From Nitrospira sp. (lineage in GTDB: Bacteria > Nitrospirota > Nitrospiria > Nitrospirales > Nitrospiraceae): a DNA stretch of 64,000 nucleotides. The DNA is taken from positions 186,001 through 250,000 of the forward strand of contig JAEURX010000052.1 of assembly GCA_016788885.1 (NCBI GenBank). The letters run 5' to 3'. The position numbers were made by a program, and so were the translations under genes. Position 1 is the stretch's first letter, and each line of letters opens with the position of its first letter. Below the pieces are notes generated by a model that did no database searches, was not told the origin of the DNA, and worked only from the letters and a program-made list of their open reading frames with translations. Shown in pieces: positions 1 through 64,000 of this stretch.

Positions 1-747
1 GACTTTTTCTTAGGAAATCGAATTCTCTCCGCAGGGCAAATCAGCAGAATGAAGCATGTGGAGTTAGTTTGCGAACTGATGGCATCCAGTCATGCAAAAG
101 GACTGATCAATAAGAAGAAGGCTCTTGACGGCATCATAGGCGGGCAAGCCGTCGACCACCGGTCACTACGGAGAACGGTTCAAGAGACAATCCGAATACT
201 GAATCTCACGAAGAAGATGTTCCCAGAAATCAGATCTACCCGATTCTCGAACTCCGTAGACTTTTATTCTCTGTTCATGCTTTTGTGGGAAATGGATCAG
301 GACAACTGTATCTTGATTGAAAGCAAGCGGAATAGACAAGCCCAGAAACTTCTCGTTTGGCTATCAAATGGAGTGGGGTTAGTAAGACAGCGACAACGTA
401 AGGCGGAAGGGGGTGCCCCTGAGCAGAGACTCTTTGCAGACTACCTTTTGACAGTTCAAGGCGATACGGATAGCCTCGCAACAAGGCAGCGACGATCTGA
501 AATTCTCAAAAAAGTCTTTGGTGGCCTTTTCCAGAAGAAAGATGATCAACGTGGCTTCACAATTGAGCAACGTAGGCTACTGTGGCACTCGGAGGAACGC
601 AGGCGATGTCCGAAGTGCAAAGTGCCACTCAATTGGAATAATTTTACTATTGACCACATTAAGCCTCATGCGCTGGGTGGAAAATCGCATTTATCAAACG
701 CCGCGCTGATGTGTCGGGAATGCAATTCGAGGAAGGGGAAAAACTGA
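1..747 (+). CDS. DUF262/HNH nuclease (GmrSD-like), 5' end outside window
   Basis: The reading frame is open from base 1, so the gene starts upstream and 248 C-terminal residues are visible. The ATG at 49 is internal: residues before it (ending SAGQISRMKHVEL) continue the same protein. The visible N-terminal part resembles the helical end of DUF262 (GmrS/ParB-like) domains. The C-terminus is an HNH/McrA-type zinc nuclease fold with CPKC, FTIDHIKPHALGG, HLSNAALMC and CREC, which gives the paired cysteines and catalytic His. DUF262 plus HNH proteins are nucleases, several of which act against modified phage DNA; that role here is inference. No partner gene follows; the next gene is on the other strand. 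Confidence 0.7.
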   Translation, partial: DFFLGNRILSAGQISRMKHVELVCELMASSHAKGLINKKKALDGIIGGQAVDHRSLRRTVQETIRILNLTKKMFPEIRSTRFSNSVDFYSLFMLLWEMDQDNCILIESKRNRQAQKLLVWLSNGVGLVRQRQRKAEGGAPEQRLFADYLLTVQGDTDSLATRQRRSEILKKVFGGLFQKKDDQRGFTIEQRRLLWHSEERRRCPKCKVPLNWNNFTIDHIKPHALGGKSHLSNAALMCRECNSRKGKN

Positions 748-907
748 AACCTCAGATTTCATTATCTTGAAGCGCTCCAAACCTTCTCTTCATCGCTTAG
801 GTCGGATCCGAGAGAACACCTGTAGTGAATAGTCGAGGGGTCGTAGACTGACACCTTATGCGATCGAGCGAATGGTCCTAGCCGTTCCCAAAGATCATTC
901 TCCCAAA

Positions 908-1504
908 CTACTGCGGCAGCGGAATCGTGAGCAGAATCCCGCCCATCACATCCTGCGACTTGAAATCCTTCTTCGGGCTATTGGGATGAGCATTGTGGCA
1001 GCCGATGCAAGATTGGGATGCGGCTTTGTCTGCATAGAGAGCTTGAAAAACAGGGGACCCGCCCTCGGTGGTCACAGCCGTGTAGGGCTGATCGGGATTC
1101 ACGAGAATTTCCGTCAGGCCGGCTCGTTCGAAGTCGGTCATCGGTCGGTTCTTGGCATTGATCGCCCAATTGCTGATCAACCGGTATTGCAACCCGCTTC
1201 GTCCCGCCGCCACGAGCCGCCCGGTTTCCAATAAATATTGGGCCGGAAGAGGAAGCCGGGACGTCTCTCGCCAGTTTTCAGCGGCAAAGGCAATCCCGCG
1301 CATCTGCATCCGCTCAACGACATCGGTCGTGTAAAACGTGCGATCCGCCTGGATGACGCTATGCAGATACTCGGCCACCGCGCCGGCGGGGATACAGGTG
1401 GATGGATTATCATCCCTGCCCGCGGCGGCAGGCCCCCATTGTCCGAGCATCCCCATCGCCCCCGCGCCCAGAACTAGTCCCAGCCAAAAACCTTTCCCGT
1501 TCAT
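908..1504 (-). CDS. DUF3365 periplasmic haem-c protein
   Basis: The 198-residue product starts with a signal peptide (MNGKGFWLGLVLGAGAMGML) and carries one CxxCH haem-attachment motif (SCIGCHNAHP) near the C-terminus. The middle has the DUF3365 (Tll0287-like) pattern, including FYTTDVVERMQMRG and NWAINAKNRP. The family is a haem-binding PAS-like sensor or electron-transfer domain; here it is probably a soluble periplasmic cytochrome. The ATG at 1504 is chosen because GGAGG lies 6 bases upstream, although the frame stays open further upstream. It stands alone and diverges from the DUF3617 gene. Confidence 0.75.
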   Translation of the reverse strand: MNGKGFWLGLVLGAGAMGMLGQWGPAAAGRDDNPSTCIPAGAVAEYLHSVIQADRTFYTTDVVERMQMRGIAFAAENWRETSRLPLPAQYLLETGRLVAAGRSGLQYRLISNWAINAKNRPMTDFERAGLTEILVNPDQPYTAVTTEGGSPVFQALYADKAASQSCIGCHNAHPNSPKKDFKSQDVMGGILLTIPLPQ

Positions 1505-1721
1505 GATGTGCCTCCATTTCTCTGAGCGCAGACCATCATGCACCCTGTCGAAAATTGTACGCCGGTCCATTACGTAAAGCGAGGATTTCGCCGGGACACC
1601 GGAGGCGATCTCTGCGGGATCCCACACGGCGTGCGTTGTTGATGGGAACCGCGTATGATAGGCATCGATTCGAAGCAGGCTGGCCCCCCACGGACACAAC
1701 GGACACAAAGGAGATGGAACG

Positions 1722-2273
1722 ATGAAGCACACCGCAACCACCCTTGGCGGGTTCGTGTTTCTGCTGAGCCTCGGGCTCATCCCGAATCCTCTCGTCGGCA
1801 TGCCTTCCGCCGCCCGAGCCGACGCGTTGAATGCCAAGCCTGGAGCCTGGGAAATGACTTTTACCACCCAATCCAGCGGGATGCTGGTGCCACCGGACGT
1901 CTTGGCCGCCATGCCGCCCGAACAACGGGCCAAGGTCGAACAGTCGATGCAGGCGCGCGCCGGCAAACCAAGGACCCATTCCGTCAAGACGTGCCTCACA
2001 AAGGAGGACCTGGATCAACATCGCATCATCAAGGAAAGCGATGATGACGAACCGGGCTGTCATACCACCGTCTTGTCGAAGTCGGCCGGCAAACTGGTTC
2101 TCGAACGCACCTGTCCGCCACCACACGCTTCAACTTCCCGGATAAGCGTGGAAGCCCAGAATCCTGAGTCCCTGGTCGGCAGCATGGACACCGACCGTCC
2201 GCGAGCGGGCAAGGTCCATCTCGACATGAAAGGCCGCTGGATCGGAGCGAGTTGCGCCGGCATCGTGGAATGA
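1722..2273 (+). CDS. DUF3617 family exported protein
   Basis: This 183-residue protein has an N-terminal signal sequence (hydrophobic residues about 8-25, AARADA cleavage region). Its body matches the DUF3617 layout: a start like KPGAWEMTF, a central TCLTKEDL cysteine segment, and a C-terminal GRWIGASC. The family is periplasmic and of unknown function. AAGGAGATGG lies just upstream of the ATG. It stands alone; the TPP riboswitch of thiC begins about 90 bases downstream. Confidence 0.65.
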   Translation: MKHTATTLGGFVFLLSLGLIPNPLVGMPSAARADALNAKPGAWEMTFTTQSSGMLVPPDVLAAMPPEQRAKVEQSMQARAGKPRTHSVKTCLTKEDLDQHRIIKESDDDEPGCHTTVLSKSAGKLVLERTCPPPHASTSRISVEAQNPESLVGSMDTDRPRAGKVHLDMKGRWIGASCAGIVE

Positions 2274-2361
2274 CGCAGTGATCCCGTTGCCCTTGAAGCC
2301 CCTCCGGCACTAGGCCTTCCGGAAGATTGACTTCGCCCCGGCGGGTCGGTACGATCACCAC

Positions 2362-4468
<2,107 letters not shown>

Positions 4469-4589
4469 GGCTGATCAACATGGCTATCCGGCAAGGCCGC
4501 AGGCGAACTCACACCGGAGGCGTACCCTCAGGGGTACGTTGAGGATTTGATGGAGCCGAGAACGAAGCCGGGAGTCATGTTCAGCAGCC
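4469..4589 (+). repeat. Palindromic intergenic repeat, copy A
   Basis: The 121-base element starts directly after the thiC stop codon. Near-matching ends (GGCTGATCAACATG and CATGTTCAGCAGCC) are inverted, and the arms CCGGC/GCCGGG extend the hairpin. The core is GGCCGCAGG, then GGCGTACCCTCAGGGGTACG and TTGAGG, with the small palindrome GTACCC-N4-GGGTAC, then GAGCCGAGAACGAAGC. Related copies lie at 5440-5539, 7590-7716 and 62280-62401. Confidence 0.85.
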
Positions 4590-4607
4590 GCTGAGAGGAA
4601 CAGTAGC

Positions 4608-5408
4608 ATGGGGAAGCCAAAACCGGCACCACTACGCGAGCGCGACATTACTCGCCAGATCGCGCGGGAATACTATAAAGAGTTCGATCAACTCATCGAA
4701 AGCGATGTCATCATCGTCGGCGCCGGTCCCTCCGGCCTGATCTGCGCCCATGATTTGGGCAGAATGGGCATCAAAACGCTCATCGTCGAACAGAGCCTTG
4801 CGCTGGGCGGAGGCTTTTGGTCCGGTGGATATCTCATGAACAAGGCGACCATCTGCGCCCCGGCCCACAAGATCCTGAAAGAAGTGGGCGTGCCCTGCAA
4901 GCAGATCAAGGAATGCCCCGGCATGTACATGGTAGATCCCCCGCATGCGACCGGCGCGCTGATCGCCGCCGCATACGATGCGGGCGCGAAGATCATGAAC
5001 CTGACGCGCGTCGTCGATCTCATTCTGCGCCGCGAGGGTGTTCTCGAAGGCGTGGTCGTGAACAGCACCACCGCCGAAATGGCCGGCCATGACATCATCC
5101 ATGTCGATCCGATCGCCCTGGAGAGCAAACTCGTGGTCGATGCCACCGGCCATGACGCGGTCGTAGTGAACCTCCTGCATAAACGGGGGCTCTACCAGCA
5201 AGTGCCGGGCAACGGGGCCATGTGGGTCTCGCGGTCGGAAGAAGAAGTCATGGACCGGACCGGAGAAGTCTCCCCGAATTGCTTTGTCATCGGCTTGGCC
5301 GTCGCGGCCGTATTCGGTACGCCACGGATGGGCCCGGCGTTCGGTTCGATGTTGCTTTCAGGCCGATACGGCGCCGAGTTGATTCAAAAAAAGCTGAGGC
5401 ACGGGTAA
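4608..5408 (+). CDS. Thi4-type thiazole synthase, His (non-suicide) form
   Basis: The 266-residue protein matches the Thi4/archaeal ribulose-1,5-isomerase-type thiazole synthase family, which makes adenylated thiazole from NAD and glycine. The FAD/NAD-binding GAGPSG is at 38-43. GGGFWSGGYLMNK, PPHATGALIAAAYDAG and the C-terminal GPAFGSMLLSG are family signatures. Yeast Thi4 gives up the sulfur of a cysteine at the position that is here His165 (IIHVDP). The His form, as in methanogen enzymes, uses external sulfide and iron and is catalytic. It follows thiC across repeat copy A, and it replaces ThiG, which is not seen here. Confidence 0.9.
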   Translation: MGKPKPAPLRERDITRQIAREYYKEFDQLIESDVIIVGAGPSGLICAHDLGRMGIKTLIVEQSLALGGGFWSGGYLMNKATICAPAHKILKEVGVPCKQIKECPGMYMVDPPHATGALIAAAYDAGAKIMNLTRVVDLILRREGVLEGVVVNSTTAEMAGHDIIHVDPIALESKLVVDATGHDAVVVNLLHKRGLYQQVPGNGAMWVSRSEEEVMDRTGEVSPNCFVIGLAVAAVFGTPRMGPAFGSMLLSGRYGAELIQKKLRHG

Positions 5409-5439
5409 CGCGGAGCAAACAAGACCCGCCGGCTTACAA

Positions 5440-5539
5440 GCTGATCAAAATGGTCATCCGGCGAGGCCGCAGGCATACTTCTCAGTACGTTGAGGAGTTC
5501 GCACGATTGAGAACGAAGCCGGGGCCTTTTTCATCAGCC
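5440..5539 (+). repeat. Palindromic intergenic repeat, copy B (shortened)
   Basis: The ends GCTGATCAAAATGG and TTTTTCATCAGC are inverted. The core has GAGGCCGCAGG, then CAGTACGTTGAGG and TTGAGAACGAAGCCGG. Compared with copy A the left half of the GTACCC palindrome has been lost. It lies between the thiazole synthase and TPR genes. Confidence 0.8.
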
Positions 5540-5547
5540 TGACTACC

Positions 5548-6063
5548 ATGGATGTACAAGATTTTCTCATACAGGGCGACGGCAGCGAGGAAGACAAGCG
5601 CGAAGCCTGGCAGCTGTTCCAGCAAGCCTATGAGCAGCAGATGAAGGGGCAGCTGGAGGAGGCCGTCAGTCTGTATAAACTGTCACTCGCGACACATCAG
5701 ACTGCCGAGGCCCATACCTTCCTTGGTTGGACCTACAGCTTCATGGGCAAGCTGGACGAGGCGATCGAGGAATGTCACAGAGCCATTGCCTGCGATCCCC
5801 ATTTCGGCAACCCGTACAACGATATCGGGGCCTACCTCATTGAAAAGGGCGATCTGGACGAGGCCATTCCCTGGTTCCACAAGGCCATGCAGGCTACACG
5901 GTACGAAAGTCCGGCCTTCCCCCACCTCAACCTCGGCCGTGTCTATGAACGACAAGGTAAGTGGGGCGAGGCAATCGACTGTTACAAACAAGCCCTCGTT
6001 CTCAATCCGGACTATGCCTTAGCCAAGAAAGCCTTAGGCCGCCTCATCAGTTCGCTCAACTAG
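5548..6063 (+). CDS. TPR-repeat protein
   Basis: The 171-residue protein is almost wholly tetratricopeptide repeats. Units are visible at about 24-57 (AYEQQMKGQLEEAVSLYKLS), 58-91 (AHTFLGWTYSFMGKLDEAI), 92-125 (PYNDIGAYLIEKGDLDEAI) and 130-163 (LGRVYERQGKWGEAIDCYK). There is no signal peptide, so a cytosolic protein-protein adaptor is likely. It follows the thiazole gene after repeat copy B and precedes the receiver-like gene by 12 bases. A link to thiamine metabolism is not shown. Confidence 0.8.
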   Translation: MDVQDFLIQGDGSEEDKREAWQLFQQAYEQQMKGQLEEAVSLYKLSLATHQTAEAHTFLGWTYSFMGKLDEAIEECHRAIACDPHFGNPYNDIGAYLIEKGDLDEAIPWFHKAMQATRYESPAFPHLNLGRVYERQGKWGEAIDCYKQALVLNPDYALAKKALGRLISSLN

Positions 6064-6075
6064 GCACGACACACG

Positions 6076-6465
6076 ATGACAAACCGGACAATTTTGGTGG
6101 CCGTCACCGATATCTTCTTTTACACCAAAGTGCGTGACGCCTTGCGCCCGCACGGCTACACGCTGGAACGGATTCGCTCCCAGGAGGACGTGGCGGACAA
6201 GCTTAGGTCGACCACACCACTAGCCTTGATCGTCAATATGAACGATCTGGTCATTGATCCGTACAAAGCGCTGGAGGCCGTTCAGGTCGCCGCTCCCATG
6301 CCCCCGCTTCCCATTCTGGCCTTCGCCAACCACGAAGAAGTGGACACGTGGCGGCGGGCCAAGGAACTCGGCGTCACCAAGGTGGTGTCACGAAACGAGT
6401 TTTCCGCCCGGACGAAGGACCTTGTCGAAGAACTGATTCATCCTCAGCCTTCCGCGCAATCGTAA
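6076..6465 (+). CDS. Receiver-like protein lacking the phosphoacceptor site
   Basis: This 129-residue protein has the alternating pattern of a CheY-like fold (TILVAVTDIFFYTKVRDAL, ALIVNMNDLVIDP, PILAFANHEEVDTWRRAKEL). It lacks the acidic pair after strand 1, and where the phosphoacceptor Asp should be it has Asn (VNMND). The position of the conserved Lys is also not convincing. It is therefore a pseudo-receiver or a related Rossmann-like protein. It sits 12 bases after the TPR gene and 32 before ygfZ, so these three probably share a transcript. Confidence 0.5.
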   Translation: MTNRTILVAVTDIFFYTKVRDALRPHGYTLERIRSQEDVADKLRSTTPLALIVNMNDLVIDPYKALEAVQVAAPMPPLPILAFANHEEVDTWRRAKELGVTKVVSRNEFSARTKDLVEELIHPQPSAQS

Positions 6466-6497
6466 GAGCTGGGCGAGAGAGGATTACGGGCTCTGCC

Positions 6498-7589
6498 ATG
6501 AAGCAATCACGACTCCAGGCTCACCACGAGCAGCTCGGCGCCACGTTCGAAGAATCCACCGGATGGTCGATGCCGGCTCACTATGGCGATGCAGCAGCAG
6601 AATACGCCGCCGTGCGGGGGGCCGTCGGAGTGGCCGACCTGTCGCACCGCGGTAGACTTCGCGTGACCGGCGACGATCGCATCAAGTGGCTCCAGAGCAT
6701 CATCAGCAACGACCTTCTCCCGCTCCAACCTGGCCAGGGCCGCTATTCCAGTTTTCTCACCCACAAGGGAAAAATGCTGGGCTATTTCCGTGTGTTTGTC
6801 CTGAACGACGCGGTGTGGATCGAGGACGTAGGTGAAGTTGGTGAGGCCACTTTTCAGGCCTTGCGAAAATTTCTTCTCTACGGCACCAAAGCCAAGATGG
6901 AAAACTGCGCCGACACCTGGAGCCTGCTGCTGGTCAGCGGGCCGAAATCGGCCGAGACCGTCAAGGCCGCATTCGGCACGGATGTCGCCACCCTCCCCCT
7001 GTTGCACACAACCTCGCTGACCATCGGCGGCCAACCGGCGCTGGTCCTGCGCACCGAAGAAACCGGTGAACAGGACCTGGAGATTTTGCTGCCCGCGGAT
7101 GCGGTGGTTTCTGCCTGGGAGCAACTGATGGCCGCCGGTGCCACGTTCGGCATCAAGGCAGTCGGTTCACAAGCGCGCGAACTCCTCAGAATCGAAGCGG
7201 GCCTGCCGAAAGCCGGCCCGGATCTCAATGAGGAGATCGTTCCACCGGAAGCCAATTTGGAAGGAAAAGCGTTTAGTCTCTCGAAGGGGTGCTACCCGGG
7301 GCAAGAGGTGGTGGCACGAATGGACACCTACGGCAACGTCCGCCGACACTTGGTGGGGCTTCGCATTCAGGATGTTGCAGTTCTGCCGAGAGGGGCAAAG
7401 CTGTTCAGCGGGGATCGGGAGGTCGGCTGGATCAGTAGCGCGATATTTTCACCGACGCGCAACGCGGTGCTGGCATTCGGATTTCCACTCCGCGACTTCT
7501 CGACACCTGATACCGTGCTCGCAGTGGAAGTGGCAGGGACGCGCCACCCGGCTATCGTCCATGCCCTTCCGTTCTACTCTCGTCGCTAG
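6498..7589 (+). CDS. ygfZ: Folate-binding protein YgfZ (GcvT-like)
   Basis: YgfZ/IBA57-type proteins bind tetrahydrofolate and help mature some 4Fe-4S enzymes. The 363-residue product has the diagnostic KGCYPGQEVVARMDTYGNVR motif with the conserved Cys, and the N-terminal GcvT-like segment VADLSHRGRLRVTGDDR. The ATG at 6498 is used because it begins the family's N-terminus; the frame is open further upstream inside the previous gene. Iron-sulfur maturation may matter to ThiC at the start of this cluster, but that is inference. Confidence 0.88.
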   Translation: MKQSRLQAHHEQLGATFEESTGWSMPAHYGDAAAEYAAVRGAVGVADLSHRGRLRVTGDDRIKWLQSIISNDLLPLQPGQGRYSSFLTHKGKMLGYFRVFVLNDAVWIEDVGEVGEATFQALRKFLLYGTKAKMENCADTWSLLLVSGPKSAETVKAAFGTDVATLPLLHTTSLTIGGQPALVLRTEETGEQDLEILLPADAVVSAWEQLMAAGATFGIKAVGSQARELLRIEAGLPKAGPDLNEEIVPPEANLEGKAFSLSKGCYPGQEVVARMDTYGNVRRHLVGLRIQDVAVLPRGAKLFSGDREVGWISSAIFSPTRNAVLAFGFPLRDFSTPDTVLAVEVAGTRHPAIVHALPFYSRR

Positions 7590-7716
7590 CAGGATGCTGA
7601 GAACGCCAGCCAGCAGCGTTCTCGCATGACTCAGGACCTCAACGTACCCCAGAGGGTACACGCCTCGGCGCTTTACTCCCTGCCACCTTGCTGGACGGCC
7701 TTTTTGACCATCCTGG
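7590..7716 (-). repeat. Palindromic intergenic repeat, copy C (inverted)
   Basis: The element starts directly after the ygfZ stop codon. Read on the minus strand it shows GGCCG, GCCGAGGCGTGTACCCTC, TGGGGTACGTTGAGG and GAGAACGC, matching the core of copies A and D in the opposite orientation. The ends (CAGGATGCTGAGAACG and GACCATCCTG) are inverted. GAGAACGCCAGCCAGCAGCGTTCTC at 7600-7624 forms a strong internal hairpin that could end ygfZ transcription. Confidence 0.8.
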
Positions 7717-7773
7717 AGGACTCTCAATCACTCAAACCGCTCGTCACCCGTTTTGCGAGATCACAACGGTGAT

Positions 7774-8256
7774 CTACTTTTCCGGATTCCGCACGGCCGA
7801 CACGGCTGCCGCGAATCCGAGCAGGCTCTTTCGCTCTTCATCGTCCAATGCCAACAACAGGTGGGTTTCTTCGGCATGCATCAGCCGGAGGCTCAGGAAC
7901 GGCTCTTCCCGCCGCTTCTCCCGGTTGTCCCACATGGCATCGATGATCTGAACCTTATCCAACTGCCCGACCGAGACAACATCGTAACGGAAATAGGAAT
8001 CGCCGATCACGATATCAAAAATGACATTGCCGGCCGTCAGCAAGACCAGGTTGAACCGCCCCTGATCCTCATACCCTTCCGGCAGAAACTTATTGATGTG
8101 GCACCGAGCCACCTTGCGATCACCCAGAGCCGCGCGAAACTTCAGCTGCAAGGCCTCGTAGTCGATCTGGAGCGCCTTTTCATCCGCGCTGGTCGCACCA
8201 ACCGCCGCATCCTTGGCTTGTTCAAAAATCTCGTCCGCTGACATCAACCCTGCCAT
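7774..8256 (-). CDS. Conserved-looking hypothetical protein, 160 aa
   Basis: I do not recognise this family. The product is soluble and acidic, with no signal peptide or membrane segment. It has a predicted helical N-terminus (residues 1-45), a central beta-rich part (FNLVLLTAGNVIFDIVIGDSYFRYDVVSV) split by charged turns, and a C-terminal helical part containing HAEETHLLLALDDEERKSLL. It lies 48 bases upstream of the small membrane-protein gene on the same strand. Codon use looks native. Confidence 0.6.
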   Translation of the reverse strand: MAGLMSADEIFEQAKDAAVGATSADEKALQIDYEALQLKFRAALGDRKVARCHINKFLPEGYEDQGRFNLVLLTAGNVIFDIVIGDSYFRYDVVSVGQLDKVQIIDAMWDNREKRREEPFLSLRLMHAEETHLLLALDDEERKSLLGFAAAVSAVRNPEK

Positions 8257-8304
8257 AACGCCTTACTCCTTCGTTACAAGACTATCCACCACAGAGGCTG
8301 TCGT

Positions 8305-8565
8305 CTATGATTCGAGGCTGTGCGCGGCTCGTCTGGCTCGAATCGCTCGAGCCACCCCGACCAGCGCAATCCCGGCCCACGCAAATTCCAACAACACAAA
8401 CCCCACTCGTCGATCTTCTATCGCCACGATCCCCAGGAGCAGCGACCCCACGATATTCAGGGCTAGATAGCCGGCGTCCAATTCGCGCCACGTGCCGGCT
8501 AGATTGAGCCCGTAGGCCAGGAGCACCATCAGCGCCCCGGCCACCGATATGACCTGCATCACCAT
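8305..8565 (-). CDS. Small CBU_0592-like membrane protein
   Basis: The 86-residue product has three hydrophobic segments (about 5-22, 32-48 and 54-72), beginning VISVAGALMVLLAYGLNL. It resembles the CBU_0592 family of small membrane proteins, whose function is unknown. I chose the ATG at 8565, where the hydrophobic protein begins; the longer frame upstream is rich in Arg and implausible. No strong ribosome-binding site is seen. Confidence 0.55.
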   Translation of the reverse strand: MVMQVISVAGALMVLLAYGLNLAGTWRELDAGYLALNIVGSLLLGIVAIEDRRVGFVLLEFAWAGIALVGVARAIRARRAAHSLES

Positions 8566-8753
8566 GGGGAAACTCACACTCTCGGTCCGGAGCGGACTGC
8601 GGAACGGGGTACGGTACCTGGCTGTTTGACAGGATTGCAAGTAGAAACTCCCCCGCCGCCATCTTCTCAGGGAAGACGGTCGAACGCTGGTCGCCACATT
8701 GCATTTGCGGATCGATCTCCGGCATACTTCGCGACAAGCAAGGGGAGGCACAG

Positions 8754-8990
8754 ATGAGCGGACAGAGTTGTTTGATCGATGGTTGTCAGGCGAGAGTGTA
8801 TGCGCCGGCAGGCACCCGTTCTATCTGCAAGGACCATTTTCTGGGATTTCTGACCTGGCGACGACGGCGAGGACCGCAGATGTTCCGCAAGTATGCAGGG
8901 CTGACGATGGAGGAACGTGATGTGGTCGCAGCCGAATGGCTTCAGACGCTCGCGACGAAAGACCTCCCGCACCCGATTCCCGGACTTTAA
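8754..8990 (+). CDS. Small zinc-ribbon-like hypothetical protein
   Basis: This 78-residue protein starts after a good GGGGAGG ribosome-binding site. Residues 5-28 hold C-x4-C-x13-C-x2-H (SCLIDGCQARVYAPAG, then SICKDHF), a possible single zinc site. A basic stretch (WRRRRGPQMFRKYAG) follows, and then an acidic helix. It could bind nucleic acid or protein; no function is assigned. Confidence 0.55.
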   Translation: MSGQSCLIDGCQARVYAPAGTRSICKDHFLGFLTWRRRRGPQMFRKYAGLTMEERDVVAAEWLQTLATKDLPHPIPGL

Positions 8991-9076
8991 TCCCTGGCCT
9001 CGACTCGCGCTTCCCTGCTCCGTTCGTGATGCTGCCCCCAAACAAGGGTGCAGAGCCCGCCAGGTTGTGTCACCGG

Positions 9077-9427
9077 TTACTGACTTCCACCCCTCCGCAC
9101 CTTTGCATCATTGGCCTGAAGCAGGTTTCGCTCCAACGCCGCTTTCAACAACTGCGCGGTATTGGATGCCCGGAGTTTCTTCATCATATTGGCGCGATGG
9201 GTATCGGCCGTCTTCATGCTGATCTTCAGATGCGCGGCAATACTGCGATTGGTCTGTCCTTCCCAGATCAACCGGAGAATCTCCAACTCGCGCGGCGTGA
9301 GATCGTCGGGCCTGCGCTTACTGTTGTTCGATACGGCTTCAGTGGACTCTGCCGGATCAGCTTGCGACGCCTTCATACGCGTCCGCTCTATATTGCCCGT
9401 TCCATAGTCATTCATGTCGACTAACAT
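9077..9427 (-). CDS. Stand-alone LuxR-type HTH regulator (module copy 1)
   Basis: The 116-residue protein has a variable 35-residue N-terminus with no receiver domain, then a GerE/LuxR helix-turn-helix at about 41-103 (LTPRELEILRLIWEG, then SIAAHLKISMKTADTHRANM). AGGAAGGAG precedes the ATG. It is the second gene of a two-gene operon; the first (9472-9717) ends 44 bases upstream. Its HTH is identical at 45 of 63 positions to the protein at 11213-11533, which has the same neighbour. It probably acts as a transcription factor under sigma-54 control. Confidence 0.85.
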   Translation of the reverse strand: MLVDMNDYGTGNIERTRMKASQADPAESTEAVSNNSKRRPDDLTPRELEILRLIWEGQTNRSIAAHLKISMKTADTHRANMMKKLRASNTAQLLKAALERNLLQANDAKVRRGGSQ

Positions 9428-9471
9428 ACCGCTCCTTCCTGCTCAAGCACTCCCCTCCAAGGTCAGCGCCG

Positions 9472-9717
9472 TCAGTTCTCCCGCACCGTGACGGGTTTTG
9501 AGGTATCCCATAGCCGCTGGAGATACCCTAACACCGCCGAAATCGCTTGTGTGCGTGGTTGCCAGGTCCCCTGTGCGTTGCTGTTTAATTCCACCCACCC
9601 TCCATCGACCTTCTGACGCACGATCAATCGTTCGAACATGCCATGCGTGGCCGGCTGAATCGCCAACAAATACTCCTGCTCTTCCCGATCCTTGAGCAAA
9701 AACCCTTTCACCGTCAT
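9472..9717 (-). CDS. 81-residue protein of the duplicated module, copy 1
   Basis: I do not recognise the family. The 81-residue product begins MTVKGFLL and has a beta-rich pattern (EYLLAIQPATHG, LIVRQKVDGGWVEL) followed by the helix RTQAISAVLGYLQRLW. The ATG at 9717 follows AAGGAGG. An 81-residue paralogue at 11574-11819 shares GFL, QE-L--I-P, DG-W, TW--RT-A--AVL-YLQ-L. Each is followed by a LuxR-type HTH gene and preceded by a sigma-54-like element. It may be a ligand-binding or regulatory partner of that HTH protein. Confidence 0.7.
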   Translation of the reverse strand: MTVKGFLLKDREEQEYLLAIQPATHGMFERLIVRQKVDGGWVELNSNAQGTWQPRTQAISAVLGYLQRLWDTSKPVTVREN

Positions 9718-10094
9718 CGTCACTCCTCCTTTTTGCACCCGACATGTTCGCAGAACTTCGCACTCATCCCCTGAATGGCAACTCCCGGCAACTCCTCAAG
9801 GACTTCTCCCTACACACACCACCTTCCTACATCAAGGCTTGTGCCAGACCGAAAAGTTCATAGAATCTTCAATATTCATCATCATTTGTGATCAAGAACC
9901 AGTTGATTATGTGTTTCCGTAGAGCTGTGCCACATACCCTCGCGACTGCGCCAACGACACGGCGTGAGACAATGTGAGACACATGAACGGGTATGGATGT
10001 CCGGCCTGACCAGTCATCAGGCTGACATGCGAAATCGAGCGAGGGAAGAGAGAAGGACTATAGAAACGAGACAGCGCCGGTGATCAGCAGCAGG
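9718..10094. other. Intergenic regulatory region of module copy 1
   Basis: No gene is supported here. It holds the sigma-54-like element at 9831-9846 and, about 130 bases further upstream, two direct copies of TGAGACA (GTGAGACAATGTGAGACACA at 9964-9983). A related TGTGTCACAC-CTGTCTCAT sequence precedes the second module, so these could be binding sites for the NtrC-type activator. Confidence 0.45.
9831..9846 (-). promoter_or_regulatory. Putative sigma-54 (-24/-12) promoter, module copy 1
   Basis: On the minus strand the sequence is TGGCACAAGCCTTGAT. The -24 element is a perfect TGGCAC and the spacing from GG to the -12 dinucleotide is the required 12 bases. The -12 block is TTGAT rather than TTGCT/A, so the conserved C is replaced. 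The start codon of the 81-residue protein lies about 110 bases downstream. The same sequence, including TTGAT, precedes the paralogous operon. Confidence 0.55.
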
Positions 10095-10493
10095 TTACTC
10101 AGCGCAGGCACACCCGTTTAGCGAACGCGTGGCGATATAGGTGAGATTGTTGGTGTATCGAGTAAACCCCTTCCTCCGACCGTAGAGCCGCAACAGACAT
10201 TGATCGCCCTTCAGTTGGACGAAGAAGCTGTAGTCGGCACCGGATGGCGAAGAGACACCGAAGGGACGGGGACCAAGGGAGCCGGTCGCCAACACCACCG
10301 TCGTATTCACAGCCAGGCGGTTAGCCACCTCAGGCGTCTCCCCTTCTTCGAGAAGAATGGATTCGAGTTGACCCTGCACTGTCCGGTGACACGATTCATC
10401 CGACAAGGTCGTGATCTGGGCTACCGTCGTGCAACCGGACAGGAGCACAGATCCCAACCCGATCCACTTCAGAGGCCGACTCCCCCGATTCAT
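10095..10493 (-). CDS. Lipoprotein, hypothetical
   Basis: The 132-residue product has a lipoprotein signal ending LGSVLLSGC (lipobox LSGC), so it is anchored in the envelope. The mature part has no domain I recognise; four cysteines, including a terminal CAC, could form disulfides. The ATG at 10493 is chosen over the longer frame because it begins the signal peptide and has GGAGG about 10 bases upstream. It lies between the two copies of the sigma-54 module. Confidence 0.65.
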   Translation of the reverse strand: MNRGSRPLKWIGLGSVLLSGCTTVAQITTLSDESCHRTVQGQLESILLEEGETPEVANRLAVNTTVVLATGSLGPRPFGVSSPSGADYSFFVQLKGDQCLLRLYGRRKGFTRYTNNLTYIATRSLNGCACAE

Positions 10494-10670
10494 TTTCAAT
10501 CTGCCTCCAGGGCGCCACATTGGGCTTCCGACCTCCTGCATGGGGGCGGGGGTCGAGAGGGTGCGAGACACAAGCGTTCTGCCCCCATGGAACGTTATCC
10601 TCGGAGGACTCACCACACGACCAGTGCCAGCAGCATGTCCGAGGAAGCGGAACGCAGGGCGCGGCGGCGG

Positions 10671-11099
10671 CTACCCCATCACCGGGCTGCCGTGATGATG
10701 AATCATCAGCCATTCATCGCCGATCCGCTCGAACAGATTGGTCGCAAGCACGCGGGTTTCGACCGGCTGATCGTCCTGTCGACTGGTCAGGTGCTCGGTA
10801 CAGATCACCCACCCCAGATCCCCGGCCACCTGGACCTGCACGTCGGACAGCTCAAACTTCATGGAGAAGGTGTTGTTGAAAATGAGGACCCACGAATCGC
10901 GAACGGCCGGCCAGTCGCTACGGAGGCTCCAGCCTGGATGGATGCAGGTCACATACTCGAGGTGTGCCCACACTTTGTCCATCTGGAGCATATCCAGGCT
11001 TTCAAAGGCGGCATAGAAGGCGAGATTGGCACGTGTGATTTCTTCGATACGCTGTTCGACCACGGCTCGCTCCGGCAACGGTGCGGCATTGTACTGCAA
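10671..11099 (-). CDS. NTF2/SnoaL-like protein
   Basis: The 142-residue protein fits the SnoaL-like (NTF2 fold) family. It has an N-terminal helix (FYAAFESLDMLQMDKVWAHL), then THE-type segments CIHPGW and WPAVRDSWVLIFNNT, then the beta-sheet core (WVICTEHLTS, VLATNLFERIGDEWLMIHHH). The family includes small-molecule-binding proteins and enzymes, and no substrate can be named. There is no signal peptide. It lies directly downstream of module copy 2 on the same strand, 113 bases after the HTH gene. Confidence 0.75.
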   Translation of the reverse strand: MQYNAAPLPERAVVEQRIEEITRANLAFYAAFESLDMLQMDKVWAHLEYVTCIHPGWSLRSDWPAVRDSWVLIFNNTFSMKFELSDVQVQVAGDLGWVICTEHLTSRQDDQPVETRVLATNLFERIGDEWLMIHHHGSPVMG

Positions 11100-11212
11100 A
11101 CACCGCCGCCGGTGCGAGCCTCATTTACTCGGTGAGGGGGCGGACTCGCGGGGAACCGCCGCACCGCCGAGAGTGGGACTTCTCTCGAGAGTGCAGGCCG
11201 CCGCGAGCCCCA

Positions 11213-11533
11213 TCAGCCCGCATGGGTGGCGAGCAGCCCCTCTTCGAGCGCCGTCTTCAGGAGTTGAGCGATATTGGAGACCCGAAGCTTCTTCATCATG
11301 TTGGCACGATGCGCTTCCGCCGTTTTGATGCTGATATGCAGCTGTTCGGCAATTGTTCGGTTCGTCAATCCCGCCCACACCAGCTGGAGGATCTCCTGCT
11401 CCCTTGGCGTCAGATCTTCGGGACGGCGCTTGACCACCGTGCCGTTGCTCGCCACGGCGACCGGTCCCGCTGACACCTCACGAAGATTGCCCTCTCGACT
11501 GAACCGCAAGATGTTCTCGTCGTCATTCCACAT
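11213..11533 (-). CDS. Stand-alone LuxR-type HTH regulator (module copy 2)
   Basis: The 106-residue protein lacks a receiver domain and has a GerE/LuxR helix-turn-helix at about 38-100 (LTPREQEILQLVWAG, TIAEQLHISIKTAEAHRANM). AAAGGAG precedes the ATG at 11533. It is the second gene of an operon whose first gene encodes the 81-residue paralogue, 40 bases upstream. The HTH is closely related to that of 9077-9427. Divergence outside the HTH suggests the two copies answer different signals. Confidence 0.85.
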   Translation of the reverse strand: MWNDDENILRFSREGNLREVSAGPVAVASNGTVVKRRPEDLTPREQEILQLVWAGLTNRTIAEQLHISIKTAEAHRANMMKKLRVSNIAQLLKTALEEGLLATHAG

Positions 11534-11573
11534 GATCCACGCTCCTTTATTTCTGAGCCCACACATTCAGCCG

Positions 11574-11819
11574 TTAACGAATTGGCCCGGGGAAACCCGA
11601 CGAAATCGGCGCCAGCCCTTGCAAGTAGGTCAATACCGCCCCGACCGCGCGCGTCCGGTCAGACCATGTTCTGTGGGGCAAGCGACCTATATCGATCCAA
11701 TCTCCGTCAATCTGCTCTTTGACAGCCGGTTGATCGAAGGGGCCCAACGATGAGGGTGCAATGGTGACCAATACCTCTTGATCAGAGCCGGTTGAGATCA
11801 AAAAACCTGCGACGTCCAT
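11574..11819 (-). CDS. 81-residue protein of the duplicated module, copy 2
   Basis: The product is 81 residues, the same length as its paralogue at 9472-9717, and shares the pattern GFL, QE-L--I-P, DG-W, TW--RT-A--AVL-YLQ. No known domain is recognised. The ATG at 11819 follows AAGAGGA at a normal distance; an upstream in-frame extension is rich in Gly, Asn and Lys and unlike the paralogue. It is the first gene of the second sigma-54-type operon. Confidence 0.7.
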   Translation of the reverse strand: MDVAGFLISTGSDQEVLVTIAPSSLGPFDQPAVKEQIDGDWIDIGRLPHRTWSDRTRAVGAVLTYLQGLAPISSGFPGPIR

Positions 11820-12189
11820 ACGGTCCTCTTTGCGGGGCATCTTGTTTTTGTTTCCTGAGCCAGCCCCTTGACGCTCTCCCAATTGCTGAATTCATATATC
11901 AAGGATCGTGCCATGAACATTGCCAAGAGGAGGTTGATGAAAAACTAGGGATTTACGCCGAGGCGTCATCGAGCCTCACCTATCAGGCGTCAATAGGATG
12001 GCACACGGTGCTGTGTCACACCTGTCTCATGTGGCGCAGCGCACGCTTGCCAGCTGGGCACCGAGATGCCACCGACGCAAATCTGACACGTGAACTGTTC
12101 AGCTGGGATTGGAGGAGGGTACGTGTAGGACGGGATGGGCCTGCCGGGAGGCGTCGGAGTGGAGGTTCACCGATCTCCACGAAATCAGG
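11820..12189. other. Intergenic regulatory region of module copy 2
   Basis: No gene is supported. It contains the sigma-54-like element at 11898-11913 and TGTGTCACACCTGTCTCAT at 12012-12030, which resembles the inverse of the TGAGACA repeats upstream of copy 1. The right end adjoins the 3' end of the NtrC-type regulator gene. Confidence 0.45.
11898..11913 (-). promoter_or_regulatory. Putative sigma-54 (-24/-12) promoter, module copy 2
   Basis: On the minus strand the sequence is TGGCACGATCCTTGAT: a perfect -24 TGGCACG, correct 12-base spacing, and the same TTGAT variant at -12 as copy 1. It lies about 80 bases upstream of the 81-residue protein's start. A complete sigma-54-dependent regulator is encoded immediately next door. 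Confidence 0.58.
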
Positions 12190-13584
12190 TCATGGGCGCC
12201 AATCTTGACCGGCTTCCTCCGAAGCGGCCACATCGTATTCGGCCAGGCGGCGATAGAAGGTTCGACGACTCATTCCCAGCAAGCGAGCCGCCTCGGAACG
12301 ATTGCCGCCGGTCTGTTGAAGGGCCCCCACCATGCGAGTCCGCTCATCTTCGCGCTGGAGGGGAACATAGGTCGCCTTTGGCTCCGGATGCCTGATCTCC
12401 GGTGGAAGATCCCCTACCTGCACCACCGTCCCTTTACAGTGGATGAGGGCCGATTCCACCGCACTCTTGAGTTCGCGCACATTACCCGGCCATGGATAGG
12501 CAGTGAGGACCTGCAGCGCCTCCGGGCTGACTTGGAGAACAGACTTTTCCATCACCGAGCGAAACTGCCCAAGAAAGGCATGGACCAGCAAGGGAACATC
12601 GCTGGGCCGTTCCCGCAGCGGCGCCAAACGGAGTCGAGCCACCTTGATGCGATACAGGAGATCTCGCCGGAAGGTCCCCTTCTCGACATCTTCCGCCAGG
12701 TTATGGTGCGTCGCCACCACCAGGCGCACATCGACCTTCCGCGGCTTCGATTCCCCCAAACGCGTCACTTCCCGCTCCTGAAGGACGCGCAGAAGACTTG
12801 TTTGGACGGCAGGGGAAATATCGCCGATTTCGTCCAGGAAGAGGGTCCCCCCCTGCGCCGCCTCAAAGACCCCCTCCTGGTTATCGATGGCGCCGGTGAA
12901 AGCTCCCTTCTTATGTCCAAAGAGCTGACTCCCCAAAATCGAGTCGGTAAAGCCGGCACAATTGACGGCCAAGAAGGTCTGCGAGGCGCGGCGGCTGGCG
13001 AGATGAATCGCGCGGGCCACCAATTCCTTCCCCGTGCCGGTTTCCCCTTCGATCAGGACGGTTGCATCCACCGCCGCAATCTTCTGAATCTCCTCGTACA
13101 GCACCACCATGGACGGACTTCGGCCGATTAAGTCATGGAACTTTCCATGATCCACCAACTGCGACTGGAGCGCCTGCGCCTGATCTTCTGCGGCAAACCG
13201 CCGTCGAACACTCTCGACCCATTGTTCCGCAATCGTCAGCCGCAATTTCAGGAACTCGACGCCGACAGGCTTCACAAGATAATCGTTGACGCCCGCCTGA
13301 AGCGCGGTGCGCAAGGCATCGGGCGTATCATGTGCCGTGATCATGACGATGACACAGCGATCGCCGCCAGGACTGGATCTGATAGCACGACAGAGTTGCA
13401 GCCCGTCCATACCGCCCCCACGCAACTCCCAGTCGAGCAAGACCAGCTCAAAGGCCCGTTGGCCGTAGGCCACCCAGGCCGATTCCCCATCCTCGCAGGC
13501 AGTCACCTCATGCCCGCGCGCCTCGATCACCTGTTCAAACAGCCGTCGGACGTCGATGTGATCTTCCACCAGCAATACGCGCAT
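12190..13584 (-). CDS. NtrC-family sigma-54-dependent response regulator
   Basis: The 464-residue protein has a receiver domain (about 1-118, phosphoacceptor Asp51), a AAA+ domain (about 150-380) with Walker A GETGTGKE at 180-187 and the sigma-54 contact loop GAFTGA at 227-232, and a C-terminal Fis-type helix-turn-helix (NRSEAARLLGMSRRTFYRRL). It should activate sigma-54 promoters when phosphorylated. The gene starts 18 bases after the end of the hybrid kinase gene, so the two form one operon and a likely kinase-regulator pair. The best targets seen are the -24/-12 elements at 9831 and 11898. Confidence 0.95.
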   Translation of the reverse strand: MRVLLVEDHIDVRRLFEQVIEARGHEVTACEDGESAWVAYGQRAFELVLLDWELRGGGMDGLQLCRAIRSSPGGDRCVIVMITAHDTPDALRTALQAGVNDYLVKPVGVEFLKLRLTIAEQWVESVRRRFAAEDQAQALQSQLVDHGKFHDLIGRSPSMVVLYEEIQKIAAVDATVLIEGETGTGKELVARAIHLASRRASQTFLAVNCAGFTDSILGSQLFGHKKGAFTGAIDNQEGVFEAAQGGTLFLDEIGDISPAVQTSLLRVLQEREVTRLGESKPRKVDVRLVVATHHNLAEDVEKGTFRRDLLYRIKVARLRLAPLRERPSDVPLLVHAFLGQFRSVMEKSVLQVSPEALQVLTAYPWPGNVRELKSAVESALIHCKGTVVQVGDLPPEIRHPEPKATYVPLQREDERTRMVGALQQTGGNRSEAARLLGMSRRTFYRRLAEYDVAASEEAGQDWRP

Positions 13585-13602
13585 GACTGCCCTACCTCTG
13601 AC

Positions 13603-16600
13603 TCACACATAGACGACGTGCAGGCGATCCAGATAGCGTGTGAATGCATCCAGGGTCTCACGCACCGCTGATCCATCCTTGCGATCTGCCGCCGCCTCAA
13701 GGGAGCGCCCATACGCGCTCACGACGTCGAGTCCGTACGTCGCGCCCGCGCCCTTCAACCCATGACCAATTTCACGAACCAACGCATAATCTTCCCGACT
13801 GAGGGCCTCCGCAATCTGCAGCAGATCCTGGCGTCGATGCTCCAAAAATCCAGGCATGAGCGGCTCCAGTTCTCCGCTGATCCGAAGCACCACGGGAGCC
13901 GAGGACACGCCAGGTGCCGACGGCGCGGCCGAAGCCGTCGTCTGGTAGTACAACTGAATCGCTTCCATCAGTCGCGCCTTGCGAATGGGTTTTGTGAGAT
14001 GGGCCGTGCACCCCGCCTCAAGACTGCGCTGCACTTCGCCCTGCAATGCATTGGCCGTCAGGGCCAGAATGGGAACCGGATTGCGCCCCTGCGCCCGTTC
14101 CCACGCACGGATGGCCTTGGTCGCCGCATAGCCGTCCAGAACCGGCATCTGAATATCCATCAGGACCAAATCGTATGATCCTCGCATGAACATGTCGACC
14201 GCCACCTGACCGTTGGCCGCGGTCTCGACTCGATGGGGTGTCGGCTTGAAATAGAACTCCATCATGCGACGGTTGTCCACAAAGTCTTCGGCCAACAGAA
14301 TCGACAGCCCTGCCGTTCCTCCTGCCCAATCAGGGGTATGCTGGGGGAGCGAGGGCATGGCCGAATGCCTCTCGGCCAATGCCGCCTTGCCGATCACGGC
14401 CATCATGCCATTGAACAAATCCGATCGCCGGAATGGTTTGGTGAGATACCGCACCACCCCACACTCCCGTGCCCGAGCCTGATCGCCGACCCGCCGTTCC
14501 GAGGTCAACATGATCAACGAGAGTCCTGCCAGCCCCGGTGAGCGGGCGATTGTCTCCGCAACCTCCCACCCGCTGAGTTTCGGCATGCGCACGTCGAGAA
14601 TCACCAGACGATACGGTTCGCCGGCTTTCACCGCGCGGCGCAACTCCGCCAAGGCTTCTTCACCGCCAGCTGCCTCGGCTGCAGGAATACCCCAGCCGGT
14701 CAGCGTTTCGCGCACAATCAAGCGATTCGTGGCGTTGTCATCCACGATCAAGGTGCGCAATGCCGCCAATTGCTCCCACTGAGCCGACGGAACCGCTGGG
14801 GCCGGTTGAAGATGTACGGCAAACTTGGCGCTGAAGCTGAAGGTACTCCCCTTGCCGAACTCACTCTGCACCCACAACTTCCCGCCCATCCGCTCGACCA
14901 AGCGCCGTGAGATCGTCAGCCCGAGGCCGGTCCCACTGTATGGCCGGGTCATCGACGAATCGACCTGGGTAAACCGTTCGAAAATGACGGCGAGCTTGTC
15001 CTCCGGAATTCCAATGCCGGTATCCTTCACGGTGAACAGCAGATTCCCCGGTCCCTCCGACTGCTGATCGCGTTCCACCCGCAACACGACCTCGCCCTGA
15101 TCCGTAAACTTGATGGCATTCCCCAGTAAATTGAGAAGGACCTGCCGCAATCGATTCGGGTCTCCGACCAGCGCGGTCGGAACATCGGGCTGAATCTGGT
15201 AGGCCAACTCCAGATTCTTCTCGGCCGCGCGAACGGCGACCAACTCAGCCGCGCGTTGCACCAAGTCGTTGAGATCGAAATCGACGAGATCGAGATCGAG
15301 ATGTCCGGCTTCGATCTTTGAGAGGTCCAGGACATCGTTAATCAAACTCAGGAGATTGCTTCCGGCATCTCGAAAGATCTGCACATACTCCCGCTGATCC
15401 TCGTTCAACGGCGTCTCGGACAAGAGGTCTGCCATGCCCACGATGGCGTTCATCGGGGTTCTGATTTCATGGCTCATGGTGGCGAGGAAATCGCTCTTGG
15501 CCCGATTGGCAAACTCGGCCGCCTCCTTGGCCATCACCAGGGCTTTCTCCGCTTCTTGGCGTTGCTTGGCCTCGTAGGCTAACGTCACGAGATTCCCAAT
15601 CGATGTGGCAAACTGTGTCTCCTCATTGGTCCAGGCACGCGGCACGCCGGTCCGCTCATGACACATCACGCCGGCCAGCCGGCCTCCGAAAAAAATCGGC
15701 ACGTCCAACAACGAGACAATGCCCAGTGGCTGGAGATACGCCTGCAGCAATTCGGACGTGCGCGGATCGCTCTCGACATCATGGGCGTTCACCACTTGCT
15801 CCCGAAGCAGTTCAGCGAAGTAGCGCGGGTATTGCAAGACATTCAGCCGTTGTCCGTGTGAGTGCCCCGCCGAACCCCGCTCGTACAACTCCGCACATTC
15901 AAGCATTGTCCCGCTGTGGTCCAGCAACCAGACACTGGCGCGATCCACCGCCAATGCCTGTGAGGAGGCTCGCATGAGCTCCTCAAGTGCCAACGGCCAA
16001 TCCCCTGAACCGATGTGCTGGCTTTTTGTCAGACGCATCAGCGCATGCTGATGCGCCTGCAGTACGGACTGACTGTGACGCAACGCGGCTTCCGCCTCCG
16101 TTCGCCTGGTAATGTCCAACACGAGCGTCAGCAGACAGTTCTCGTGACCGATGCGAACCGGCTCCACGTTAAAAAGCCCATGCCGCACCTCTCCGGATTT
16201 CGTTCGAAACGCCTTTTCCAGATGACGGAGAAACCCCTCTCGACGAAGGGTGTCCGCCAACTGTTGCCGGTCTTCGGGGTGTACCCAGATACCGATGTCC
16301 AACGAGGACATGCCGATCAATTCTCTGCGGCTGAATCCCGAGATCCGCACGAAAGCATCGTTCACATCGAGCACCCGGCCGTCTTCCAGCCGGCTGATGG
16401 TCATTCCGGCCGGACTGCTCTGAAACGCCTTGGAGAACCGCTCCTCACTTTCGCGCAATGCCTGCTCAACCCGTTTCCGCTCCGTGATATCGCGCGCCAC
16501 CACTTGAAAGCCGCTGACGGTTTCCCCTTCTACCAACAGTTGTGCATGCTGCCCCAGCCACACCTCGCGCCCGTCCTTCGTGACAACAGGCACCTCATAC

Positions 16601-17637
16601 ACCGTTCGCGGGACTTTCCGGACAAATTGCCGGCCATAAAATCGCTCCGCCTGCGGGCGATATTCAGGCTGGACAATGTCCAGATAGTGACGTTCCAGCA
16701 GCTCTTCAGGAAGATACCCGAGGATGCGGAGCGAGGTGGGATTGCAATAGGTAAATCGACCGGTCGCATCCGTTCGATAAATGATGTCACCGGCCTGCTC
16801 GACCAGTTCGCGATATCGCTCTTCCGTTGCCCGATGTGCAGCCTCCGCCTGGGTTCTCGCGGTGACATCGAGATGGATGCCCATCATCCGGACCATGCGG
16901 CCGTTCTCATCACACAGGCCAGACCCCAGCGAAGCAATCCAACGATACGAACCATCTTGATGCTGGAGACGATGATCCAGGCGGAACTGGTTCGCGTATT
17001 TCTCCCGAAATAGTGTCACCGTGGCCAGGGCATGCGAACGGTCATCGGGATGAATTCGACGCTCCCAGGCCTCCATTGTCGGCTCGATGTCTGACTCTGT
17101 ACAGCCTAACTGCGCCTTCCATCTCGGGGAGTAATATGCCGCCTTGGTCTCCAACTCCCATTCCCACACGCCCACGTCCGCCCCTTCCGCGGCTAGTTCG
17201 AAGCGTTGCCGGCTCTCTCGCAATGCCGCCTCAACCTGTTGCTGCTCAACCAACTGCTGGCTCAGCCGACTATTGGCGTTCATCAAACTCTGTGTCTGCT
17301 CCGCCACTCGCATCTCCAAGCTGCTATTGGCGGCACGCAATGCCGCTTCGGCATCGCGACGTCGAGACAAGAGAACCGCTCCGCTCCACATCAGCCCCAC
17401 CCCGAGCACTCGATTGAACAGCGCCGTCCTCACCTCGACACCGGCCGGCGCCAGATAAAAGCCGACCCCGAGCAGCACGGTACTCAGCGAGGCATACCAC
17501 AGTGGTGCGGCTGGGGACGCGAGGGATGAACTCAGCCAGAGGGGAAGCAGGTAGAGCGACCACGCGATGTGGCCGAGCGGAATTGCCACATCCAGCGCGA
17601 AAATTCCGATAGTCATCAAACTAATGACGGGCAGCAT
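13603..17637 (-). CDS. Membrane hybrid histidine kinase (PAS3-GAF-HK-REC2-Hpt)
   Basis: The 1344-residue sensor has three or four N-terminal membrane segments (about 1-92) and a coiled coil (95-145). Three PAS domains follow (about 145-262, 268-388, 395-515), then a GAF domain (about 540-695) and HisKA with phospho-His723 (MSHEIRTPMNAI). The HATPase (about 825-940) has KDTGIGIPED and SGTGLGLTIS. Two receivers (Asp1015 and Asp1161) precede an Hpt domain with His1292 (GHGLKGAGATYG). It should run a multi-step phosphorelay ending on the NtrC-type regulator encoded 18 bases downstream. The signal is unknown. Confidence 0.95.
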   Translation of the reverse strand: MLPVISLMTIGIFALDVAIPLGHIAWSLYLLPLWLSSSLASPAAPLWYASLSTVLLGVGFYLAPAGVEVRTALFNRVLGVGLMWSGAVLLSRRRDAEAALRAANSSLEMRVAEQTQSLMNANSRLSQQLVEQQQVEAALRESRQRFELAAEGADVGVWEWELETKAAYYSPRWKAQLGCTESDIEPTMEAWERRIHPDDRSHALATVTLFREKYANQFRLDHRLQHQDGSYRWIASLGSGLCDENGRMVRMMGIHLDVTARTQAEAAHRATEERYRELVEQAGDIIYRTDATGRFTYCNPTSLRILGYLPEELLERHYLDIVQPEYRPQAERFYGRQFVRKVPRTVYEVPVVTKDGREVWLGQHAQLLVEGETVSGFQVVARDITERKRVEQALRESEERFSKAFQSSPAGMTISRLEDGRVLDVNDAFVRISGFSRRELIGMSSLDIGIWVHPEDRQQLADTLRREGFLRHLEKAFRTKSGEVRHGLFNVEPVRIGHENCLLTLVLDITRRTEAEAALRHSQSVLQAHQHALMRLTKSQHIGSGDWPLALEELMRASSQALAVDRASVWLLDHSGTMLECAELYERGSAGHSHGQRLNVLQYPRYFAELLREQVVNAHDVESDPRTSELLQAYLQPLGIVSLLDVPIFFGGRLAGVMCHERTGVPRAWTNEETQFATSIGNLVTLAYEAKQRQEAEKALVMAKEAAEFANRAKSDFLATMSHEIRTPMNAIVGMADLLSETPLNEDQREYVQIFRDAGSNLLSLINDVLDLSKIEAGHLDLDLVDFDLNDLVQRAAELVAVRAAEKNLELAYQIQPDVPTALVGDPNRLRQVLLNLLGNAIKFTDQGEVVLRVERDQQSEGPGNLLFTVKDTGIGIPEDKLAVIFERFTQVDSSMTRPYSGTGLGLTISRRLVERMGGKLWVQSEFGKGSTFSFSAKFAVHLQPAPAVPSAQWEQLAALRTLIVDDNATNRLIVRETLTGWGIPAAEAAGGEEALAELRRAVKAGEPYRLVILDVRMPKLSGWEVAETIARSPGLAGLSLIMLTSERRVGDQARARECGVVRYLTKPFRRSDLFNGMMAVIGKAALAERHSAMPSLPQHTPDWAGGTAGLSILLAEDFVDNRRMMEFYFKPTPHRVETAANGQVAVDMFMRGSYDLVLMDIQMPVLDGYAATKAIRAWERAQGRNPVPILALTANALQGEVQRSLEAGCTAHLTKPIRKARLMEAIQLYYQTTASAAPSAPGVSSAPVVLRISGELEPLMPGFLEHRRQDLLQIAEALSREDYALVREIGHGLKGAGATYGLDVVSAYGRSLEAAADRKDGSAVRETLDAFTRYLDRLHVVYV

Positions 17638-17926
17638 GATCGTTCGCCTCCTCGCCGCTCAAGGCGAAAGACTGATGTGCGAACCGACTGGCGGTACGAC
17701 ACCGGTAAGATACGCGTATGCCTTGAGGAGGTAAACCCCGGCAATCGGCCCTAGTGTGGCCCTACCAGGAGATACGCAGGATGGGTGTTTTGGAAAAGCA
17801 GCGGCACAAGGCATCAGCGCATGCTGGCCATAACAGCGCAACAATCGGCGGAGAAGGTGGCCCTGAGTGATTCCGATTGGGGTTCAGCGGGAGGATAAGC
17901 GCGAAAGCGGGATGGCCCTATGCTGC
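17638..17926. other. Intergenic region upstream of the hybrid kinase
   Basis: I see no gene, RNA or clear sigma-54 element here. It presumably carries the promoter for the hybrid kinase operon. The short frames present have no family resemblance or usable ribosome-binding site. Confidence 0.4.
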
Positions 17927-18233
17927 TTAGGACGTTCTTTCTACCTGCCAGCTGTGAGTTCCGCACAGGACGAGGTGCTGCCCGGACCTCACGGACTGAA
18001 CAGGTTGCAATTTCTCGTCGAGGAACGTGATGGCCTGGACCATGTGCTCGCCCTTGGCGTCACGGTCGGTTCGATCGGCTAGGGACGTGCGCGCCCCGCA
18101 AAGGCTGCACTCATATGCTGTTCAAAGATCTGCTGCGGCTGACCAGTTCCCACGACACGCCCTTGGCTCAGGAGAACCACTCGCTGACACAAACTGGCTA
18201 CCGCGGCACATCATGATTGACAAGAATGACCGT
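17927..18233 (-). pseudogene. Decayed Wzt-type polysaccharide ABC ATPase (3' remnant)
   Basis: Three frames read in succession give the end of an ABC ATPase: TVILVNHDVPR, then VASLCQRVVLLSQGRVVGTG and QPQQIFEQHMSAAFAG, then DRDAKGEHMVQAITFLDEKL and QPVQSVRSGQHLVL. The first part is the H-loop and beta-strands of the ATPase. The last resembles the start of the C-terminal carbohydrate-binding domain of Wzt-like O-antigen exporters. There are frameshifts near 18200 and near 18105, and the Walker A and B regions are absent. It abuts the 3' end of the Gfo/Idh/MocA oxidoreductase gene on the same strand. Confidence 0.7.
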
Positions 18234-18245
18234 ACACCAAGATTT

Positions 18246-19328
18246 TCACGACAGGCCGATTTCCAATGGGATCCAATTCGGCCGTGAAGCGGATTCCTGC
18301 ACCGCATCCAACGCTCGCTGAACAGCCAAACCATCGTAAAAGGAGGCATCTACGTCCTTGTTCAAGCCTCCTCTCAAACAGGCATCGACAAAACTCCTCA
18401 TCATCAAGCCAAGACAATGGGGGGTGCCATCCGAAGCTTGCCTGGGTAAGGAAACGAAGGTCCAGTTCGGATGCGTAGAGCAGGACATGCGTAACACGTC
18501 CACGGAGCCGCGGCTTAACGAAGCCCGTAACGCTCCCTCTCGCCCAACGACCTCGATATACGCTCGGTCGCCGGAATTCGGTGTAGCGCGACTCACAAAT
18601 AATTGGCCCTGAATGCCGTCTCGACAGACAAACCAGGCTGAGGCGATATCATCGGTTTCCACCCGCGCCAGCACTCCGGTCTTGGAATCAATTCGCTCTC
18701 GGGGGATCAACACCGTACTGCCGGCAACAGCTTCAATCGGCCCGAGGACGAACCCGACGAGATCGAACAGATGGGATCCCACGTCGTACAGCACTCCAGC
18801 GCCCGCACACACTAACTTTTCCCGGAACCCGATCTGGGAGTCCGGCCTCACCCCATCCCAGGAGGCATATTGCACCCGCACATGATAGGGTTCGCCGATA
18901 TCCCCCCTCTGTAGCCGCCGTTTTAATTCTTGCACACCGTACAGATACCGATAGGTGAACGCGATTTGGTGGATCAAGTGACTGCCCTCTGCGGCCTGCA
19001 GCATCTCCGTGGCCTCAAGTGCGTTCATCCCCAGAGGCTTTTCACAGAAGACATGCTTCCCGCATGCGAGCGCAGCCTTGGCCTGAGCCGCATGAGCCAC
19101 ATTGGGGGTGGCAATGGTGACGGCATCAATATCGTTGCGTGCGCACACTTCCTTATAATCAATCGAAATTTCAGGCACGCCAAGACGTCTGGCCACAGCC
19201 TGGGTGCGTGAACGATCCCGTCCACACAAGGCAACGACCTCTGCCTGTGGATGGGACTGGAGACCAGGGACATGGCAAGTTTCAGCAAACGCCCCTGCTC
19301 CGATTACGGCCAGGCGGAGTTTTGGCAT
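18246..19328 (-). CDS. Gfo/Idh/MocA-family sugar oxidoreductase
   Basis: The 360-residue product has the N-terminal Rossmann fold (LRLAVIGAGAFAETCHVPGL), the family motif CEKPLG in KHVFCEKPLGMNALEA, and a C-terminal beta-sheet domain with GVLYDVGSHLFDLVGFVLG. These NAD(P)-dependent enzymes act on sugars or inositols, often in surface-polysaccharide nucleotide-sugar synthesis. The ATG at 19328 begins the conserved N-terminus; the frame is open 11 codons further. The adjacent Wzt remnant suggests a former polysaccharide locus. Confidence 0.85.
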   Translation of the reverse strand: MPKLRLAVIGAGAFAETCHVPGLQSHPQAEVVALCGRDRSRTQAVARRLGVPEISIDYKEVCARNDIDAVTIATPNVAHAAQAKAALACGKHVFCEKPLGMNALEATEMLQAAEGSHLIHQIAFTYRYLYGVQELKRRLQRGDIGEPYHVRVQYASWDGVRPDSQIGFREKLVCAGAGVLYDVGSHLFDLVGFVLGPIEAVAGSTVLIPRERIDSKTGVLARVETDDIASAWFVCRDGIQGQLFVSRATPNSGDRAYIEVVGREGALRASLSRGSVDVLRMSCSTHPNWTFVSLPRQASDGTPHCLGLMMRSFVDACLRGGLNKDVDASFYDGLAVQRALDAVQESASRPNWIPLEIGLS

Positions 19329-19447
19329 AAGAAGACCCGAACTGGATGGACAAGCAACCATGCTCTGACTGGCGAATGTTCCGCCAATAGAGAATATGCC
19401 GAGAGCATTCTATTGTATGAGATGTTGGGCTAGCACACAGGACCTAC

Positions 19448-19475
19448 GCTTCTCAACGAGGCTTCTCTGAGAAGC
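19448..19475. terminator. Hairpin between NarL operon and oxidoreductase gene
   Basis: GCTTCTCA (19448-19455) pairs with TGAGAAGC (19468-19475) around a 12-base loop. It lies downstream of the NarL-type operon, which ends at 19557 on the minus strand, and has no strong T-run. It may end that transcript, or it may only be a fold. Confidence 0.35.
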
Positions 19476-19556
19476 TTGACCACCCTTTCCAGCAACAACA
19501 CGCGTAGACTCTTGATAGTTTAGCAGGAAACAACAAAAAGTTAACTGTTATTTTCT

Positions 19557-20210
19557 TTACTTATCAGTCCCCACCAGCCCGGTTCGAATGGCCAGCCGCA
19601 CCAATCCGGGAATGTCATGAATATCCAACCGCTCCATTAATTGGGCTCGATGCGTCTCCACGGTTTTGACACTCAGATCGAGCCGGTGCGCAATCTGCTT
19701 TGTCGAGCTGCCTTCGGCGATCAACTGGAGAATTTCCCGTTGGCGTCCCGTGAGTTTCCCCAATGGCCCTGCAGCGGCAGCACCCTGACGACAATAGACA
19801 TCCAACGTGAATTTCGCCATGGCTGAGGTGAGGTAGGTTTCCCCCCGACACACCGCTTTGAGGGCAAGTTCCAATTCCGACCGGTCGGCGTCTTTCAAGA
19901 GATAGCCCGATGCACCAGCGCGTAACGCCTCCTTGAGATACTCTTCGTTTGTGTACATCGTGAGCATGATGACTTTGGCATTCGGGCACTCCTGGCACAT
20001 ACGACTCGTGGCCTCCAGCCCATTCATCCCTGACATCGCAATATCCATCAACACGACGTCGGGCTTCAGTTCTTTGGAAACCCGCACCGCCTCTCGGCCA
20101 TCGCTGACTTCCCCAATCACCGCGACCTCGTCCATCTTCTCCAGCAAGGCCCGAAACCCGGCACGCACCAATGTGTGATCCTCCGCGAGCAACACCCTGA
20201 TCTTGTTCAT
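19557..20210 (-). CDS. NarL/FixJ-family response regulator
   Basis: The 217-residue protein has a receiver domain (LLAEDHTLVRAGFRALLE, phosphoacceptor in DVVLMDIAM, Lys in GYLLKDAD) and a LuxR/GerE helix-turn-helix (LTGRQREILQLIAEG, QIAHRLDLSVKTVETHRA). It overlaps the end of the upstream kinase gene by 4 bases (translational coupling), so the two are a cognate pair. It should bind DNA as a phosphorylated dimer; its targets are unknown. Confidence 0.93.
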   Translation of the reverse strand: MNKIRVLLAEDHTLVRAGFRALLEKMDEVAVIGEVSDGREAVRVSKELKPDVVLMDIAMSGMNGLEATSRMCQECPNAKVIMLTMYTNEEYLKEALRAGASGYLLKDADRSELELALKAVCRGETYLTSAMAKFTLDVYCRQGAAAAGPLGKLTGRQREILQLIAEGSSTKQIAHRLDLSVKTVETHRAQLMERLDIHDIPGLVRLAIRTGLVGTDK

Positions 20211-21784
20211 GGCAGAACCTCCCGACTGCCCCCGGGAATACTGATGACAGGAAACGAAGCACGAATTTCCGTCCCCTCTCCCGGGGCAGACGTGATCGTG
20301 ACTGTTCCGCCGGCAAGTTGAACCCGTTCCTCCATCCCCGACAAACCCACACTGGTGCCGGCTCTGGATCCCGCGCGAACCGTCTCCGGGTCAAAGCCGA
20401 TTCCATTGTCCCGAATGACGAGGTTCAATTCCTGGGGGAACCGCTCCAGCCGCACCTCTACCTTGTTCGCTTGCGCGTGGCGAGCCACATTGGTCAAGGC
20501 CTCCTGCGTCAGCCGAAAACAGGCGATCTCAATCTCCGGCGAAGGCCGGCTCGCCAGAGTTTCAGCCGAGACCAATGCTTCCCACCCCGCACGCTCCGCC
20601 TGGCGACCGACATACCATCGGAGCGCCGGCCCCAATCCCAGTTCGTCCAATAGTGAGGGGCGTAAATCCAAGGCCAAATTGCGGACACGTTGCAGTACCT
20701 GCCCGAGAATCTCCAGACTATCTACGATCTGATTCTCTACGGCCTCGCTGTTAGGTCCCGTACGAAGCTCTCGCAGATTGAGCTTGATCGCAGTCAACGC
20801 CTGCCCGATCTCATCGTGCAAATCACGGGCAATCGCACGACGCTCTGATTCTTGAATTTCCATCAGGCGACGGGACAAGATGCGTAACCGTTCGTTAGCC
20901 TCGCGTAACGCAGCCGTGCGTTCCAGCACCCGCACCTCCAGCTCCTCATGCGCAGTCCGCAACGCCTCCTGCGTCCGCTTCTGTTCGGTAATATCGGTAT
21001 TCAATTCGAGACTTCCGCTCGGAGTCCCCGAGGAATCACGCAGCAACGTCCACCGGCTTGCCACCGTAATGATCCGTCCCGCACGAGTTTTATGCACCAA
21101 TTCTCCCCGCCAGAATCCCTCACGCAGAAACTCCCGCTTAATCTCTTCCAGGGGACGCGGAAACGTCGTGCTCAAAAACTCATGAATATAGGCTCCCACC
21201 GCTTCCTCAGGTGTCCATCCGTACAGTCGCATCGCACCGTCATTCCAATAGGTAATCGTGTCACTCACCAAGTCTCGAACCAGGATGGCATCATTGGCCA
21301 GATCGAGCAATTTTGCCTGTCGGCGAAGCAACGCCTCCGCCTGCAACTGCTCACGACGGTCCTTGATCACAAAGCAATAGCCGACGATACGTCCACGCTC
21401 ATCAGGAAGGGCACTCACGAAGAGGCGCACAGGAATCCGGCATCCACTGCCATCGATATAGGTCCACTCCTCCTCGGCCATCTGTCCGAAGTTGACCAAT
21501 GCGACAATCACATCAAAAGGTTTTTCGAGCATCTTTCCAATCTGAGCCGCAAGCGCAGATCGTCGAGCCTCCAGTTCGACGGGATCATGAAATGTAGCCG
21601 GGGTGACGCGACCGACGACCGTCCCCGCAGTCACACCGAGCAAACGCTCGGCAGCGGGGCTGAAACTCGTGATGGTCCCATCCGGTCTGGTGGAGATCAC
21701 CGCAACCCTGCTCAACCCACCGTCGCCGAATTCGGCCGTACCTCCACCCATGCCTGGTCCCTCTGTTTGGGAGATCACGCTCAT
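20207..21784 (-). CDS. PAS-containing NarX-type histidine kinase
   Basis: The product, 525 residues from the ATG at 21784, is predicted cytosolic with no membrane segment. Two PAS domains (about 25-145 and 155-270) are followed by a coiled coil and a HisKA_3 dimerisation domain with the phospho-His in ARDLHDEIGQAL (near residue 323). The HATPase domain has RDNGIGFDP and GLSGMEERVQLAGG. This subfamily pairs with NarL-type regulators, and such a gene overlaps its 3' end by 4 bases. A GTG two codons upstream is an alternative start. Confidence 0.92.
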   Translation of the reverse strand: MSVISQTEGPGMGGGTAEFGDGGLSRVAVISTRPDGTITSFSPAAERLLGVTAGTVVGRVTPATFHDPVELEARRSALAAQIGKMLEKPFDVIVALVNFGQMAEEEWTYIDGSGCRIPVRLFVSALPDERGRIVGYCFVIKDRREQLQAEALLRRQAKLLDLANDAILVRDLVSDTITYWNDGAMRLYGWTPEEAVGAYIHEFLSTTFPRPLEEIKREFLREGFWRGELVHKTRAGRIITVASRWTLLRDSSGTPSGSLELNTDITEQKRTQEALRTAHEELEVRVLERTAALREANERLRILSRRLMEIQESERRAIARDLHDEIGQALTAIKLNLRELRTGPNSEAVENQIVDSLEILGQVLQRVRNLALDLRPSLLDELGLGPALRWYVGRQAERAGWEALVSAETLASRPSPEIEIACFRLTQEALTNVARHAQANKVEVRLERFPQELNLVIRDNGIGFDPETVRAGSRAGTSVGLSGMEERVQLAGGTVTITSAPGEGTEIRASFPVISIPGGSREVLP

Positions 21785-21937
21785 CGACACAATCGTTGCC
21801 CCACGCCGAAGATAGCCTCACGCTTCAAACAGGTTCATACCATCTTTTCTTCTCACGGAGAATTTGCGCGACGACAGGTCGGAACGACACCCGAACTCTG
21901 GGTGTTCGCGAGACACATCACGCATTCGGAAGCAGGC

Positions 21938-22849
21938 CTATCCGGCACTCTTGAGCCGAGCAGACTGCCGTCCGACCAACCACACCCCTGCCAGAATGAG
22001 CGCGATACCCGAGACCTCGCGACCGCCGATCGATTCACCGAGCACAAGGGCTGACAGCAGAAGTGCCGACACAGGAATCAGATTCACAAACACGCCGGCC
22101 CTCGAAGGCCCCACGCCTTGCACACCATATAGCCACGCCTGCTGGCCAAGCGCCGTGGCGAAAATGATCAGATAGCCCAAGGCCAACCATCCAGACAGGG
22201 GAACCACACTTATGCCGGTGACCAGAAGCTTCCGGTCGGTCCAGAGCAGGGGGATCTGCAGCATCAGCGAGAGTGACAAGGTCGTCCAATTCACGGTGAG
22301 CGGAGAGAGGCGCTCCATTACCTGTCGACCGCCGATCGAATACAGCGCCCAACTCACCAATCCCAACAGCACCAACGAGCCACCAAGCCAGGGATTGTCT
22401 CCCGTCGGAGCATCTCCTCCGACGCCGGACACCAGCGCCACACCGGCGAAGGAGACCGCACAACCTCCCGCCACTGTGGTGAAGGGAACATCCCGGACCA
22501 ACAGGGAAGAGAGGAGTGCAGTGATAGCCGGACTCGCGCCGATAATCACACCGGCGGTCGCGGCGCCCACATACCGTAAGCCGAACAAGGTTAACAGATG
22601 ATTGCCCAGCACGCCGAGGCCCAGAAGGAACAACCATTTGAGATCGCGGGCAGTCAGTGTGGTCCGCCCCCCCTCTGTCCACCACCAGAGAGGGATCAAA
22701 ATCACCAGCGCGCCGAGGCCACGCAACAGGGAGGTCTCGACGGCTGAAAATGCACCGAGTGCCAGTTTCTGTCCAACGATCGAGCCGCCCCACACCAGTG
22801 CGGACGTGGTCAACGCCGCATAGGCGGCCGGTGCTGAGGGTTTGTCCAT
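21938..22849 (-). CDS. EamA/DMT-family transporter
   Basis: The 303-residue integral membrane protein has about ten hydrophobic segments in two repeated halves. Each half has the EamA pattern (ALTTSALVWGGSIVGQKLAL in the first; VLLGLVSWALYSIGGRQVM starting the second). The C-terminus, GVWLVGRQSARLKSAG, is cytosolic and basic. Family members export amino acids, amines or other metabolites, and the substrate here cannot be told. It is a single gene, 62 bases downstream of the O-methyltransferase gene on the same strand. Confidence 0.88.
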   Translation of the reverse strand: MDKPSAPAAYAALTTSALVWGGSIVGQKLALGAFSAVETSLLRGLGALVILIPLWWWTEGGRTTLTARDLKWLFLLGLGVLGNHLLTLFGLRYVGAATAGVIIGASPAITALLSSLLVRDVPFTTVAGGCAVSFAGVALVSGVGGDAPTGDNPWLGGSLVLLGLVSWALYSIGGRQVMERLSPLTVNWTTLSLSLMLQIPLLWTDRKLLVTGISVVPLSGWLALGYLIIFATALGQQAWLYGVQGVGPSRAGVFVNLIPVSALLLSALVLGESIGGREVSGIALILAGVWLVGRQSARLKSAG

Positions 22850-22911
22850 CCGTTCTAGTTCTCCACAGAATTCATGGCCACCAACTCATCTGGCAAAGAC
22901 GGCGCAAGATG

Positions 22912-23562
22912 CTACCGTGAGGGTTTCGGGGAAATGATCCACACCCCATCGCGAATCGTGGCCAGTACAGCCGTCATACGGGTATCAGCGGCCACCACCC
23001 GATTGAGTTCCTGAATGGCCGCCGTCCGATCGTCCGGTGGGGGATTCAGCAACACATCGCCGCTCCACAACACATTGTCGATCAGAATCACGCCACGCGG
23101 AGACAGTAACTCGATCGCGCGACGGTAATAATTCACATAATTACCCTTGTCGGCATCGATAAAGATCACATCAAACGGTCCAGTGAGGCTCGCCATCGTC
23201 TCGAGGGCCGGGCCCATCCGGATTTCAATTTTCCTTCCATGCGGGGATTGGGCAAAAAATCGGCGAGCCACGGCGGCGGAAGCCTCATCAACCTCGCACG
23301 TCACCACCCGTCCCTTCTCGGGCAGGGCCTCGGCAAAGCAGAGCGCGCTGTAGCCCGTAAACATGCCGATTTCCAAAATCCGCTCGGCCTGTACGAGACG
23401 GGCCATCATATGGAGAAATGCACCTTCAAGCGGCCCCACGATCATTCGCGCGAACTCCATCGTCCGCTCCGTTTCCTCTCGGAGTTCTCGGCGAACCGAC
23501 GTTTCCGGCAAGGAATAGACCGCCGCATAGGCATCGATATCGGGCGACACGAGATCGGGCAT
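22912..23562 (-). CDS. SAM-dependent O-methyltransferase (COMT-like)
   Basis: The 216-residue protein fits the O-methyltransferase family 3 (class I Rossmann methyltransferase). The SAM-binding motif is ILEIGMFTGYSALCFAEALP, metal-binding acid segments are in FIDADKGNYVNYYRRAI, and the family's VLIDNVLWSG is present in the form ILIDNVLWSGDVL. It probably methylates a catechol-type or related hydroxyl using Mg2+. The ATG at 23562 has TGGAG upstream; the frame is open 13 codons further. The gene diverges from the carboxypeptidase gene. Confidence 0.85.
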   Translation of the reverse strand: MPDLVSPDIDAYAAVYSLPETSVRRELREETERTMEFARMIVGPLEGAFLHMMARLVQAERILEIGMFTGYSALCFAEALPEKGRVVTCEVDEASAAVARRFFAQSPHGRKIEIRMGPALETMASLTGPFDVIFIDADKGNYVNYYRRAIELLSPRGVILIDNVLWSGDVLLNPPPDDRTAAIQELNRVVAADTRMTAVLATIRDGVWIISPKPSR

Positions 23563-23647
23563 GAGTTTCACTCCAGTCAAGACTTGTGCGACAATTCGCA
23601 CCGACCGCGAATCATACCATGGACACCCCAGCAGAAGAGGCCCGCAG

Positions 23648-25168
23648 GTGAAGACATTGGCAACCTTGGAACCGTTAATAAACCGTCTCCTCGAAATCCG
23701 GCGGATCCAGAGCGCCGCTTCGGTCCTCTCGTGGGACCAGGAAACCTATATGCCTGCCGGAGGCGGAGCGGCGCGAGCAGAACAAATCGCGACACTGGAA
23801 GGCCTCGCACACGAGAAACTCGTGTCCCAGGAGGTCGAAACCCTTCTCGCCGACTGGATCGACCCCGCCACGGGCCAGGCAGCCGCGGGGTGGGACGAGC
23901 CGTCGCGCTCGTTGCTCCGTGAAACCTGGCGTGACTTCAGCCGAGCCCAAAAGCTTCCGTCCGCATTTGTGATCCGACTGAGTCGCGAATGCTCCTTGGC
24001 CCAACAGGCCTGGGTGACGGCACGGGAAGAGAGTCGTTTCTCAAAATTCCTGCCCTCGCTCCGAACCATCATCAGCCTGAAACGTGAGGAAGCCGACTAC
24101 CTCGGGTACCGAAATTCTCCCTATGACGCGCTTCTGGATACCTATGAGCCTGGCGCGACGATTGGACAACTTGCCCCCTTGTTCACCGAACTACGCGAAC
24201 GGCTCGTCGTACTGCTGAGAAAGGTCCAGGCCAGCGGGGTGGCCGTCGATGACACCTGTTTACACCAACGCTTCGACCAGGCCAAGCAAATCGAGTTCGG
24301 ACGGCTCGTCCTCGTGGCAATGGGATATGACTTCGAACGTGGCCGCCTCGACCTCTCGGCACACCCCTTCACGACCTCCTTCCATCCCACAGACGTCCGA
24401 GTGACGACCCGCGTCTTTGAGAAAGATTTACCCTCCTGCCTATTCAGTTGCATCCATGAAGGTGGCCACGGCTTGTATGATCAGGGCCTGGACCCCCGGT
24501 ACTATGGATCCCCGCTGGGCGAATCTGTTTCACTCGGCATTCATGAGAGCCAGTCCCGCCTGTGGGAGAACTGCGTGGGCCGATCGCGCGCGTTTTGGCA
24601 CTGCTTTTATCCGATCCTGCAACAGACGTTTCCACAGCAACTGGCAACTGTCCCCCTCGATCTCTTCTATGCGGCGATCAACCGAGCCTCCCCCTCGTTG
24701 ATTCGTGTCGAGGCCGATGAGTTGACCTACAATCTACACATCATGCTCCGCGTTGAAATTGAACAAGCGCTGATTGAGAATCGCGTCCAGCCGGATGACT
24801 TACCTGAGCTCTGGAACGAAAAAATGCAGTCCTACCTGGGAATCGTTCCAGAGCAGGATGCCGAGGGTGTCCTGCAGGACGTACATTGGTCGATGGGCGC
24901 ATTCGGCTACTTTCCCACCTATACCTTGGGCAACCTCTATGCGGTGCAATTCTTCGAACAGGCCAAGCAAGAATTGCCTCAGTTGGAAGAACACATCGCA
25001 GCAGGGCAGCTCGTGCCACTCCGACGATGGCTGGAACAAAAAATTCACCGTTGGGGACGCATGTTCACCCCGGACCATCTTGCCCGGCGCGTGACGGGCA
25101 AAGGAGTCAGTCCGGAACCATTTCTGCGCTATCTGGAGGGCAAATATCGAGAGCTCTACCAGCTATGA
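23648..25168 (+). CDS. M32-family metallocarboxypeptidase (Taq type)
   Basis: The 506-residue product matches the M32 (thermostable carboxypeptidase 1) family in length and motifs. The zinc site is HEGGHGLYDQG at residues 270-274 onward, followed by ESVSLGIHESQSRLWENCVG, which supplies the third ligand, and IRVEADELTYNLHI. It trims amino acids from peptide C-termini in the cytosol. The start is a GTG at 23648 preceded by GAAGAGG; the frame extends further upstream but without a recognisable sequence. It is a single gene. Confidence 0.92.
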   Translation: MKTLATLEPLINRLLEIRRIQSAASVLSWDQETYMPAGGGAARAEQIATLEGLAHEKLVSQEVETLLADWIDPATGQAAAGWDEPSRSLLRETWRDFSRAQKLPSAFVIRLSRECSLAQQAWVTAREESRFSKFLPSLRTIISLKREEADYLGYRNSPYDALLDTYEPGATIGQLAPLFTELRERLVVLLRKVQASGVAVDDTCLHQRFDQAKQIEFGRLVLVAMGYDFERGRLDLSAHPFTTSFHPTDVRVTTRVFEKDLPSCLFSCIHEGGHGLYDQGLDPRYYGSPLGESVSLGIHESQSRLWENCVGRSRAFWHCFYPILQQTFPQQLATVPLDLFYAAINRASPSLIRVEADELTYNLHIMLRVEIEQALIENRVQPDDLPELWNEKMQSYLGIVPEQDAEGVLQDVHWSMGAFGYFPTYTLGNLYAVQFFEQAKQELPQLEEHIAAGQLVPLRRWLEQKIHRWGRMFTPDHLARRVTGKGVSPEPFLRYLEGKYRELYQL

Positions 25169-25573
25169 AGGAGAAGTCCCCCCTGCGTCGAATGTAGGGA
25201 AGGGACTTCCCTCGACCTCCTCGCGCATGACAGCCAACCCAGCGATATACCTAGGGCCATAACAGGACGCTTCAGCTCTAGGGATATCTTCGACAATCAT
25301 GATAGTCTTCAGTGAGAGATACATAAGCGTATGAATTCCTGAGTGCTGACCCCGCTCCAGTAGATGAATCGGCTGAGCACGTGGGCTGTGGAATCACGGG
25401 AACCACCTGGACCTTCCGATTGCACGAAACGCATCGAACAGGTTCTGGGTCTTCCAGGAGATGTCCACAGAAGAAGCTGCCACGACTAGACGACAGGAAG
25501 GGCATCACGACATGCGCAGTCCGTCCTGCCATCAGCTCCCGAACGGCTCTCCCGATACGATGAATTCGCAGGG
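25169..25573. other. Non-coding gap
   Basis: I find no gene, RNA, repeat copy or clear promoter in these 405 bases. Short frames on both strands have no family resemblance. Confidence 0.4.
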
Positions 25574-26338
25574 GTGATTCATTCGCCGAACGCCCCTGTG
25601 TCCCAACACAGCCGGGCACCGCAACGCACCGTGAGAGACTTGCTGGCCGTGGACGTACTCGACGAATCGCCGACCCTTAAAACCAATCTCAAGATACTCC
25701 TCGCCGACGACCACGCACTCCTCAGACGAGGTCTTCGAGAATTTCTCCAAGACTTCCTCACTGAGGACGACCAAACACCCTACATCGCAGAAACAGGATC
25801 GGCCCAACAGGCGATTGAGCACATTCGCACGGCCGCCTGGGATCTTGTGATTCTGGATCTCAACTTGCCCGACATGCCTGGCCTGGAGGTGTTGCGCATT
25901 CTCAAATCGGTACAACCGGGGCTACCAGTGCTGGTGGTCAGCATCTATTCCGAAGAACATTATGCGGCCCGTGCCGTTCGAGCCGGTGCCCTCGGCTACC
26001 TCACGAAGGAGACAGGGCCGGAGGAACTCCGCACGGCGGTCTCACGTATTCTGCAAGGCGGACGGTACATCCCGCCCACTCCCAGCGACCAACCACGCCG
26101 TGAGGCGGTCTCCACGGGAAATCCTCTCTATATGGACGCACTTCCAGCCGGACTTTCGGATCGGGAAATTGAAGTGCTCCAGTGGATCGCTCAAGGCCGC
26201 CGCCTGACGGAAATTGCCGAGCACCTAAACCTCAGCATCAAGACGGTGAGCACCTACCGCTCTCGACTACTCATCAAGCTCGGCATGAGGACCACCGCGG
26301 AATTGATTCGCTATGCTCTCGACCAACAATTGGTCTGA
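25574..26338 (+). CDS. NarL/FixJ-family response regulator (orphan)
   Basis: The 254-residue product has a receiver domain from about residue 40 (ILLADDHALLRRGLREFL, phosphoacceptor in LVILDLNLPDMPG, Lys in GYLTKETG) and a LuxR-type HTH (LSDREIEVLQWIAQG, EIAEHLNLSIKTVSTYRS). No kinase gene is adjacent. The first 35 residues are probably poorly structured; a GTG at 25631 is an alternative start. The pseudo-receiver gene downstream may work with it. Confidence 0.88.
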   Translation: MIHSPNAPVSQHSRAPQRTVRDLLAVDVLDESPTLKTNLKILLADDHALLRRGLREFLQDFLTEDDQTPYIAETGSAQQAIEHIRTAAWDLVILDLNLPDMPGLEVLRILKSVQPGLPVLVVSIYSEEHYAARAVRAGALGYLTKETGPEELRTAVSRILQGGRYIPPTPSDQPRREAVSTGNPLYMDALPAGLSDREIEVLQWIAQGRRLTEIAEHLNLSIKTVSTYRSRLLIKLGMRTTAELIRYALDQQLV

Positions 26339-26472
26339 CCGCACCGGAGATTCGAAAGGAGGCCCACCTTCACACCCATACACATATGCAAGCGGGACTG
26401 TCCCTGCGATGCCGACACACGCCACGACAAGCCGGCACCTCGCGATTCATCATCATTTCGTGTCGGGGGATT

Positions 26473-26898
26473 ATGGCCAACATCCTTATCATTAACGCCG
26501 ACTCGAATCTAAAACGGCTGATCAAGCTGGCCCTGCCTGGGATGGAACATTTCGTTCAACACAGCGCCAGCTGGCAAACTGCCTGTACGCACCCCTCCTC
26601 CTCCAAACTCGATCTGGTCATCGCACGCCTTGTCGCCGATGACGATCAAGGGCCGGAGGACCTTATTGAGCTCCGAAAAGCCTTTCCGACTGCCCGGCTG
26701 ATCGTCACGGCAGCACTGCACGACCCAGCCTTGGAAGGCCAAAAGTTTCAGCGCGTCGTGCGCGAGCTGCAGATTGAATACTGCTTGCTTGAGCCGATCG
26801 AAACCGGAGCGATGCTGCACACGATTCAAGCGGCACTCGCACTCCCTCAACGCTCCGGATCAGGACCGTCTTCAGGAAGAGCAGCCACCGGGACGTGA
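26473..26898 (+). CDS. Receiver-like protein without phosphorylation site
   Basis: The 141-residue product has CheY-like alternation (ILIINADSNLKRLIKLAL, LDLVIARLVADDDQG, ARLIVTAALHDPALEG), but the acidic pair is reduced to one Asp and no Asp stands where phosphorylation should occur (IARLV). A GGGGGA precedes the ATG at 26473; the frame is open far upstream, but that part is basic and of low complexity. It follows the NarL-type gene by 134 bases. It is the second pseudo-receiver of this kind in the window (see 6076-6465). Confidence 0.55.
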   Translation: MANILIINADSNLKRLIKLALPGMEHFVQHSASWQTACTHPSSSKLDLVIARLVADDDQGPEDLIELRKAFPTARLIVTAALHDPALEGQKFQRVVRELQIEYCLLEPIETGAMLHTIQAALALPQRSGSGPSSGRAATGT

Positions 26899-26993
26899 CG
26901 GTCGAACGCTCGACGACAGGTTCACCAGCCTAACGGTATCGCATGATGGGGGCGTAAGACCGGCCCCCTGGCAGCAGGCATGTTCAGGGCTGA

Positions 26994-27557
26994 CTAATAC
27001 CCCATCGCCACATTCAACTTCGCCAATTGATTTGCGGGAAGGAGAAACTCCGACGCCACTTCGATTCTGGCCGGGACGAGCAGTGTGGTGTGAAAAACAA
27101 TATCGCGGATCGGAATTTTGCACTCCGGCTGTTGAGGGGTGCTCAACTCGACCGATTCTACGGACTGCGTAATGGCGGTGACATCCTGCGACCCATAGGT
27201 AGAAATGACGGCGTGTATCAGGTCTCGAACTTTTTCATTGACCTCATTGCCGTCAATCCCCTTCATTAGCAGAGGGAGCAATTCATCACGAACCTGATCC
27301 GAGGGGCTGAAATTCTCGATCCGCTCCTTCCGCCGCAGAGAAGTCAAATCGTTATCCAGGTCTCGGCTAAACGCACCGTACGCAAACCGAACGAATTCGA
27401 AATGAAACCCCTTCATGCCTTTTCCAAACAGTTGTAATTCACAGAGAAAGCAGAGCTGTTGGAGTTTGACATCGCTCAAGAGGCCATACGGTTCGGCCAA
27501 CGACAGCACATACAGCAGCAAGGCCCGATCCACAGTCATTTCATGAGGCTTTCGCAC
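26994..27557 (-). CDS. Possible Panacea/DUF4065-like protein
   Basis: The 187-residue protein has an N-terminal helical pattern close to Panacea (DUF4065, SocA-like) domains: LLLYVLSLAEPYGLLSDVKL, then FVRFAYGAFSRDLDNDL and RRKERI. Such domains neutralise diverse toxins in toxin-antitoxin systems, but no toxin gene adjoins it. The C-terminal half is not recognised. I chose the GTG at 27557 because AGAGGAG lies 9 bases upstream; an ATG at 27566 touches that site and another lies at 27539. The family call rests on pattern only. Confidence 0.45.
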   Translation of the reverse strand: MRKPHEMTVDRALLLYVLSLAEPYGLLSDVKLQQLCFLCELQLFGKGMKGFHFEFVRFAYGAFSRDLDNDLTSLRRKERIENFSPSDQVRDELLPLLMKGIDGNEVNEKVRDLIHAVISTYGSQDVTAITQSVESVELSTPQQPECKIPIRDIVFHTTLLVPARIEVASEFLLPANQLAKLNVAMGY

Positions 27558-27680
27558 GGATCTCATCTCCTCTGCAAGCGCGGCAACGGGGAGGACTATA
27601 AACAGGCCCCTTTGTGTTCGTCAATCGATGATCCTAAGTTCATGCTACCCTCTTGACCCATTCACCCCCTTTCGTTTTTA

Positions 27681-28142
27681 ATGGGCCTCTTTCACGCCGA
27701 ACGACACGCCATGAGCAAAACTCTCAAAGAAATGGATGTGCTTCGCCAACATCTGGCCAAGCATCAATTGAAACTGACTCGCCAGCGAGAACTGATCCTG
27801 ACGGCGTTCCTTCGACAGGAGCACGTCACGGCGGAAACCATGTACCATCAGCTTGCCAAGAAAGATCCCCATCTGGGGCTGGCCACGATCTACCGCACGC
27901 TCAACCTCTTCTGCGAGGCCGGAATTGCCCAGGCGCGCCACTTCGGCACGCAGACGCAATACGACAATATCTCGCACAAAGGGCATCACGATCATCTCAT
28001 CTGCACCGGCTGTGGCACGATCGTCGAGTTCGAGAATTGCGAAATCGAACGGCTGCAGGAGGAGGTCGCGACAAAAAATGGTTTTGTGATCCAAACCCAC
28101 CGCCTGGAACTGTACGGTCTCTGCCCGCGCTGCCGCCATTGA
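27681..28142 (+). CDS. fur: Fur-family transcriptional regulator
   Basis: The product is 153 residues (143 if the ATG at 27711 is used). It has a winged helix (LTRQRELILTAFLRQEHVTA, LGLATIYRTLNLFCEAGIA) and the metal-binding dimerisation domain with HHDHLICTGC, two CxxC zinc sites (CTGC and CPRC) and H-x-H residues. This fits Fur better than PerR or Zur, because it lies directly upstream of ferric-iron transporter genes. A Fur-box-like operator overlaps the promoter of the porin operon at 35.7 kb. Confidence 0.88.
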   Translation: MGLFHAERHAMSKTLKEMDVLRQHLAKHQLKLTRQRELILTAFLRQEHVTAETMYHQLAKKDPHLGLATIYRTLNLFCEAGIAQARHFGTQTQYDNISHKGHHDHLICTGCGTIVEFENCEIERLQEEVATKNGFVIQTHRLELYGLCPRCRH

Positions 28143-28148
28143 CGGCGT

Positions 28149-28179
28149 GCCGTCTCATTCGGTATCATCTTGAGACGGC
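28149..28179 (+). terminator. Inverted repeat between fur and fbpA
   Basis: GCCGTCTCA (28149-28157) and TGAGACGGC (28171-28179) are perfect 9-base arms around a 13-base loop. It lies 7 bases after the fur stop codon and 60 before the fbpA start. There is no T-run, so it is either a weak terminator or an operator-like palindrome. Confidence 0.4.
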
Positions 28180-28238
28180 TTATCAATTTCAACTAGAGCG
28201 CCCGTTTCGGGCAATCCTTACACGTGGAGGCATGCCGC

Positions 28239-29270
28239 ATGGCTTCATCCCCTCGCTCCCTCTTCGCGCTGGCCTTTATCCTCGGCAGTCTACTGTGCTC
28301 CCAACTTCTCACCACACCTGTGGAAGCAGCGGACAAACTCGTCGTCTATTCTGGTCGAGCCGAGCGCCTAATCAAGCCGGTTCTGGACGAATTCCAGTCC
28401 AAGAGCGGCATTCAGGTCGAACTCTTGTCTTCGGGAACAACTGAACTGGTCAACCGGTTGCAGGCCGAGGGCGACCACAGCCCCGCAGACGTCTTCCTCA
28501 CCAACGATGCCGGGAGCCTCGAGCATGCCCGGGAACTGAAACTACTCCGGCCCATGAACATGCGCGAAGTCGAACGAGCCATTCCTCCACAGTTCCGCGC
28601 AAGCGACAACAGTTGGATCGGACTGTCTGGGCGATTCTGGATCGTCGTCTACAACACGAACCTGGTCAAACCTGAACAGATCAACTCCTTACTCGATCTG
28701 GCTCAACCGCAGTGGAAAGACAAGATCGCCATTCCAAACTCCGGCAGCGAGTACCTCCAAGCCGGCGTCTCCGTTATCAAAGCCACTTTCGGCGATGACC
28801 GCACGAAGCAATTTCTACAAGGTCTCAAGGCCAACGCCGGAACACAGGTGTATCAGAAGAGCTCGCAAATCGTGGAAGCGGTGGCCAAAGGCCACGTTGC
28901 CCTCGGGATCGTGAACCACTACTACATCTATCGGCACCTGGCCGCCCAGCCGGCCGCGCCCATCGCCGCCATTATGCCCGATCAGCAGGAGGGCGGGATG
29001 GGGGCCATCATGAACGTGACCGGAATCGGGATCACCCGCACCTCGAAGCATGTGGACAGTGCCAAGCTATTGGTCGAGTTCCTGGTGGCTCAAGCTGGAC
29101 AAAAACTGTTCGCAGACCTCGATAAAGAATACCCGTTGCACCCGGACGTCAAAGCCGACCCGGCGCTGGTCGACCGCCACAGCTTCCGCGCGGCACTCGT
29201 GCCGCTGGCCCGACTCGCGGAACTGCGCGAGAGCACACTCACGCTCATCGAGCAAGTCGGCCTTCGCTGA
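28239..29270 (+). CDS. fbpA: Ferric-iron ABC transporter, periplasmic binding protein
   Basis: The 343-residue product has a signal peptide (FALAFILGSLLCSQLL, cleaved near VEAADK) and the FbpA/class-II binding-protein pattern KLVVYSGRAERLIKPVLDEF. Adjacent tyrosines in VNHYYIYRHL match the family's ferric-iron ligands. The ATG at 28239 has GTGGAGG 8 bases upstream. It captures Fe3+ in the periplasm for the permease and ATPase encoded next, 14 bases downstream. Placement after fur supports iron rather than thiamine or another substrate. Confidence 0.9.
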   Translation: MASSPRSLFALAFILGSLLCSQLLTTPVEAADKLVVYSGRAERLIKPVLDEFQSKSGIQVELLSSGTTELVNRLQAEGDHSPADVFLTNDAGSLEHARELKLLRPMNMREVERAIPPQFRASDNSWIGLSGRFWIVVYNTNLVKPEQINSLLDLAQPQWKDKIAIPNSGSEYLQAGVSVIKATFGDDRTKQFLQGLKANAGTQVYQKSSQIVEAVAKGHVALGIVNHYYIYRHLAAQPAAPIAAIMPDQQEGGMGAIMNVTGIGITRTSKHVDSAKLLVEFLVAQAGQKLFADLDKEYPLHPDVKADPALVDRHSFRAALVPLARLAELRESTLTLIEQVGLR

Positions 29271-29284
29271 TCCCTTAGCCGCCT

Positions 29285-30889
29285 ATGTTCCCTACGACAC
29301 GCATCCACGCACCATCGTCGCTGCAATGGGTCAGCCTCATTACCGCCGCGTTCCTGGTTCTTCCCACCGGCTATATTATTTACGTGGCCATGACGGCTGC
29401 GCCTACCGTGTGGACTCGCCTGTGGTCTACGCGCATCCCGGAATTGCTCGGCAACACCCTCTCGCTTGCCGCCAGTGTGGCACTCACCACCCTGGGGCTT
29501 GGGCTCTCCCTGGCCTGGGTTATCGTACGTTACGAATTTCCCGGCCGCCGTATTTGGGAATGGGCGCTCGCGCTGCCTTTAGCCATGCCAACCTACGTAC
29601 TGGCGTACGTCTATGCCCATCTCCTGGGAATGGGCGGACCGGCAGAACAGTGGTGGCAGGCCATGCTGGGATCGGAGGCACGACTGCTCTCCCCCCAAAG
29701 TTTTCTTGGCGTCACACTCATCATGGCTCTGGACACCTTCCCGTTCGTCTACCTGCTGGTTCGCGGAGCGCTTCTTAACCTCAATCTGTCTTTTGAGGAA
29801 GTGGCTCGAGTCTGCGGCGTTGCTCCCTGGGCCACGCTGTGGAGAGTCACACTACCACTCATCCGTCCCGCCATCGCAGCGGGTCTTGCCCTTGTCGTGC
29901 TGTATGTGATCTCGGACTTCGGGGCCGTCTCACTCCTCCGCTACCAGACCCTTACCTATGCGGTCTATCAGCAAATGACCAGCCGCTACGACCACACGGC
30001 TGCCAGCATCCTGAGTCTGCTCCTCGTGCTCATGGCTGGAGTCTTCCTCGCCACTGAGCGGTGGTTTCGCCAGCGCAGCCGCTTTTATCAGACAACGGGT
30101 CGGTATCGGAAGGCCGCGCGCCAGCAGGCTGGCCCCATAGGAACACTCTTGATTACCGGCTACGTGCTCTTGGTCTTTGGCGTGTCGTTCGGCGTGCCTG
30201 CAGCGATGTTAATTCATTGGAGCATTGAAGCCATCGCGCAAGGGGCACTGGATGCGCGCTTCATTGGCTTCGTCTGGAACAGTAGCTTTCTTGCGGCCCT
30301 GGCGGCCAGTGCTGCCGTCATCATCGGGCTTCCATTGGCCTATCTCGCCAACCGTCGTCCAACCCGGCTCAATCTCGCCTGTCTCCATGCAGCCTATGCG
30401 GGATATGCGCTACCAGGTCCCGTCGCGGCCCTCGCGGTGCTCGTGCTCTTCACGCAGTTTGTCCCAGCCCTATACGGCACCGTCGTCGTATTGTTGATCG
30501 CGTACACTCTGCACTTTCTCCCCGTCGGACTGCAGTCGATGGAGCCGGCGCTGCAACAGATTACCCCCAACGTGGAGGAAGTCGCGCGCACCCTGGGCTG
30601 CACAACCCAACAGAGCCTGCGACGCATCACACTGCCCCTGGTTCGTAATGGTTTCACTGCGGCATGGGTACTCATGTTTCTCCAAACGATGAAGGAACTC
30701 CCAGCAACTTTGCTGCTGAGGCCGGTGGGATTTGATACACTGGCCATTCGTGTCTGGCTGGAAGCCAGCGAAGAGTATTACCAACTGGCGGCGCCGGCCG
30801 CACTGCTGATTGTCTTCCTGAGCCTTCCAGCGCTGATGTTGCTGGTTTCCAAGGACTGGCGTGGACACGCGAAGGAGAGCGCCACGTGA
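29285..30889 (+). CDS. fbpB: Ferric-iron ABC transporter, permease
   Basis: The 534-residue integral membrane protein has about twelve hydrophobic segments in two fused permease halves. Each half has an EAA-type loop: FEEVARVCGVAPWATLWRVT in the first half and VEEVARTLGCTTQQSLRRIT in the second. This two-domain layout is that of FbpB. It overlaps the ATPase gene by 4 bases and follows the binding-protein gene by 14 bases, so it is the middle of a three-gene operon. Confidence 0.92.
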   Translation: MFPTTRIHAPSSLQWVSLITAAFLVLPTGYIIYVAMTAAPTVWTRLWSTRIPELLGNTLSLAASVALTTLGLGLSLAWVIVRYEFPGRRIWEWALALPLAMPTYVLAYVYAHLLGMGGPAEQWWQAMLGSEARLLSPQSFLGVTLIMALDTFPFVYLLVRGALLNLNLSFEEVARVCGVAPWATLWRVTLPLIRPAIAAGLALVVLYVISDFGAVSLLRYQTLTYAVYQQMTSRYDHTAASILSLLLVLMAGVFLATERWFRQRSRFYQTTGRYRKAARQQAGPIGTLLITGYVLLVFGVSFGVPAAMLIHWSIEAIAQGALDARFIGFVWNSSFLAALAASAAVIIGLPLAYLANRRPTRLNLACLHAAYAGYALPGPVAALAVLVLFTQFVPALYGTVVVLLIAYTLHFLPVGLQSMEPALQQITPNVEEVARTLGCTTQQSLRRITLPLVRNGFTAAWVLMFLQTMKELPATLLLRPVGFDTLAIRVWLEASEEYYQLAAPAALLIVFLSLPALMLLVSKDWRGHAKESAT

Positions 30890-32037
30890 GCCCAGTGAAC
30901 GAATCAATTACAGGCGAGCAACATACTAAGTCAGGGGATATGGTGTCGAACGCGCTGGATATGCCTACTGAACGTTCGGCCGTTCTTGAATTGCGTGACG
31001 TGTCATGCGCGTATGAGCCGACCAGGCCGGCCGTCGAAGGCATTACCTTCACGGTCCACGAAGGGGAAATCCTCTGTCTGCTAGGACCTTCCGGCTGCGG
31101 CAAGACGACGATCCTTCGCGCCATCGCAGGATTTGAACGAGTGACCGCTGGCAGCATCGCGCTGTCGGGGCAACTGGTATCTTCGCGGGACACCATGATT
31201 CCCACTGAACAGCGGCATATCGGCATGGTCTTCCAGGAATACGCACTGTTCCCGCACTTACGGGTCGAGAAGAATATTGCCTTCGGCCTGCAGCACCTTT
31301 CGCGAGCCCAGCAGCAGACGATTGTCGATGACCTTCTCACGTTAACCGGCCTGCGGGGATTGGAGCATCGCTATCCGCATGAACTCTCCGGCGGTCAACA
31401 ACAGCGCGTTGCTCTTGCTCGTGCCCTGGCCCTTCGTCCGGTGCTCCTCCTCCTCGATGAACCATTCAGCAATCTCGATCCCGATATGGCAAGTCGTATG
31501 CGTCAGGATCTTCACGCCTTGCTGAGGCAAACCAAGACCACGGCTATTCTGGTGACCCATGATCATGACGAGGCCTTTTCCATGGCCGACCACGTCGCAG
31601 TCTTAAACAAAGGACGGTTGGAACAGTTCGATACGCCGGAAGCCATCTACCACCTTCCTACGACCCCCTTCGTTGCTGACTTTGTCGGGCAAGCGGACTT
31701 TATCGCCGGAGTCGTAACTCACCAAGTGGTGGCAACCGAAATCGGTGACTTTCCGAATACTCAGAACCTCGCGACGGGTACACAGGTCGTTGTGATGATA
31801 CGTCCCGACGACCTTCACATCGTCCCGACAAAAGGGGCCGACGCCCGTATCCTTGCTCGGCAATTCAAGGGATCTGAAAACGTCTACACGATTCAATTGC
31901 CGTCAGGCCAAATCGTGCATAGCAGTGAATCATCCCTGAGCATTTATCAGGTTGGGACTGCCATCGCCTTGCGCGTGGTGGCGACCCATACCGTGTTGTT
32001 TTTGCAACCATCCGGCGCACCGCCGATGGTATCGTGA
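30886..32037 (+). CDS. fbpC: Ferric-iron ABC transporter, ATPase
   Basis: The 383-residue protein has Walker A GPSGCGKTT, Q-loop VFQEYALFPH, signature LSGGQQQRVALARALAL, Walker B LLLDEPFSNLD and H-loop THDHDEA. A C-terminal regulatory domain resembling TOBE follows (VVVMIRPDDLHIVP). It starts with GTG, overlapping the fbpB stop by 4 bases (GTGA). The first 30 residues precede the usual ABC start, so a later start is possible. Confidence 0.92.
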   Translation: MSPVNESITGEQHTKSGDMVSNALDMPTERSAVLELRDVSCAYEPTRPAVEGITFTVHEGEILCLLGPSGCGKTTILRAIAGFERVTAGSIALSGQLVSSRDTMIPTEQRHIGMVFQEYALFPHLRVEKNIAFGLQHLSRAQQQTIVDDLLTLTGLRGLEHRYPHELSGGQQQRVALARALALRPVLLLLDEPFSNLDPDMASRMRQDLHALLRQTKTTAILVTHDHDEAFSMADHVAVLNKGRLEQFDTPEAIYHLPTTPFVADFVGQADFIAGVVTHQVVATEIGDFPNTQNLATGTQVVVMIRPDDLHIVPTKGADARILARQFKGSENVYTIQLPSGQIVHSSESSLSIYQVGTAIALRVVATHTVLFLQPSGAPPMVS

Positions 32038-32148
32038 GTTCAGACCCATATTCGGTCGCCATACCGAACACGACGCAGAAGAGCATAGTAGTGATGTGCT
32101 GCGGGCTTGCCCGCCGCGCGATAACAGTGAGAGGTGGAGGATGAACGA

Positions 32149-32580
32149 ATGGACGTGCTGAAGAACGCGGTTGAGTATGGGATCATCGGCCTATTAATCG
32201 CCTTGAGCGTCTGGTCGGTCGCGGTCGCGGTCGAGCGATGGCTCTACTATCGACGGGTAGATCTGGCACAATTTGCAGACGTTCAAACGTTTGAAATGGC
32301 ACTGACCAAGCGGCTCGTCATCATCGGTACCGTCGCCGCAAATGCCCCGTATATCGGCTTGCTGGGCACGGTCCTAGGAATCATGATGACGTTTCATACC
32401 ATGGGCACCTCCGGAACGATGGCCGTGAACACGATTATGATCGGCCTGAGCCTGGCCCTGAAGGCTACGGCCGTCGGTCTCCTGGTGGCAATTCCCTGTG
32501 TCGTTATGAACAATATTCTTCGCCGACGCGTCGCTGAACTGCTGACGACCTATAAGGTGCATCATGGAACGCGAAGTTAA
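32149..32580 (+). CDS. ExbB/TolQ-type proton-channel protein (short form)
   Basis: The 143-residue product contains the MotA/TolQ/ExbB domain: an N-terminal membrane segment (GIIGLLIALSVWSVAVAV), then APYIGLLGTVLGIMMTF and TIMIGLSLALKATAVGLLVA. It is shorter than the usual 220-240 residue ExbB. The ATG at 32149 has GGTGGAGG 8 bases upstream; a GTG at 32134 lies inside that site. With the ExbD and TonB genes, which overlap in turn, it should drive TonB from the proton gradient. Confidence 0.88.
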   Translation: MDVLKNAVEYGIIGLLIALSVWSVAVAVERWLYYRRVDLAQFADVQTFEMALTKRLVIIGTVAANAPYIGLLGTVLGIMMTFHTMGTSGTMAVNTIMIGLSLALKATAVGLLVAIPCVVMNNILRRRVAELLTTYKVHHGTRS

Positions 32581-32938
32581 TCAGATCAACGTCATCCCGC
32601 TGGTCGATGTCATGCTGGTGCTGCTCGTCATCGTGCTGACGACCGCCACCTTCATCAGTACGGGTCAAATTCCCGTAAACCTTGCAAAAGCCAAGGAGGC
32701 CGGGGATCATAAAGATGTTCCCGTCGTGGTCACGTTGACCGCCAACGGAGATTTGTTTCTCAATGATCGTCCCGTCCCGGCGGATGGTCTGAAGAGCATG
32801 CTGCTGGTCCATCCGAAGGAATCCCTGGTTGTCGTGCGCGCGGACAAAGTCACCCTGCTCGAACGTTTCGTCTCAGTTGTCGATGAAATCCGTGGCCTGG
32901 GATTCCAATCTGTCAGCCTCGAGGTCGTTCGCCTGTGA
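32564..32938 (+). CDS. exbD: ExbD/TolR-type protein
   Basis: The 124-residue protein has the ExbD layout: a short cytosolic start (MEREVNQINVIPLVDVMLVL) with the proton-pathway Asp in its membrane helix, then a periplasmic domain (PVVVTLTANGDLFLNDRPV). It overlaps the exbB-like gene by 17 bases and the tonB gene by 4, which points to coupled translation of one complex. Confidence 0.92.
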   Translation: MEREVNQINVIPLVDVMLVLLVIVLTTATFISTGQIPVNLAKAKEAGDHKDVPVVVTLTANGDLFLNDRPVPADGLKSMLLVHPKESLVVVRADKVTLLERFVSVVDEIRGLGFQSVSLEVVRL

Positions 32939-33891
32939 CGGCTTTCCATCCCGGCACGCCGGATCCGTTCATCCGTATGCGTCTAAGCGGCTGGATCATT
33001 TCGCTCTGCCTGCATGGCGCAGCCGTCATTTTGGCAGCATTCCTCGCCGCCAGAATCGGACTAACCCCGCCTTCATCGTCGTTCCGTTGGGACGTGACAG
33101 TCGTCGCCTCAGCACCCGCTACGCCATCAGCAACGACCGACAAGCCACAGGTTGCTGCCACACCATCGCGGATAGCAGAACGGAGGACGCTCGGAACACC
33201 GCACCGCGCCACCCCCGCTGACTCATCACGTTCGACGAAATCGGTCCTGACCTCGCAGAGCACCGTCCATGAACCGCAGACTTCGGTTCCGGTTGCCCCA
33301 TCGCCGCCCCAAAATAGTGAACTGACGTCTCAACCTCCCATGATACCTCCTGCTCCCGAGCCCCTGGAATCACTCCGTGAGCAGCCGGCCTCGGAACAAT
33401 CTCTTCCATCAGCAGTTGAACCTCCGGCAGAAGCTCACGAACACCACACATCTTCACCTTCTCCGAGCAAAGACAGCGAGACGATCGCACAACCACCGTC
33501 GTCACAACACGTTCTCCAGCAAACGCCTGAAGAGACGCCAGCTCCTATTTCAACCGCAGCCCTTGCCCCATCAACAAGCACCACGCCGGTGACTCGAAAG
33601 CCCGACTACGGTTGGCTTTCGGGCGTCCTATTGCCGCGCATTGAAGCGCTGAAGCAGTATCCCATCGATGCGCGACTCAAACATGCTGAGGGACGAGTGG
33701 TTGTACGAATTGTCATTCAGGAAGATGGACAAATCCTGTCCGCAACGATCGCCAAGAGTTCTGGGCATGACATTCTCGATCAGGCAGCCCTTGAGACCAT
33801 TCGAAAAGCTTCACCCATCATGCTGACTCAGCCTCTAGAGAAATCGCAGATCACAATACAAGTGCCCCTCAGCTATCAATTAGGACGATAA
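32935..33891 (+). CDS. tonB: TonB energy-transducing protein
   Basis: The 318-residue product has an N-terminal membrane anchor (IISLCLHGAAVILAAFLAAR), a long periplasmic linker rich in Pro, Ser, Thr and Glu (about 45-215), and the TonB C-terminal fold (YPIDARLKHAEGRVVVRIVI, SGHDILDQAALETIRKASP). It should contact outer-membrane receptors at TonB boxes. No TonB-dependent receptor is encoded in this window, so its receptor is elsewhere. It ends the exbB-exbD-tonB operon. Confidence 0.92.
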   Translation: MTAFHPGTPDPFIRMRLSGWIISLCLHGAAVILAAFLAARIGLTPPSSSFRWDVTVVASAPATPSATTDKPQVAATPSRIAERRTLGTPHRATPADSSRSTKSVLTSQSTVHEPQTSVPVAPSPPQNSELTSQPPMIPPAPEPLESLREQPASEQSLPSAVEPPAEAHEHHTSSPSPSKDSETIAQPPSSQHVLQQTPEETPAPISTAALAPSTSTTPVTRKPDYGWLSGVLLPRIEALKQYPIDARLKHAEGRVVVRIVIQEDGQILSATIAKSSGHDILDQAALETIRKASPIMLTQPLEKSQITIQVPLSYQLGR

Positions 33892-33937
33892 TATCGGTTG
33901 ATGGTGAGGAGCAGCTGTTAGGTCGGCCACATTGGAG

Positions 33938-34945
33938 CTATTCGTGCCCCCCATGAATCTTGACTCGTTCTTTGAGATATGACGAGACCCAAACGTTTCC
34001 ATCACGATCAACGATGACTGCACCAACCCCCGGCAGACGCTCGATCAGCGCTAACCCTCGTTCTCGCCCCATCACAAAAATTCCAGTGTCCAATCCATCC
34101 GCCATCGTCCCGTCTCTTGCTATAACCGTCACGCTTTGACAATCCTGTGCCGGGCGTAACGTCGCCGGATCGAGAATATGATGGTATCGGACTCCATCCC
34201 GTTCAAAATACCGCTCATAGTCACCGGCCGTGGAAATCGCTTCATCCTGGAGATCAACAGATGCCAACAGGGCATCTTCTCGTCGTGGATGCCGAATGCC
34301 AAACACAAATGTTTCGTGCCCTGGAAGTCGACCAAATGTCTTAATGTCGCCCGAGAGGGCAACGACTCCGGCTGTTGCTCCTGCCTTTCGCATCGCTGCG
34401 ACAGCCATGTCCGCAGCGTATCCTTTGCCGATGCCCCCCACATCAACGCGCATGCCGGGTTTTGCGAGATAACCGGTACTGGGGGCGACATCGAGATGAA
34501 GCTCTCGCAGATCCAGAAGTGGACGAACCGCTTGCAACATCTCATCCGAGGGCACCTGTTGCCGATCTAAGACGCTCCACGCCTCAACAGCAGGCCCCAC
34601 GAGGATGTTGAACCCTCCTTCGGTCAGACGAGCCATCTCGATCGATGTCTGCAAGATATGCATCGTTTCAGGACTGATCGTAACTGGCCCTTTCCCCGCT
34701 GCGGCATTCATTTGAGACAGTTCGCTGGTTGCAATCCATGTACTGAGCAAATCTTCCAACCGATGAATCTCTTGAAACCCTGCCGTTGCTGCCTCTTGCG
34801 CACTTTGACGGTCCGGTGCCACCGAGGTAATTGTTACGAGCGTGCCCATTTGCATTTGCGTCCGCTTCACGACGACAGGACTAGACACGACCTCGTTACT
34901 TGCGCATCCCCAACTAAGCGAGAACGCAACAATCAGGTGAGGCAT
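33938..34945 (-). CDS. apbE: FAD:protein FMN transferase ApbE
   Basis: ApbE attaches FMN covalently to threonine in exported or membrane proteins. The product (335 residues from the ATG at 34945) shows MQMGTLVTITSVAPD, the active-site region MRVDVGGIGKGYAADMAVAA, ALSGDIKTFGR and the Mg-binding end VTVIARDGTMADGLDTGIFV. The N-terminus is a signal that may be lipidated (FSLSWGC), which fits a periplasmic location. A start at 35038 would overlap the upstream lipoprotein gene. A likely substrate with the SGAT motif is encoded at 38051-38740. Confidence 0.9.
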   Translation of the reverse strand: MPHLIVAFSLSWGCASNEVVSSPVVVKRTQMQMGTLVTITSVAPDRQSAQEAATAGFQEIHRLEDLLSTWIATSELSQMNAAAGKGPVTISPETMHILQTSIEMARLTEGGFNILVGPAVEAWSVLDRQQVPSDEMLQAVRPLLDLRELHLDVAPSTGYLAKPGMRVDVGGIGKGYAADMAVAAMRKAGATAGVVALSGDIKTFGRLPGHETFVFGIRHPRREDALLASVDLQDEAISTAGDYERYFERDGVRYHHILDPATLRPAQDCQSVTVIARDGTMADGLDTGIFVMGRERGLALIERLPGVGAVIVDRDGNVWVSSYLKERVKIHGGHE

Positions 34946-34982
34946 GGCTGTGAGACAGCCCCGTAGCCGGACAAAGCAGCCT

Positions 34983-35609
34983 CTACCAGAGATGGCGCTG
35001 AAAATACCTCGGGTAGCGAGGGTATGGGAGGACTTCATAGAGTCGGGTCTCCGTTTCTGCGGGCGAAGGAATGAGTGTGGATAAGATTTCGCTTCCAAGG
35101 GTAGGATACCGCATTCGAATGGTCTGCTCGACTTCCTGTCGCGTGTCGTCTTCGGCCACCATTGATACAAGAACCATGCGTCCATACCGCGGCGAATCTA
35201 CTCCGAAACGCCAGGTGCCAACAAAGATCATTGATGTCTCGCCTATGCAGAAGGAAGACGAGAGCTGAGCGATCGACCTAAATGGTCCTTCACTGATTTG
35301 CACACGAGTAATTTCATAATGTCCAGCCGGAAGGAAAAGCACAAATGTCTTGTCGCCGGTCTCGAGTATTGCACTGTAACGCTCTCCCGTTTGCCGATGC
35401 ATGAACTCCAACCAACGCACCTCCGGCTCAAACCGTCTACCCCGATCTCCGGTAATCAACGCCATCGCTCGACCTGAAACCAGAATCATCGGAGGTCCGA
35501 CCGAGAGAGGGGGGACTGAAGCCTCTCTCACACACCCCACCAGGGCGAGGAGGCAAATCATGCTGCAATTCAACCTCAAGATGACAAGGAATCGCAGTGA
35601 CTGCTTCAT
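34983..35609 (-). CDS. Lipoprotein, hypothetical
   Basis: The 208-residue product starts with a lipoprotein signal (ICLLALVGC), so it is membrane anchored. The mature part is beta-rich (FVLFLPAGHYEITRVQI, MIFVGTWRFGV), like small carbohydrate- or surface-binding folds, but I recognise no family. The ATG at 35609 is the start of the signal; the frame upstream is implausible. It precedes apbE by 37 bases and shares the divergent promoter region with the zinc ribbon and porin genes. Confidence 0.7.
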   Translation of the reverse strand: MKQSLRFLVILRLNCSMICLLALVGCVREASVPPLSVGPPMILVSGRAMALITGDRGRRFEPEVRWLEFMHRQTGERYSAILETGDKTFVLFLPAGHYEITRVQISEGPFRSIAQLSSSFCIGETSMIFVGTWRFGVDSPRYGRMVLVSMVAEDDTRQEVEQTIRMRYPTLGSEILSTLIPSPAETETRLYEVLPYPRYPRYFQRHLW

Positions 35610-35677
35610 TGCGCAATTAAGGTAACCGAACATACGGGTGCGCGCAATTATTGTCCAGCAGCGCCTCCAATCTGCCC

Positions 35678-35718
35678 TTGACATTCTCTCGCTGATCGGG
35701 ATATTAATAATCGTTCTC
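35678..35718 (+). promoter_or_regulatory. Sigma-70 promoter overlapped by a Fur box
   Basis: TTGACA at 35678-35683 is a perfect -35. The -10 region (TATTAA) begins 18 bases later. It lies within GATATTAATAATCGTTCTC (35700-35718), which matches 15 of 19 positions of the classical Fur box GATAATGATAATCATTATC. Iron-loaded Fur bound there would block transcription of the zinc-ribbon/porin operon starting at 35747. Two copies of GCGCAATTA (35611 and 35642) lie beside the divergent lipoprotein promoter. Confidence 0.7.
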
Positions 35719-35746
35719 AATTTCGCCGACGCAATAATCGCTCGCT

Positions 35747-35926
35747 ATGACGTCTACCAATTCTCCGATACCCTCTTTGTGCCAGGACAGCGAAACACGC
35801 TGTGAGTGCGGCCAACTGATCGCCAAAGTTCGTGGACAGGGGCTGGAGCTCAAATGCAAGCGATGCAAACGCATTGTGGTCATCCCATTCACCTCAATTG
35901 AAGGGTGGGGCACGGTGCCGGCATGA
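35747..35926 (+). CDS. Small Com-like zinc-ribbon protein
   Basis: This 59-residue protein has two paired-cysteine sites, CECG (residues 19-22) and CKRC (37-40), separated by LIAKVRGQGLELK. That is the pattern of the Com family of zinc-ribbon regulators, named for the phage Mu translational activator of mom. The start ATG is weakly supported, since no strong ribosome-binding site is seen. It is the first gene after the Fur-box promoter and lies 134 bases before the porin. A regulatory role on the porin message is a guess. Confidence 0.65.
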   Translation: MTSTNSPIPSLCQDSETRCECGQLIAKVRGQGLELKCKRCKRIVVIPFTSIEGWGTVPA

Positions 35927-36060
35927 TTCAATTCACGAAAGGAGGCCTCCGCACCGGAAAGCATTCAAGGCTTCAGTCACCCCCTCAGACTTTCATCACA
36001 GACCAGAGACCGTTGAGTCCCGAGTCATTCCATAACTTTACTCGCGGATGGAGGATACCC

Positions 36061-37536
36061 ATGAAGATCCGGGCAATCCTCGGGGCTCTCGTCTTGGCCA
36101 GTCTGTCGGCAATGCCGGCGTTGGCGGAAAACCTGACCCCGGAGGAGATCAAGCAGTTGGTTGACGAAGCTGTTGAAAAGCGTTTACGGGAGCACGAGCG
36201 CCGCGAAGGAGTGTCTGAGCGTAAAGAAGGCTTGACCACTCCTGGCAATGAGCCAGGAATAGGGTCACTTCCGGAGGTCGGAAAAGAACGCCGCTCCGAC
36301 ACGCAACCCGCCCTGTCATTCGGATCGACTGGGTCCGGTCGTCTCGTCTATGCCAAACCATTCGTTTCGGCCCCGAAGGCCATTGTGGGCGGCTATATGG
36401 ACATTCAGTATCGTTCCCACAATAAAGGCGTTTTGGAAACGGGCGGTTTTGGTAGCGGAACCACGAATGGATTCGATCAACAACGCTTTGTCCCATTTAT
36501 CTATGCCGATATTACGGAGCATGTAAAATTTGCGTCAGAAATTGAGATCGAGCACGGCATTCGGGAAACCAGTGACAATGAAATCAGCCTGGAATTTGCT
36601 CATATTGACTATTTAGTGCACGAACCGTTTAACCTCAGAGCGGGCATCTTGCTCATTCCCATCGGCAAGTTCAACCTGCTACACGATTCACCACTCAACG
36701 ACTTGACGGACCGTCCACTTGTGAGTCAACTGATTATCCCTTCCACGATGGCCGAGACCGGAGTCGGATTCTATGGCACTCTCTATCCAGGTCGCACCAG
36801 TAAGCTGGATTATGAGTTTTACGTCACCACCGGTCCTTGTGGATATAACCAGGATGGCTCTCCACGAGTCAGCGAGGAGAATGGGACTCGCAACTCCCGT
36901 CAGCGGAAATGTGCTTCCGATGATGGCCTGGACATTAACAATGGGAAAGCGGTTTCAGGTCGCGTCGCATTCAGCCCGATGTTGGGTGTGGAAGTCGCCG
37001 GATCGAGCTACTACGGCAATCAATCATCCACCAGCTACAACCCATTGAGCATCACGGCAATTGACTGGACCCTACAGAAGGGACCGTTTGAAATCCTCGG
37101 TGAGGCCGCGTGGGCCTACTCCAGAGGAAACTCCCGTGCCATTCAAGGGGCTACCTTCGCCACGCCCGGCACATTTCTGACGGGTATCAACACATTAAAT
37201 TCCTTCGCAGGGCCACCGCAACGGATGCAGGGGTTCTATATTCAAGGCAACTACCACTTCATGCCGGCGTTCCTGACGAAACTCTCACCTAAGCGGTTTG
37301 GTGAGGGTTCAACCTTTACGGCTGTTGTCCGTTATGATCGCGTGAATTTAAACCGCGACAACCGCGGGGAAAACCAGGGCGAATTGGAACAAATTTCCTT
37401 TGGTCTGAATTATCGGCCGGTTGAAGACGCGGTCTTCAAGATTAGCTACCAATATATGCCAAAGTCCTTTAACCCGAACACGGGAGAGCGGATTCACGAT
37501 AGTGCCGTTGTGATCTCAGCGGCGACATATTTCTAA
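36061..37536 (+). CDS. Outer-membrane porin with N-terminal coiled coil
   Basis: The 491-residue protein has a signal peptide (ILGALVLASLSAMPALAENL), a short helical region (EEIKQLVDEAVEKRLREHE) and a long beta-barrel domain with alternating strands and a C-terminal aromatic (VVISAATYF). It resembles phosphate-selective or carbohydrate porin-like families (OprO/P type) rather than TonB receptors, since no plug domain is seen. GGAGG precedes the ATG at 36061. The Fur-box promoter upstream suggests iron-responsive expression. Confidence 0.8.
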   Translation: MKIRAILGALVLASLSAMPALAENLTPEEIKQLVDEAVEKRLREHERREGVSERKEGLTTPGNEPGIGSLPEVGKERRSDTQPALSFGSTGSGRLVYAKPFVSAPKAIVGGYMDIQYRSHNKGVLETGGFGSGTTNGFDQQRFVPFIYADITEHVKFASEIEIEHGIRETSDNEISLEFAHIDYLVHEPFNLRAGILLIPIGKFNLLHDSPLNDLTDRPLVSQLIIPSTMAETGVGFYGTLYPGRTSKLDYEFYVTTGPCGYNQDGSPRVSEENGTRNSRQRKCASDDGLDINNGKAVSGRVAFSPMLGVEVAGSSYYGNQSSTSYNPLSITAIDWTLQKGPFEILGEAAWAYSRGNSRAIQGATFATPGTFLTGINTLNSFAGPPQRMQGFYIQGNYHFMPAFLTKLSPKRFGEGSTFTAVVRYDRVNLNRDNRGENQGELEQISFGLNYRPVEDAVFKISYQYMPKSFNPNTGERIHDSAVVISAATYF

Positions 37537-37543
37537 ACCGGTC

Positions 37544-37579
37544 TCAGATGCCCCCTCTCCGCAAGGAGGGGGCATCTGA
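37544..37579 (+). terminator. Strong stem-loop after the porin gene
   Basis: TCAGATGCCCCCTC (37544-37557) and GAGGGGGCATCTGA (37566-37579) form a perfect 14-base stem with an 8-base loop. No T-run follows, so it may stabilise the porin message 3' end or attenuate transcription into the lipoprotein gene. Confidence 0.6.
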
Positions 37580-37601
37580 ACTCAGGAAGGTGCCAGTTAA
37601 C

Positions 37602-38066
37602 GTGTCGATTTCACATATTGCCATATCAGCCATTTTGCTCCTTACGACCGGCTGCGCCGCCCTAAGCGGAAGCCGGGAGCAATATTATGTCTGCTCCTAT
37701 GACAGGGTCTGGGATGCCGCGCTCGACGTCATGAAGGGGCAGTCTATCGCGACTTCCGACAAAGGTGCAGGACTGATCGAAACTGCATGGATGGACGTTG
37801 AACCCATTACGGAACGCTCGTTCGGACTCTTTTCCCGTGAAGGATTCGGGAATAAAGAACGTGCACGCGTAAGCGTTGCAGTCAAACGGATGAACGAGGT
37901 GGCTTCAGTCAGCGTATTGGAAACTAGACAGCGATGGCATTCGCGAGGGGGAGTGACTTCACAAGCCACAAAATGGTGGCCAGCAGACCCATCGGAAGCC
38001 ACAACGAATGAGATTGTAGATCGAGTCAATGCCAAACTGAAAGAACAAGGATGTCTGCCCACATGA
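37602..38066 (+). CDS. Lipoprotein, hypothetical
   Basis: The 154-residue product (GTG start with AGGAAGG 11 bases upstream) has a lipoprotein signal ending ILLLTTGC. The mature domain (YYVCSYDRVWDAALDVMKGQ, GLIETAWMDVE) has the alternating alpha/beta pattern of BamC/NlpB-like or DUF-type outer-membrane lipoproteins. Other in-frame GTG and ATG starts lie 12-54 bases upstream. It overlaps the FMN-binding protein gene by 16 bases, so the two are co-translated. Confidence 0.65.
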   Translation: MSISHIAISAILLLTTGCAALSGSREQYYVCSYDRVWDAALDVMKGQSIATSDKGAGLIETAWMDVEPITERSFGLFSREGFGNKERARVSVAVKRMNEVASVSVLETRQRWHSRGGVTSQATKWWPADPSEATTNEIVDRVNAKLKEQGCLPT

Positions 38067-38740
38067 GAACTCATCTGCTTGTCTGTTCATTGATGCTACT
38101 CTGGTCACTCTCCCCCATTCCTGCGTCGGCAGAACGCGTGTGGGACAGTGAACTGAAGCGTTATTTAACGGAACAAGAAATGACGATGGCAGAAGTGTTT
38201 CTGACCGAAGAAGAAGCCCTTAAACTTATGTTCCCCAAATCAGCACGGGTCAGGAAAGAAGCACTCAACCTTCCACCGGACAAGAAGGCAGTCATCGAAA
38301 GTCGCATTGGCTGGAACTTTCCGGAGGAGTCGTTCGAAGTCTATGTCGGCGAGACCGGCACGCACATTGATGGGTATGCGTTGGTCCAAAACACGATCGG
38401 CAAACACAAACCCATGACGTATATGGTTGGCGTAGACGCGCAAGGCCTGGTCTCCAATGTCGAATTACTCGTTTTTCGCGAGGCGCGCGGCAGTGAGGTA
38501 CGCACCAAACGGTTTAACGTCCAGTATGAAGGCAAATCCGTACTCGATCCGGTCCGAATCAACAAAGACATTATCAACATCAGCGGCGCCACGATGTCTG
38601 TCCGCTCTATGACCGCAGGCATTAAACGAGTGTTGGTGTTGGTGGACGAGTTCTACCTGAAACCGCAAGGGCTTGGCAGCGACACGGTGACTGCCCAAAA
38701 GACCGAGAAGGGTTTCTTTAAGTCGATTTTCGGGAACTGA
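38051..38740 (+). CDS. Exported FMN-binding-domain protein (ApbE target)
   Basis: The 229-residue product has a signal peptide (LLVCSLMLLWSLSPIPASAE) and an FMN_bind domain at about 95-195 (GETGTHIDGYALVQN, YMVGVDAQG). The motif INISGATMS places Thr181 where ApbE attaches FMN through a phosphoester bond. Expected role: a periplasmic one- or two-electron carrier. ApbE itself is encoded 3 kb away on the other strand. The gene is followed 11 bases later by the His-bearing membrane protein. An ATG at 38063 is an alternative start. Confidence 0.87.
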   Translation: MSAHMRTHLLVCSLMLLWSLSPIPASAERVWDSELKRYLTEQEMTMAEVFLTEEEALKLMFPKSARVRKEALNLPPDKKAVIESRIGWNFPEESFEVYVGETGTHIDGYALVQNTIGKHKPMTYMVGVDAQGLVSNVELLVFREARGSEVRTKRFNVQYEGKSVLDPVRINKDIINISGATMSVRSMTAGIKRVLVLVDEFYLKPQGLGSDTVTAQKTEKGFFKSIFGN

Positions 38741-38751
38741 TTCCAGCAGAC

Positions 38752-39270
38752 ATGCGCAATTTCAACACCCGGTTTCGCCTCCGCGATTCGGATCGTCACA
38801 TCAGGCTGGTCTACACATTCTTTCTCTTGTTGATGCTCGCCGGCTTTACGTTTTCATTTTTCTGGGCACACAGTATGACAGGCTTGTCCCCGCAGGGAAT
38901 TGCTGACCATTACCGTGGGTCCAACGCAACATTCGGCGAACCGATGTCTTTCCGTGAACTGGCTGAAATTACCCACTTCCACCTATTCACGATGCCCGTT
39001 GTGTTTATGATCCTCGTTCATGTCCTCTACTTAACGAACGCCAGCAACCGACTGAAAATTGTCACGACTTGGGTTTCCTTCGGAGGGGTTATCCTGGACC
39101 TCATATCCCCGTGGTTGATCAGTTATGTTTCTCCTGCCTTCGTATTGACTATGCTGACAGGCGATACGTTTATGACGGCAGGATTCTTGGTCATGTTTGT
39201 TATCCCGCTCCATGAAATGTGGATTCTGAAACAACCGTTGATGGCAGGCAAACGTGGGGAGCACGGATGA
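38752..39270 (+). CDS. Four-helix membrane protein with paired histidines
   Basis: The 172-residue product has hydrophobic segments at about 19-38, 78-95, 103-123 and 140-158. Histidines at 75 and 77 (THFHLF), 90 and 154 lie at or in helices and could ligate haem b or metal. No family is assigned. It starts 11 bases after the FMN-binding protein gene and is probably its membrane partner. A cytochrome-b-like electron donor from the quinone pool is an inference from position and histidines only. Confidence 0.65.
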   Translation: MRNFNTRFRLRDSDRHIRLVYTFFLLLMLAGFTFSFFWAHSMTGLSPQGIADHYRGSNATFGEPMSFRELAEITHFHLFTMPVVFMILVHVLYLTNASNRLKIVTTWVSFGGVILDLISPWLISYVSPAFVLTMLTGDTFMTAGFLVMFVIPLHEMWILKQPLMAGKRGEHG

Positions 39271-39323
39271 CTTAGCATCGCACACCTGCTACGCGCGTTA
39301 CGTGCGGCCCGAGGTATTCAGCC

Positions 39324-39360
39324 CAGAGCCCAAGATCATTCCACATGGTCTTGGGCTCTG
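39324..39360 (+). terminator. Terminator-like hairpin after the porin/FMN operon
   Basis: CAGAGCCCAAGA (39324-39335) pairs perfectly with TCTTGGGCTCTG (39349-39360) around a 13-base loop, followed by a short T-rich run. It lies between the membrane-protein gene and the HD-GYP gene. Confidence 0.7.
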
Positions 39361-39378
39361 ACATTTTGGAGGACTCTC

Positions 39379-40122
39379 ATGCACCGTTCGACCCTACCGA
39401 TACCTACCATGACTCGGTCTCATCAAGGCCTCAGTCGCCAACTCTCAGCCCTGAATGCCCTACAACTTCCCCATGAGTCGCTCGAGGCCGTCCGGGTACT
39501 GCAACTCCGGCGTCTGGCACGACAGATTGAAACCGTCGTTCCTGGACACTTCGGGCACGGAGAGCGCACGGCGCATTACGCGCTGTTGTTGGCCGAGCGC
39601 CTCGGACTGACCAAGGAACAGCGCCTCGAATTACACTATGCGGCATTGCTGCATGACATCGGACTCTTGATGATGCCGGAACACCTGCTCGGCACAACAG
39701 CCCCCCATACGCTGAACGACTATGCCTTGATCCAAAGCCATCCCCGGGAAGGTGCCGCCCTCCTGAGTCCCTATCCATTCCTCCAAGAGCCGGCACGACT
39801 GATCGCCCATCATCATGAGCGTTGGGATGGGGCTGGATATCCCTATGGACTTCGCGGCGTCTATATTCCTGCCGGCTCCAGAATACTTGCACTTGCAGAC
39901 GTGTTCGATACTATCGCCTCGCGCTCAACCTCATGGCAAACGGCCCTCCGCGCCTTACACGCCTCTGCAGGCTCCCAATTTGACCCCGAGCTCTGTGCCA
40001 CCTTTTGCAACGTATTGTACGACCAGGCTCGTCGCCCGCAGTCTGACGAAAGAGAATCCTCCAATCCAGCACCTGGACTGGCCTCAGATGCACCATTACC
40101 CACCCACAGCGATCTGAAATAA
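39379..40122 (+). CDS. HD-GYP-domain protein
   Basis: The 247-residue product has the HD-GYP phosphodiesterase core: HGERTAHYALLLAERLGL, LHYAALLHDIGLLMMPEHLL, SHPREGA, HHERWDGAGYPYGL and RILALADVFDTIASR. HD-GYP enzymes hydrolyse cyclic di-GMP. The metal-binding HD, HH and GYP elements are all present, so activity is likely. It lacks an attached receiver or sensor domain. The AraC-type gene starts 28 bases downstream and the two may be co-transcribed. Confidence 0.88.
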   Translation: MHRSTLPIPTMTRSHQGLSRQLSALNALQLPHESLEAVRVLQLRRLARQIETVVPGHFGHGERTAHYALLLAERLGLTKEQRLELHYAALLHDIGLLMMPEHLLGTTAPHTLNDYALIQSHPREGAALLSPYPFLQEPARLIAHHHERWDGAGYPYGLRGVYIPAGSRILALADVFDTIASRSTSWQTALRALHASAGSQFDPELCATFCNVLYDQARRPQSDERESSNPAPGLASDAPLPTHSDLK

Positions 40123-40150
40123 TCAGCGCGCACGAGAAAGGAGATGTCAC

Positions 40151-40726
40151 ATGTCGGCCAAACCCTCCCACCTGCCGTTTTCCATTGACCGTCTGCACAC
40201 TCTCGCTTCAGAGCTCCGAAGCCAGTCGCCCGAATGGGCCGATCGATTGGAACACGTCAAAACGGAGCATGAACTGCGTAACCTGGTCTGTGAGCTATTC
40301 AACCTTTCCCACACGCTCATCTCCCACGAAGAATCTCCGCCCACCGTCCACACGCTTCCCACACGCATTGCCGCATTCATCCGGGACAATCTCCACCAGG
40401 GAATGAGTCTCAAGGTGCTGGCGAACTTCCTAGGCTACTCAGAGAAGTACTGTTCCGATTTGTTTGCGCGGATTATGGGTGAGCCTTTTTCGACCTACCT
40501 GCGTCGATACAGAGTCGAGCGCGGCAGCACGTTGCTTCGAAGCAGCGGTCAGACGCTGGCCGAGATTGCGGCAAGCTTGGGATTCAGCGATCAATTCGCC
40601 TTTAGCCATTTCTTCAAACGAGCGACTGGCCAGTCCCCGCTGGAGTTACGGATGCTCCACATCCGGCGGCACGCACGCCAAGAGCATCGCTCGCTCCGAT
40701 ACTCGCCCTCCAATAACTCCGCATAG
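40151..40726 (+). CDS. AraC-family transcriptional regulator
   Basis: The 191-residue protein has a helical N-terminus with no recognised ligand domain, then an AraC/XylS double helix-turn-helix at about 75-175 (SLKVLANFLGYSEKYCSDLF, then LAEIAASLGFSDQFAFSHFF and KRATGQSP). It is smaller than typical AraC proteins. AAAGGAG precedes the ATG. It could regulate nearby iron-storage or porin genes, but that is not shown. Confidence 0.88.
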   Translation: MSAKPSHLPFSIDRLHTLASELRSQSPEWADRLEHVKTEHELRNLVCELFNLSHTLISHEESPPTVHTLPTRIAAFIRDNLHQGMSLKVLANFLGYSEKYCSDLFARIMGEPFSTYLRRYRVERGSTLLRSSGQTLAEIAASLGFSDQFAFSHFFKRATGQSPLELRMLHIRRHARQEHRSLRYSPSNNSA

Positions 40727-40879
40727 CTCGTACCAGAGCATAGGCGATTAGAACCGTTCACAAGCCGAGAGTCACAAACGGGCATGCCGCTTTCACATTT
40801 CGAAATATCGGAGAGAAGCAGCGCGTGCGTGCGCTGAACGTTGGAAAGAATTGACACGAGCAAACCGGGAGGGAGGGAG

Positions 40880-40917
40880 GCCGGTCGACACTTCCCGTTC
40901 GAGAAATGCCGACCGGC
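40880..40917. terminator. Hairpin between convergent AraC and bfr genes
   Basis: GCCGGTCG (40880-40887) and CGACCGGC (40910-40917) are perfect inverted 8-base arms with a 22-base loop. It lies between convergent genes, 18 bases beyond the end of the bacterioferritin gene. No T-run is obvious. Confidence 0.4.
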
Positions 40918-40935
40918 GTTCATGACACGTCTAGC

Positions 40936-41415
40936 CTATGACTTGGCAGAACTGATCTGTTCAGCCAAGTACCGCTCCAGCCCCACCTGCGAGATCGTCC
41001 GGAGCTGGGTCTCAAACCACTCGATATGCTCCTCTGTATCGACGATCATTTCCTCGAGCCGATGTCGCGTGGTGAAATCCCCGACCTTGACACAATGCGC
41101 GATCCCGCCTCGCAACACATCCGCATCCTCACGCTCAAACGTAAGGTCAGCTTCAAGCAACTCCGTCACCTTCTTGCCCGCGACTACAGCATCCAAGCGG
41201 TCCATCTCAGGCGCTCCGCCCAAATAGAGAATATGATCGATTAGACCGGAAGAGTGACTCACTTCCTCCTGAGCCAAGTGGCTAAAATGCTCGTGGAGCC
41301 GACCATACCCCCAGTGCTTGCAGAGAGCCGCGTGCACTAGATACTGATGCACCGCCGTCAGCTCACTGACCAAGACCTTATTCAAAATATCGAGGACTCC
41401 CTCTTTCGCTTTCAT
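40936..41415 (-). CDS. bfr: Bacterioferritin subunit with ferroxidase residues, no haem Met
   Basis: The 159-residue protein matches bacterioferritin in length. In E. coli numbering it keeps Glu18, Glu51, His54, Glu94 and His130 of the di-iron ferroxidase centre, while Glu127 is replaced by Thr with Glu at 128 and 129. The haem ligand Met52 is Val. Its downstream-strand neighbour has the opposite pattern. In some bacteria such pairs build mixed shells. It lies 35 bases after the other bfr gene on the same transcript. A start 18 bases upstream is possible. Confidence 0.9.
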   Translation of the reverse strand: MKAKEGVLDILNKVLVSELTAVHQYLVHAALCKHWGYGRLHEHFSHLAQEEVSHSSGLIDHILYLGGAPEMDRLDAVVAGKKVTELLEADLTFEREDADVLRGGIAHCVKVGDFTTRHRLEEMIVDTEEHIEWFETQLRTISQVGLERYLAEQISSAKS

Positions 41416-41450
41416 GCCTTCCCCCATCACCACGCCGATTCGGCGCTACG

Positions 41451-41927
41451 TTAGCTATCCTTCTTGATCTGCTCAGCAAGATAATTCTCGACACCGATCT
41501 GCTTGACAGTTTCCATCTGCGTTTCAATCCAATCGATGTGGGCATCCACATCTTTGGCCATTTCCTCAAGCATATGTCTCGTCGTAAAATCACTCACCTT
41601 CGCACAATGAGCGACCCCCTCACTCAATAGCACCAGCATTTCCTGTTCGGCTTTGAGATCAAGCTTCAACTGCTCGGGGACAGTCTCCCCAATGTGCACG
41701 GTATTCATCCGCTGCACATTGGGCACCCCTTCCAGATACAGAATGTGACTGATCAGCTCGTCGGCGTCCTTCATCTCATCAATACTGCGCTCTCTCACCT
41801 TGTGGTGAAGTCGTTCATAGCCCCAATTCGCACACATCTTCGCATGCACGAAATACTGGTTGATCGCCGTGAGGTCTGCCGTCAACACTTTATTCAGCAG
41901 CTCGATGACCCCCTGTTTCGCTTTCAT
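41451..41927 (-). CDS. bfr: Bacterioferritin subunit with haem Met52, poor ferroxidase site
   Basis: The 158-residue protein is a bacterioferritin (ending IDWIETQMETVKQIG). It keeps the inter-subunit haem ligand Met52 (SIDEMKDADE). Its ferroxidase centre is altered: Asp at 18, Asp at 54 instead of His, and Val at 127; Glu51, Glu94 and His130 remain. It is the first gene of the two-gene bfr operon. Together with the subunit encoded downstream it probably forms a heteropolymeric shell with haem in one subunit and ferroxidase sites in the other. Confidence 0.9.
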   Translation of the reverse strand: MKAKQGVIELLNKVLTADLTAINQYFVHAKMCANWGYERLHHKVRERSIDEMKDADELISHILYLEGVPNVQRMNTVHIGETVPEQLKLDLKAEQEMLVLLSEGVAHCAKVSDFTTRHMLEEMAKDVDAHIDWIETQMETVKQIGVENYLAEQIKKDS

Positions 41928-42071
41928 ATGTCCCTCCCTCCGGCCGTGAGAGCCTCCTCAATCCTGATTCTGATGGACCCTGTCGCTCCATCCACGCTGA
42001 CCTTATTGTATACCTTACTTAGAGATTCTCGAAAGCCTTGTCAACCAGAGAGATACGTAGTTTTGAGGGCG

Positions 42072-42102
42072 GTTCTCAACATCGTCGAGAACGCTTCTCA
42101 TT
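42072..42102 (-). promoter_or_regulatory. Possible Fur/PerR-type operator upstream of bfr
   Basis: On the minus strand AATGAGAAGCGTTCTC (42087-42102) resembles the AATGAGAAT-N-ATTCTCATT type of Fur box in its left half. GAGAA-CGC-TTCTC is a perfect inverted repeat. A second pair, GTTCTC (42072-42077) and GAGAAC (42087-42092), surrounds it. It lies about 145-175 bases upstream of the first bfr gene. A TTGACA (minus strand, near 42040) lies nearer that gene. Confidence 0.4.
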
Positions 42103-42225
42103 CCTTTCATCAGATTCTTACGGCGAATGGACCATAGAGGAAAATCACGGAGCGGGTTGACGCGATGGGATCGAAGAAAGCAGGAGTGATTCGACATACG
42201 AAGCCAGGACGACCGGCAAGCGCGG

Positions 42226-44562
42226 TTATCCCGCTTCGCGATACCCGCACTCTTCGTTGCGACACTGCACGGATCGGCCGGCCTGCTTGCTGACCTTTTC
42301 AATGAGAAAGGGGGCATTGCACGTGGGGCAGGGCTTATTGATGGGACGATCCCAGAGCGCGAACTCACATTCCGGGTAACGGCCACAGGAATAAAAGTTT
42401 CGTCCTTTTTTCGTGCGCTTCTGAACGAGATCTCCACCGCAACCTGGCTGAGGACACTTCACTCCGAGTGCGATCGCTTTAGTGGTCTTGCATTCCGGAT
42501 AGGCGGAACAGGCGAGGAACTTGCCGAAGCGCCCGGATTTGACGACCATGGGACTCGAGCACTTTTCACATTTTTCGTCTGTCGTTTCTTCCAACTTAGG
42601 AACGATCTTGATGGTTCCATCCGGCAGTCGTTCAAAATTTTGCGTGTTCTTGCAGGGAGGATCTTCTTTGTACGCAGGACAAGCGAGAAACTTGCCGTTC
42701 CTTCCCCACTTGATCTCCATCATGCGGCCGCACTTTTCGCACGGTAGGTTCGTCGGGGGCTCAACGATGTCCTTCGGTCCGGGAATACTCTGCGCCAGCT
42801 CCATTTCTTTCACGAACGGCGTATAGAATTCCCGCACCGCCGAAACCCAGGGCTTCGTACCCTCCTCAACCTCGTCGAGCTGCTCCTCCATATGAGACGT
42901 GAAGTCGGTATCGAGGAGGTCCGGAAATCCCTTCAACAAAAAGTCATTCACCGTCCGCCCGGTTTCAGTCGGCAGAAACCGTCCCTCCAGTTTCTCAACA
43001 TACTTCCGGTCCTGAATCGTCGAGATAATCGCGGCATAAGTCGACGGACGTCCAATGCCCTTCTCCTCCAGTTCACGGATCAACAGCGCCTCGTTGTATC
43101 GCGGGGGCGGCTGCGTAAAGTGCTGCTTGGATACCAACCCCGGCACTGTGTGGCCCTCCTGGGTCACGAGCTGCAAGGACTCCCCTTCACTCAGCGCAGG
43201 TAGTTGGCGATCTGATTCCTCTTCGCCTTCCTGCTCATTCTTGGGCTTCTGTGACGGGAGGACCGCATCGGTTCCCTCGAGATACACCGCCGTATGCCCG
43301 GGGAACTTCACGACTGTCCCGGTCGTGCGAAACACATAGCGATCGGAGGTTCCAACAGGCGTCGAATCCACCCGGGTGACGTCCAAAATGGCAGGCACCA
43401 TCTGCGACGCGATAAAGCGATTCCAAATCAGCTTATACAGGTTGTATTGATCGTGCTCCAGATACTGCTTGATGGATTCAGGGTCGCGAGCCGCGACGGT
43501 TGGGCGGATCGCTTCATGAGCTTCTTGCGCAGCTTTTTGCGTCTTGTAGACATTAGGCGAAGCCGGGAGATACTCCACTCCGAACCGCTCACGAATCACC
43601 GTCCTGGCCTCCTCGGTCGCCTCCTGCGAGATTCTCGGGGAGTCCGTGCGCATATAGGTGATGAGTCCGGCCGGACCTTCTGCGCCGATTTCCACCCCTT
43701 CATATAACTGCTGTGCCAGCGTCATGGTCTTCTTGGGTGTGAAATGCAGTTTCCTGGCGGCTTCCTGCTGAAGCCGGCTGGTAATGAACGGAGCCACGGG
43801 GTTCCGCTTCTTTTCCTTCCGCTCGATTGAGTGAACGACGAAGCCTTTCCCCTGGACGGCTTGGAGAATATGCTCAGCATGCTCCTGGGTACCGATATCC
43901 GCGTCCTGGCCATTGATGGAGTGTAATTTCGCTTCGAAGGCTGGGGGATTGACTCCGCTCAACAGCGCCACGATAGACCAGTATTCCTCTGCCCGGAACG
44001 CTTCGCGTTCCTTCTCCCGGTCGCAGATGAGCCGCACGGCCACCGACTGGACGCGCCCCATGCTGAGACCGCGACGCACCTTTTTCCACAACAACTGACT
44101 CCCTTGATACCCGACAATGCGATCGAGCACCCGGCGGGCCTGTTGCGCCTGCACCAGTTTAATATCGATTTCGCCCGGCGACTTCAGCGCCCGCTTGATC
44201 GCTGACTCCGTGATCTCGTTGAACAAGACGCGAAAGACTTTGCCGTCTTTTTTCTTCCCCTTGCCGTGTAATTCCTGAGCAATATGCCAGGCAATGGCTT
44301 CCCCTTCTCGATCAGGGTCCGGCGCAAGAAACACCGTGTCCACTTCCTGAGCCTTTTTCTTGATATCCGCGAGAACCTTGGACTTCCCCTTGATCGTGAC
44401 GTACTGGGGCTCAAAATCGTTCTCGAGATCGACTCCCAACTTGCTGGTGGGCAGATCTTTGACGTGTCCGACGGATGCCATCACGGAGTAGCCGCGGCCA
44501 AGATATTTGGTGATCGTACGCGCTTTGGTCGGCGACTCAACAATGATCAGAGATTTGGCCAT
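42226..44562 (-). CDS. topA: DNA topoisomerase I
   Basis: The 778-residue enzyme has a Toprim domain (SLIIVESPTKARTI, FLAPDPDREGEAIAWHI), the active-site Tyr303 in GLITYMRTDSPR, and four C-terminal zinc ribbons. The ribbons start PCEKCGRMME, KCEKCSSPMV, KCPQPGCGGD and PCPTCNAPF. It relaxes negative supercoils. It lies 85 bases downstream of dprA, a common pairing. Confidence 0.97.
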   Translation of the reverse strand: MAKSLIIVESPTKARTITKYLGRGYSVMASVGHVKDLPTSKLGVDLENDFEPQYVTIKGKSKVLADIKKKAQEVDTVFLAPDPDREGEAIAWHIAQELHGKGKKKDGKVFRVLFNEITESAIKRALKSPGEIDIKLVQAQQARRVLDRIVGYQGSQLLWKKVRRGLSMGRVQSVAVRLICDREKEREAFRAEEYWSIVALLSGVNPPAFEAKLHSINGQDADIGTQEHAEHILQAVQGKGFVVHSIERKEKKRNPVAPFITSRLQQEAARKLHFTPKKTMTLAQQLYEGVEIGAEGPAGLITYMRTDSPRISQEATEEARTVIRERFGVEYLPASPNVYKTQKAAQEAHEAIRPTVAARDPESIKQYLEHDQYNLYKLIWNRFIASQMVPAILDVTRVDSTPVGTSDRYVFRTTGTVVKFPGHTAVYLEGTDAVLPSQKPKNEQEGEEESDRQLPALSEGESLQLVTQEGHTVPGLVSKQHFTQPPPRYNEALLIRELEEKGIGRPSTYAAIISTIQDRKYVEKLEGRFLPTETGRTVNDFLLKGFPDLLDTDFTSHMEEQLDEVEEGTKPWVSAVREFYTPFVKEMELAQSIPGPKDIVEPPTNLPCEKCGRMMEIKWGRNGKFLACPAYKEDPPCKNTQNFERLPDGTIKIVPKLEETTDEKCEKCSSPMVVKSGRFGKFLACSAYPECKTTKAIALGVKCPQPGCGGDLVQKRTKKGRNFYSCGRYPECEFALWDRPINKPCPTCNAPFLIEKVSKQAGRSVQCRNEECGYREAG

Positions 44563-44647
44563 GTCGATCCAGGTTCCTCACTACTCACTCACGGCAGCCT
44601 ACCACACCCACTATAACAAATCTCGACGTCTTGTCAGCTCTAATCTC

Positions 44648-45787
44648 TCAACGGGTCTCGCTTGAGAGCCGTACATACTCATTGCCGGGCAATTGCCGAA
44701 TGCAATTTTTCAATTCCAACGAGAGCAAGAGCGCCGAGACATGAGCGGCAGGCAGTCCGCTTCGCCGAATGACCTCATCGATCGACTGCGGCAGGACCGA
44801 CACAGCATCATACACATGCGCCTCGTCCGCGCCTAACTCAAGGCTTCGCCGATTGTGTCCCGCACCCCGCGCACTCAGCTGCTCACGGAATGGGACATCC
44901 AGTTGCGGCAGCAATTCCTCGAGAATATCCTGCGCCGACTCGACCAACCTCGCACCATCCTTGAGCAGACTATTCGGACCTCGGCTATTCTCCGCGTTGA
45001 CAAAGCCCGGCACCGCAAACACTTCGCGCCCCTGCTCGCCGGCCAATCGTGCAGTAATGAGTGACCCGCTCTGCACGGCGGCCTCCGTCACCACGACACC
45101 CAATGACAGTCCGCTGATGATCCGATTGCGGCGGGGAAAGTGATAACTGTGCGGCGCGGCCCCCAACGGCAGTTCGGACAGCACCGCACCCTGCTGCGCA
45201 ATCGACTCGCGCAACTGCCGGTGATCGGCCGGATACGTACGGTCCAGGCCGCAGCCCATCACCGCAACCGTCCGCCCCTGTCCAGACAGAGCCCCGCGGT
45301 GCGCGGCCGCATCCACTCCGCGAGCTAATCCGCTGACGATCGTAAATCCCAGCGCTGCCAGCTCACACGCCAACGCCTCCGCAAATGCCCGGCCCGCCGG
45401 ACTCACTTTCCGCGTCCCGACAATGGCCACGGCGCGCCGGTCGGTCTCCACTAACGTACCTTGAACATAGAGCAACGGTGGCGGGTCCGGAATCCCCTTC
45501 AGCGGCACGGGATACTGTGAGTCCAGATAGGTCAGTACCGTGATCCGTCGCCGCTGCAACTGATCCAACTCACCGTCCAGTTGCTTGACTGCCGCTGAAG
45601 CAGGCCCACGGCGGATCGCCTCGGCCAGTTGTGGCCGGCATCCGACCTCTTCCAAATCGGCCTGCGTGGCCGAGAATACTGCGTCCGGAGACCCGAAGGC
45701 CTGCACCAGCTTGAGCAGAATCGCGTCTCCCACTCCGGGAATCGCGCGAAGCATCAGCCAGGGTCGGAGAGACTGACTATTCACCAT
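44648..45787 (-). CDS. dprA: DNA-processing protein DprA
   Basis: The 379-residue product has an N-terminal helix-hairpin-helix-like part (RAIPGVGDAILLKLVQAFG), the DprA/Smf Rossmann core (VAIVGTRKVSPAGRAFAEAL, GLARGVDAAAHRGAL, VMGCGLDRTYPADHRQL, FPRRNRIISGLSLGVVVTEA) and a C-terminal winged helix. It loads RecA on incoming single-stranded DNA in transformation. The ATG at 45787 is chosen over the one 12 codons upstream because the latter's extra residues are atypical; neither has a strong ribosome-binding site. Confidence 0.93.
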   Translation of the reverse strand: MVNSQSLRPWLMLRAIPGVGDAILLKLVQAFGSPDAVFSATQADLEEVGCRPQLAEAIRRGPASAAVKQLDGELDQLQRRRITVLTYLDSQYPVPLKGIPDPPPLLYVQGTLVETDRRAVAIVGTRKVSPAGRAFAEALACELAALGFTIVSGLARGVDAAAHRGALSGQGRTVAVMGCGLDRTYPADHRQLRESIAQQGAVLSELPLGAAPHSYHFPRRNRIISGLSLGVVVTEAAVQSGSLITARLAGEQGREVFAVPGFVNAENSRGPNSLLKDGARLVESAQDILEELLPQLDVPFREQLSARGAGHNRRSLELGADEAHVYDAVSVLPQSIDEVIRRSGLPAAHVSALLLSLELKNCIRQLPGNEYVRLSSETR

Positions 45788-45900
45788 CGTCCAATCTCTT
45801 GTCGCATGACCGGAACGATCCAAGAATCGTTGTGCTGGGGAATGCCGGTGCAGTTGGGGGATGTCCGATCAGAATTGGCCGCGGCAAGCGATGAGTCGTG

Positions 45901-47412
45901 CTATATCACGACCAAGTCGAACTGCTCCAGGTGCAACCGCTCGTCCGGAGTCACCAGAATCTTGGCGCTATACCGTCGCTCAAGATCTTCGACTCCTGAC
46001 TGCTCCTGCTCCTGTAACAGCAAGGCGACAGCGGGATGCGCGCCAACCACCACACGCTGTTGTTCGATTTCATGACCGAGTCGTCGCACTTCTCGGAAAA
46101 TTTCGTACGCTACCGACATGGGAGACTTGGTGTACCCGCGTCCATCGCAGTAGTGACAGGGCTCCGACAGGGACCGGAGCAAATCCTCCCGCACACGCTC
46201 GCGGGAAATTTCAATCAATCCGAGATCTGAGACTCGTGAAATTCTAGTGCGCGCCTTGTCCGACGACATGGCATCCACCAACGCGTGGTAGACCTTGTCG
46301 CGATTCTTCTCGCGTTCCATATCGATGAAATCGACGATGATGATCCCGCCGATCCCTCGCAGCTTGACCTGGTAGGCGATCTCTCGCGCCGCTTCCAAAT
46401 TGTTCCGCAGAATGGTTTCTTCTTGATCCCGTTTACCGACGAAGCGACCGGTGTTCACATCAATGACCGTCATGGCTTCGGTGTGATCGATGACCAGATA
46501 GCCACCGGACTTGAGCCACACTTTTCGACTCATGGCACGGGCAATCTCCTGTTCTACCCCCAAGTAGTCGAAGAGGCTCTCTTCCTTGTCGTAAAAATGG
46601 ATGCGTGAGGTTTGTTCGGGAGAGAACCGCTGCACGAAGCCCTTGATCGCGTTGTATTCCTCCCGCGAATCGATCAACAATCGGTCGACCCGCCGACCGA
46701 ACAGATCACGCACCACGCGGAAGCTCAAACTCAAATCGCTATGCAGCAGACTGGGAGCCGGCTGCTGATCACGTTTCGTCAGGATGTCCTGCCACAAGAC
46801 ATGCAGAAACTCGACGTCGGAGCGCAACTCTTCTTCTTTGACCCCTTCGCTGACCGTCCGGACGATATAGCCGTAACCCGGCCGACGCGCCCGCTTCATG
46901 ATCTCTTTCAGGCGCGCCCGCTCTTCATCACGGGGAATCCGCCTGGACACGCCGATATGCTCCACCGTCGGCATAAACACCAGGTAGCGGCCCGGCAACG
47001 ACACATACGTCGTCACACGCGACCCCTTTGTCCCGATCGGCCCCTTGGAAATCTGGACCACGACCTCCTGCCCTTCCGACAACAACTCCTCGATGGGCTT
47101 GGAGCTTTGTCGCTTGGGCTTGGGCACCTCAGAATCTTTATTGTCTTCGTCATCACCTTCCACGAGCGTGTCGCCCTGTTCGACATCCATGGACAGGTCG
47201 GACACATGCATGAACGCCGCTTTCTCCAGCCCGATATCGATGAACGCCGCCTGCATACCTGGCAACACTTTGGCTACCCGCCCCTTGTAAATGTTGCCGA
47301 CGTAGTCCTGGTCCTTGGCGCGATCACCATACAAATCCGTCACTACGCCGTTGTCCAACACCGCCACACGGGTTTCTTCCCGCGCGATACTGATTGCGAT
47401 CTCCACACCCAT
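45901..47412 (-). CDS. rng: Ribonuclease G
   Basis: The 503-residue endoribonuclease has an S1 RNA-binding domain (GNIYKGRVAKVLPGMQAAFI), an acidic insert (residues about 82-100), and the RNase E/G catalytic core. The core includes SGGYLVIDHTEAMTVIDVNT, IIIVDFIDMEREKNRDKV and the zinc-linker CHYCDGRGYTKSP. It matches RNase G in length, since the long RNase E C-terminus is absent. It should process 16S rRNA and mRNAs. It is the last gene downstream of the mreBCD-mrdA-rodA group. Confidence 0.92.
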   Translation of the reverse strand: MGVEIAISIAREETRVAVLDNGVVTDLYGDRAKDQDYVGNIYKGRVAKVLPGMQAAFIDIGLEKAAFMHVSDLSMDVEQGDTLVEGDDEDNKDSEVPKPKRQSSKPIEELLSEGQEVVVQISKGPIGTKGSRVTTYVSLPGRYLVFMPTVEHIGVSRRIPRDEERARLKEIMKRARRPGYGYIVRTVSEGVKEEELRSDVEFLHVLWQDILTKRDQQPAPSLLHSDLSLSFRVVRDLFGRRVDRLLIDSREEYNAIKGFVQRFSPEQTSRIHFYDKEESLFDYLGVEQEIARAMSRKVWLKSGGYLVIDHTEAMTVIDVNTGRFVGKRDQEETILRNNLEAAREIAYQVKLRGIGGIIIVDFIDMEREKNRDKVYHALVDAMSSDKARTRISRVSDLGLIEISRERVREDLLRSLSEPCHYCDGRGYTKSPMSVAYEIFREVRRLGHEIEQQRVVVGAHPAVALLLQEQEQSGVEDLERRYSAKILVTPDERLHLEQFDLVVI

Positions 47413-47554
47413 ACACGCTCCTTTAACCCCAGATCGGTCGGATCGGCAGACGCACGCGGACGGATGTCCGGGTTCTTTCGTCTCGCCGATGGTCCGGCGC
47501 CCATCTGGTTCACATGGTTATTTCACAACAAGTCGGCCCCTGTCCAGGCATGGC

Positions 47555-48676
47555 CTAGTAAAACAGGGTCAGCCGACGTCGCTTCACATTCAATAACAAA
47601 CCCAATGACGCCATGGTCATGATGGTCGCGCTCCCCCCATAACTCACCAGTGGAAGCGGAATCCCGACGATGGGAAACATCCCCGCAGTCATGCCGATAT
47701 TGACCACCACGCAAAAGCACAGCATGGCGACAATACCCGCCGCGAGCAACGCCCCGAGCGTATCCTTCGCACGCGCGGCAATTTCCAATGACACCCATAT
47801 TAGCGCGATAAACAGGGCCAGCAGGACCAGCACGCCGACAAACCCCCATTCCTCCGCATAGACGGCAAACACAAAATCGGTATGGCCTTCTGGCAGGAAC
47901 TTCAGCTGACTTTGGGTGCCGCCGTACAGGCCCTTCCCGGACAATTCCCCTGAGCCGATAGCTATTCTCGATTGCAGCGCATGGTAGCCCTTGCCGCCCG
48001 GATCATAATCCGGATCCACAAAGGCCATGACCCGTTCTCGCTGGTAGTCGTGGAGTGAGGCCCAAACCATCTCCCAGACAAACGGAAACAACATGACCGA
48101 GAGCAACAGAATAATTCCCAAGGCTTTGGAACGGACGCCGACCATTAGCAGCATCGCCGCATAGACCGCTAAAAAGCTCAAGCCACTCCCCAAATCCGGC
48201 TGCTTGAGAATCAGGAGAAGCCCCGGCAGTACGATCAGACCAGGCAAGACCACCCGATGCAACCAGCCGACTCGAGGTGCCCGGGAGTAATAGTTGGCCA
48301 ACACCAGCACCAGCACCAATTTGGCAAATTCCGACGGTTGAAACGCGAACGGGCCGATCGGAATCCAGCGCTGTGCCCCGCGGCTCGATTTCCCCATGAA
48401 CAACACGATCGCGAGCATGATTAGAATGACCGCATAGGTCGGATACGCCAAGCGCGCAATCTTGTGATAATCGGATAGGTACATCACCAGAAACGCGACG
48501 GTCCCTAGGAGAATCCAGACGAGCTGTTTGAGATAAAAGGGGAAGGCGGTGTCCTGAGAATGCGTCACGCTGTAAATCGACAGCACCCCGACCGACAGGA
48601 TGACGGCGATCAGCCCCATGAAGCGAAGATCGAAACTATCCAACCCTCGGCTGTCGATCACCCGATCAATCATCAC
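47555..48676 (-). CDS. rodA: Rod-shape protein RodA (SEDS glycosyltransferase)
   Basis: The 373-residue membrane protein has about ten hydrophobic segments and the SEDS motifs RWIPIGPFAFQPSEFAKLVL, KQPDLGSGLSFLAVY and IGIPLPLVSYGGSATIM. It polymerises lipid II in lateral-wall peptidoglycan synthesis with PBP2. Its ATG overlaps the mrdA stop codon by 4 bases (ATGA), so the two partners are translationally coupled. Confidence 0.95.
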   Translation of the reverse strand: MMIDRVIDSRGLDSFDLRFMGLIAVILSVGVLSIYSVTHSQDTAFPFYLKQLVWILLGTVAFLVMYLSDYHKIARLAYPTYAVILIMLAIVLFMGKSSRGAQRWIPIGPFAFQPSEFAKLVLVLVLANYYSRAPRVGWLHRVVLPGLIVLPGLLLILKQPDLGSGLSFLAVYAAMLLMVGVRSKALGIILLLSVMLFPFVWEMVWASLHDYQRERVMAFVDPDYDPGGKGYHALQSRIAIGSGELSGKGLYGGTQSQLKFLPEGHTDFVFAVYAEEWGFVGVLVLLALFIALIWVSLEIAARAKDTLGALLAAGIVAMLCFCVVVNIGMTAGMFPIVGIPLPLVSYGGSATIMTMASLGLLLNVKRRRLTLFY

Positions 48677-50556
48677 AAGTTCGGCCGCGCATCAACCGGT
48701 CCAGCAGGTGACTTGGCTCGCCCGCTCGCCGGAACTCCCTGAAGCATCTGGGGATAGGCTTTCACATAGGCTTCAATGACATCCTTGGCCAGGGGCGCGG
48801 CAGCCGATCCACCATGCCCCATGTGCTCGGCCAGAACCGCCACAGCGATACGCGGCGACTCAACCGGGGCGAACGCGACAAACCAGGCGTGATCCCGAAA
48901 TTTCTTCGGGATGTCTTTTTCCGGTCCGGTACGCAGCGCCGCCGTCTGAGCCGTTCCGGTTTTTCCGCCGATCGTCACCAGGGGAGACTTGGCCCGTGTC
49001 GCAGTTCCTTTGGTCACCACGTCGGCCAAGGCTGATTTGATCAGCGCAAGGGTCGCCGGCTTGACCGCTACTTTCCCTCGAATCGTCGGTGGAAACTCGG
49101 CCCGATCTCCAGTCGTACGGTTCATCACCGCCTGTACCAGGCGCGGCTTGATCGACACGCCGTCGTTCGCCACCGTCCCGATCACGCTGGCCATCTGCAG
49201 CGGCGTCACGGTGACATATCCCTGTCCGATGGCGGCAGAAATGGTTTCGCCCGGGTACCAGGGCTGATTGCGCGCCTTCTGCTTCCACGCCGTGGACGGC
49301 ACAATGCCCACGCGTTCCGACGGCAACTCGACGCCGGTTTCCTGCCCGAGTCCGAACTGCTTCGCATATTCGGCAATCGTATCGATCCCCATGCGCTGAC
49401 CGACGGTATAAAAATAGACGTCACAGGAGTGGATCAACGCCTCGTTCAAATCCACCGATCCATGACCGCCCTGCTTCCAGTCATGAAATAGCCGATTACC
49501 GAATTGATAGCCGCCGTTACAACGCACCATCGTCGAGGGCGTCACCGTGTTGGATTCGAGCGCAGCCGCCGCCATCACGACTTTAAAGGTCGATCCCGGA
49601 GGATATTGTCCTTGCGTGGCGCGATTGTTCAACGGACGACGCTCGTTCTGAACGATCTCGACCCATTGCTTATTCGTCAATTCTTTCGACAACACGTTGG
49701 GATCGAATCCGGGACGGCTGGCCATGGCCAAAATATCGCCGTTCGTAGGGTCAAGCGCGACGATGGCGCCGGATTCCTCGCCCAACAGATCCTCGGCTGT
49801 CTTCTGAAGACGGGCATCGATGGTGAGATACAGGTCATCCCCCGCTACCGGCTTGTCCGACACGATGGCGCGTTTCTCATGGCCTAAGGCATCGACCTCG
49901 ACACTTTTCTGCCCCGCGCGCCCGCGCACCTGGCGATCGAACCACTTTTCGACTCCATATTGTCCGACGATGCTGCCTTGATGAAGATCGGCGAAATCGG
50001 GTTTTTCCAATTGATCGGCCGATACTTCTCCGACATAGCCCAACAGATGCGCCGCCACAGCTCCGGCAGGATAGTTCCGCTGGGACTCGACTTGGATCAT
50101 CACGCCCGGCAAATCCAGCCGGTGAGATTCGATCAGTGTCGCCTCGCGCAAGGTCAGCCGATCTTTGATCTTGCGAGGCTGTAATTTGCCTCCCTTGCCG
50201 GTCGACAGCTTCTTCTGAATCAGTTCGGGCTCAAGGCTGAGCAGCGAGGCTAATTGTGCCACCAGTGCTCCGCGATCCTTCACATCTTCCAAGGTCACGT
50301 ACAGGGCGAAACTCGGAACATTGTTGGCCAGCAGAATGCCGTTCCGGTCGAAAATTAGTCCGCGCGCCGGCTCCAGCACCACGGAACGCGTTCGGTTGTT
50401 CTCGGAGAGATCCCTGTAGTATGGACCCTCTCGAATCTGCAGGTGCCATAGACGTAAGGCGAGCAGGCCCACCACCAACAGGAGGCCCACGCGCAGAATG
50501 ACCAATCTCCGCTGAAGATCCAGGAGTTCGGAATCGTTGAATCCTGCCGTTGCCAT
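48673..50556 (-). CDS. mrdA: Penicillin-binding protein 2
   Basis: The 627-residue transpeptidase has one N-terminal membrane helix (about 20-36), a dimerisation domain (RTRSVVLEPARGLIFDRNG) and the penicillin-binding core with Ser322 in STFK, SCD and KTGTAQ. It cross-links the lateral wall with RodA. It lies between mreD and rodA in the usual rod-shape order. Confidence 0.96.
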   Translation of the reverse strand: MATAGFNDSELLDLQRRLVILRVGLLLVVGLLALRLWHLQIREGPYYRDLSENNRTRSVVLEPARGLIFDRNGILLANNVPSFALYVTLEDVKDRGALVAQLASLLSLEPELIQKKLSTGKGGKLQPRKIKDRLTLREATLIESHRLDLPGVMIQVESQRNYPAGAVAAHLLGYVGEVSADQLEKPDFADLHQGSIVGQYGVEKWFDRQVRGRAGQKSVEVDALGHEKRAIVSDKPVAGDDLYLTIDARLQKTAEDLLGEESGAIVALDPTNGDILAMASRPGFDPNVLSKELTNKQWVEIVQNERRPLNNRATQGQYPPGSTFKVVMAAAALESNTVTPSTMVRCNGGYQFGNRLFHDWKQGGHGSVDLNEALIHSCDVYFYTVGQRMGIDTIAEYAKQFGLGQETGVELPSERVGIVPSTAWKQKARNQPWYPGETISAAIGQGYVTVTPLQMASVIGTVANDGVSIKPRLVQAVMNRTTGDRAEFPPTIRGKVAVKPATLALIKSALADVVTKGTATRAKSPLVTIGGKTGTAQTAALRTGPEKDIPKKFRDHAWFVAFAPVESPRIAVAVLAEHMGHGGSAAAPLAKDVIEAYVKAYPQMLQGVPASGRAKSPAGPVDARPNL

Positions 50557-50601
50557 GCTCGCCTACTCGTCCCTGACTCCACGAAGGAGATCGGGCCTGA
50601 T

Positions 50602-51102
50602 TTAGAGGGCCCCTTCCGTCACCATACGATCATCAGACCAGCGTTCCCGGAACAAGAGGTACAGTCCAGCTCCGATGCCAGCGTCGAGCCCTGCTTGCAC
50701 CAGAATCGTCGAGCGCACCCCCAGCCACACTTCATCTAAGCCGGCAGGATTCATCGAATAGAGAAACACCGCACTCGACAGGCAGGAAATAATCGCCAAT
50801 CCCGCCGTCATGACGGCCGGCGTAATATGCGCCATGTGGCGTCCGGCCAATCCGGCGAGGAAGCCGCTTCCGCCTTTCGTGACCACGTTGATCCACAGAT
50901 CCCCCGCAGACAACATGTCTTGAAAGCAGCCCAGGATGAGACCGAGGATTAGCCCATCGAGTTCGCCGCCGAGAAACCCCACGAGGCAGGCGGCCACCAA
51001 TCCCAGGTCAGGACGTACGCCAAACACACTGAGGTAATGCAGCAACGTGGTCTGAAAGGGGACGACGACCAACGCCAGGAGGAGGTACAGGAGAAACTTC
51101 AT
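50602..51102 (-). CDS. mreD: Rod-shape protein MreD
   Basis: The 166-residue membrane protein has about five hydrophobic segments and the MreD pattern (VRPDLGLVAACLVGFLGGEL, GLILGCFQDMLSAG). It is part of the MreBCD elongation complex. The gene overlaps the mreC stop by 4 bases and is followed 45 bases later by mrdA. Confidence 0.9.
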   Translation of the reverse strand: MKFLLYLLLALVVVPFQTTLLHYLSVFGVRPDLGLVAACLVGFLGGELDGLILGLILGCFQDMLSAGDLWINVVTKGGSGFLAGLAGRHMAHITPAVMTAGLAIISCLSSAVFLYSMNPAGLDEVWLGVRSTILVQAGLDAGIGAGLYLLFRERWSDDRMVTEGAL

Positions 51103-51980
51103 GGTTTCTTTCGATCCCCATGAATTTCCTGCAGCAGCTTCTGTGCCGCCTCGGCATCATCATAGGGGGCCGTGATGATGAGCACTTCGTCCAACTTGGA
51201 GAGATCGACTTCCGGCTCGATCTCGGCCGACTGAAACAGGTCTCCCTCTGACTTTTCGACCTGGGTCAATCCTCCAATGGCCAACCCACGGGGAAATGCG
51301 CCCGTCAACCCGGATGTAACCACTCGATCGCCGGCCTGCACTCGCGACAAAAGCGGAATATATTTCAGCCGTGCGCGCCCGTTGCTGGTGCCTTCAACGA
51401 TGCCTTCGTCACGAGTCCGCTGCACCACGCCGGCAATGGCGTTGTTGGGATCGGTCACGAGCAAGACGACAGACGACGTCGAATTGGTTTTGACGATGCG
51501 CCCGACAACCCCGGCTGGAGTCACCACACCCATTTCGGTCCGCACCCCGTCGCTTTCACCTTTGTTGAGAATCATGCCACGGTACCAGTTCGTGGCATCA
51601 CGACCGATGACCTGCGCAGCCAGCGTTTGCGAGGGCGATTGCTGTTTGAAGTTCAGCAGCGACTCATACCGCTGCGCCGCCACGACGGACTCTCGCAATT
51701 GATTGTTCTGCCCCTTGAGCAATTCGATATCGCGCCGGAGCTGGCGGTTTTCTTCATGCACAGTCTGCAGGGCGACGTAGCCGTTCCAAGTTTCGGAAAT
51801 CCCATGATCCACAGAGGAAAACGCGGCGAGCGGCAGGCTGAGAACCTGCCCCAGCGGGCCACCGACGTACTGCAACAACCGCTGGCTTTGGCTAGGAAGC
51901 AGAAAAAGGGCGACAAGCAGGCAGGCGAACAAGACGATGGCGAGACGCCGGGTGCCGTATGTAGAGCGCGATATAGCCAT
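51099..51980 (-). CDS. mreC: Rod-shape protein MreC
   Basis: The product (293 residues from the ATG at 51980) has one N-terminal membrane helix (LAIVLFACLLVALFLLPSQS), a coiled coil (about 70-105) and the MreC beta-barrels (VIGRDATNWYRGMILNKGES, VVTSGLTGAFPRGLAIGGL). It links MreB to the wall synthases on the periplasmic side. A GTG two codons upstream is an alternative start. It follows mreB by 18 bases. Confidence 0.93.
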   Translation of the reverse strand: MAISRSTYGTRRLAIVLFACLLVALFLLPSQSQRLLQYVGGPLGQVLSLPLAAFSSVDHGISETWNGYVALQTVHEENRQLRRDIELLKGQNNQLRESVVAAQRYESLLNFKQQSPSQTLAAQVIGRDATNWYRGMILNKGESDGVRTEMGVVTPAGVVGRIVKTNSTSSVVLLVTDPNNAIAGVVQRTRDEGIVEGTSNGRARLKYIPLLSRVQAGDRVVTSGLTGAFPRGLAIGGLTQVEKSEGDLFQSAEIEPEVDLSKLDEVLIITAPYDDAEAAQKLLQEIHGDRKKP

Positions 51981-51998
51981 CCACACTCGGGATGGAGG

Positions 51999-53078
<1,080 letters not shown>

Positions 53079-53096
53079 TCAGCAGTGTCGACGCGC

Positions 53097-53555
53097 TCAA
53101 TCCGACACATCCAACTGTCCGCTCTCCAGTACCTGCGTCTTGGCGATGTCATCACCCAATCGACGCCCCTGCTCATTCCCAATGACCAACAACCCTTCCA
53201 ACGACAGCACCGCGCCCCAGCCAATCCAACCCACATACGGAATTTCAAACGCCAACTGGGCAAGCCCGCAGGGCAGATTGCGAATGATCGACTCCCGGAA
53301 GCCCGCCGGATCCCGTGTTCGTGGGACAATGGTTTGAAGTCCGATGAGCCGCTTCCCGACACTGCGACCACCACCAAATCCGTCGGCCAGCAGGATGTAG
53401 GCAAGTCCGGCAAGAACACCGATCGGAGGGACTAATTTGCTCGCCGCCGCCACGATCAGGAGATCGATCGTTTTGGCGATGAAGCGATTCAGCACCTGGG
53501 CCTTGGGATAGACACCCAGTTCCACCGGGCTGTGCCCGATTGCCTCCTCCGCCAC
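53097..53555 (-). CDS. RDD-family membrane protein
   Basis: The 152-residue product has the RDD domain: an N-terminal RFIAKTIDLLIV (Arg-Asp pattern), hydrophobic segments at about 30-47 and 52-68, and GGGRSVGKRLIGLQTIVPRT. The family is membrane bound and of unclear function. It precedes mreB by 48 bases on the same strand and diverges from the SurA_N gene. Confidence 0.8.
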   Translation of the reverse strand: MAEEAIGHSPVELGVYPKAQVLNRFIAKTIDLLIVAAASKLVPPIGVLAGLAYILLADGFGGGRSVGKRLIGLQTIVPRTRDPAGFRESIIRNLPCGLAQLAFEIPYVGWIGWGAVLSLEGLLVIGNEQGRRLGDDIAKTQVLESGQLDVSD

Positions 53556-53716
53556 CGGAAATCTCCCAATTCTTCGACACTATAACAAATCTCTCGGACC
53601 TGCACAAACAAAGTCGCAATCTTCTCACACCCGCTCTCCATGCGATTCTGGCTCTTGCCTTTGCTGTCGCCGCCTGAGTAGAATCCGTGAAACATTGCCG
53701 ACAAGAGGCGTTCTCA

Positions 53717-54415
53717 ATGATCAAACTGCTCCGCGAAGCCGCTCACGACTATCCTTGGTTTTTGAAATCCATCATGGGCATCCTCGCCCTCGCGTTCGTC
53801 ATTACGATGGGCTGGTGGGGATTCGGCCAGCAAAGCGATAACGTGGTGGCGTCCGTCGGTGACCAGATCGTCCCGCTCGACGAATATCGACGAGCCTATG
53901 AAAATACGTATCGTTTCTACAAGGACAAGGGACAGAACGAGATTAAAGACGAGTTCCTCAAGCAGTTCGTGTTGGACCAGCTCATCGACAATCGCATGTG
54001 GCTGCACGTGGCGAAAGAGATGGGCCTCACGGTGTCGGACGAAGATTTGCGGAAAGCGATCATGCAGCGAACAGAGTTTCAGAAGAACGGCAGCTTCGAC
54101 CCCGAGTCCTATCGCCGCCTGCTGGCAGCCAATCGTCTCACTCCCGCATCGTTCGAAGCGATGGAAGCCAAGGACATTCTCACCAATAAAGCCCGGCTGG
54201 TCATCATGGACGCCGTGGCCTTGACCCCATCGGAATATGCCGAGGCGCAGACCCTGGCCTCACGCGAAGGGGAATCTGATCCGGCCAAAGCTGCGATCAT
54301 CAAGGAGCGGGTGCATCAGAATCTGTTGTTCCAAAAACAACAGCGTGCCCTGATGGCCTACTCGGAATCGATGAAGAGCAAAGTCCCCGTCAAAATCCAC
54401 AAAGAACTCATGTAG
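53717..54415 (+). CDS. SurA_N/PpiD-like membrane-anchored protein, no PPIase domain
   Basis: The 232-residue protein has an N-terminal membrane anchor (IMGILALAFVITMGWWGFG) followed by a SurA_N/PpiD-type helical domain (VVASVGDQIVPLDEYRRAYE, LDQLIDNRMWLHVAKEMGL, FQKNGSFDPESYRRLLAANR). No parvulin domain follows, so it is a chaperone-like holdase rather than an isomerase. The ATG at 53717 follows AGAGGCG. It ends within 8 bases of the convergent queA stop. Confidence 0.85.
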   Translation: MIKLLREAAHDYPWFLKSIMGILALAFVITMGWWGFGQQSDNVVASVGDQIVPLDEYRRAYENTYRFYKDKGQNEIKDEFLKQFVLDQLIDNRMWLHVAKEMGLTVSDEDLRKAIMQRTEFQKNGSFDPESYRRLLAANRLTPASFEAMEAKDILTNKARLVIMDAVALTPSEYAEAQTLASREGESDPAKAAIIKERVHQNLLFQKQQRALMAYSESMKSKVPVKIHKELM

Positions 54416-55448
54416 CGCTCGGCCATCCCGTCCCGAGCAACATCGCGTCCCCATAACTGTAAAACCGGTACCGTTGCGCCACCGCCTCCTGATAGGCAGC
54501 GCGCAATGATTCCACACCCACGAACGCGGACACCAACATCAGCAATGTAGTCCGTGGCAAATGAAAGTTCGTCACCAGCGCATCGATTACTTGAAACTGA
54601 AATCCTGGCGTGATGAACAGCTCAGCCGGTCCCTGAAACGGCTCGATGCCACGTCCTCCGCTGGCCGCCGTCTCCAGCGCGCGCACCACGGTGGTCCCGA
54701 CCGCCACCACACGATTCCCGCGCCGTTGCGTCCGGTGGATCTGCTCGACCGTGGAGGCTGACACCTCCACCTGCTCCGCCAACATCCGGTGGTCCTGGAT
54801 GTGCTCGCTCTTCACGCTGCGAAATGTGCCGGGGCCGACGTGTAGCGTCACCTGCGTCAACCCGATTCCCTTGGTCGTCAGCGACTCCAACAATGCCTCG
54901 GTGAAATGCAGCCCTGCAGTCGGCGCCGCAATCGCACCTTCATGTTGTGCAAACACCGTCTGGTACCATCCCTGATCTTCCGGTGACGGATCACGCTTGA
55001 TATACGGCGGGAGCGGCATCGTGCCGGCCGCGTGCATGAGGTCGTACACAGTGGTGACGCCTCTGACCAGCAACGTAGTGCGAGCCTGGCTCCGTTCCAC
55101 GATCTCGCCGCTGGCGCCACCCGGGAAATCAATCATGGCCCCCGGTCGGAAACGTCCCTTGATCAACACCTCCCACACATTGTGCCCAAGGTCCTGCACA
55201 AACAGTAGATCCAAACATTTGCCGTTCGATCGCACCTGCGCAGGGACTCGTGCAGGCATCACTTTGGTATTGTTCACGACCACCAGATCGCCGGGACGGA
55301 GTAGGAAGGGCAGATCCCCCACGCGGCGATGGGTCCTTGCACCACTCGCTCGCTCCATGACCAGTAATCGCGCCTGATCGCGTGGGAGCACAGGATGGTC
55401 GGCCACAAGCGCCGGGTCGAATGGGAAGTCGAACTCGCTGAGCAGCAT
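54408..55448 (-). CDS. queA: tRNA queuosine ribosyltransferase-isomerase QueA
   Basis: The 346-residue enzyme transfers the ribosyl group of SAM to preQ1 in tRNA to give epoxyqueuosine. Family segments visible are FDFPFDPALVADHPVLPRDQ, GDLVVVNNTKVMPAR, APTAGLHFTEALL, TLHVGPGTF and TNFHLPRTTLLMLVSAF. Its ATG overlaps the stop of the SpoIID-like gene by one base (TAATG). Confidence 0.95.
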   Translation of the reverse strand: MLLSEFDFPFDPALVADHPVLPRDQARLLVMERASGARTHRRVGDLPFLLRPGDLVVVNNTKVMPARVPAQVRSNGKCLDLLFVQDLGHNVWEVLIKGRFRPGAMIDFPGGASGEIVERSQARTTLLVRGVTTVYDLMHAAGTMPLPPYIKRDPSPEDQGWYQTVFAQHEGAIAAPTAGLHFTEALLESLTTKGIGLTQVTLHVGPGTFRSVKSEHIQDHRMLAEQVEVSASTVEQIHRTQRRGNRVVAVGTTVVRALETAASGGRGIEPFQGPAELFITPGFQFQVIDALVTNFHLPRTTLLMLVSAFVGVESLRAAYQEAVAQRYRFYSYGDAMLLGTGWPSAT

Positions 55449-56644
55449 TAGGGGGTTGGAATGACCGGCATCAGCAGTTGCGACCGCGCGGCGTTATGCA
55501 ACTCGGTGCCGGGATAATAGTATTGCAGAATACTGTTGTAGGAATAGCCGAGTTCAGCCAATTCTTTTGCGCCCCACTGGCACAGCCCCACCGCATGGCC
55601 TGCCCCGTATCCGGCAAAGACCACGTCGGCACCAATTGATTCCACTTCGAACTGGGTACTCGGGATGACCGTGTATCCCGCGGCCTTTCGAAGATCTTCG
55701 CCGCGCAAGATTGTCTCGCCGCCTGAATGGAGAATCCGTAAGCGGGCCACACGCCCGGCCCGACTATAGGCAATCGGGGTAATCGTTGCAATCGTGCCCA
55801 CAGAAAATCCCTGGTGGCGGAGATTGTGCTCCAGCAGATCAATCTTCACACTGGCTTTCCATTGGTAGTAGGGCGACTCCAAATCAAACGGACACTCGAC
55901 TCCTTTTAAATAAGGCAGGTCTTTGTTGGCCCACACATTCACCGCATCCTCGGTGGGGCCGGCGGCGGTGGAGGAGAACGCGGCATAGATCGGCGCCTGC
56001 TGATGGGTCACCACAATCCCCCGCGTCGATTCAACCGCGTCTTCCACCCGGCGATCCACACCGGTTCGTCCACGGTAGACCTGATCGTGAATCGTGGCAA
56101 CGACGTCATAGTCCCTGGAGGCGCTGAGCATCTTGTTGTACAGCGCATAGGTTCGCGCAGCCACCGCCTGGACCTTTAACATTTCCGGATGCCACGCCGA
56201 ACTGACTTCGGCGGGCACCACGCCTTTCACGTACTCTTCCAAGTCAACCTGGTTTGTGATCGCCAGCGCATGCCCCTTCCGCGACACCCGCACCGCCCCA
56301 CTGATCGGCAACGGGGTCCCCGCGCCGCCCCCTCCGTCTTTCCCGATGACCAGGGTCAAGGTGTGCCGAAGGGGGCGAAGCTGGACCTGCCCGCCCGCGA
56401 GACGTCGACCATCGAGATGCAACCCATCTCCCCGGGCAGTGAGATGGATCGGCCCGTGCAGCGTCTTTGCTTCACCGCTCTCGCTAACCAGGGCAAACGC
56501 ACCGTCCGAGCGCACATCGAGGAACGGTGCTTCCTGCGCCAACAGCACCCGAATGGATTCAGCAGAAGCGGGATGGACAGAGACGAAGAGCAGACACACC
56601 ATGCCCACCGCAGCGACGAGCCTCACCAAGCGATGTCGAATCAT
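55448..56644 (-). CDS. SpoIID/LytB-domain protein
   Basis: The product (398 residues from the ATG at 56644) has a signal peptide (LVRLVAAVGMVCLLFVSVHP) and a SpoIID/LytB domain (LEEYVKGVVPAEVSSAWHPE, LKVQAVAARTYAL, FSSTAAGPTEDAVNVW, GYGAGHAVGLCQWGAKELA). SpoIID enzymes are lytic transglycosylases on denuded glycan, and LytB proteins assist septal wall processing. The organism is not suggested to sporulate. The start overlaps the DUF2905 stop (ATGA), so the pair is coupled. Confidence 0.9.
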   Translation of the reverse strand: MIRHRLVRLVAAVGMVCLLFVSVHPASAESIRVLLAQEAPFLDVRSDGAFALVSESGEAKTLHGPIHLTARGDGLHLDGRRLAGGQVQLRPLRHTLTLVIGKDGGGGAGTPLPISGAVRVSRKGHALAITNQVDLEEYVKGVVPAEVSSAWHPEMLKVQAVAARTYALYNKMLSASRDYDVVATIHDQVYRGRTGVDRRVEDAVESTRGIVVTHQQAPIYAAFSSTAAGPTEDAVNVWANKDLPYLKGVECPFDLESPYYQWKASVKIDLLEHNLRHQGFSVGTIATITPIAYSRAGRVARLRILHSGGETILRGEDLRKAAGYTVIPSTQFEVESIGADVVFAGYGAGHAVGLCQWGAKELAELGYSYNSILQYYYPGTELHNAARSQLLMPVIPTP

Positions 56645-56895
56645 CGGCGAAAGAGCCATGAAAGGATGTACACGAGGAGGCTCAGCAGAATGCTGAGCAC
56701 GAGACTGGTCGCGATCGGAACATATAGACTGAATCGCTCTCGCGTGATCGAGAGATCACCGGGTAATCTGCCGACCCACCCAAGCAGTGAACCGAGACCC
56801 GGCCATTTTTCTGTCAGCATCAGTATCGTACCGACTGCCGCGAGGGCCAATCCCACGACGATCAAAAACCGTCCGATCCCGCTCCAGGCATCCAT
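56641..56895 (-). CDS. DUF2905 small membrane protein
   Basis: The 84-residue product has two hydrophobic segments (about 8-26 and 59-80) around WPGLGSLLGWVGRLPGDL. The pattern of a Gly-Arg-Leu-Pro-Gly-Asp loop between two helices is that of DUF2905. Function is unknown. It is coupled to the SpoIID-like gene by a 4-base overlap and lies 3 bases after asd. Confidence 0.88.
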   Translation of the reverse strand: MDAWSGIGRFLIVVGLALAAVGTILMLTEKWPGLGSLLGWVGRLPGDLSITRERFSLYVPIATSLVLSILLSLLVYILSWLFRR

Positions 56896-56898
56896 TAT

Positions 56899-57921
56899 TC
56901 ATTGTATCAAACATTCGGCGATTTGAACGGCGTTGAGGGCAGCGCCCTTCCGCAGGTTGTCACTGACGACCCACAGATTCAACCCGTTGGTGATCGACTC
57001 GTCGACGCGAACCCGCCCCACATAGACCTCATCCTTGCCGGATACGTCAAACGGCATCGGGTAGAGTTTCTTGACTGGATCATCATAGACAATCACCCCG
57101 GGCATCTCAGCGATGGCCGCCCGGGCGTCATTGGCCTGAAGCGGACGCTCAAGTTCCACGTTGATCGCCTCGGAATGACAGCGCAAGACCGGCACACGCA
57201 CCGTGGTCGCCGTGACCCGCAACAACGGCATCTCGAGGATTTTTCTGGTCTCCTGCACGATCTTCACCTCTTCCGAGCAGTCGCCGCCGTCGCCGAACGA
57301 TCCCACCTGAGGGAGGAGGTTGAACGCAATTTGATAGGGATAGACCTGTACTTTTACATCCTGAAAGGAGATCAGTGCCTTTGTCTGGTCCACCAATTCA
57401 TCCATGGCGGCCGATCCAGTGCCGGACACCGACTGAAAGGTGGTGACGACGACGCGTTTGATCCCCGCCACATCGCGAAGCGGCTTCAGCGCCATCACCA
57501 GCGGCGTCGTCGTGCAATTCGGAATAGCCACAATCCCGCGCGTCATGGACCGCAACGCTGCAGCATTGACCTCCGGCACCACGAGCGGGACATTCGGATC
57601 CATCCGGAAAACCGCACTGTCATCGATCACGACCACACCCGCCGCGCCCAAACGTGCACCATACTCACGGCTGATGGCATCGGTGGCGGAAATAAAGACG
57701 ATGTCGACGCCGGCAAAGGATGACGCCTCCGTCAGTTCTTCCACCTTGTACTCTTTCCCCTGACATGTGAGTACCTCGCCGGCTGACCGCTTGGACGAAA
57801 AGAGCCGCAGCGTCTCGATCGGGAAATTGCGTTCTTCCAGAATCTCAAGACTTTCTTTCCCAACCGCTCCGGTCGCCCCCAACACCGCCACCGTATAGGC
57901 CTGTTTCTTCTTCAACATCAT
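56899..57921 (-). CDS. asd: Aspartate-semialdehyde dehydrogenase
   Basis: The 340-residue enzyme reduces aspartyl phosphate for lysine, threonine, methionine and diaminopimelate synthesis. It has the NADPH-binding VAVLGATGAVGKESLEIL and active-site Cys in IPNCTTTPLV. The C-terminal RVDESITNGLNLWVVSDNLR is typical. It lies 7 bases after the NHL-repeat gene and three after its own neighbours' spacing, so it is in an operon from leuA onward. Confidence 0.95.
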   Translation of the reverse strand: MMLKKKQAYTVAVLGATGAVGKESLEILEERNFPIETLRLFSSKRSAGEVLTCQGKEYKVEELTEASSFAGVDIVFISATDAISREYGARLGAAGVVVIDDSAVFRMDPNVPLVVPEVNAAALRSMTRGIVAIPNCTTTPLVMALKPLRDVAGIKRVVVTTFQSVSGTGSAAMDELVDQTKALISFQDVKVQVYPYQIAFNLLPQVGSFGDGGDCSEEVKIVQETRKILEMPLLRVTATTVRVPVLRCHSEAINVELERPLQANDARAAIAEMPGVIVYDDPVKKLYPMPFDVSGKDEVYVGRVRVDESITNGLNLWVVSDNLRKGAALNAVQIAECLIQ

Positions 57922-57928
57922 GCTGTCC

Positions 57929-59146
57929 TTATGCCGATGCCGTCAGAACCCGGATGCGGTGGTTGAACGTATCCGCCACATACACGGTCCCGGACGCATC
58001 GACCGCTACGCCGAATGGATAACTGAGACTGCCTGCCAATGCCTCGCCGCCGTCGCCGCCGTACTGCGCGACACCGGTTCCAGACAAGCGCGTAATCGTC
58101 TTCGCGCGCCCGTCCCATACCCGGATCAAGTGACTGTCAGAATCCGTCATGTACACCCTACCGTCGCCACCGGCTGCAATGGCCGCCGGACGAGAAATGC
58201 TCGCCGAGTGCGGCTCTTCCGGCCCCTGGTATCGATAGGGGCTCCCGTCTCCCGCCACCGTCGTGATCTGACCCGTTGTCGGATCGACCGATCGGATTCG
58301 GCTATTGAAGGTATCCGCGATATACAGCACGCCATCAGCGCCCAACGCGACGCCGCTGGGTCCGGCCAAACTGGCCTCTGTGGCAGGCACCTGATCACCG
58401 CTGTACGCGGCCGTGCCGTCTCCAGCCACGGTGCTGATCACACCGGTGGCCAGATCCACCCGGCGGACGCGATTGTTGCTTTGATCGGCAATGTAGAGCG
58501 ACTCGTCGTTGACGGCTAACCCGGTCGGCTCATTGATCGCGGCCTGAGCCGCCGGCCCACCGTCGCCGGAATAACGCGCCTGCCCGGTCCCGGCCACATG
58601 ACTGATAATGCCCGTCGTGGCATCGACCTTCCTGATCCGATGGTTCATCGTGTCTGCAATATACAGATTGCCCGCACGATCAACGGCTACAGCACTGGGA
58701 AAATTGAGACGGGCACGACGTGCAGGACCGCCATCTCCCGAGTCCTGCTCGACGGTCAATCGCCCACCGGTCACATAGCGGACGGTGCCACTTAAATCCG
58801 TTACCTGGGTATAGGCCTTCGTTTTGTCATCGGAACTATCGGCAAAGGGATCGTCATCCTCTGCGGGCTGCACCACCGTCGGCTCCGGGGGCGGCACCGG
58901 GCCTGCCTTCCCGGCAGGCTCGCTTCCCGCGACGGTCGTGATCAGCCCGGTCCCACGATCAACCCGCCGAACCACGTGATTCTCGGAATCCGCGATGTAC
59001 AGGTTCCCCTGCGCATCTACGCACAACCCCTTCGGCTCATTCAAGGATGCCGCAACAGCGAGCCCACCGTCACCGGCATACCCTGGCTCGCCGTCCCCCG
59101 CCACGGTTTCAATGATGATTCCAGATTGTGCTGCACCCGTTGTCAT
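57929..59146 (-). CDS. NHL-repeat beta-propeller protein
   Basis: The 405-residue protein is made of about six NHL repeats, each with a segment like NLYIADTMNHRIRKVD or VLYIADTFNSRIRSVD after GVALGADG-type turns. The fold is a six-bladed propeller used for protein or ligand binding. A low-complexity, acidic insert is at about 83-110 (PPEPTVVQPAEDDDPFADS). No signal peptide is seen. It is inserted between leuB and asd, 5 and 7 bases apart, and its role with these genes is unknown. Confidence 0.85.
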   Translation of the reverse strand: MTTGAAQSGIIIETVAGDGEPGYAGDGGLAVAASLNEPKGLCVDAQGNLYIADSENHVVRRVDRGTGLITTVAGSEPAGKAGPVPPPEPTVVQPAEDDDPFADSSDDKTKAYTQVTDLSGTVRYVTGGRLTVEQDSGDGGPARRARLNFPSAVAVDRAGNLYIADTMNHRIRKVDATTGIISHVAGTGQARYSGDGGPAAQAAINEPTGLAVNDESLYIADQSNNRVRRVDLATGVISTVAGDGTAAYSGDQVPATEASLAGPSGVALGADGVLYIADTFNSRIRSVDPTTGQITTVAGDGSPYRYQGPEEPHSASISRPAAIAAGGDGRVYMTDSDSHLIRVWDGRAKTITRLSGTGVAQYGGDGGEALAGSLSYPFGVAVDASGTVYVADTFNHRIRVLTASA

Positions 59147-59151
59147 AGAAC

Positions 59152-60228
59152 TTATGCGGGAAGGTTCTGCAGGATGGCATCACCCATTTCCGTGGTTCCG
59201 ACCAACCGCATGCCTTCTGCGTGAATATCTTTGGTGCGGAATCCCAGTTCAAGGGTCTTGACGATTGCCTGCTCAATGGCCGCCGCTTCCTTCTCCAATT
59301 GAAACGCGTACGACAACATCATGGCGGCAGAAGCAATCGTCGCAATCGGGTTGGCAATGTTCTTCCCGGCGATATCCGGCGCACTGCCATGAATCGGCTC
59401 AAAAAGCCCGACCTTGGCGCCGACACTGGCGGAGGGCAGCATACCGATTGATCCGGTCAGCATGGCGGCCTCGTCGCTCAAAATATCACCGAAGATGTTA
59501 TTGCAGAGCAGCACATCGAACTGCCGCGGATTCCGTACCAACTGCATCGCACAGTTGTCGACGTAAATATGGCTCAAGGCCACATCGGGGTAGCCTTTTT
59601 GGACCTCGGTCACCACCCGTCGCCACAGCTCGGACGACTCCAGGACGTTCGCCTTGTCGACCGACATCACCTTCTTGCGACGCTTGCGCGCCGCGTCAAA
59701 CGCCACCACGGCGATCCGGCGAATCTCTTCGGTCGTATAGACTTCGGTATTGATCCCGCGTTCGCCGCCACCAGGCAACGGTTCAATCCCCTTCGGCTTA
59801 CCAAAATAGATGCCGCCGGTGAGTTCACGAATCACCAGCATGTCGATCCCCTCGATGACGTCGCGGCGCAACGTGGAGGCATCAGCCAGCATGGGATACA
59901 GTTTTGCCGGACGCAAATTCGCATACAGCCCCAGTTGCTCTCGCAAGCCGAGCAAGGCCCGCTCGGGGCGAAGGCTATAGTCCAGCCCTTCCCATTTCGG
60001 GCCGCCGACGGCGCCGAGTAACACCGCATCGCTTTGCTTGGCAATCGTGAGGGTCTCTGCCGGAAGGGGCACCCCGACCTTGTCGATGGCGTGGCCTCCC
60101 ACATCGGCCGCCTGAAACTCGAACGTATGCCCATACCGCGCTGCTACGGCCTTCAACACCTTGACCGCTTCCGGAACAATCTCGCGGCCGACTCCATCAC
60201 CAGCTAGGACTGCAATTCTCGCTTTCAC
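59152..60228 (-). CDS. leuB: 3-isopropylmalate dehydrogenase
   Basis: The 358-residue NAD-dependent enzyme of leucine synthesis has [19 protein letters not shown], the substrate-binding [20 protein letters not shown], and the metal-binding end [14 protein letters not shown]. It lies between the cupin gene and the NHL-repeat gene in the leuA group. The isomerase genes leuC and leuD are not in the window. Confidence 0.96.
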
Positions 60229-60246
60229 GTCGCGCTCTCCTCTCGG

Positions 60247-60609
60247 CTATTCAACGATCGCCTCGTCCTCCACCTTCCATGCGGGATCGACGAGGCAGAG
60301 AAATTCGATTGCGCTCGTCCCGGTATTCAGCAGAGACTGTTTGGCACCGGGCGGCACGTAGACCACGGATCCGGCCTCCACCGGCATGGACTCCTCATTC
60401 ACCTTCATCACGCCGCGGCCGATGATGAAGTAATACACCTCCGAGGACGTCAACCGATGCCAGAGCGACTGTTTCCCCGGATCGAGCAGTCCATGGGCCA
60501 GGCTATAACCCAATTTCAGGTCGGCCTTGGCCGGGTGCAACAACTCCCGCAACCGCGTATGATCGCCGGCTAAAAATTCAGGGCAGTGCTTCAGATGCGT
60601 GCCGAACAT
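60247..60609 (-). CDS. Cupin-domain protein
   Basis: The 120-residue protein has the double-stranded beta-helix cupin fold with the motif H-x-L-x-S-E-V-Y-Y-F-x2-G (RLTSSEVYYFIIGRGVMKVN) and VYVPPGAKQSLLNTG. Small cupins of this type bind metal and act as isomerases, oxygenases or regulators, and the substrate is unknown. The ATG at 60609 has AAGGA upstream. It lies between leuA and leuB, so a role in the leucine operon is possible but unproven. Confidence 0.8.
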   Translation of the reverse strand: MFGTHLKHCPEFLAGDHTRLRELLHPAKADLKLGYSLAHGLLDPGKQSLWHRLTSSEVYYFIIGRGVMKVNEESMPVEAGSVVYVPPGAKQSLLNTGTSAIEFLCLVDPAWKVEDEAIVE

Positions 60610-60708
60610 ACGGTTCCTTGATGCTGTCTGGTGCACAAGCTGAGGTCGCCCCGTCCGATCGGTACACCCGTACCGACCGAACGGAGGAATCTACCTTGCT
60701 GGTTGGGA

Positions 60709-62256
60709 TCAAATCAAGCTGACCTTCTGAACCCCTTCCGCCTGCTTCGCCGCAAAATAGGCCAACTTGTTGAGCGCATTGAGATAGGCTCTCGCCGCTG
60801 CGGTAATGATGTCCGTATCGGCGCCATGGCCCGACACCGTCCGGCCATCTTCTTCGAGACGCACCGAGACTTCCCCTTGCGCATCTGTCCCGCCGGTGAT
60901 GGCATTCACCCCGAACATCAGCAGTGTGCTTTTCGTCTGGGTCATGGCGGCAATCGTCCGGTAGACCGCATCCACCGGTCCGTCGCCTGTGCCGCTGTGA
61001 GAGACCAGCTTTCCATCGATCTCCAGTTCGACCGTGGCTCTCGGCGTCTTATTCGTTCCGCTTTCGACATGAAACGACTTCAAGACTACGCGCTCGGACA
61101 TCTTGGCCACTTCTTCGGAGATGATGACCTCGAGGTCTTCTTCGTAGATCTCCCGCTTCTGGTCCGCCAACCGCTTAAACCGCTCAAATGCGTGGTTGAC
61201 CTCTTCTTCGCTCAGCTTATAGCCCAACTCCTCCAAGCGTTGACGGAACGCATGGCGTCCGGACAGTTTGCCCATCACCAACTTGACCTGCTCCAACCCG
61301 ACAGACTCCGGTCGCATGATCTCATAGGTGTTCTTATCCTTGAGCAATCCGTCCTGATGGATGCCCGAGGTATGGGCAAACGCATTGGCTCCGACGATAG
61401 CCTTGTTCGGCTGAATGACCATGCCGGTGATCTTGCTCACTAACCGGCTGGTCTTGGCGATTTCCTCCGTCACGACCTTGGTGTCGGCCCCATACCAATC
61501 CTTACGGGTCCGGAGCCCCATCACAATTTCTTCCAGCGAGGTATTGCCGGCTCGTTCGCCGATGCCATTGATGGTGCACTCGACCTGCCCGGCTCCTGCC
61601 ACGACTGCCGCCAGGCTATTCGCCACCGCCATGCCCAAATCGTTATGACAATGAACAGAGATGACCGCCTGGCCGCTGTTCGATACTGTGTCTTTAATTC
61701 GCTTGATGAGGCCGCCGAACTCTTGCGGCACGGCATACCCCACCGTATCGGGAATATTGATCGTTCCGGCACCCGCCGCAATCACCGCCTCGATCACTTC
61801 ACAGAGATAGGCTGGATCAGACCGGCTGGCGTCCATGGGAGAAAACTCGACGTCATCCACGTAGGTGCGCGCCAATTGCACCATTTCCACCGCCCGCTTT
61901 TTTGCCTCCTCACGCGTCATGCGGAACTGATGCTTCAAATGGATATCCGACGTGGAGAGAAAGGTATGGATACGGACCTTGGGCGCTCCTTTCAAGGCTT
62001 CCGAGGCTCGTGTAATGTCTTCCGGACGAGCCCGCGCAAGGCTGCAGACCACCGGCCCCTCGACCTCCAAGGCGATCCGCCGCACCGCCTCGAAGTCTCC
62101 CGGCGAACTATACGCAAACCCAGCCTCGATGATATCCACGCCGAGGCGCGCCAGCTGCTTGGCGATCATAAGCTTCTCTTCGACGTTCATGCTCGCCCCC
62201 GGCGATTGCTCGCCGTCCCGTAACGTCGTATCGAATATTCTGATCATCCGCGTCAT
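60709..62256 (-). CDS. leuA: 2-isopropylmalate synthase
   Basis: The 515-residue enzyme condenses acetyl-CoA with 2-oxoisovalerate, the first step of leucine synthesis. It has [19 protein letters not shown], the metal-binding [12 protein letters not shown], the linker, and the C-terminal leucine-binding regulatory domain ([37 protein letters not shown]). AGGAGGAGG lies upstream of the ATG. A T-box leader precedes it by 150 bases, so uncharged tRNA-Leu should raise its transcription. Confidence 0.97.
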
Positions 62257-62279
62257 GGCCTACCTCCTCCTAAGCTCCA

Positions 62280-62401
62280 GCATGCTCAAGCGGGTGTTCC
62301 AACACGGCCGCAGGCGAAGAAAACACCGGCGGCGTACCCTCTCGGGTACGTTGAGGATGTTTTCGAGCCGAGAACAACATTGGAAACCTGTTTCAGCATG
62401 C
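62280..62401 (+). repeat. Palindromic intergenic repeat, copy D
   Basis: The ends GCATGCTCAAGCGGGTG and CCTGTTTCAGCATGC are inverted, and GTGTTCCAAC pairs in part with the right arm. The core reads GGCCGCAGG, then GGCGGCGTACCCTC, TCGGGTACGTTGAGG and GAGCCGAGAAC, with the GTACCC-N4-GGGTAC palindrome intact. It lies between the T-box terminator and leuA on the opposite strand, so it becomes part of the leuA leader transcript. Confidence 0.85.
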
Positions 62402-62407
62402 GAACAA

Positions 62408-62665
62408 TAAAAAAAGCCTCCGCCCCGGGACAGGGACGAAGGCCTTGCGAGCTTCGTGGTACCACCCTGATTCAGCGTCGGATGAAGAGCATCTTCACCC
62501 GGCACCCTCATTGAATCCGTGACGCGGATCATTCGGGACTTATTACCACCCCGTCGTCGAGGCTTCACAAGTCCGGCTCGGAGGCGAGTTCAGGAGGCTA
62601 CCGGCTGGTTCGCACCGTCCACCAGCTCTCTCAGTTCGGTTGCTTCTCCCTACTACTCCTCGTCA
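62408..62665 (-). promoter_or_regulatory. T-box leader (Leu type) with terminator, upstream of leuA
   Basis: On the minus strand the leader contains the T-box GGTGGTACCACG (62455-62466), a stem I with AGAGAGCTGGTGGACGGTG and CGAACCAGCCGG, and a specifier-loop-like TGAACTCGCC whose CTC (62586-62588) would read a Leu codon. A terminator stem follows: GCCTTCGTCCC pairs with GGGGCGGAGGC and is followed by a long T-run (62408-62444 region). The antiterminator would form with the T-box when uncharged tRNA-Leu binds. The specifier assignment is tentative. Confidence 0.85.
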
Positions 62666-62674
62666 GCGCCCAGA

Positions 62675-63475
62675 CTACTCTCTCGAATCTAATACCGGCC
62701 CATCGACTTTCGTCACCGGTTTCCCAGCGCCTTTAGCAACGACCGTCCACAGGCGTGCGAGCGGCCCCGACACAGCATAGCCGCTGAACGCTACGAACAG
62801 CATAGCCTGAGGCCAGGCGACAATCAACATCAAGGCCAAAATGCCCCACACCAGATACGTAAAGTGATCGCCCTTCTTGAATTTCAGGTCCTTGAAGCTG
62901 CGATACTTGATCGTGCTGACCATCAAAAACGCCAAGGCAAACGTAATCACCAAAATGAGCAGCGGTTTGACTTCCGCACCAAGCTGGGTGATGTGCAAAT
63001 CGAAAATCACCAGCGAGGCGATCACCCCGGCGGCCGCCGGAATGGCCAGGCCCGTGAAGTATTTGCTGTCGGACGTACTCACCGTGGCGTTGAAGCGAGC
63101 GAGCCGGACGGCACCCATGGCCACGTAGGCGAACATCACCGCCACACCAAACATGCCCTGTCCGCTCAGCGCGTAGGAATAGATCAACACACCGGGCGCC
63201 ACACCAAACGACACCACATCGGACAGCGAGTCGTACTCAATACCAAACTGCCCGGTACTATTCGTCAGGCGCGCCAGCTTTCCGTCCAGCATGTCGAAGA
63301 TCATGCCCACCAGGATAGCAATGGCGGCCGACAGATGCTGTCCGTTGAACACCGACAGGATCGCAAACACGCCACAAAAGAGGTTCCCGGTGGTACAAAG
63401 ATTGGGAATCAGGTACATGGCCTGCCGCTTCCGGTTCCCCTTCGCAAATGGAGGTTTCATGGTCGGTGATTTCAT
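62675..63475 (-). CDS. pssA: CDP-diacylglycerol-serine O-phosphatidyltransferase
   Basis: The 266-residue membrane enzyme has the CDP-alcohol phosphotransferase motif D-G-x2-A-R-x8-G-x3-D-x3-D (DMLDGKLARLTNSTGQFG, then YDSLSD) and about six hydrophobic segments. It makes phosphatidylserine for phosphatidylethanolamine. It overlaps the psd gene by 4 bases, so the two consecutive enzymes are coupled. The T-box leader of leuA begins about 10 bases after its stop. Confidence 0.93.
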   Translation of the reverse strand: MKSPTMKPPFAKGNRKRQAMYLIPNLCTTGNLFCGVFAILSVFNGQHLSAAIAILVGMIFDMLDGKLARLTNSTGQFGIEYDSLSDVVSFGVAPGVLIYSYALSGQGMFGVAVMFAYVAMGAVRLARFNATVSTSDSKYFTGLAIPAAAGVIASLVIFDLHITQLGAEVKPLLILVITFALAFLMVSTIKYRSFKDLKFKKGDHFTYLVWGILALMLIVAWPQAMLFVAFSGYAVSGPLARLWTVVAKGAGKPVTKVDGPVLDSRE

Positions 63476-64000
63476 CGGAGTTCCCCCATGATGGTTTGGC
63501 CCCCTTTGACCCGCTCGCCTATCGACACACAGATCTTGGAACCCAGCGGAAGGAACGTGTCCATCCGCGAACCAAACCGGATCAGTCCGAATCGTTCCCC
63601 ACGCTGCACGCGATCACCCTGCCCAACCCAGCAGACGATCCGGCGGGCGATCAACCCGGCGACTTGTACGCAGAGAACCTTCGCGCCGGATTCGGTCTTC
63701 AGCATCACGGCATTCTGTTCATTCCGGAGCGTCGCCTCCGGCTTACTCGCCACCAGAAACTGCCCGGGCTGATAACTCACCCCTTCTACGGTTCCGGCGC
63801 AGGGCATCCGGTTCACATGCACGTCAAACACGTTCAGAAACACCGTCACCCGGATGCTTTTTTCCTTCAGATACCGTGGCTCGAACTCTTCCTCAATCGC
63901 AATGACCTTGCCGTCTCCCGACGAGACCACCACGTTGGGTTGCTGCGGGATGGTGCGGCTGGGGTTCCGAAAGAACCACCCGGTAAACAGCAGGAACCCA
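63472..64000 (-). CDS. psd: Phosphatidylserine decarboxylase, 5' end outside window
   Basis: The gene runs off the right end; the visible 175 residues start within FLLFTGWFFRNPSRTIPQQP. This is the short, archaeal-like type of decarboxylase. It has PNVVVSSGDGKVIAIEEEFE, VFLNVFDVHVNRMPCAGTV and the self-cleavage site GLIRFGSRMDTFLP, where the Gly-Ser bond yields the pyruvoyl group. It forms phosphatidylethanolamine from the product of PssA, encoded immediately after with a 4-base overlap. Confidence 0.93.
   Translation of the reverse strand, partial: GFLLFTGWFFRNPSRTIPQQPNVVVSSGDGKVIAIEEEFEPRYLKEKSIRVTVFLNVFDVHVNRMPCAGTVEGVSYQPGQFLVASKPEATLRNEQNAVMLKTESGAKVLCVQVAGLIARRIVCWVGQGDRVQRGERFGLIRFGSRMDTFLPLGSKICVSIGERVKGGQTIMGELR

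What the first reader, a model, noticed from the sequence alone, without database searches (positions are those of the whole stretch)
9077..13584. Duplicated small-protein + LuxR-HTH operons under a neighbouring sigma-54 system
Two operons at 9077-9717 and 11213-11819 each encode an 81-residue protein of unknown family and a LuxR-type HTH without receiver. Each is preceded by TGGCAC-N5-CCTTGAT-like -24/-12 elements at equal spacing on the minus strand. The NtrC-type activator and its hybrid kinase adjoin them. The shared odd TTGAT at -12 in both copies, and related TGAGACA/TGTCTCA sequences further upstream, suggest a common control. A cascade from a multi-sensor kinase to two paralogous secondary regulators is not something I know described.
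Basis: partly seen in the sequence, partly recalled or inferred. Interest (0 to 1): 0.78.

Follow-up and report, generated by a model that had tools for sequence, protein, structure and literature searches.

The report
Conserved sigma-54 switch for small regulators
In nitrite-oxidising Nitrospira bacteria, two neighbouring mini-operons, each coding for a tiny protein of unknown kind and a bare DNA-binding protein, carry the same conserved sigma-54 switch and lie beside a matching sigma-54 activator, so they look like the second layer of a signalling cascade.

Summary
Two paralogous operons (an 81-aa protein plus a receiver-less LuxR/FixJ-type HTH) follow a hybrid kinase and an NtrC-type response regulator. 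In both alignments it is the best-conserved 16-mer upstream, followed by TGTCTCA/TGTGnCACA half-sites. The small protein has no Pfam or NCBIfam match and was found in six genera of one family. It is not an obligatory partner of the HTH: small protein B is broken or missing in 7 of 26 genomes while HTH-B stays almost invariant. Beyond the finding, a second sigma-54 activator (PAS-type, about 63% identical) is followed by a third bare HTH with the same promoter class. In other genera that class precedes the 81-aa homologue or a NarL-type regulator. C is absent at -12 in all promoters of this class seen, although each of 15 genomes has one RpoN. Two genomes keep promoter and HTH with the adjacent regulator lost or broken. 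Such cascades are known in kind (AprX to XrpA); signal and targets are unknown.

The parts
13603..17637 (-). Hybrid histidine kinase (PAS x3, GAF, HisKA, HATPase, two receivers, HPt; N-terminus hydrophobic by eye)
   Evidence: Pfam; next to the activator in relatives
12190..13584 (-). NtrC-type response regulator (receiver, AAA+ sigma-54 activator domain with GAFTGA, Fis HTH)
   Evidence: Pfam; GAFTGA read in the translation; orthologues
11999..12029 (-). Upstream half-sites of operon B (TGAGACA, TGTGACACA, TGTGCCA read on the minus strand): presumed activator-binding region
11898..11913 (-). -24/-12 element of operon B, TGGCACGATCCTTGAT
   Evidence: 26 of 26 testable copies; best-conserved 16-mer upstream, mean identity 0.974 versus 0.482 in flanks
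11574..11819 (-). Small protein B (81 aa), paralogue of small protein A; broken or missing in 7 of 26 genomes
11213..11566 (-). HTH-B, receiver-less LuxR/FixJ-type DNA-binding protein (117 aa)
   Evidence: GerE 1.1e-19; DNA-binding domain identical in 16 of 30 B-type rows
10671..11099 (-). SnoaL-like protein downstream of HTH-B, possibly co-transcribed
   Evidence: SnoaL_3 1.8e-28; found in all 27 genus g1/g15 loci mapped
10095..10616 (-). 173-aa protein of unknown family, usually between the two operons
   Evidence: no Pfam match; synteny, (several kb away in L066, L067, L069; not found in L070)
9926..9981 (-). Upstream half-sites of operon A (TGTCTCA twice, TGTGGCACA on the minus strand)
9831..9846 (-). 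-24/-12 element of operon A, TGGCACAAGCCTTGAT
   Evidence: 24 of 25 testable copies; best-conserved 16-mer upstream, 0.841 versus 0.462 in flanks
9472..9717 (-). Small protein A (81 aa), predicted beta4-alpha
   Evidence: 86-95% identical where present in genus g1; model pLDDT 78
9077..9427 (-). HTH-A, receiver-less LuxR/FixJ-type DNA-binding protein (116 aa; a start at 9415 is also possible)
   Evidence: GerE 8.7e-19

Best explanation
This is a two-tier transcription cascade. A hybrid kinase, probably membrane-anchored, passes phosphate to the adjacent NtrC-type activator (inferred from domains and adjacency). The activator binds TGTCTCA/TGTGnCACA half-sites about 80-136 bp upstream of two -24/-12 promoters and opens RNA polymerase carrying the single sigma-54 (promoters supported by comparative footprint; the binding partner is inferred). 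Each promoter makes a small, predicted beta4-alpha protein and a bare FixJ/NarL-type HTH. Having no receiver, the HTH probably acts simply through its amount, so the sigma-54 switch is its on/off control (inferred). A paralogous PAS-type activator, in a cluster that looks concerned with the cell envelope or osmotic stress (OmpA-like proteins, Ras-like GTPase, MscL), is followed by a third bare HTH with the same promoter class and may share the binding motif. The small protein is an accessory factor, not an essential partner of the HTH. Likelihoods: sigma-54 promoters 0.93; the adjacent response regulator is a main activator 0.70 (lowered from 0.75 after one search showed a second genome with that regulator broken); HTH activity set by expression level 0.7.
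For: Kinase, activator, small-B, HTH-B, SnoaL, 173-aa, small-A, HTH-A (small-B whole or as remnant) stand in this order in 19 of 27 genus g1/g15 loci mapped (my count; the other 8 are cut by contig or fetch ends, rearranged, or lack parts). The -24/-12 element was searched in 900 bp upstream of every HTH without constraining the -12 base: 26 of 26 (B) and 24 of 25 (A). In both alignments it is the best-conserved 16-mer upstream. Half-sites are enriched (0 of 2000 shuffles) and conserved. Outside g1/g15 the same promoter class, with contiguous TGTCTCA-TGAGACA dyads in several, precedes the small-protein homologue or a NarL-small pair in 14 of 18 loci examined. HTH-C behind the PAS-type activator has it in the 7 genomes looked at. 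One RpoN per genome in 15 of 15.
Against: No expression, transcription-start or binding data. G043 has lost kinase and regulator but keeps both promoters and HTHs. G098 has a regulator lacking residues 57-207, a broken small protein B and no PAS-type activator at the cut-off used, yet keeps promoter B and HTH-B. The -12 GC of the consensus is GA or GT in all these promoters, so sigma-54 affinity is not guaranteed. The A-position HTH of L068 has no element. Four of 18 small-protein loci outside g1/g15 have no such site in front (L074, L118, L123, L124). The regulon pattern searches found only one of the three promoters of the window's own genome, so they say little about total reach. Targets of the HTHs are unknown.
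Confidence: 0.76

Rival explanations
1. The promoters are sigma-54 promoters, but the physiological activator is the PAS-type paralogue (or both activators jointly), and the adjacent kinase/response-regulator pair is a later, dispensable input.
For: G043 keeps promoters A and B without the kinase or response regulator but has the PAS-type activator. Similar half-sites lie upstream of HTH-C behind the PAS-type activator. In genus g6 locus L073 the PAS-type activator sits next to the small-protein homologue.
Against: In 9 of the 11 genomes an intact response-regulator orthologue and the small protein are both present (6) or both absent (3); the exceptions are G043 and G098. G098 keeps promoter B and HTH-B although no PAS-type activator was found at the cut-off used. 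Response regulator and operon B are neighbours in most loci.
Confidence: 0.3
2. The small protein is the functional output (for example an envelope or stress protein) and the HTH is an autoregulator of its own operon.
For: The small-protein family recurs behind this promoter class in other genera, often without the bare HTH. Small protein A is 86-95% identical where present in the genus.
Against: In operon B the small protein is broken or missing in 7 of 26 genomes while the HTH-B DNA-binding domain is nearly invariant. HTH-C has no small protein in front in the loci read.
Confidence: 0.2
3. The -24/-12 matches are coincidental and the operons use ordinary sigma-70 promoters.
For: The -12 base differs from the usual consensus in every copy; in the whole genome the strict pattern has 11 matches against 6 for its reversed control.
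Against: Conservation in 50 of 51 testable copies with about 0.03 expected per 900 bp (my arithmetic, even base composition), best-conserved 16-mer upstream, recurrence in other genera beside sigma-54 activators.
Confidence: 0.03

Closest known systems
AprX/RpoN3 to XrpA module of Cereibacter sphaeroides (PMC11999139; abstract and sections 21 and 23 read)
   Same: A receiver-AAA-HTH sigma-54 activator is required for the gene of a second-tier HTH regulator that has a sigma-54 promoter; promoter and activator co-occur across species, with one species keeping the promoter without the activator, as G043 does here.
   Different: XrpA is an XRE-family repressor, possibly monocistronic, in a genome with four RpoN paralogues. 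Here there are three LuxR/FixJ-type HTHs, two paralogous activators, an 81-aa partner and one RpoN.
sigma-54 regulators near nxrAB of Nitrospira (passages of PMC6606698 read)
   Same: Nitrospira has several sigma-54 activators, some beside the genes they are thought to control.
   Different: Those adjoin nitrite oxidoreductase genes; the passages read do not describe this locus, the 81-aa protein or bare HTHs under sigma-54.
FixJ/NarL-family response regulators (family knowledge, recalled)
   Same: Same GerE DNA-binding domain.
   Different: No receiver domain; presumably not controlled by phosphorylation.

Membership tests
sigma-54 (-24/-12) promoter | GG and GC dinucleotides ten bases apart within TGGCAC-N5-TTGCW (consensus recalled) | tested here: inconclusive
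   GG, spacing and TTG met in 50 of 51 testable copies; the C of GC is A in all 50, A or T in the other genera
sigma-54 (-24/-12) promoter | An RpoN gene in the genome | tested here: met
   one match to Sigma54_DBD in each of 15 of 15 genomes
sigma-54 (-24/-12) promoter | Expression depends on RpoN and an activator ATPase | not testable with these tools
   no expression data
NtrC-type response regulator | Receiver, AAA+ domain with GAFTGA, Fis HTH | tested here: met
   Pfam domains; GAFTGA in translation
LuxR/FixJ-type regulator | GerE HTH domain above curated cut-off | tested here: met
   67.4 and 70.2 bits against a cut-off of 23.5
LuxR/FixJ-type response regulator (two-component) | N-terminal receiver | tested here: not met
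   no receiver match in either protein
Any described family for the 81-aa protein | Match in Pfam or NCBIfam, or a clear structural match | tested here: inconclusive
   no Pfam/NCBIfam match for either window protein; 3 Pfam families with one weak member hit each among 29 relatives; PDB sequence search best E 0.091; Foldseek best E 1.0, VIA best Z 4.9; model pLDDT 78 from 25 sequences
Two-tier sigma-54 activator to HTH-regulator module (AprX-XrpA kind) | Activator gene co-occurs with a sigma-54 promoter in front of a regulator gene | tested here: met
   with exceptions G043 and G098
Two-tier sigma-54 activator to HTH-regulator module (AprX-XrpA kind) | Genetic dependence of the regulator gene on activator and RpoN | not testable with these tools
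   no mutants

The most novel reading that the evidence does not exclude
These promoters form their own class within the sigma-54 promoters of Nitrospiraceae. The -12 base is never C, although canonical TTGCT sites coexist in the same genome and would be read by the same single sigma-54. The altered -12 tunes the promoters to two sister activators that have almost no targets except bare HTH regulators, and the 81-aa proteins modulate that relay.
Probability: 0.2. Interest if true: 0.6.

Novelty: new variant of a known kind. Interest (0 to 1): 0.45.

Why it matters
Nitrospira are widespread nitrite oxidisers, and little is known of their gene regulation. This gives a precise, testable regulatory module: activators, promoter coordinates, binding motif and outputs, conserved across a genus with homologous forms in sister genera. 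It also gives a family of small proteins with no described relatives in the libraries searched, and a conserved departure at the -12 base of sigma-54 promoters that could show what that base does.

Tried and rejected
A second sigma-54 factor reading the odd -12 element: rejected, one RpoN per genome in 15 of 15. TTGAT as a general habit of this genome's sigma-54 promoters: not supported. Of 11 matches to TGGCAC-N5-TTG[AC][AT] (6 for the reversed control, so several must be chance), 7 are TTGCT. The two TTGAT matches outside the finding lie in coding sequence: L035 in an SDR-like frame on the other strand, L042 in an FKBP-like frame (my reading). A wider regulon: half-site plus promoter patterns in eight genomes gave, apart from this promoter class, 9 places, each under a stop-free frame of at least 147 codons. 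That criterion is rough (HTH-C's own promoter in G064 also lies under a 155-codon frame on the other strand), and the patterns found only B of the three promoters of the window's own genome. The small protein as obligatory partner of the HTH: rejected. A known fold for the small protein: Foldseek E >= 1 and VIA Z <= 4.9; PUR-repeat, polo-box and carbohydrate-binding-module chains are among the weak rows, none standing out, which neither shows nor excludes kinship. A Clostridium hit (L060) was dropped as too weak and not examined. A conserved stretch between half-sites and -24 (about -48 to -25) was not resolved. Literature: searches (4 papers; 169, of which 15 listed; none; 18, of which 12 listed; 5) listed no paper that I recognised as describing this locus; apart from the passages, abstract and sections named, I saw only titles and starts of abstracts.
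Full report
What is there. The window lies in a 3.92-Mb genome (G000:C52:186001-250000) whose close relatives are Nitrospira, including Candidatus Nitrospira defluvii (L055). On the minus strand, in order of transcription, are a hybrid kinase (13603-17637), an NtrC-type response regulator (12190-13584), small protein B plus HTH-B (11819-11213), a SnoaL-like protein, a 173-aa protein, and small protein A plus HTH-A (9717-9077). The two small proteins are 36-39% identical to each other and have no Pfam or NCBIfam match. The HTH proteins have a GerE domain and no receiver. This order, counting whole or remnant small-B, is found in 19 of 27 genus g1/g15 loci (my count).

The promoters. For 27 genomes (26 of genus g1 with the window, plus G014 of genus g15) I took 900 bp upstream of each HTH domain and searched NGGCAY-N5-TTGNN, leaving the -12 base free. 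Operon B: 26 of 26 testable (L049 is cut by its contig end), all TTGAT. Operon A or its positional equivalent: 24 of 25 (20 TTGAT, 3 TTGAG, 1 TTGAA); the exception is L068, whose A-position HTH also has no small protein. L067 and L070 gave no A-position HTH in the DNA fetched. So C was absent at -12 in all 50 elements. Three upstream stretches (L051, L054, L056) hold one further match each, about 870-895 bases out, with TTGGG. In alignments (A without L068) the 16-mer is the best-conserved of the upstream region: identity to the window 0.974 against 0.482 in flanks (B, 26 rows) and 0.841 against 0.462 (A, 24 rows). Other conserved blocks are the TGTCTCA/TGTGnCACA half-sites at about -136 to -80 relative to the TGG, a block at about -48 to -25 in B, and a stretch downstream of the promoter (+32 to +55) in A. 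In the window the half-site counts exceed all of 2000 dinucleotide shuffles for each operon., which anchored on the small protein, missed a few of these promoters because of broken frames or a C in place of the first T; one search replaces them.

The odd -12 base. In the window's own genome the strict pattern TGGCAC-N5-TTG[AC][AT] has 11 matches, and its reversed control 6, so several are chance. Seven are TTGCT, some shortly upstream of plausible genes (for example UspA-like and LpxC-like; names are my reading of the translations). Four are TTGAT: the two promoters here and two in coding sequence. HTH-C's promoter (below) has A before GGCAC and so escapes that pattern. Each of 15 genomes tested has a single RpoN, so a second sigma factor does not explain it.

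Distribution of the small protein. By sequence, 32 of 147 genomes of the family match, including 26 of the 29 of genus g1 (the 26/29 count is mine from the listing). With a profile, 49 of 395 sampled genomes of the phylum match, all in one family and five genera; G014 adds a sixth. Some matches are weak (G033 of genus g2, E 1.2e-4). Small protein B is broken or missing in L047, L052, L058, L062, L063, L066 and L070 (7 of the 26 with the region, read by eye from three-frame translations; L062 and L063 show frame breaks that could in part be assembly errors). The HTH-B domain is identical in 16 of 30 B-type rows (rows include A-position copies of L066, L068, L069) and close in most others. Hence the small protein is not needed for whatever keeps HTH-B constant. 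In L068 and L069 the A-position HTH has no small protein found.

A larger circuit. Searching the response regulator in 11 genomes showed a paralogue 59-67% identical over the AAA and HTH parts in G000, G030, G043, G061, G064, G075, G014 and, in part, G110; none at that level in G018, G101 or G098. In G000 it is a PAS-type activator at G000:C37 within OmpA-like, Ras-like GTPase, PAS-activator, bare HTH-C, outer-membrane protein, MscL and OmpA-like genes (names are from reading the translations, not from a family search). HTH-C carries half-sites and NGGCAY-N5-TTG[AT] in the 7 genomes examined (G000, G014, G030, G043, G061, G064, G075). In genus g6 locus L073 the same gene order holds, but the slot of HTH-C is filled by the small-protein homologue, a zinc-ribbon protein and a NarL-type regulator (parts of it in L115, L119, L075), behind the same promoter class with TTGTA/TTGTT at -12. 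Of 18 small-protein loci fetched outside g1/g15, 12 have the element directly in front of the small protein (L071-L073, L075, L114-L117, L119-L122), 2 in front of a NarL-type gene that precedes it (L125, L126), and 4 have none in front (L074, a doubtful homologue; L118; L123, which has a TTGCT match after the small protein; L124). In L124 the homologue precedes SnoaL and a 173-aa-like gene as in the window, without an HTH. So a sigma-54 activator beside this promoter class, feeding a small protein and/or a LuxR/NarL-type regulator, recurs across genera.

Reach of the activators. Patterns of a half-site 75-105 or 80-110 bases before GGCAY-N5-TTG in eight genomes hit this promoter class and 9 other places, each under a stop-free frame of at least 147 codons; reversed controls were zero in all eight. 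This hints at few direct targets, but the patterns need exact half-sites in a set range: in the window's own genome they found promoter B and missed A and C.

Which activator. In one search an intact response-regulator orthologue and the small protein are both present in G000, G030, G061, G064, G075 and G014, and both absent in G018, G101 and G110 (the last 66% complete). Two genomes break the rule. G043 lacks kinase and regulator but keeps both promoters, HTH-A, HTH-B, small A, the PAS-type activator and HTH-C. G098 has a regulator matching only residues 1-56 and 208-457 and a broken small-B, and no PAS-type activator at the cut-off used, yet keeps promoter B and HTH-B. The first resembles the Phaeovulum case for AprX/XrpA. 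Both leave open another activator, or recent loss. After I lowered the likelihood that the adjacent regulator is a main activator from 0.75 to 0.70.

Comparison with what is known. A sigma-54 activator needed for a second-tier HTH gene is described: AprX and RpoN3 for xrpA in Cereibacter sphaeroides (PMC11999139, abstract and sections 21 and 23). Nitrospira sigma-54 regulators near nxrAB are mentioned in PMC6606698 (passages). Five literature searches (lists capped in 42 and 57) showed no paper that I recognised as describing this locus. I therefore call it a new variant of a known kind: three LuxR-type outputs, two sister activators, a small-protein family absent from the libraries searched and a consistent non-C at -12.

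The small protein. A model from 25 window and locus sequences is beta-beta-beta-beta-alpha with mean pLDDT 78. No solved structure stands out. I propose an accessory role (binding the HTH or activator, or a stress protein), with low confidence.

Noticed in passing
G000:C37:68000-83000 (L108), also L073: A cluster of OmpA-like proteins, a Ras-like GTPase, a PAS-type sigma-54 activator, a bare HTH or NarL regulator, an outer-membrane protein and MscL, in similar order in two genera; looks like an envelope or osmotic-stress locus.
   Followed up: partly
L047, L052, L058, L062, L063, L066, L070: Small protein B is broken or missing while the downstream HTH-B stays intact: gene erosion inside an otherwise constrained operon.
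   Followed up: partly
window 11914-12050, about -48 to -25 from the TGG of promoter B: A further conserved stretch between half-sites and -24 (GCGTAAATCCCTAGTTTTTC in the window); candidate bend-protein or self-binding site.
   Followed up: no
window 10095-11099: SnoaL-like protein and 173-aa protein are usually near these operons; in L124 (genus g2) they directly follow a small-protein homologue without any HTH.
   Followed up: partly
window 19557-21790: A second kinase and NarL-type response regulator pair close by; also next to the kinase in L047, L058 and L062.
   Followed up: no
G043 (L052, L110, L127) and G098 (L070): Kinase and response regulator lost (G043) or regulator with an internal gap (G098) although the downstream promoter and HTH-B remain.
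   Followed up: partly

Follow-up and report, generated by a model that had tools for sequence, protein, structure and literature searches.

A predicted Fur-controlled flavinylation operon with a porin and a four-helix membrane protein in Nitrospirales

Described flavinylation systems and the Nitrospira locus

It has been reported that extracytosolic electron-transfer systems built on ApbE and FMN_bind proteins share an [S/T]GA[S/T] site, association with iron genes and a membrane partner (PMC8238504, PMC11334425). Flavinylation has been linked to iron reduction, and PepSY-type flavinylation clusters are Fur-repressed and tied to iron uptake (PMC8238504). The locus analyzed here, from a 64,000-nucleotide stretch of a Nitrospira sp. 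contig (the window), resembles these systems in its ApbE and FMN_bind pair with this site, its association with iron genes, a membrane partner and predicted Fur control. However, in Pfam its small membrane protein, TM4, does not match PepSY or any other of the described partner classes (NapH, MsrQ, DsbD, NQR/RNF, DUF4405). In addition, its operon includes a porin, a word that does not occur in PMC8238504. Literature searches returned no paper joining ApbE, FMN-binding, porin and flavinylation, none joining Nitrospira, FMN-binding and iron uptake, and none tying the module to Nitrospira; papers naming both Nitrospira and ApbE were, by their titles and abstracts, unrelated to it. We interpret the locus, with a probability of roughly 0.5, as a Fur-repressed iron-assimilation module centered on a covalent-flavin reductase. 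Its features, in window coordinates, are as follows.

27681..28142, + strand: Fur-family regulator (Pfam FUR, 1.5e-34), first gene of the iron cluster at its upstream end
28224..32037, + strand: FbpABC-type ABC importer (Pfam SBP_bac_6, BPD_transp_1, ABC_tran), with solute-binding protein (28224-29270, +), permease (29285-30889, +) and ATPase (30886-32037, +)
32134..33891, + strand: ExbB-ExbD-TonB energiser (32134-32580, 32564-32938, 32935-33891; Pfam/NCBIfam)
~33938..34945, - strand: ApbE FMN transferase, probable lipoprotein, inferred start (ORF open to 35185; Pfam, PDB)
34983..35609, - strand: divergent lipoprotein of no family, inferred start, between ApbE and zinc ribbon
35678..35707, + strand: sigma-70-like promoter TTGACA-18-TATTAA (conserved TTGACA box)
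35700..35718, + strand: Fur-box-like operator GATATTAATAATCGTTCTC, overlapping the -10 element of the TTGACA promoter (E. coli consensus, conservation)
35747..35926, + strand: Com-like zinc ribbon, 59 aa, CxC...CxxC, first gene of the operon (conserved Cys core)
36061..37536, + strand: outer-membrane porin, Porin_O_P family, 16 strands (Pfam, PDB profile, AlphaFold)
37545..37586, + strand: strong RNA hairpin right after the porin stop, no U-tract (folding)
37602..38066, + strand: probable lipoprotein, weak BamC/DUF3576 similarity, inferred GTG start
38051..38740, + strand: periplasmic FMN_bind protein, predicted FMN-Thr181 codon 38591-38593 (Pfam, RnfG structures)
38752..39270, + strand: TM4, four-transmembrane His protein with H53-Y54, H75xH77, H90, D116 and W157 (AlphaFold, conservation)

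The first-pass annotation had described the order zinc ribbon, porin, lipoprotein, FMN_bind protein with SGAT site and four-helix His protein, with ApbE divergent. All five genes were found in this order, and the linkage recurred in a neighborhood search of Nitrospirales: FMN_bind and TM4 genes were side by side in 95 of 95 loci, the porin was present in 85 of 86, and ApbE was divergent in 77 of 79. Almost all Nitrospira-type bacteria carry the operon. With gene order, strands and operator all maintained throughout Nitrospirales, the arrangement is far beyond chance. The block adjoins fur-fbpABC-exbBD-tonB; FbpC and ExbB were each linked to the TM4 gene in 69 of 77 loci. One of the two FUR genes of the window genome is in this iron cluster. 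Two ferritin-like genes were also observed downstream of the module in the same genome.

Fur control, previously only asserted, now has a putative operator placed over the promoter. Among 74 distinct upstream windows, the TTGACA box was strongly conserved and the spacer variable. The Fur-box-like site was almost invariant across Nitrospirales upstream regions, scoring 15/19 against the E. coli Fur consensus in 73 of 101. Within the genus, the motif was present at this operon in 17 genomes. In 11 of them a second copy preceded bfd, a gene of iron starvation, by 56-66 bp; elsewhere in the genus the motif turned up only at two isolated sites. An operator over the promoter, shared with an iron gene, and a fur gene in the cluster suggest that the operon belongs to the Fur regulon.

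The first gene of the operon codes for a zinc ribbon which we take to resemble Mu Com zinc-ribbon regulators. Its Cys residues and RxC/LELKC core were conserved in 21 sequences, and Pfam gave only a weak Zn_ribbon_4 match (E 0.089). The lipoprotein at 37602..38066 was present in all examined Nitrospirales loci spanning its position, and counterparts of the divergent lipoprotein were found in only part of the loci. The hairpin after the porin varied in sequence between genomes with its structure kept, and a comparable long stem was present in nearly all of 24 porin loci folded.

The predicted flavoprotein and its candidate four-helix partner

The FMN_bind protein scored 31.3 bits against the Pfam FMN_bind cut-off of 22 and matched RnfG structures at 7.6e-15. 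Its SGAT motif occupies residues 178-181, of which Gly179 and Thr181 were invariant in the alignment; one Sphingomonas homolog reads SGGT. Covalent attachment of FMN to Thr181 is predicted from this motif. ApbE was strongly supported (Pfam 265 bits, 7.2e-79; PDB 4xdt, 1.7e-43). Both proteins are single-copy in the window genome, and the two are fused in one relative (L081), which agrees with the first-pass annotation in making ApbE the likely FMN installer. An ApbE gene linked to an [S/T]GA[S/T] substrate is characteristic of ApbE-dependent systems, to which this locus would belong.

TM4 was modeled by AlphaFold as four long helices (pLDDT 85) and is 73-92% identical across Nitrospirales, with H75, H77, Y54 and W157 invariant. 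Searches of Pfam (E up to 1) and NCBIfam gave no match to it, and neither TM4 nor its distant homologs matched Pfam NapH, MsrQ, PepSY, DsbD, NqrB/RnfD or DUF4405; TM4 thus appears to fall outside the described membrane-partner classes of flavinylation. A PDB fold search gave nothing below E 0.7, which excludes no fold. Heme-copper oxidases were several among the fold matches, and their subunit I resembles TM4 in an HxH at the start of a transmembrane helix (HFHLFTM versus HFHYTMM). However, subunit I had no Pfam match to TM4, and the profile comparison (E 0.05-0.07, probability about 1%) was not significant, with controls scoring nearly as high. This relationship was not adopted and is kept as a lead.

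The best 80 of 160 relatives in a scan of genome contigs were Nitrospirota-type records, including two bins labelled Nitrosospira, and other phyla may carry relatives as well; in N. defluvii, TM4 is encoded at about FP929003.1:1002618-1003133. A search for TM4 in plasmids gave no match. In two relatives at class or phylum level, zinc ribbon, porin, FMN_bind and TM4 are retained, next to a FeoB gene in L082 and to a FUR gene in L081. Proteobacterial plasmid clusters with the order porin-FMN_bind-ApbE-4TM (L179-L181) contain homologs of the porin (137-186 bits), of FMN_bind and of ApbE. However, their 4-TM protein has no detectable similarity to TM4, and in Ideonella it weakly resembles DUF4405; neither a zinc ribbon nor lipoprotein LpB was seen in these clusters, and they do not adjoin fbpABC. 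The pairing of the plasmid trio with another 4-TM protein points to TM4 as the occupant of the electron-donor slot.

Other TM4 relatives, with His-rich loops, occur in nickel/cobalt ECF clusters (NikK/NikL/CbiMQO) accompanied by OprB-like porins and by FMN_bind-like proteins without SGAT, so that the family may deal with metal instead of electrons. TM4 would then bind or escort metal in the periplasm via H53, H75, H77 and D116 with no electron transfer across the membrane, and FMN_bind would act locally; an ancestral cassette of pore, FMN_bind fold and TM4 would have served metal uptake, with flavinylation added or lost by lineage. The residues common to nearly all TM4 branches (H75, H77, Y54, D116 and W157), mostly in the periplasmic half, are consistent with such a role. 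However, H90 was present in 23 of 23 flavin-linked sequences and 0 of 24 others, and thus is an invariant addition of the SGAT-linked branch. Moreover, another branch of distant relatives carries c-type heme motifs (CxxCH), and one member is located between a Rieske/cytochrome b gene pair and a cytochrome c gene. We consider metal handling of this kind unlikely. TM4 may bind heme or metal. Its invariant residues and the correlation of H90 with SGAT are compatible with a redox partner, but some of its relatives are found in cytochrome clusters and others in clusters for nickel/cobalt transport.

The porin and a proposed route of iron assimilation

The iron-assimilation module centered on a flavin reductase would operate as follows. 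In iron starvation, Fur would leave the operator and the zinc-ribbon-porin-lipoprotein-FMN_bind-TM4 operon would be transcribed. The porin would admit small ferric chelates to the periplasm, and ApbE would attach FMN to Thr181. TM4 would lie in the inner membrane, its conserved His, Asp and Tyr residues clustered towards the periplasm; it may hold a cofactor and would pass electrons, we assume from quinol, to the flavin of FMN_bind, which would reduce or release chelated iron in the periplasm. Neighboring FbpABC, or FeoB in one related lineage, would then import the iron.

This reading is favored by the conserved order and strands, the near-invariant operator shared with bfd, the fur, fbpABC, exbBD-tonB and ferritin-like neighbors, the contexts of L081 and L082, the single-copy and fused ApbE and FMN_bind, the distribution of H90, the plasmid trio, the CxxCH relatives and the published link of flavinylation to iron reduction. 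Against it are the nickel/cobalt relatives and two facts of iron transport: FeoB, through which reduced iron is usually imported, was not found in any of 26 Nitrospirales genomes sampled, and FbpABC classically imports Fe3+.

It is improbable that during iron starvation the flavin protein stands in for a periplasmic electron carrier that contains iron, with the porin co-regulated for another solute. Predicted Fur control would suit such a carrier, and flavin-for-cytochrome replacement has been discussed (PMC8238504); however, the porin shares the operon, FbpABC/TonB genes almost always adjoin it, and FeoB is a neighbor in L082.

The porin scored 25.2 bits against the Pfam Porin_O_P cut-off of 20.9 and matched the PDB OprP profile at E 0.0067. 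AlphaFold modeled it as a standard 16-strand diffusion porin, with Foldseek porin matches down to 1.6e-11; score and barrel together place it in Porin_O_P. The phosphate-selective porins OprP and OprO share the Pfam family and the 16-strand model, but identity to the Nitrospira porin is low (12%) and its context is Fur-type, not phosphate. Electron flow to the outer membrane, as proposed in the first-pass annotation, is unsupported because the model shows an ordinary barrel of 16 strands; the porin had no noted heme motif or redox motif of another kind, and entry of iron chelates fits the context better. A conduit running from TM4 through FMN_bind and porin to the outside, suggested by gene order and by analogous porin-cytochrome conduits, is very improbable, as such a barrel would be too narrow for a folded carrier and the operon has no gene for a multiheme protein; a porin-cytochrome conduit has a large barrel with a multiheme cytochrome subunit. 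For iron assimilation, the porin is not the sole possible route, because the plug domain of TonB-dependent receptors gave 15 matches in the window genome.

Implications for Nitrospira and for the TM4 family

Nitrospira are major nitrite oxidizers and complete ammonia oxidizers with an iron-rich respiratory chain; to our knowledge, their iron acquisition has been little studied. TM4 is a candidate new membrane partner among flavinylation-linked electron-transfer proteins. More tentatively, at somewhat less than even odds, we propose that it represents an unnamed family of small membrane oxidoreductases paired with FMN_bind-fold proteins. Together with an outer-membrane pore, the pair would form a portable metal-uptake cassette: flavinylated for iron in Nitrospirales and relatives, unflavinylated on nickel/cobalt ECF importers, and with c-heme on respiratory complexes. 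The FMN_bind fold may thus act in nickel/cobalt uptake without flavin, and in Nitrospira the cassette would provide a reductive iron-uptake step without FeoB. Being nearly universal in the order and having its own predicted iron-responsive operator, the operon offers a specific, testable answer to how Nitrospira may acquire iron.

Conserved operon and its neighbourhood

The gene list of the first-pass annotation was correct, and all of its genes were found in the window. ApbE, the FMN transferase, is encoded divergently, and a second lipoprotein gene separates it from the operon. Porin, FMN_bind and ApbE identities were backed by Pfam; the four-helix protein, TM4, had no match in Pfam or NCBIfam at E values up to 1.

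Features in the window (G000:C52:186001-250000) and in fetched loci
35747-39270: operon of 59-aa zinc ribbon, porin, probable lipoprotein, FMN_bind protein and TM4
37545-37586: strong hairpin immediately 3′ of the porin stop
38051-38740 (+): FMN_bind protein, SGAT at residues 178-181
38752-39270 (+): TM4, four-helix His protein
L184:1501-1519 (G000:C74:21337-21355): second Fur-like operator copy in the window genome, 62 bp upstream of bfd
L235:5073-8089: cytochrome b, Rieske, CxxCH TM4-like protein and cytochrome c in one cluster
L085, L086, L087, L088, L213, L214, L239: nickel-cobalt ECF clusters with TM4-like and FMN_bind-like (no SGAT) genes

TM4 was detected in 50 of 148 Nitrospirota genomes, including nearly all sampled Nitrospirales (73-92% identity), with more distant forms elsewhere. 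The neighbourhood search proposed by the first-pass annotation showed that linkage was kept: among fetched loci, TM4 was adjacent to FMN_bind in 95/95 and linked to porin in 85/86 and zinc ribbon in 83/86, divergent ApbE occurred in 77/79, and exbB and fbpC each in 69/77. Most of the window's family had the arrangement fbpB-fbpC-exbB-exbD-tonB, reversed ApbE, zinc ribbon-porin-lipoprotein-FMN_bind-TM4; exbBD-tonB was not found at the locus in the sister family. In the window genome, fur and binding-protein genes lie immediately upstream of the conserved block and two ferritin-like genes immediately downstream. One locus (L070, G036:C8:22000-41500) carried a tandem duplication of zinc ribbon, porin, lipoprotein and FMN_bind with a single TM4, and its two porins were strongly divergent (72% and 43% identity to the window porin). 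In genome G108 (L090, L116), the interval from tonB to a shortened porin lacked ApbE and zinc ribbon, and ApbE was absent from the whole genome, reflecting either a real deletion or an assembly error.

Probable iron control and flavinylation

A candidate Fur site, GATATTAATAATCGTTCTC, overlaps the -10 element of a TTGACA promoter. The best match to the Fur consensus, which is that of E. coli, was 15/19 in 73 of 101 upstream regions, compared with at most 14 in composition-shuffled controls. Across 74 distinct upstream stretches, the 19-mer and TTGACA box were mostly 93-100% conserved per base and the spacer was variable. A search of 17 genomes from the genus, allowing up to three mismatches to the operator, located it at the TM4 operon in all 17 and also 56-66 bp upstream of bfd in 11; it turned up at only two further sites, and a reversed control pattern gave one. 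The product of bfd is bacterioferritin-associated ferredoxin (Pfam, 7.3e-08), and in other bacteria this gene belongs to the iron-starvation response. This near-invariant operator-like site over the promoter, with the same motif upstream of bfd, agrees with the Fur control previously suggested, and the operon is very likely regulated by iron via the predicted Fur site.

The predicted FMN attachment residue, Thr181 within SGAT, was invariant across an alignment of 23 sequences drawn from Nitrospirota and proteobacterial plasmids; in one sequence the motif reads SGGT. ApbE is single-copy in the window genome and most relatives, FMN_bind is single-copy in the window genome, the two are fused in a class-level relative (L081, one 507-aa ORF, 5107-6630), and the nearest solved structures to the FMN_bind protein are RnfG subunits. 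Therefore, judged from sequence, ApbE very likely acts on the FMN_bind protein, as the first reading had assumed in naming it the FMN installer.

Porin fold and TM4 branches

An electron path from the inner membrane through the flavinylated carrier to the outer membrane had also been proposed. The porin AlphaFold model (pLDDT 70.5) shows a 16-strand barrel with a helical N-terminus, its Foldseek matches were ordinary diffusion porins (DcaP, OmpC, OprP), and a profile search of PDB gave OprP as the only, weak, match. This predicted diffusion-porin-like fold argues against a trans-outer-membrane electron conduit. When 24 loci were folded, nearly every one had the porin hairpin, with the same structure, unrelated sequences and no U-tract; the hairpin probably sets porin expression higher than that of downstream genes.

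The TM4 model (pLDDT 85) contains four long helices and one short periplasmic helix; a positive N-terminus and relatives with CxxCH in the loop suggest that this loop faces outside. H75, H77, Y54 and W157 were invariant in an alignment of 47 rows, including a few near-duplicates. H90 was present in 23/23 sequences paired with SGAT proteins versus 0/24 others (one repeated L081 row excluded from this count).

TM4 proteins form three branches, the first being the window's own iron branch. Metal handling by the TM4 module is a serious alternative, supported by branch 2, whose members occur within nickel-cobalt clusters (NikK/NikL/CbiMQO), alongside OprB-like porins and FMN_bind-like partners lacking the flavin site. 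Branch 3 (about 240-270 aa) has a c-haem motif and supports electron transfer. One member, in L235, is flanked by Rieske/cytochrome b genes on one side and a cytochrome c gene on the other, and is a candidate for an unannotated bc-type complex subunit. Nitrospirota loci L212-L229 contain many stand-alone proteins of 130-200 aa that match part of COX1 (HxHxN motif).

Proposed mechanism and known systems

Proteobacterial plasmid clusters encode a homologous porin (137-186 bits), FMN_bind, ApbE and a 4-TM protein. These 4-TM proteins had no detectable similarity to TM4, and one was weakly similar to DUF4405, whose members are haem b cytochromes (PMC11334425). A redox role is preferred for TM4 mainly because, by analogy, it seems to fill the slot of the plasmid-cluster protein. 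For this redox role, small iron chelates would enter the periplasm via the porin, TM4 would supply electrons to the flavin protein, the latter would reduce or release iron in the periplasm, and FbpABC would import it; reduction may strip iron off chelators before re-binding by an FbpA-like protein. The import step is the weak point, because FeoB was found in none of 26 Nitrospirales genomes, even though a phylum-level relative (L082) keeps the same cassette beside FeoB.

Compared with the flavinylation systems of PMC8238504 and PMC11334425, the Nitrospira module shares ApbE and the motif, but the membrane partner falls outside the listed classes, and PMC8238504 makes no mention of a porin as flavinylation partner.
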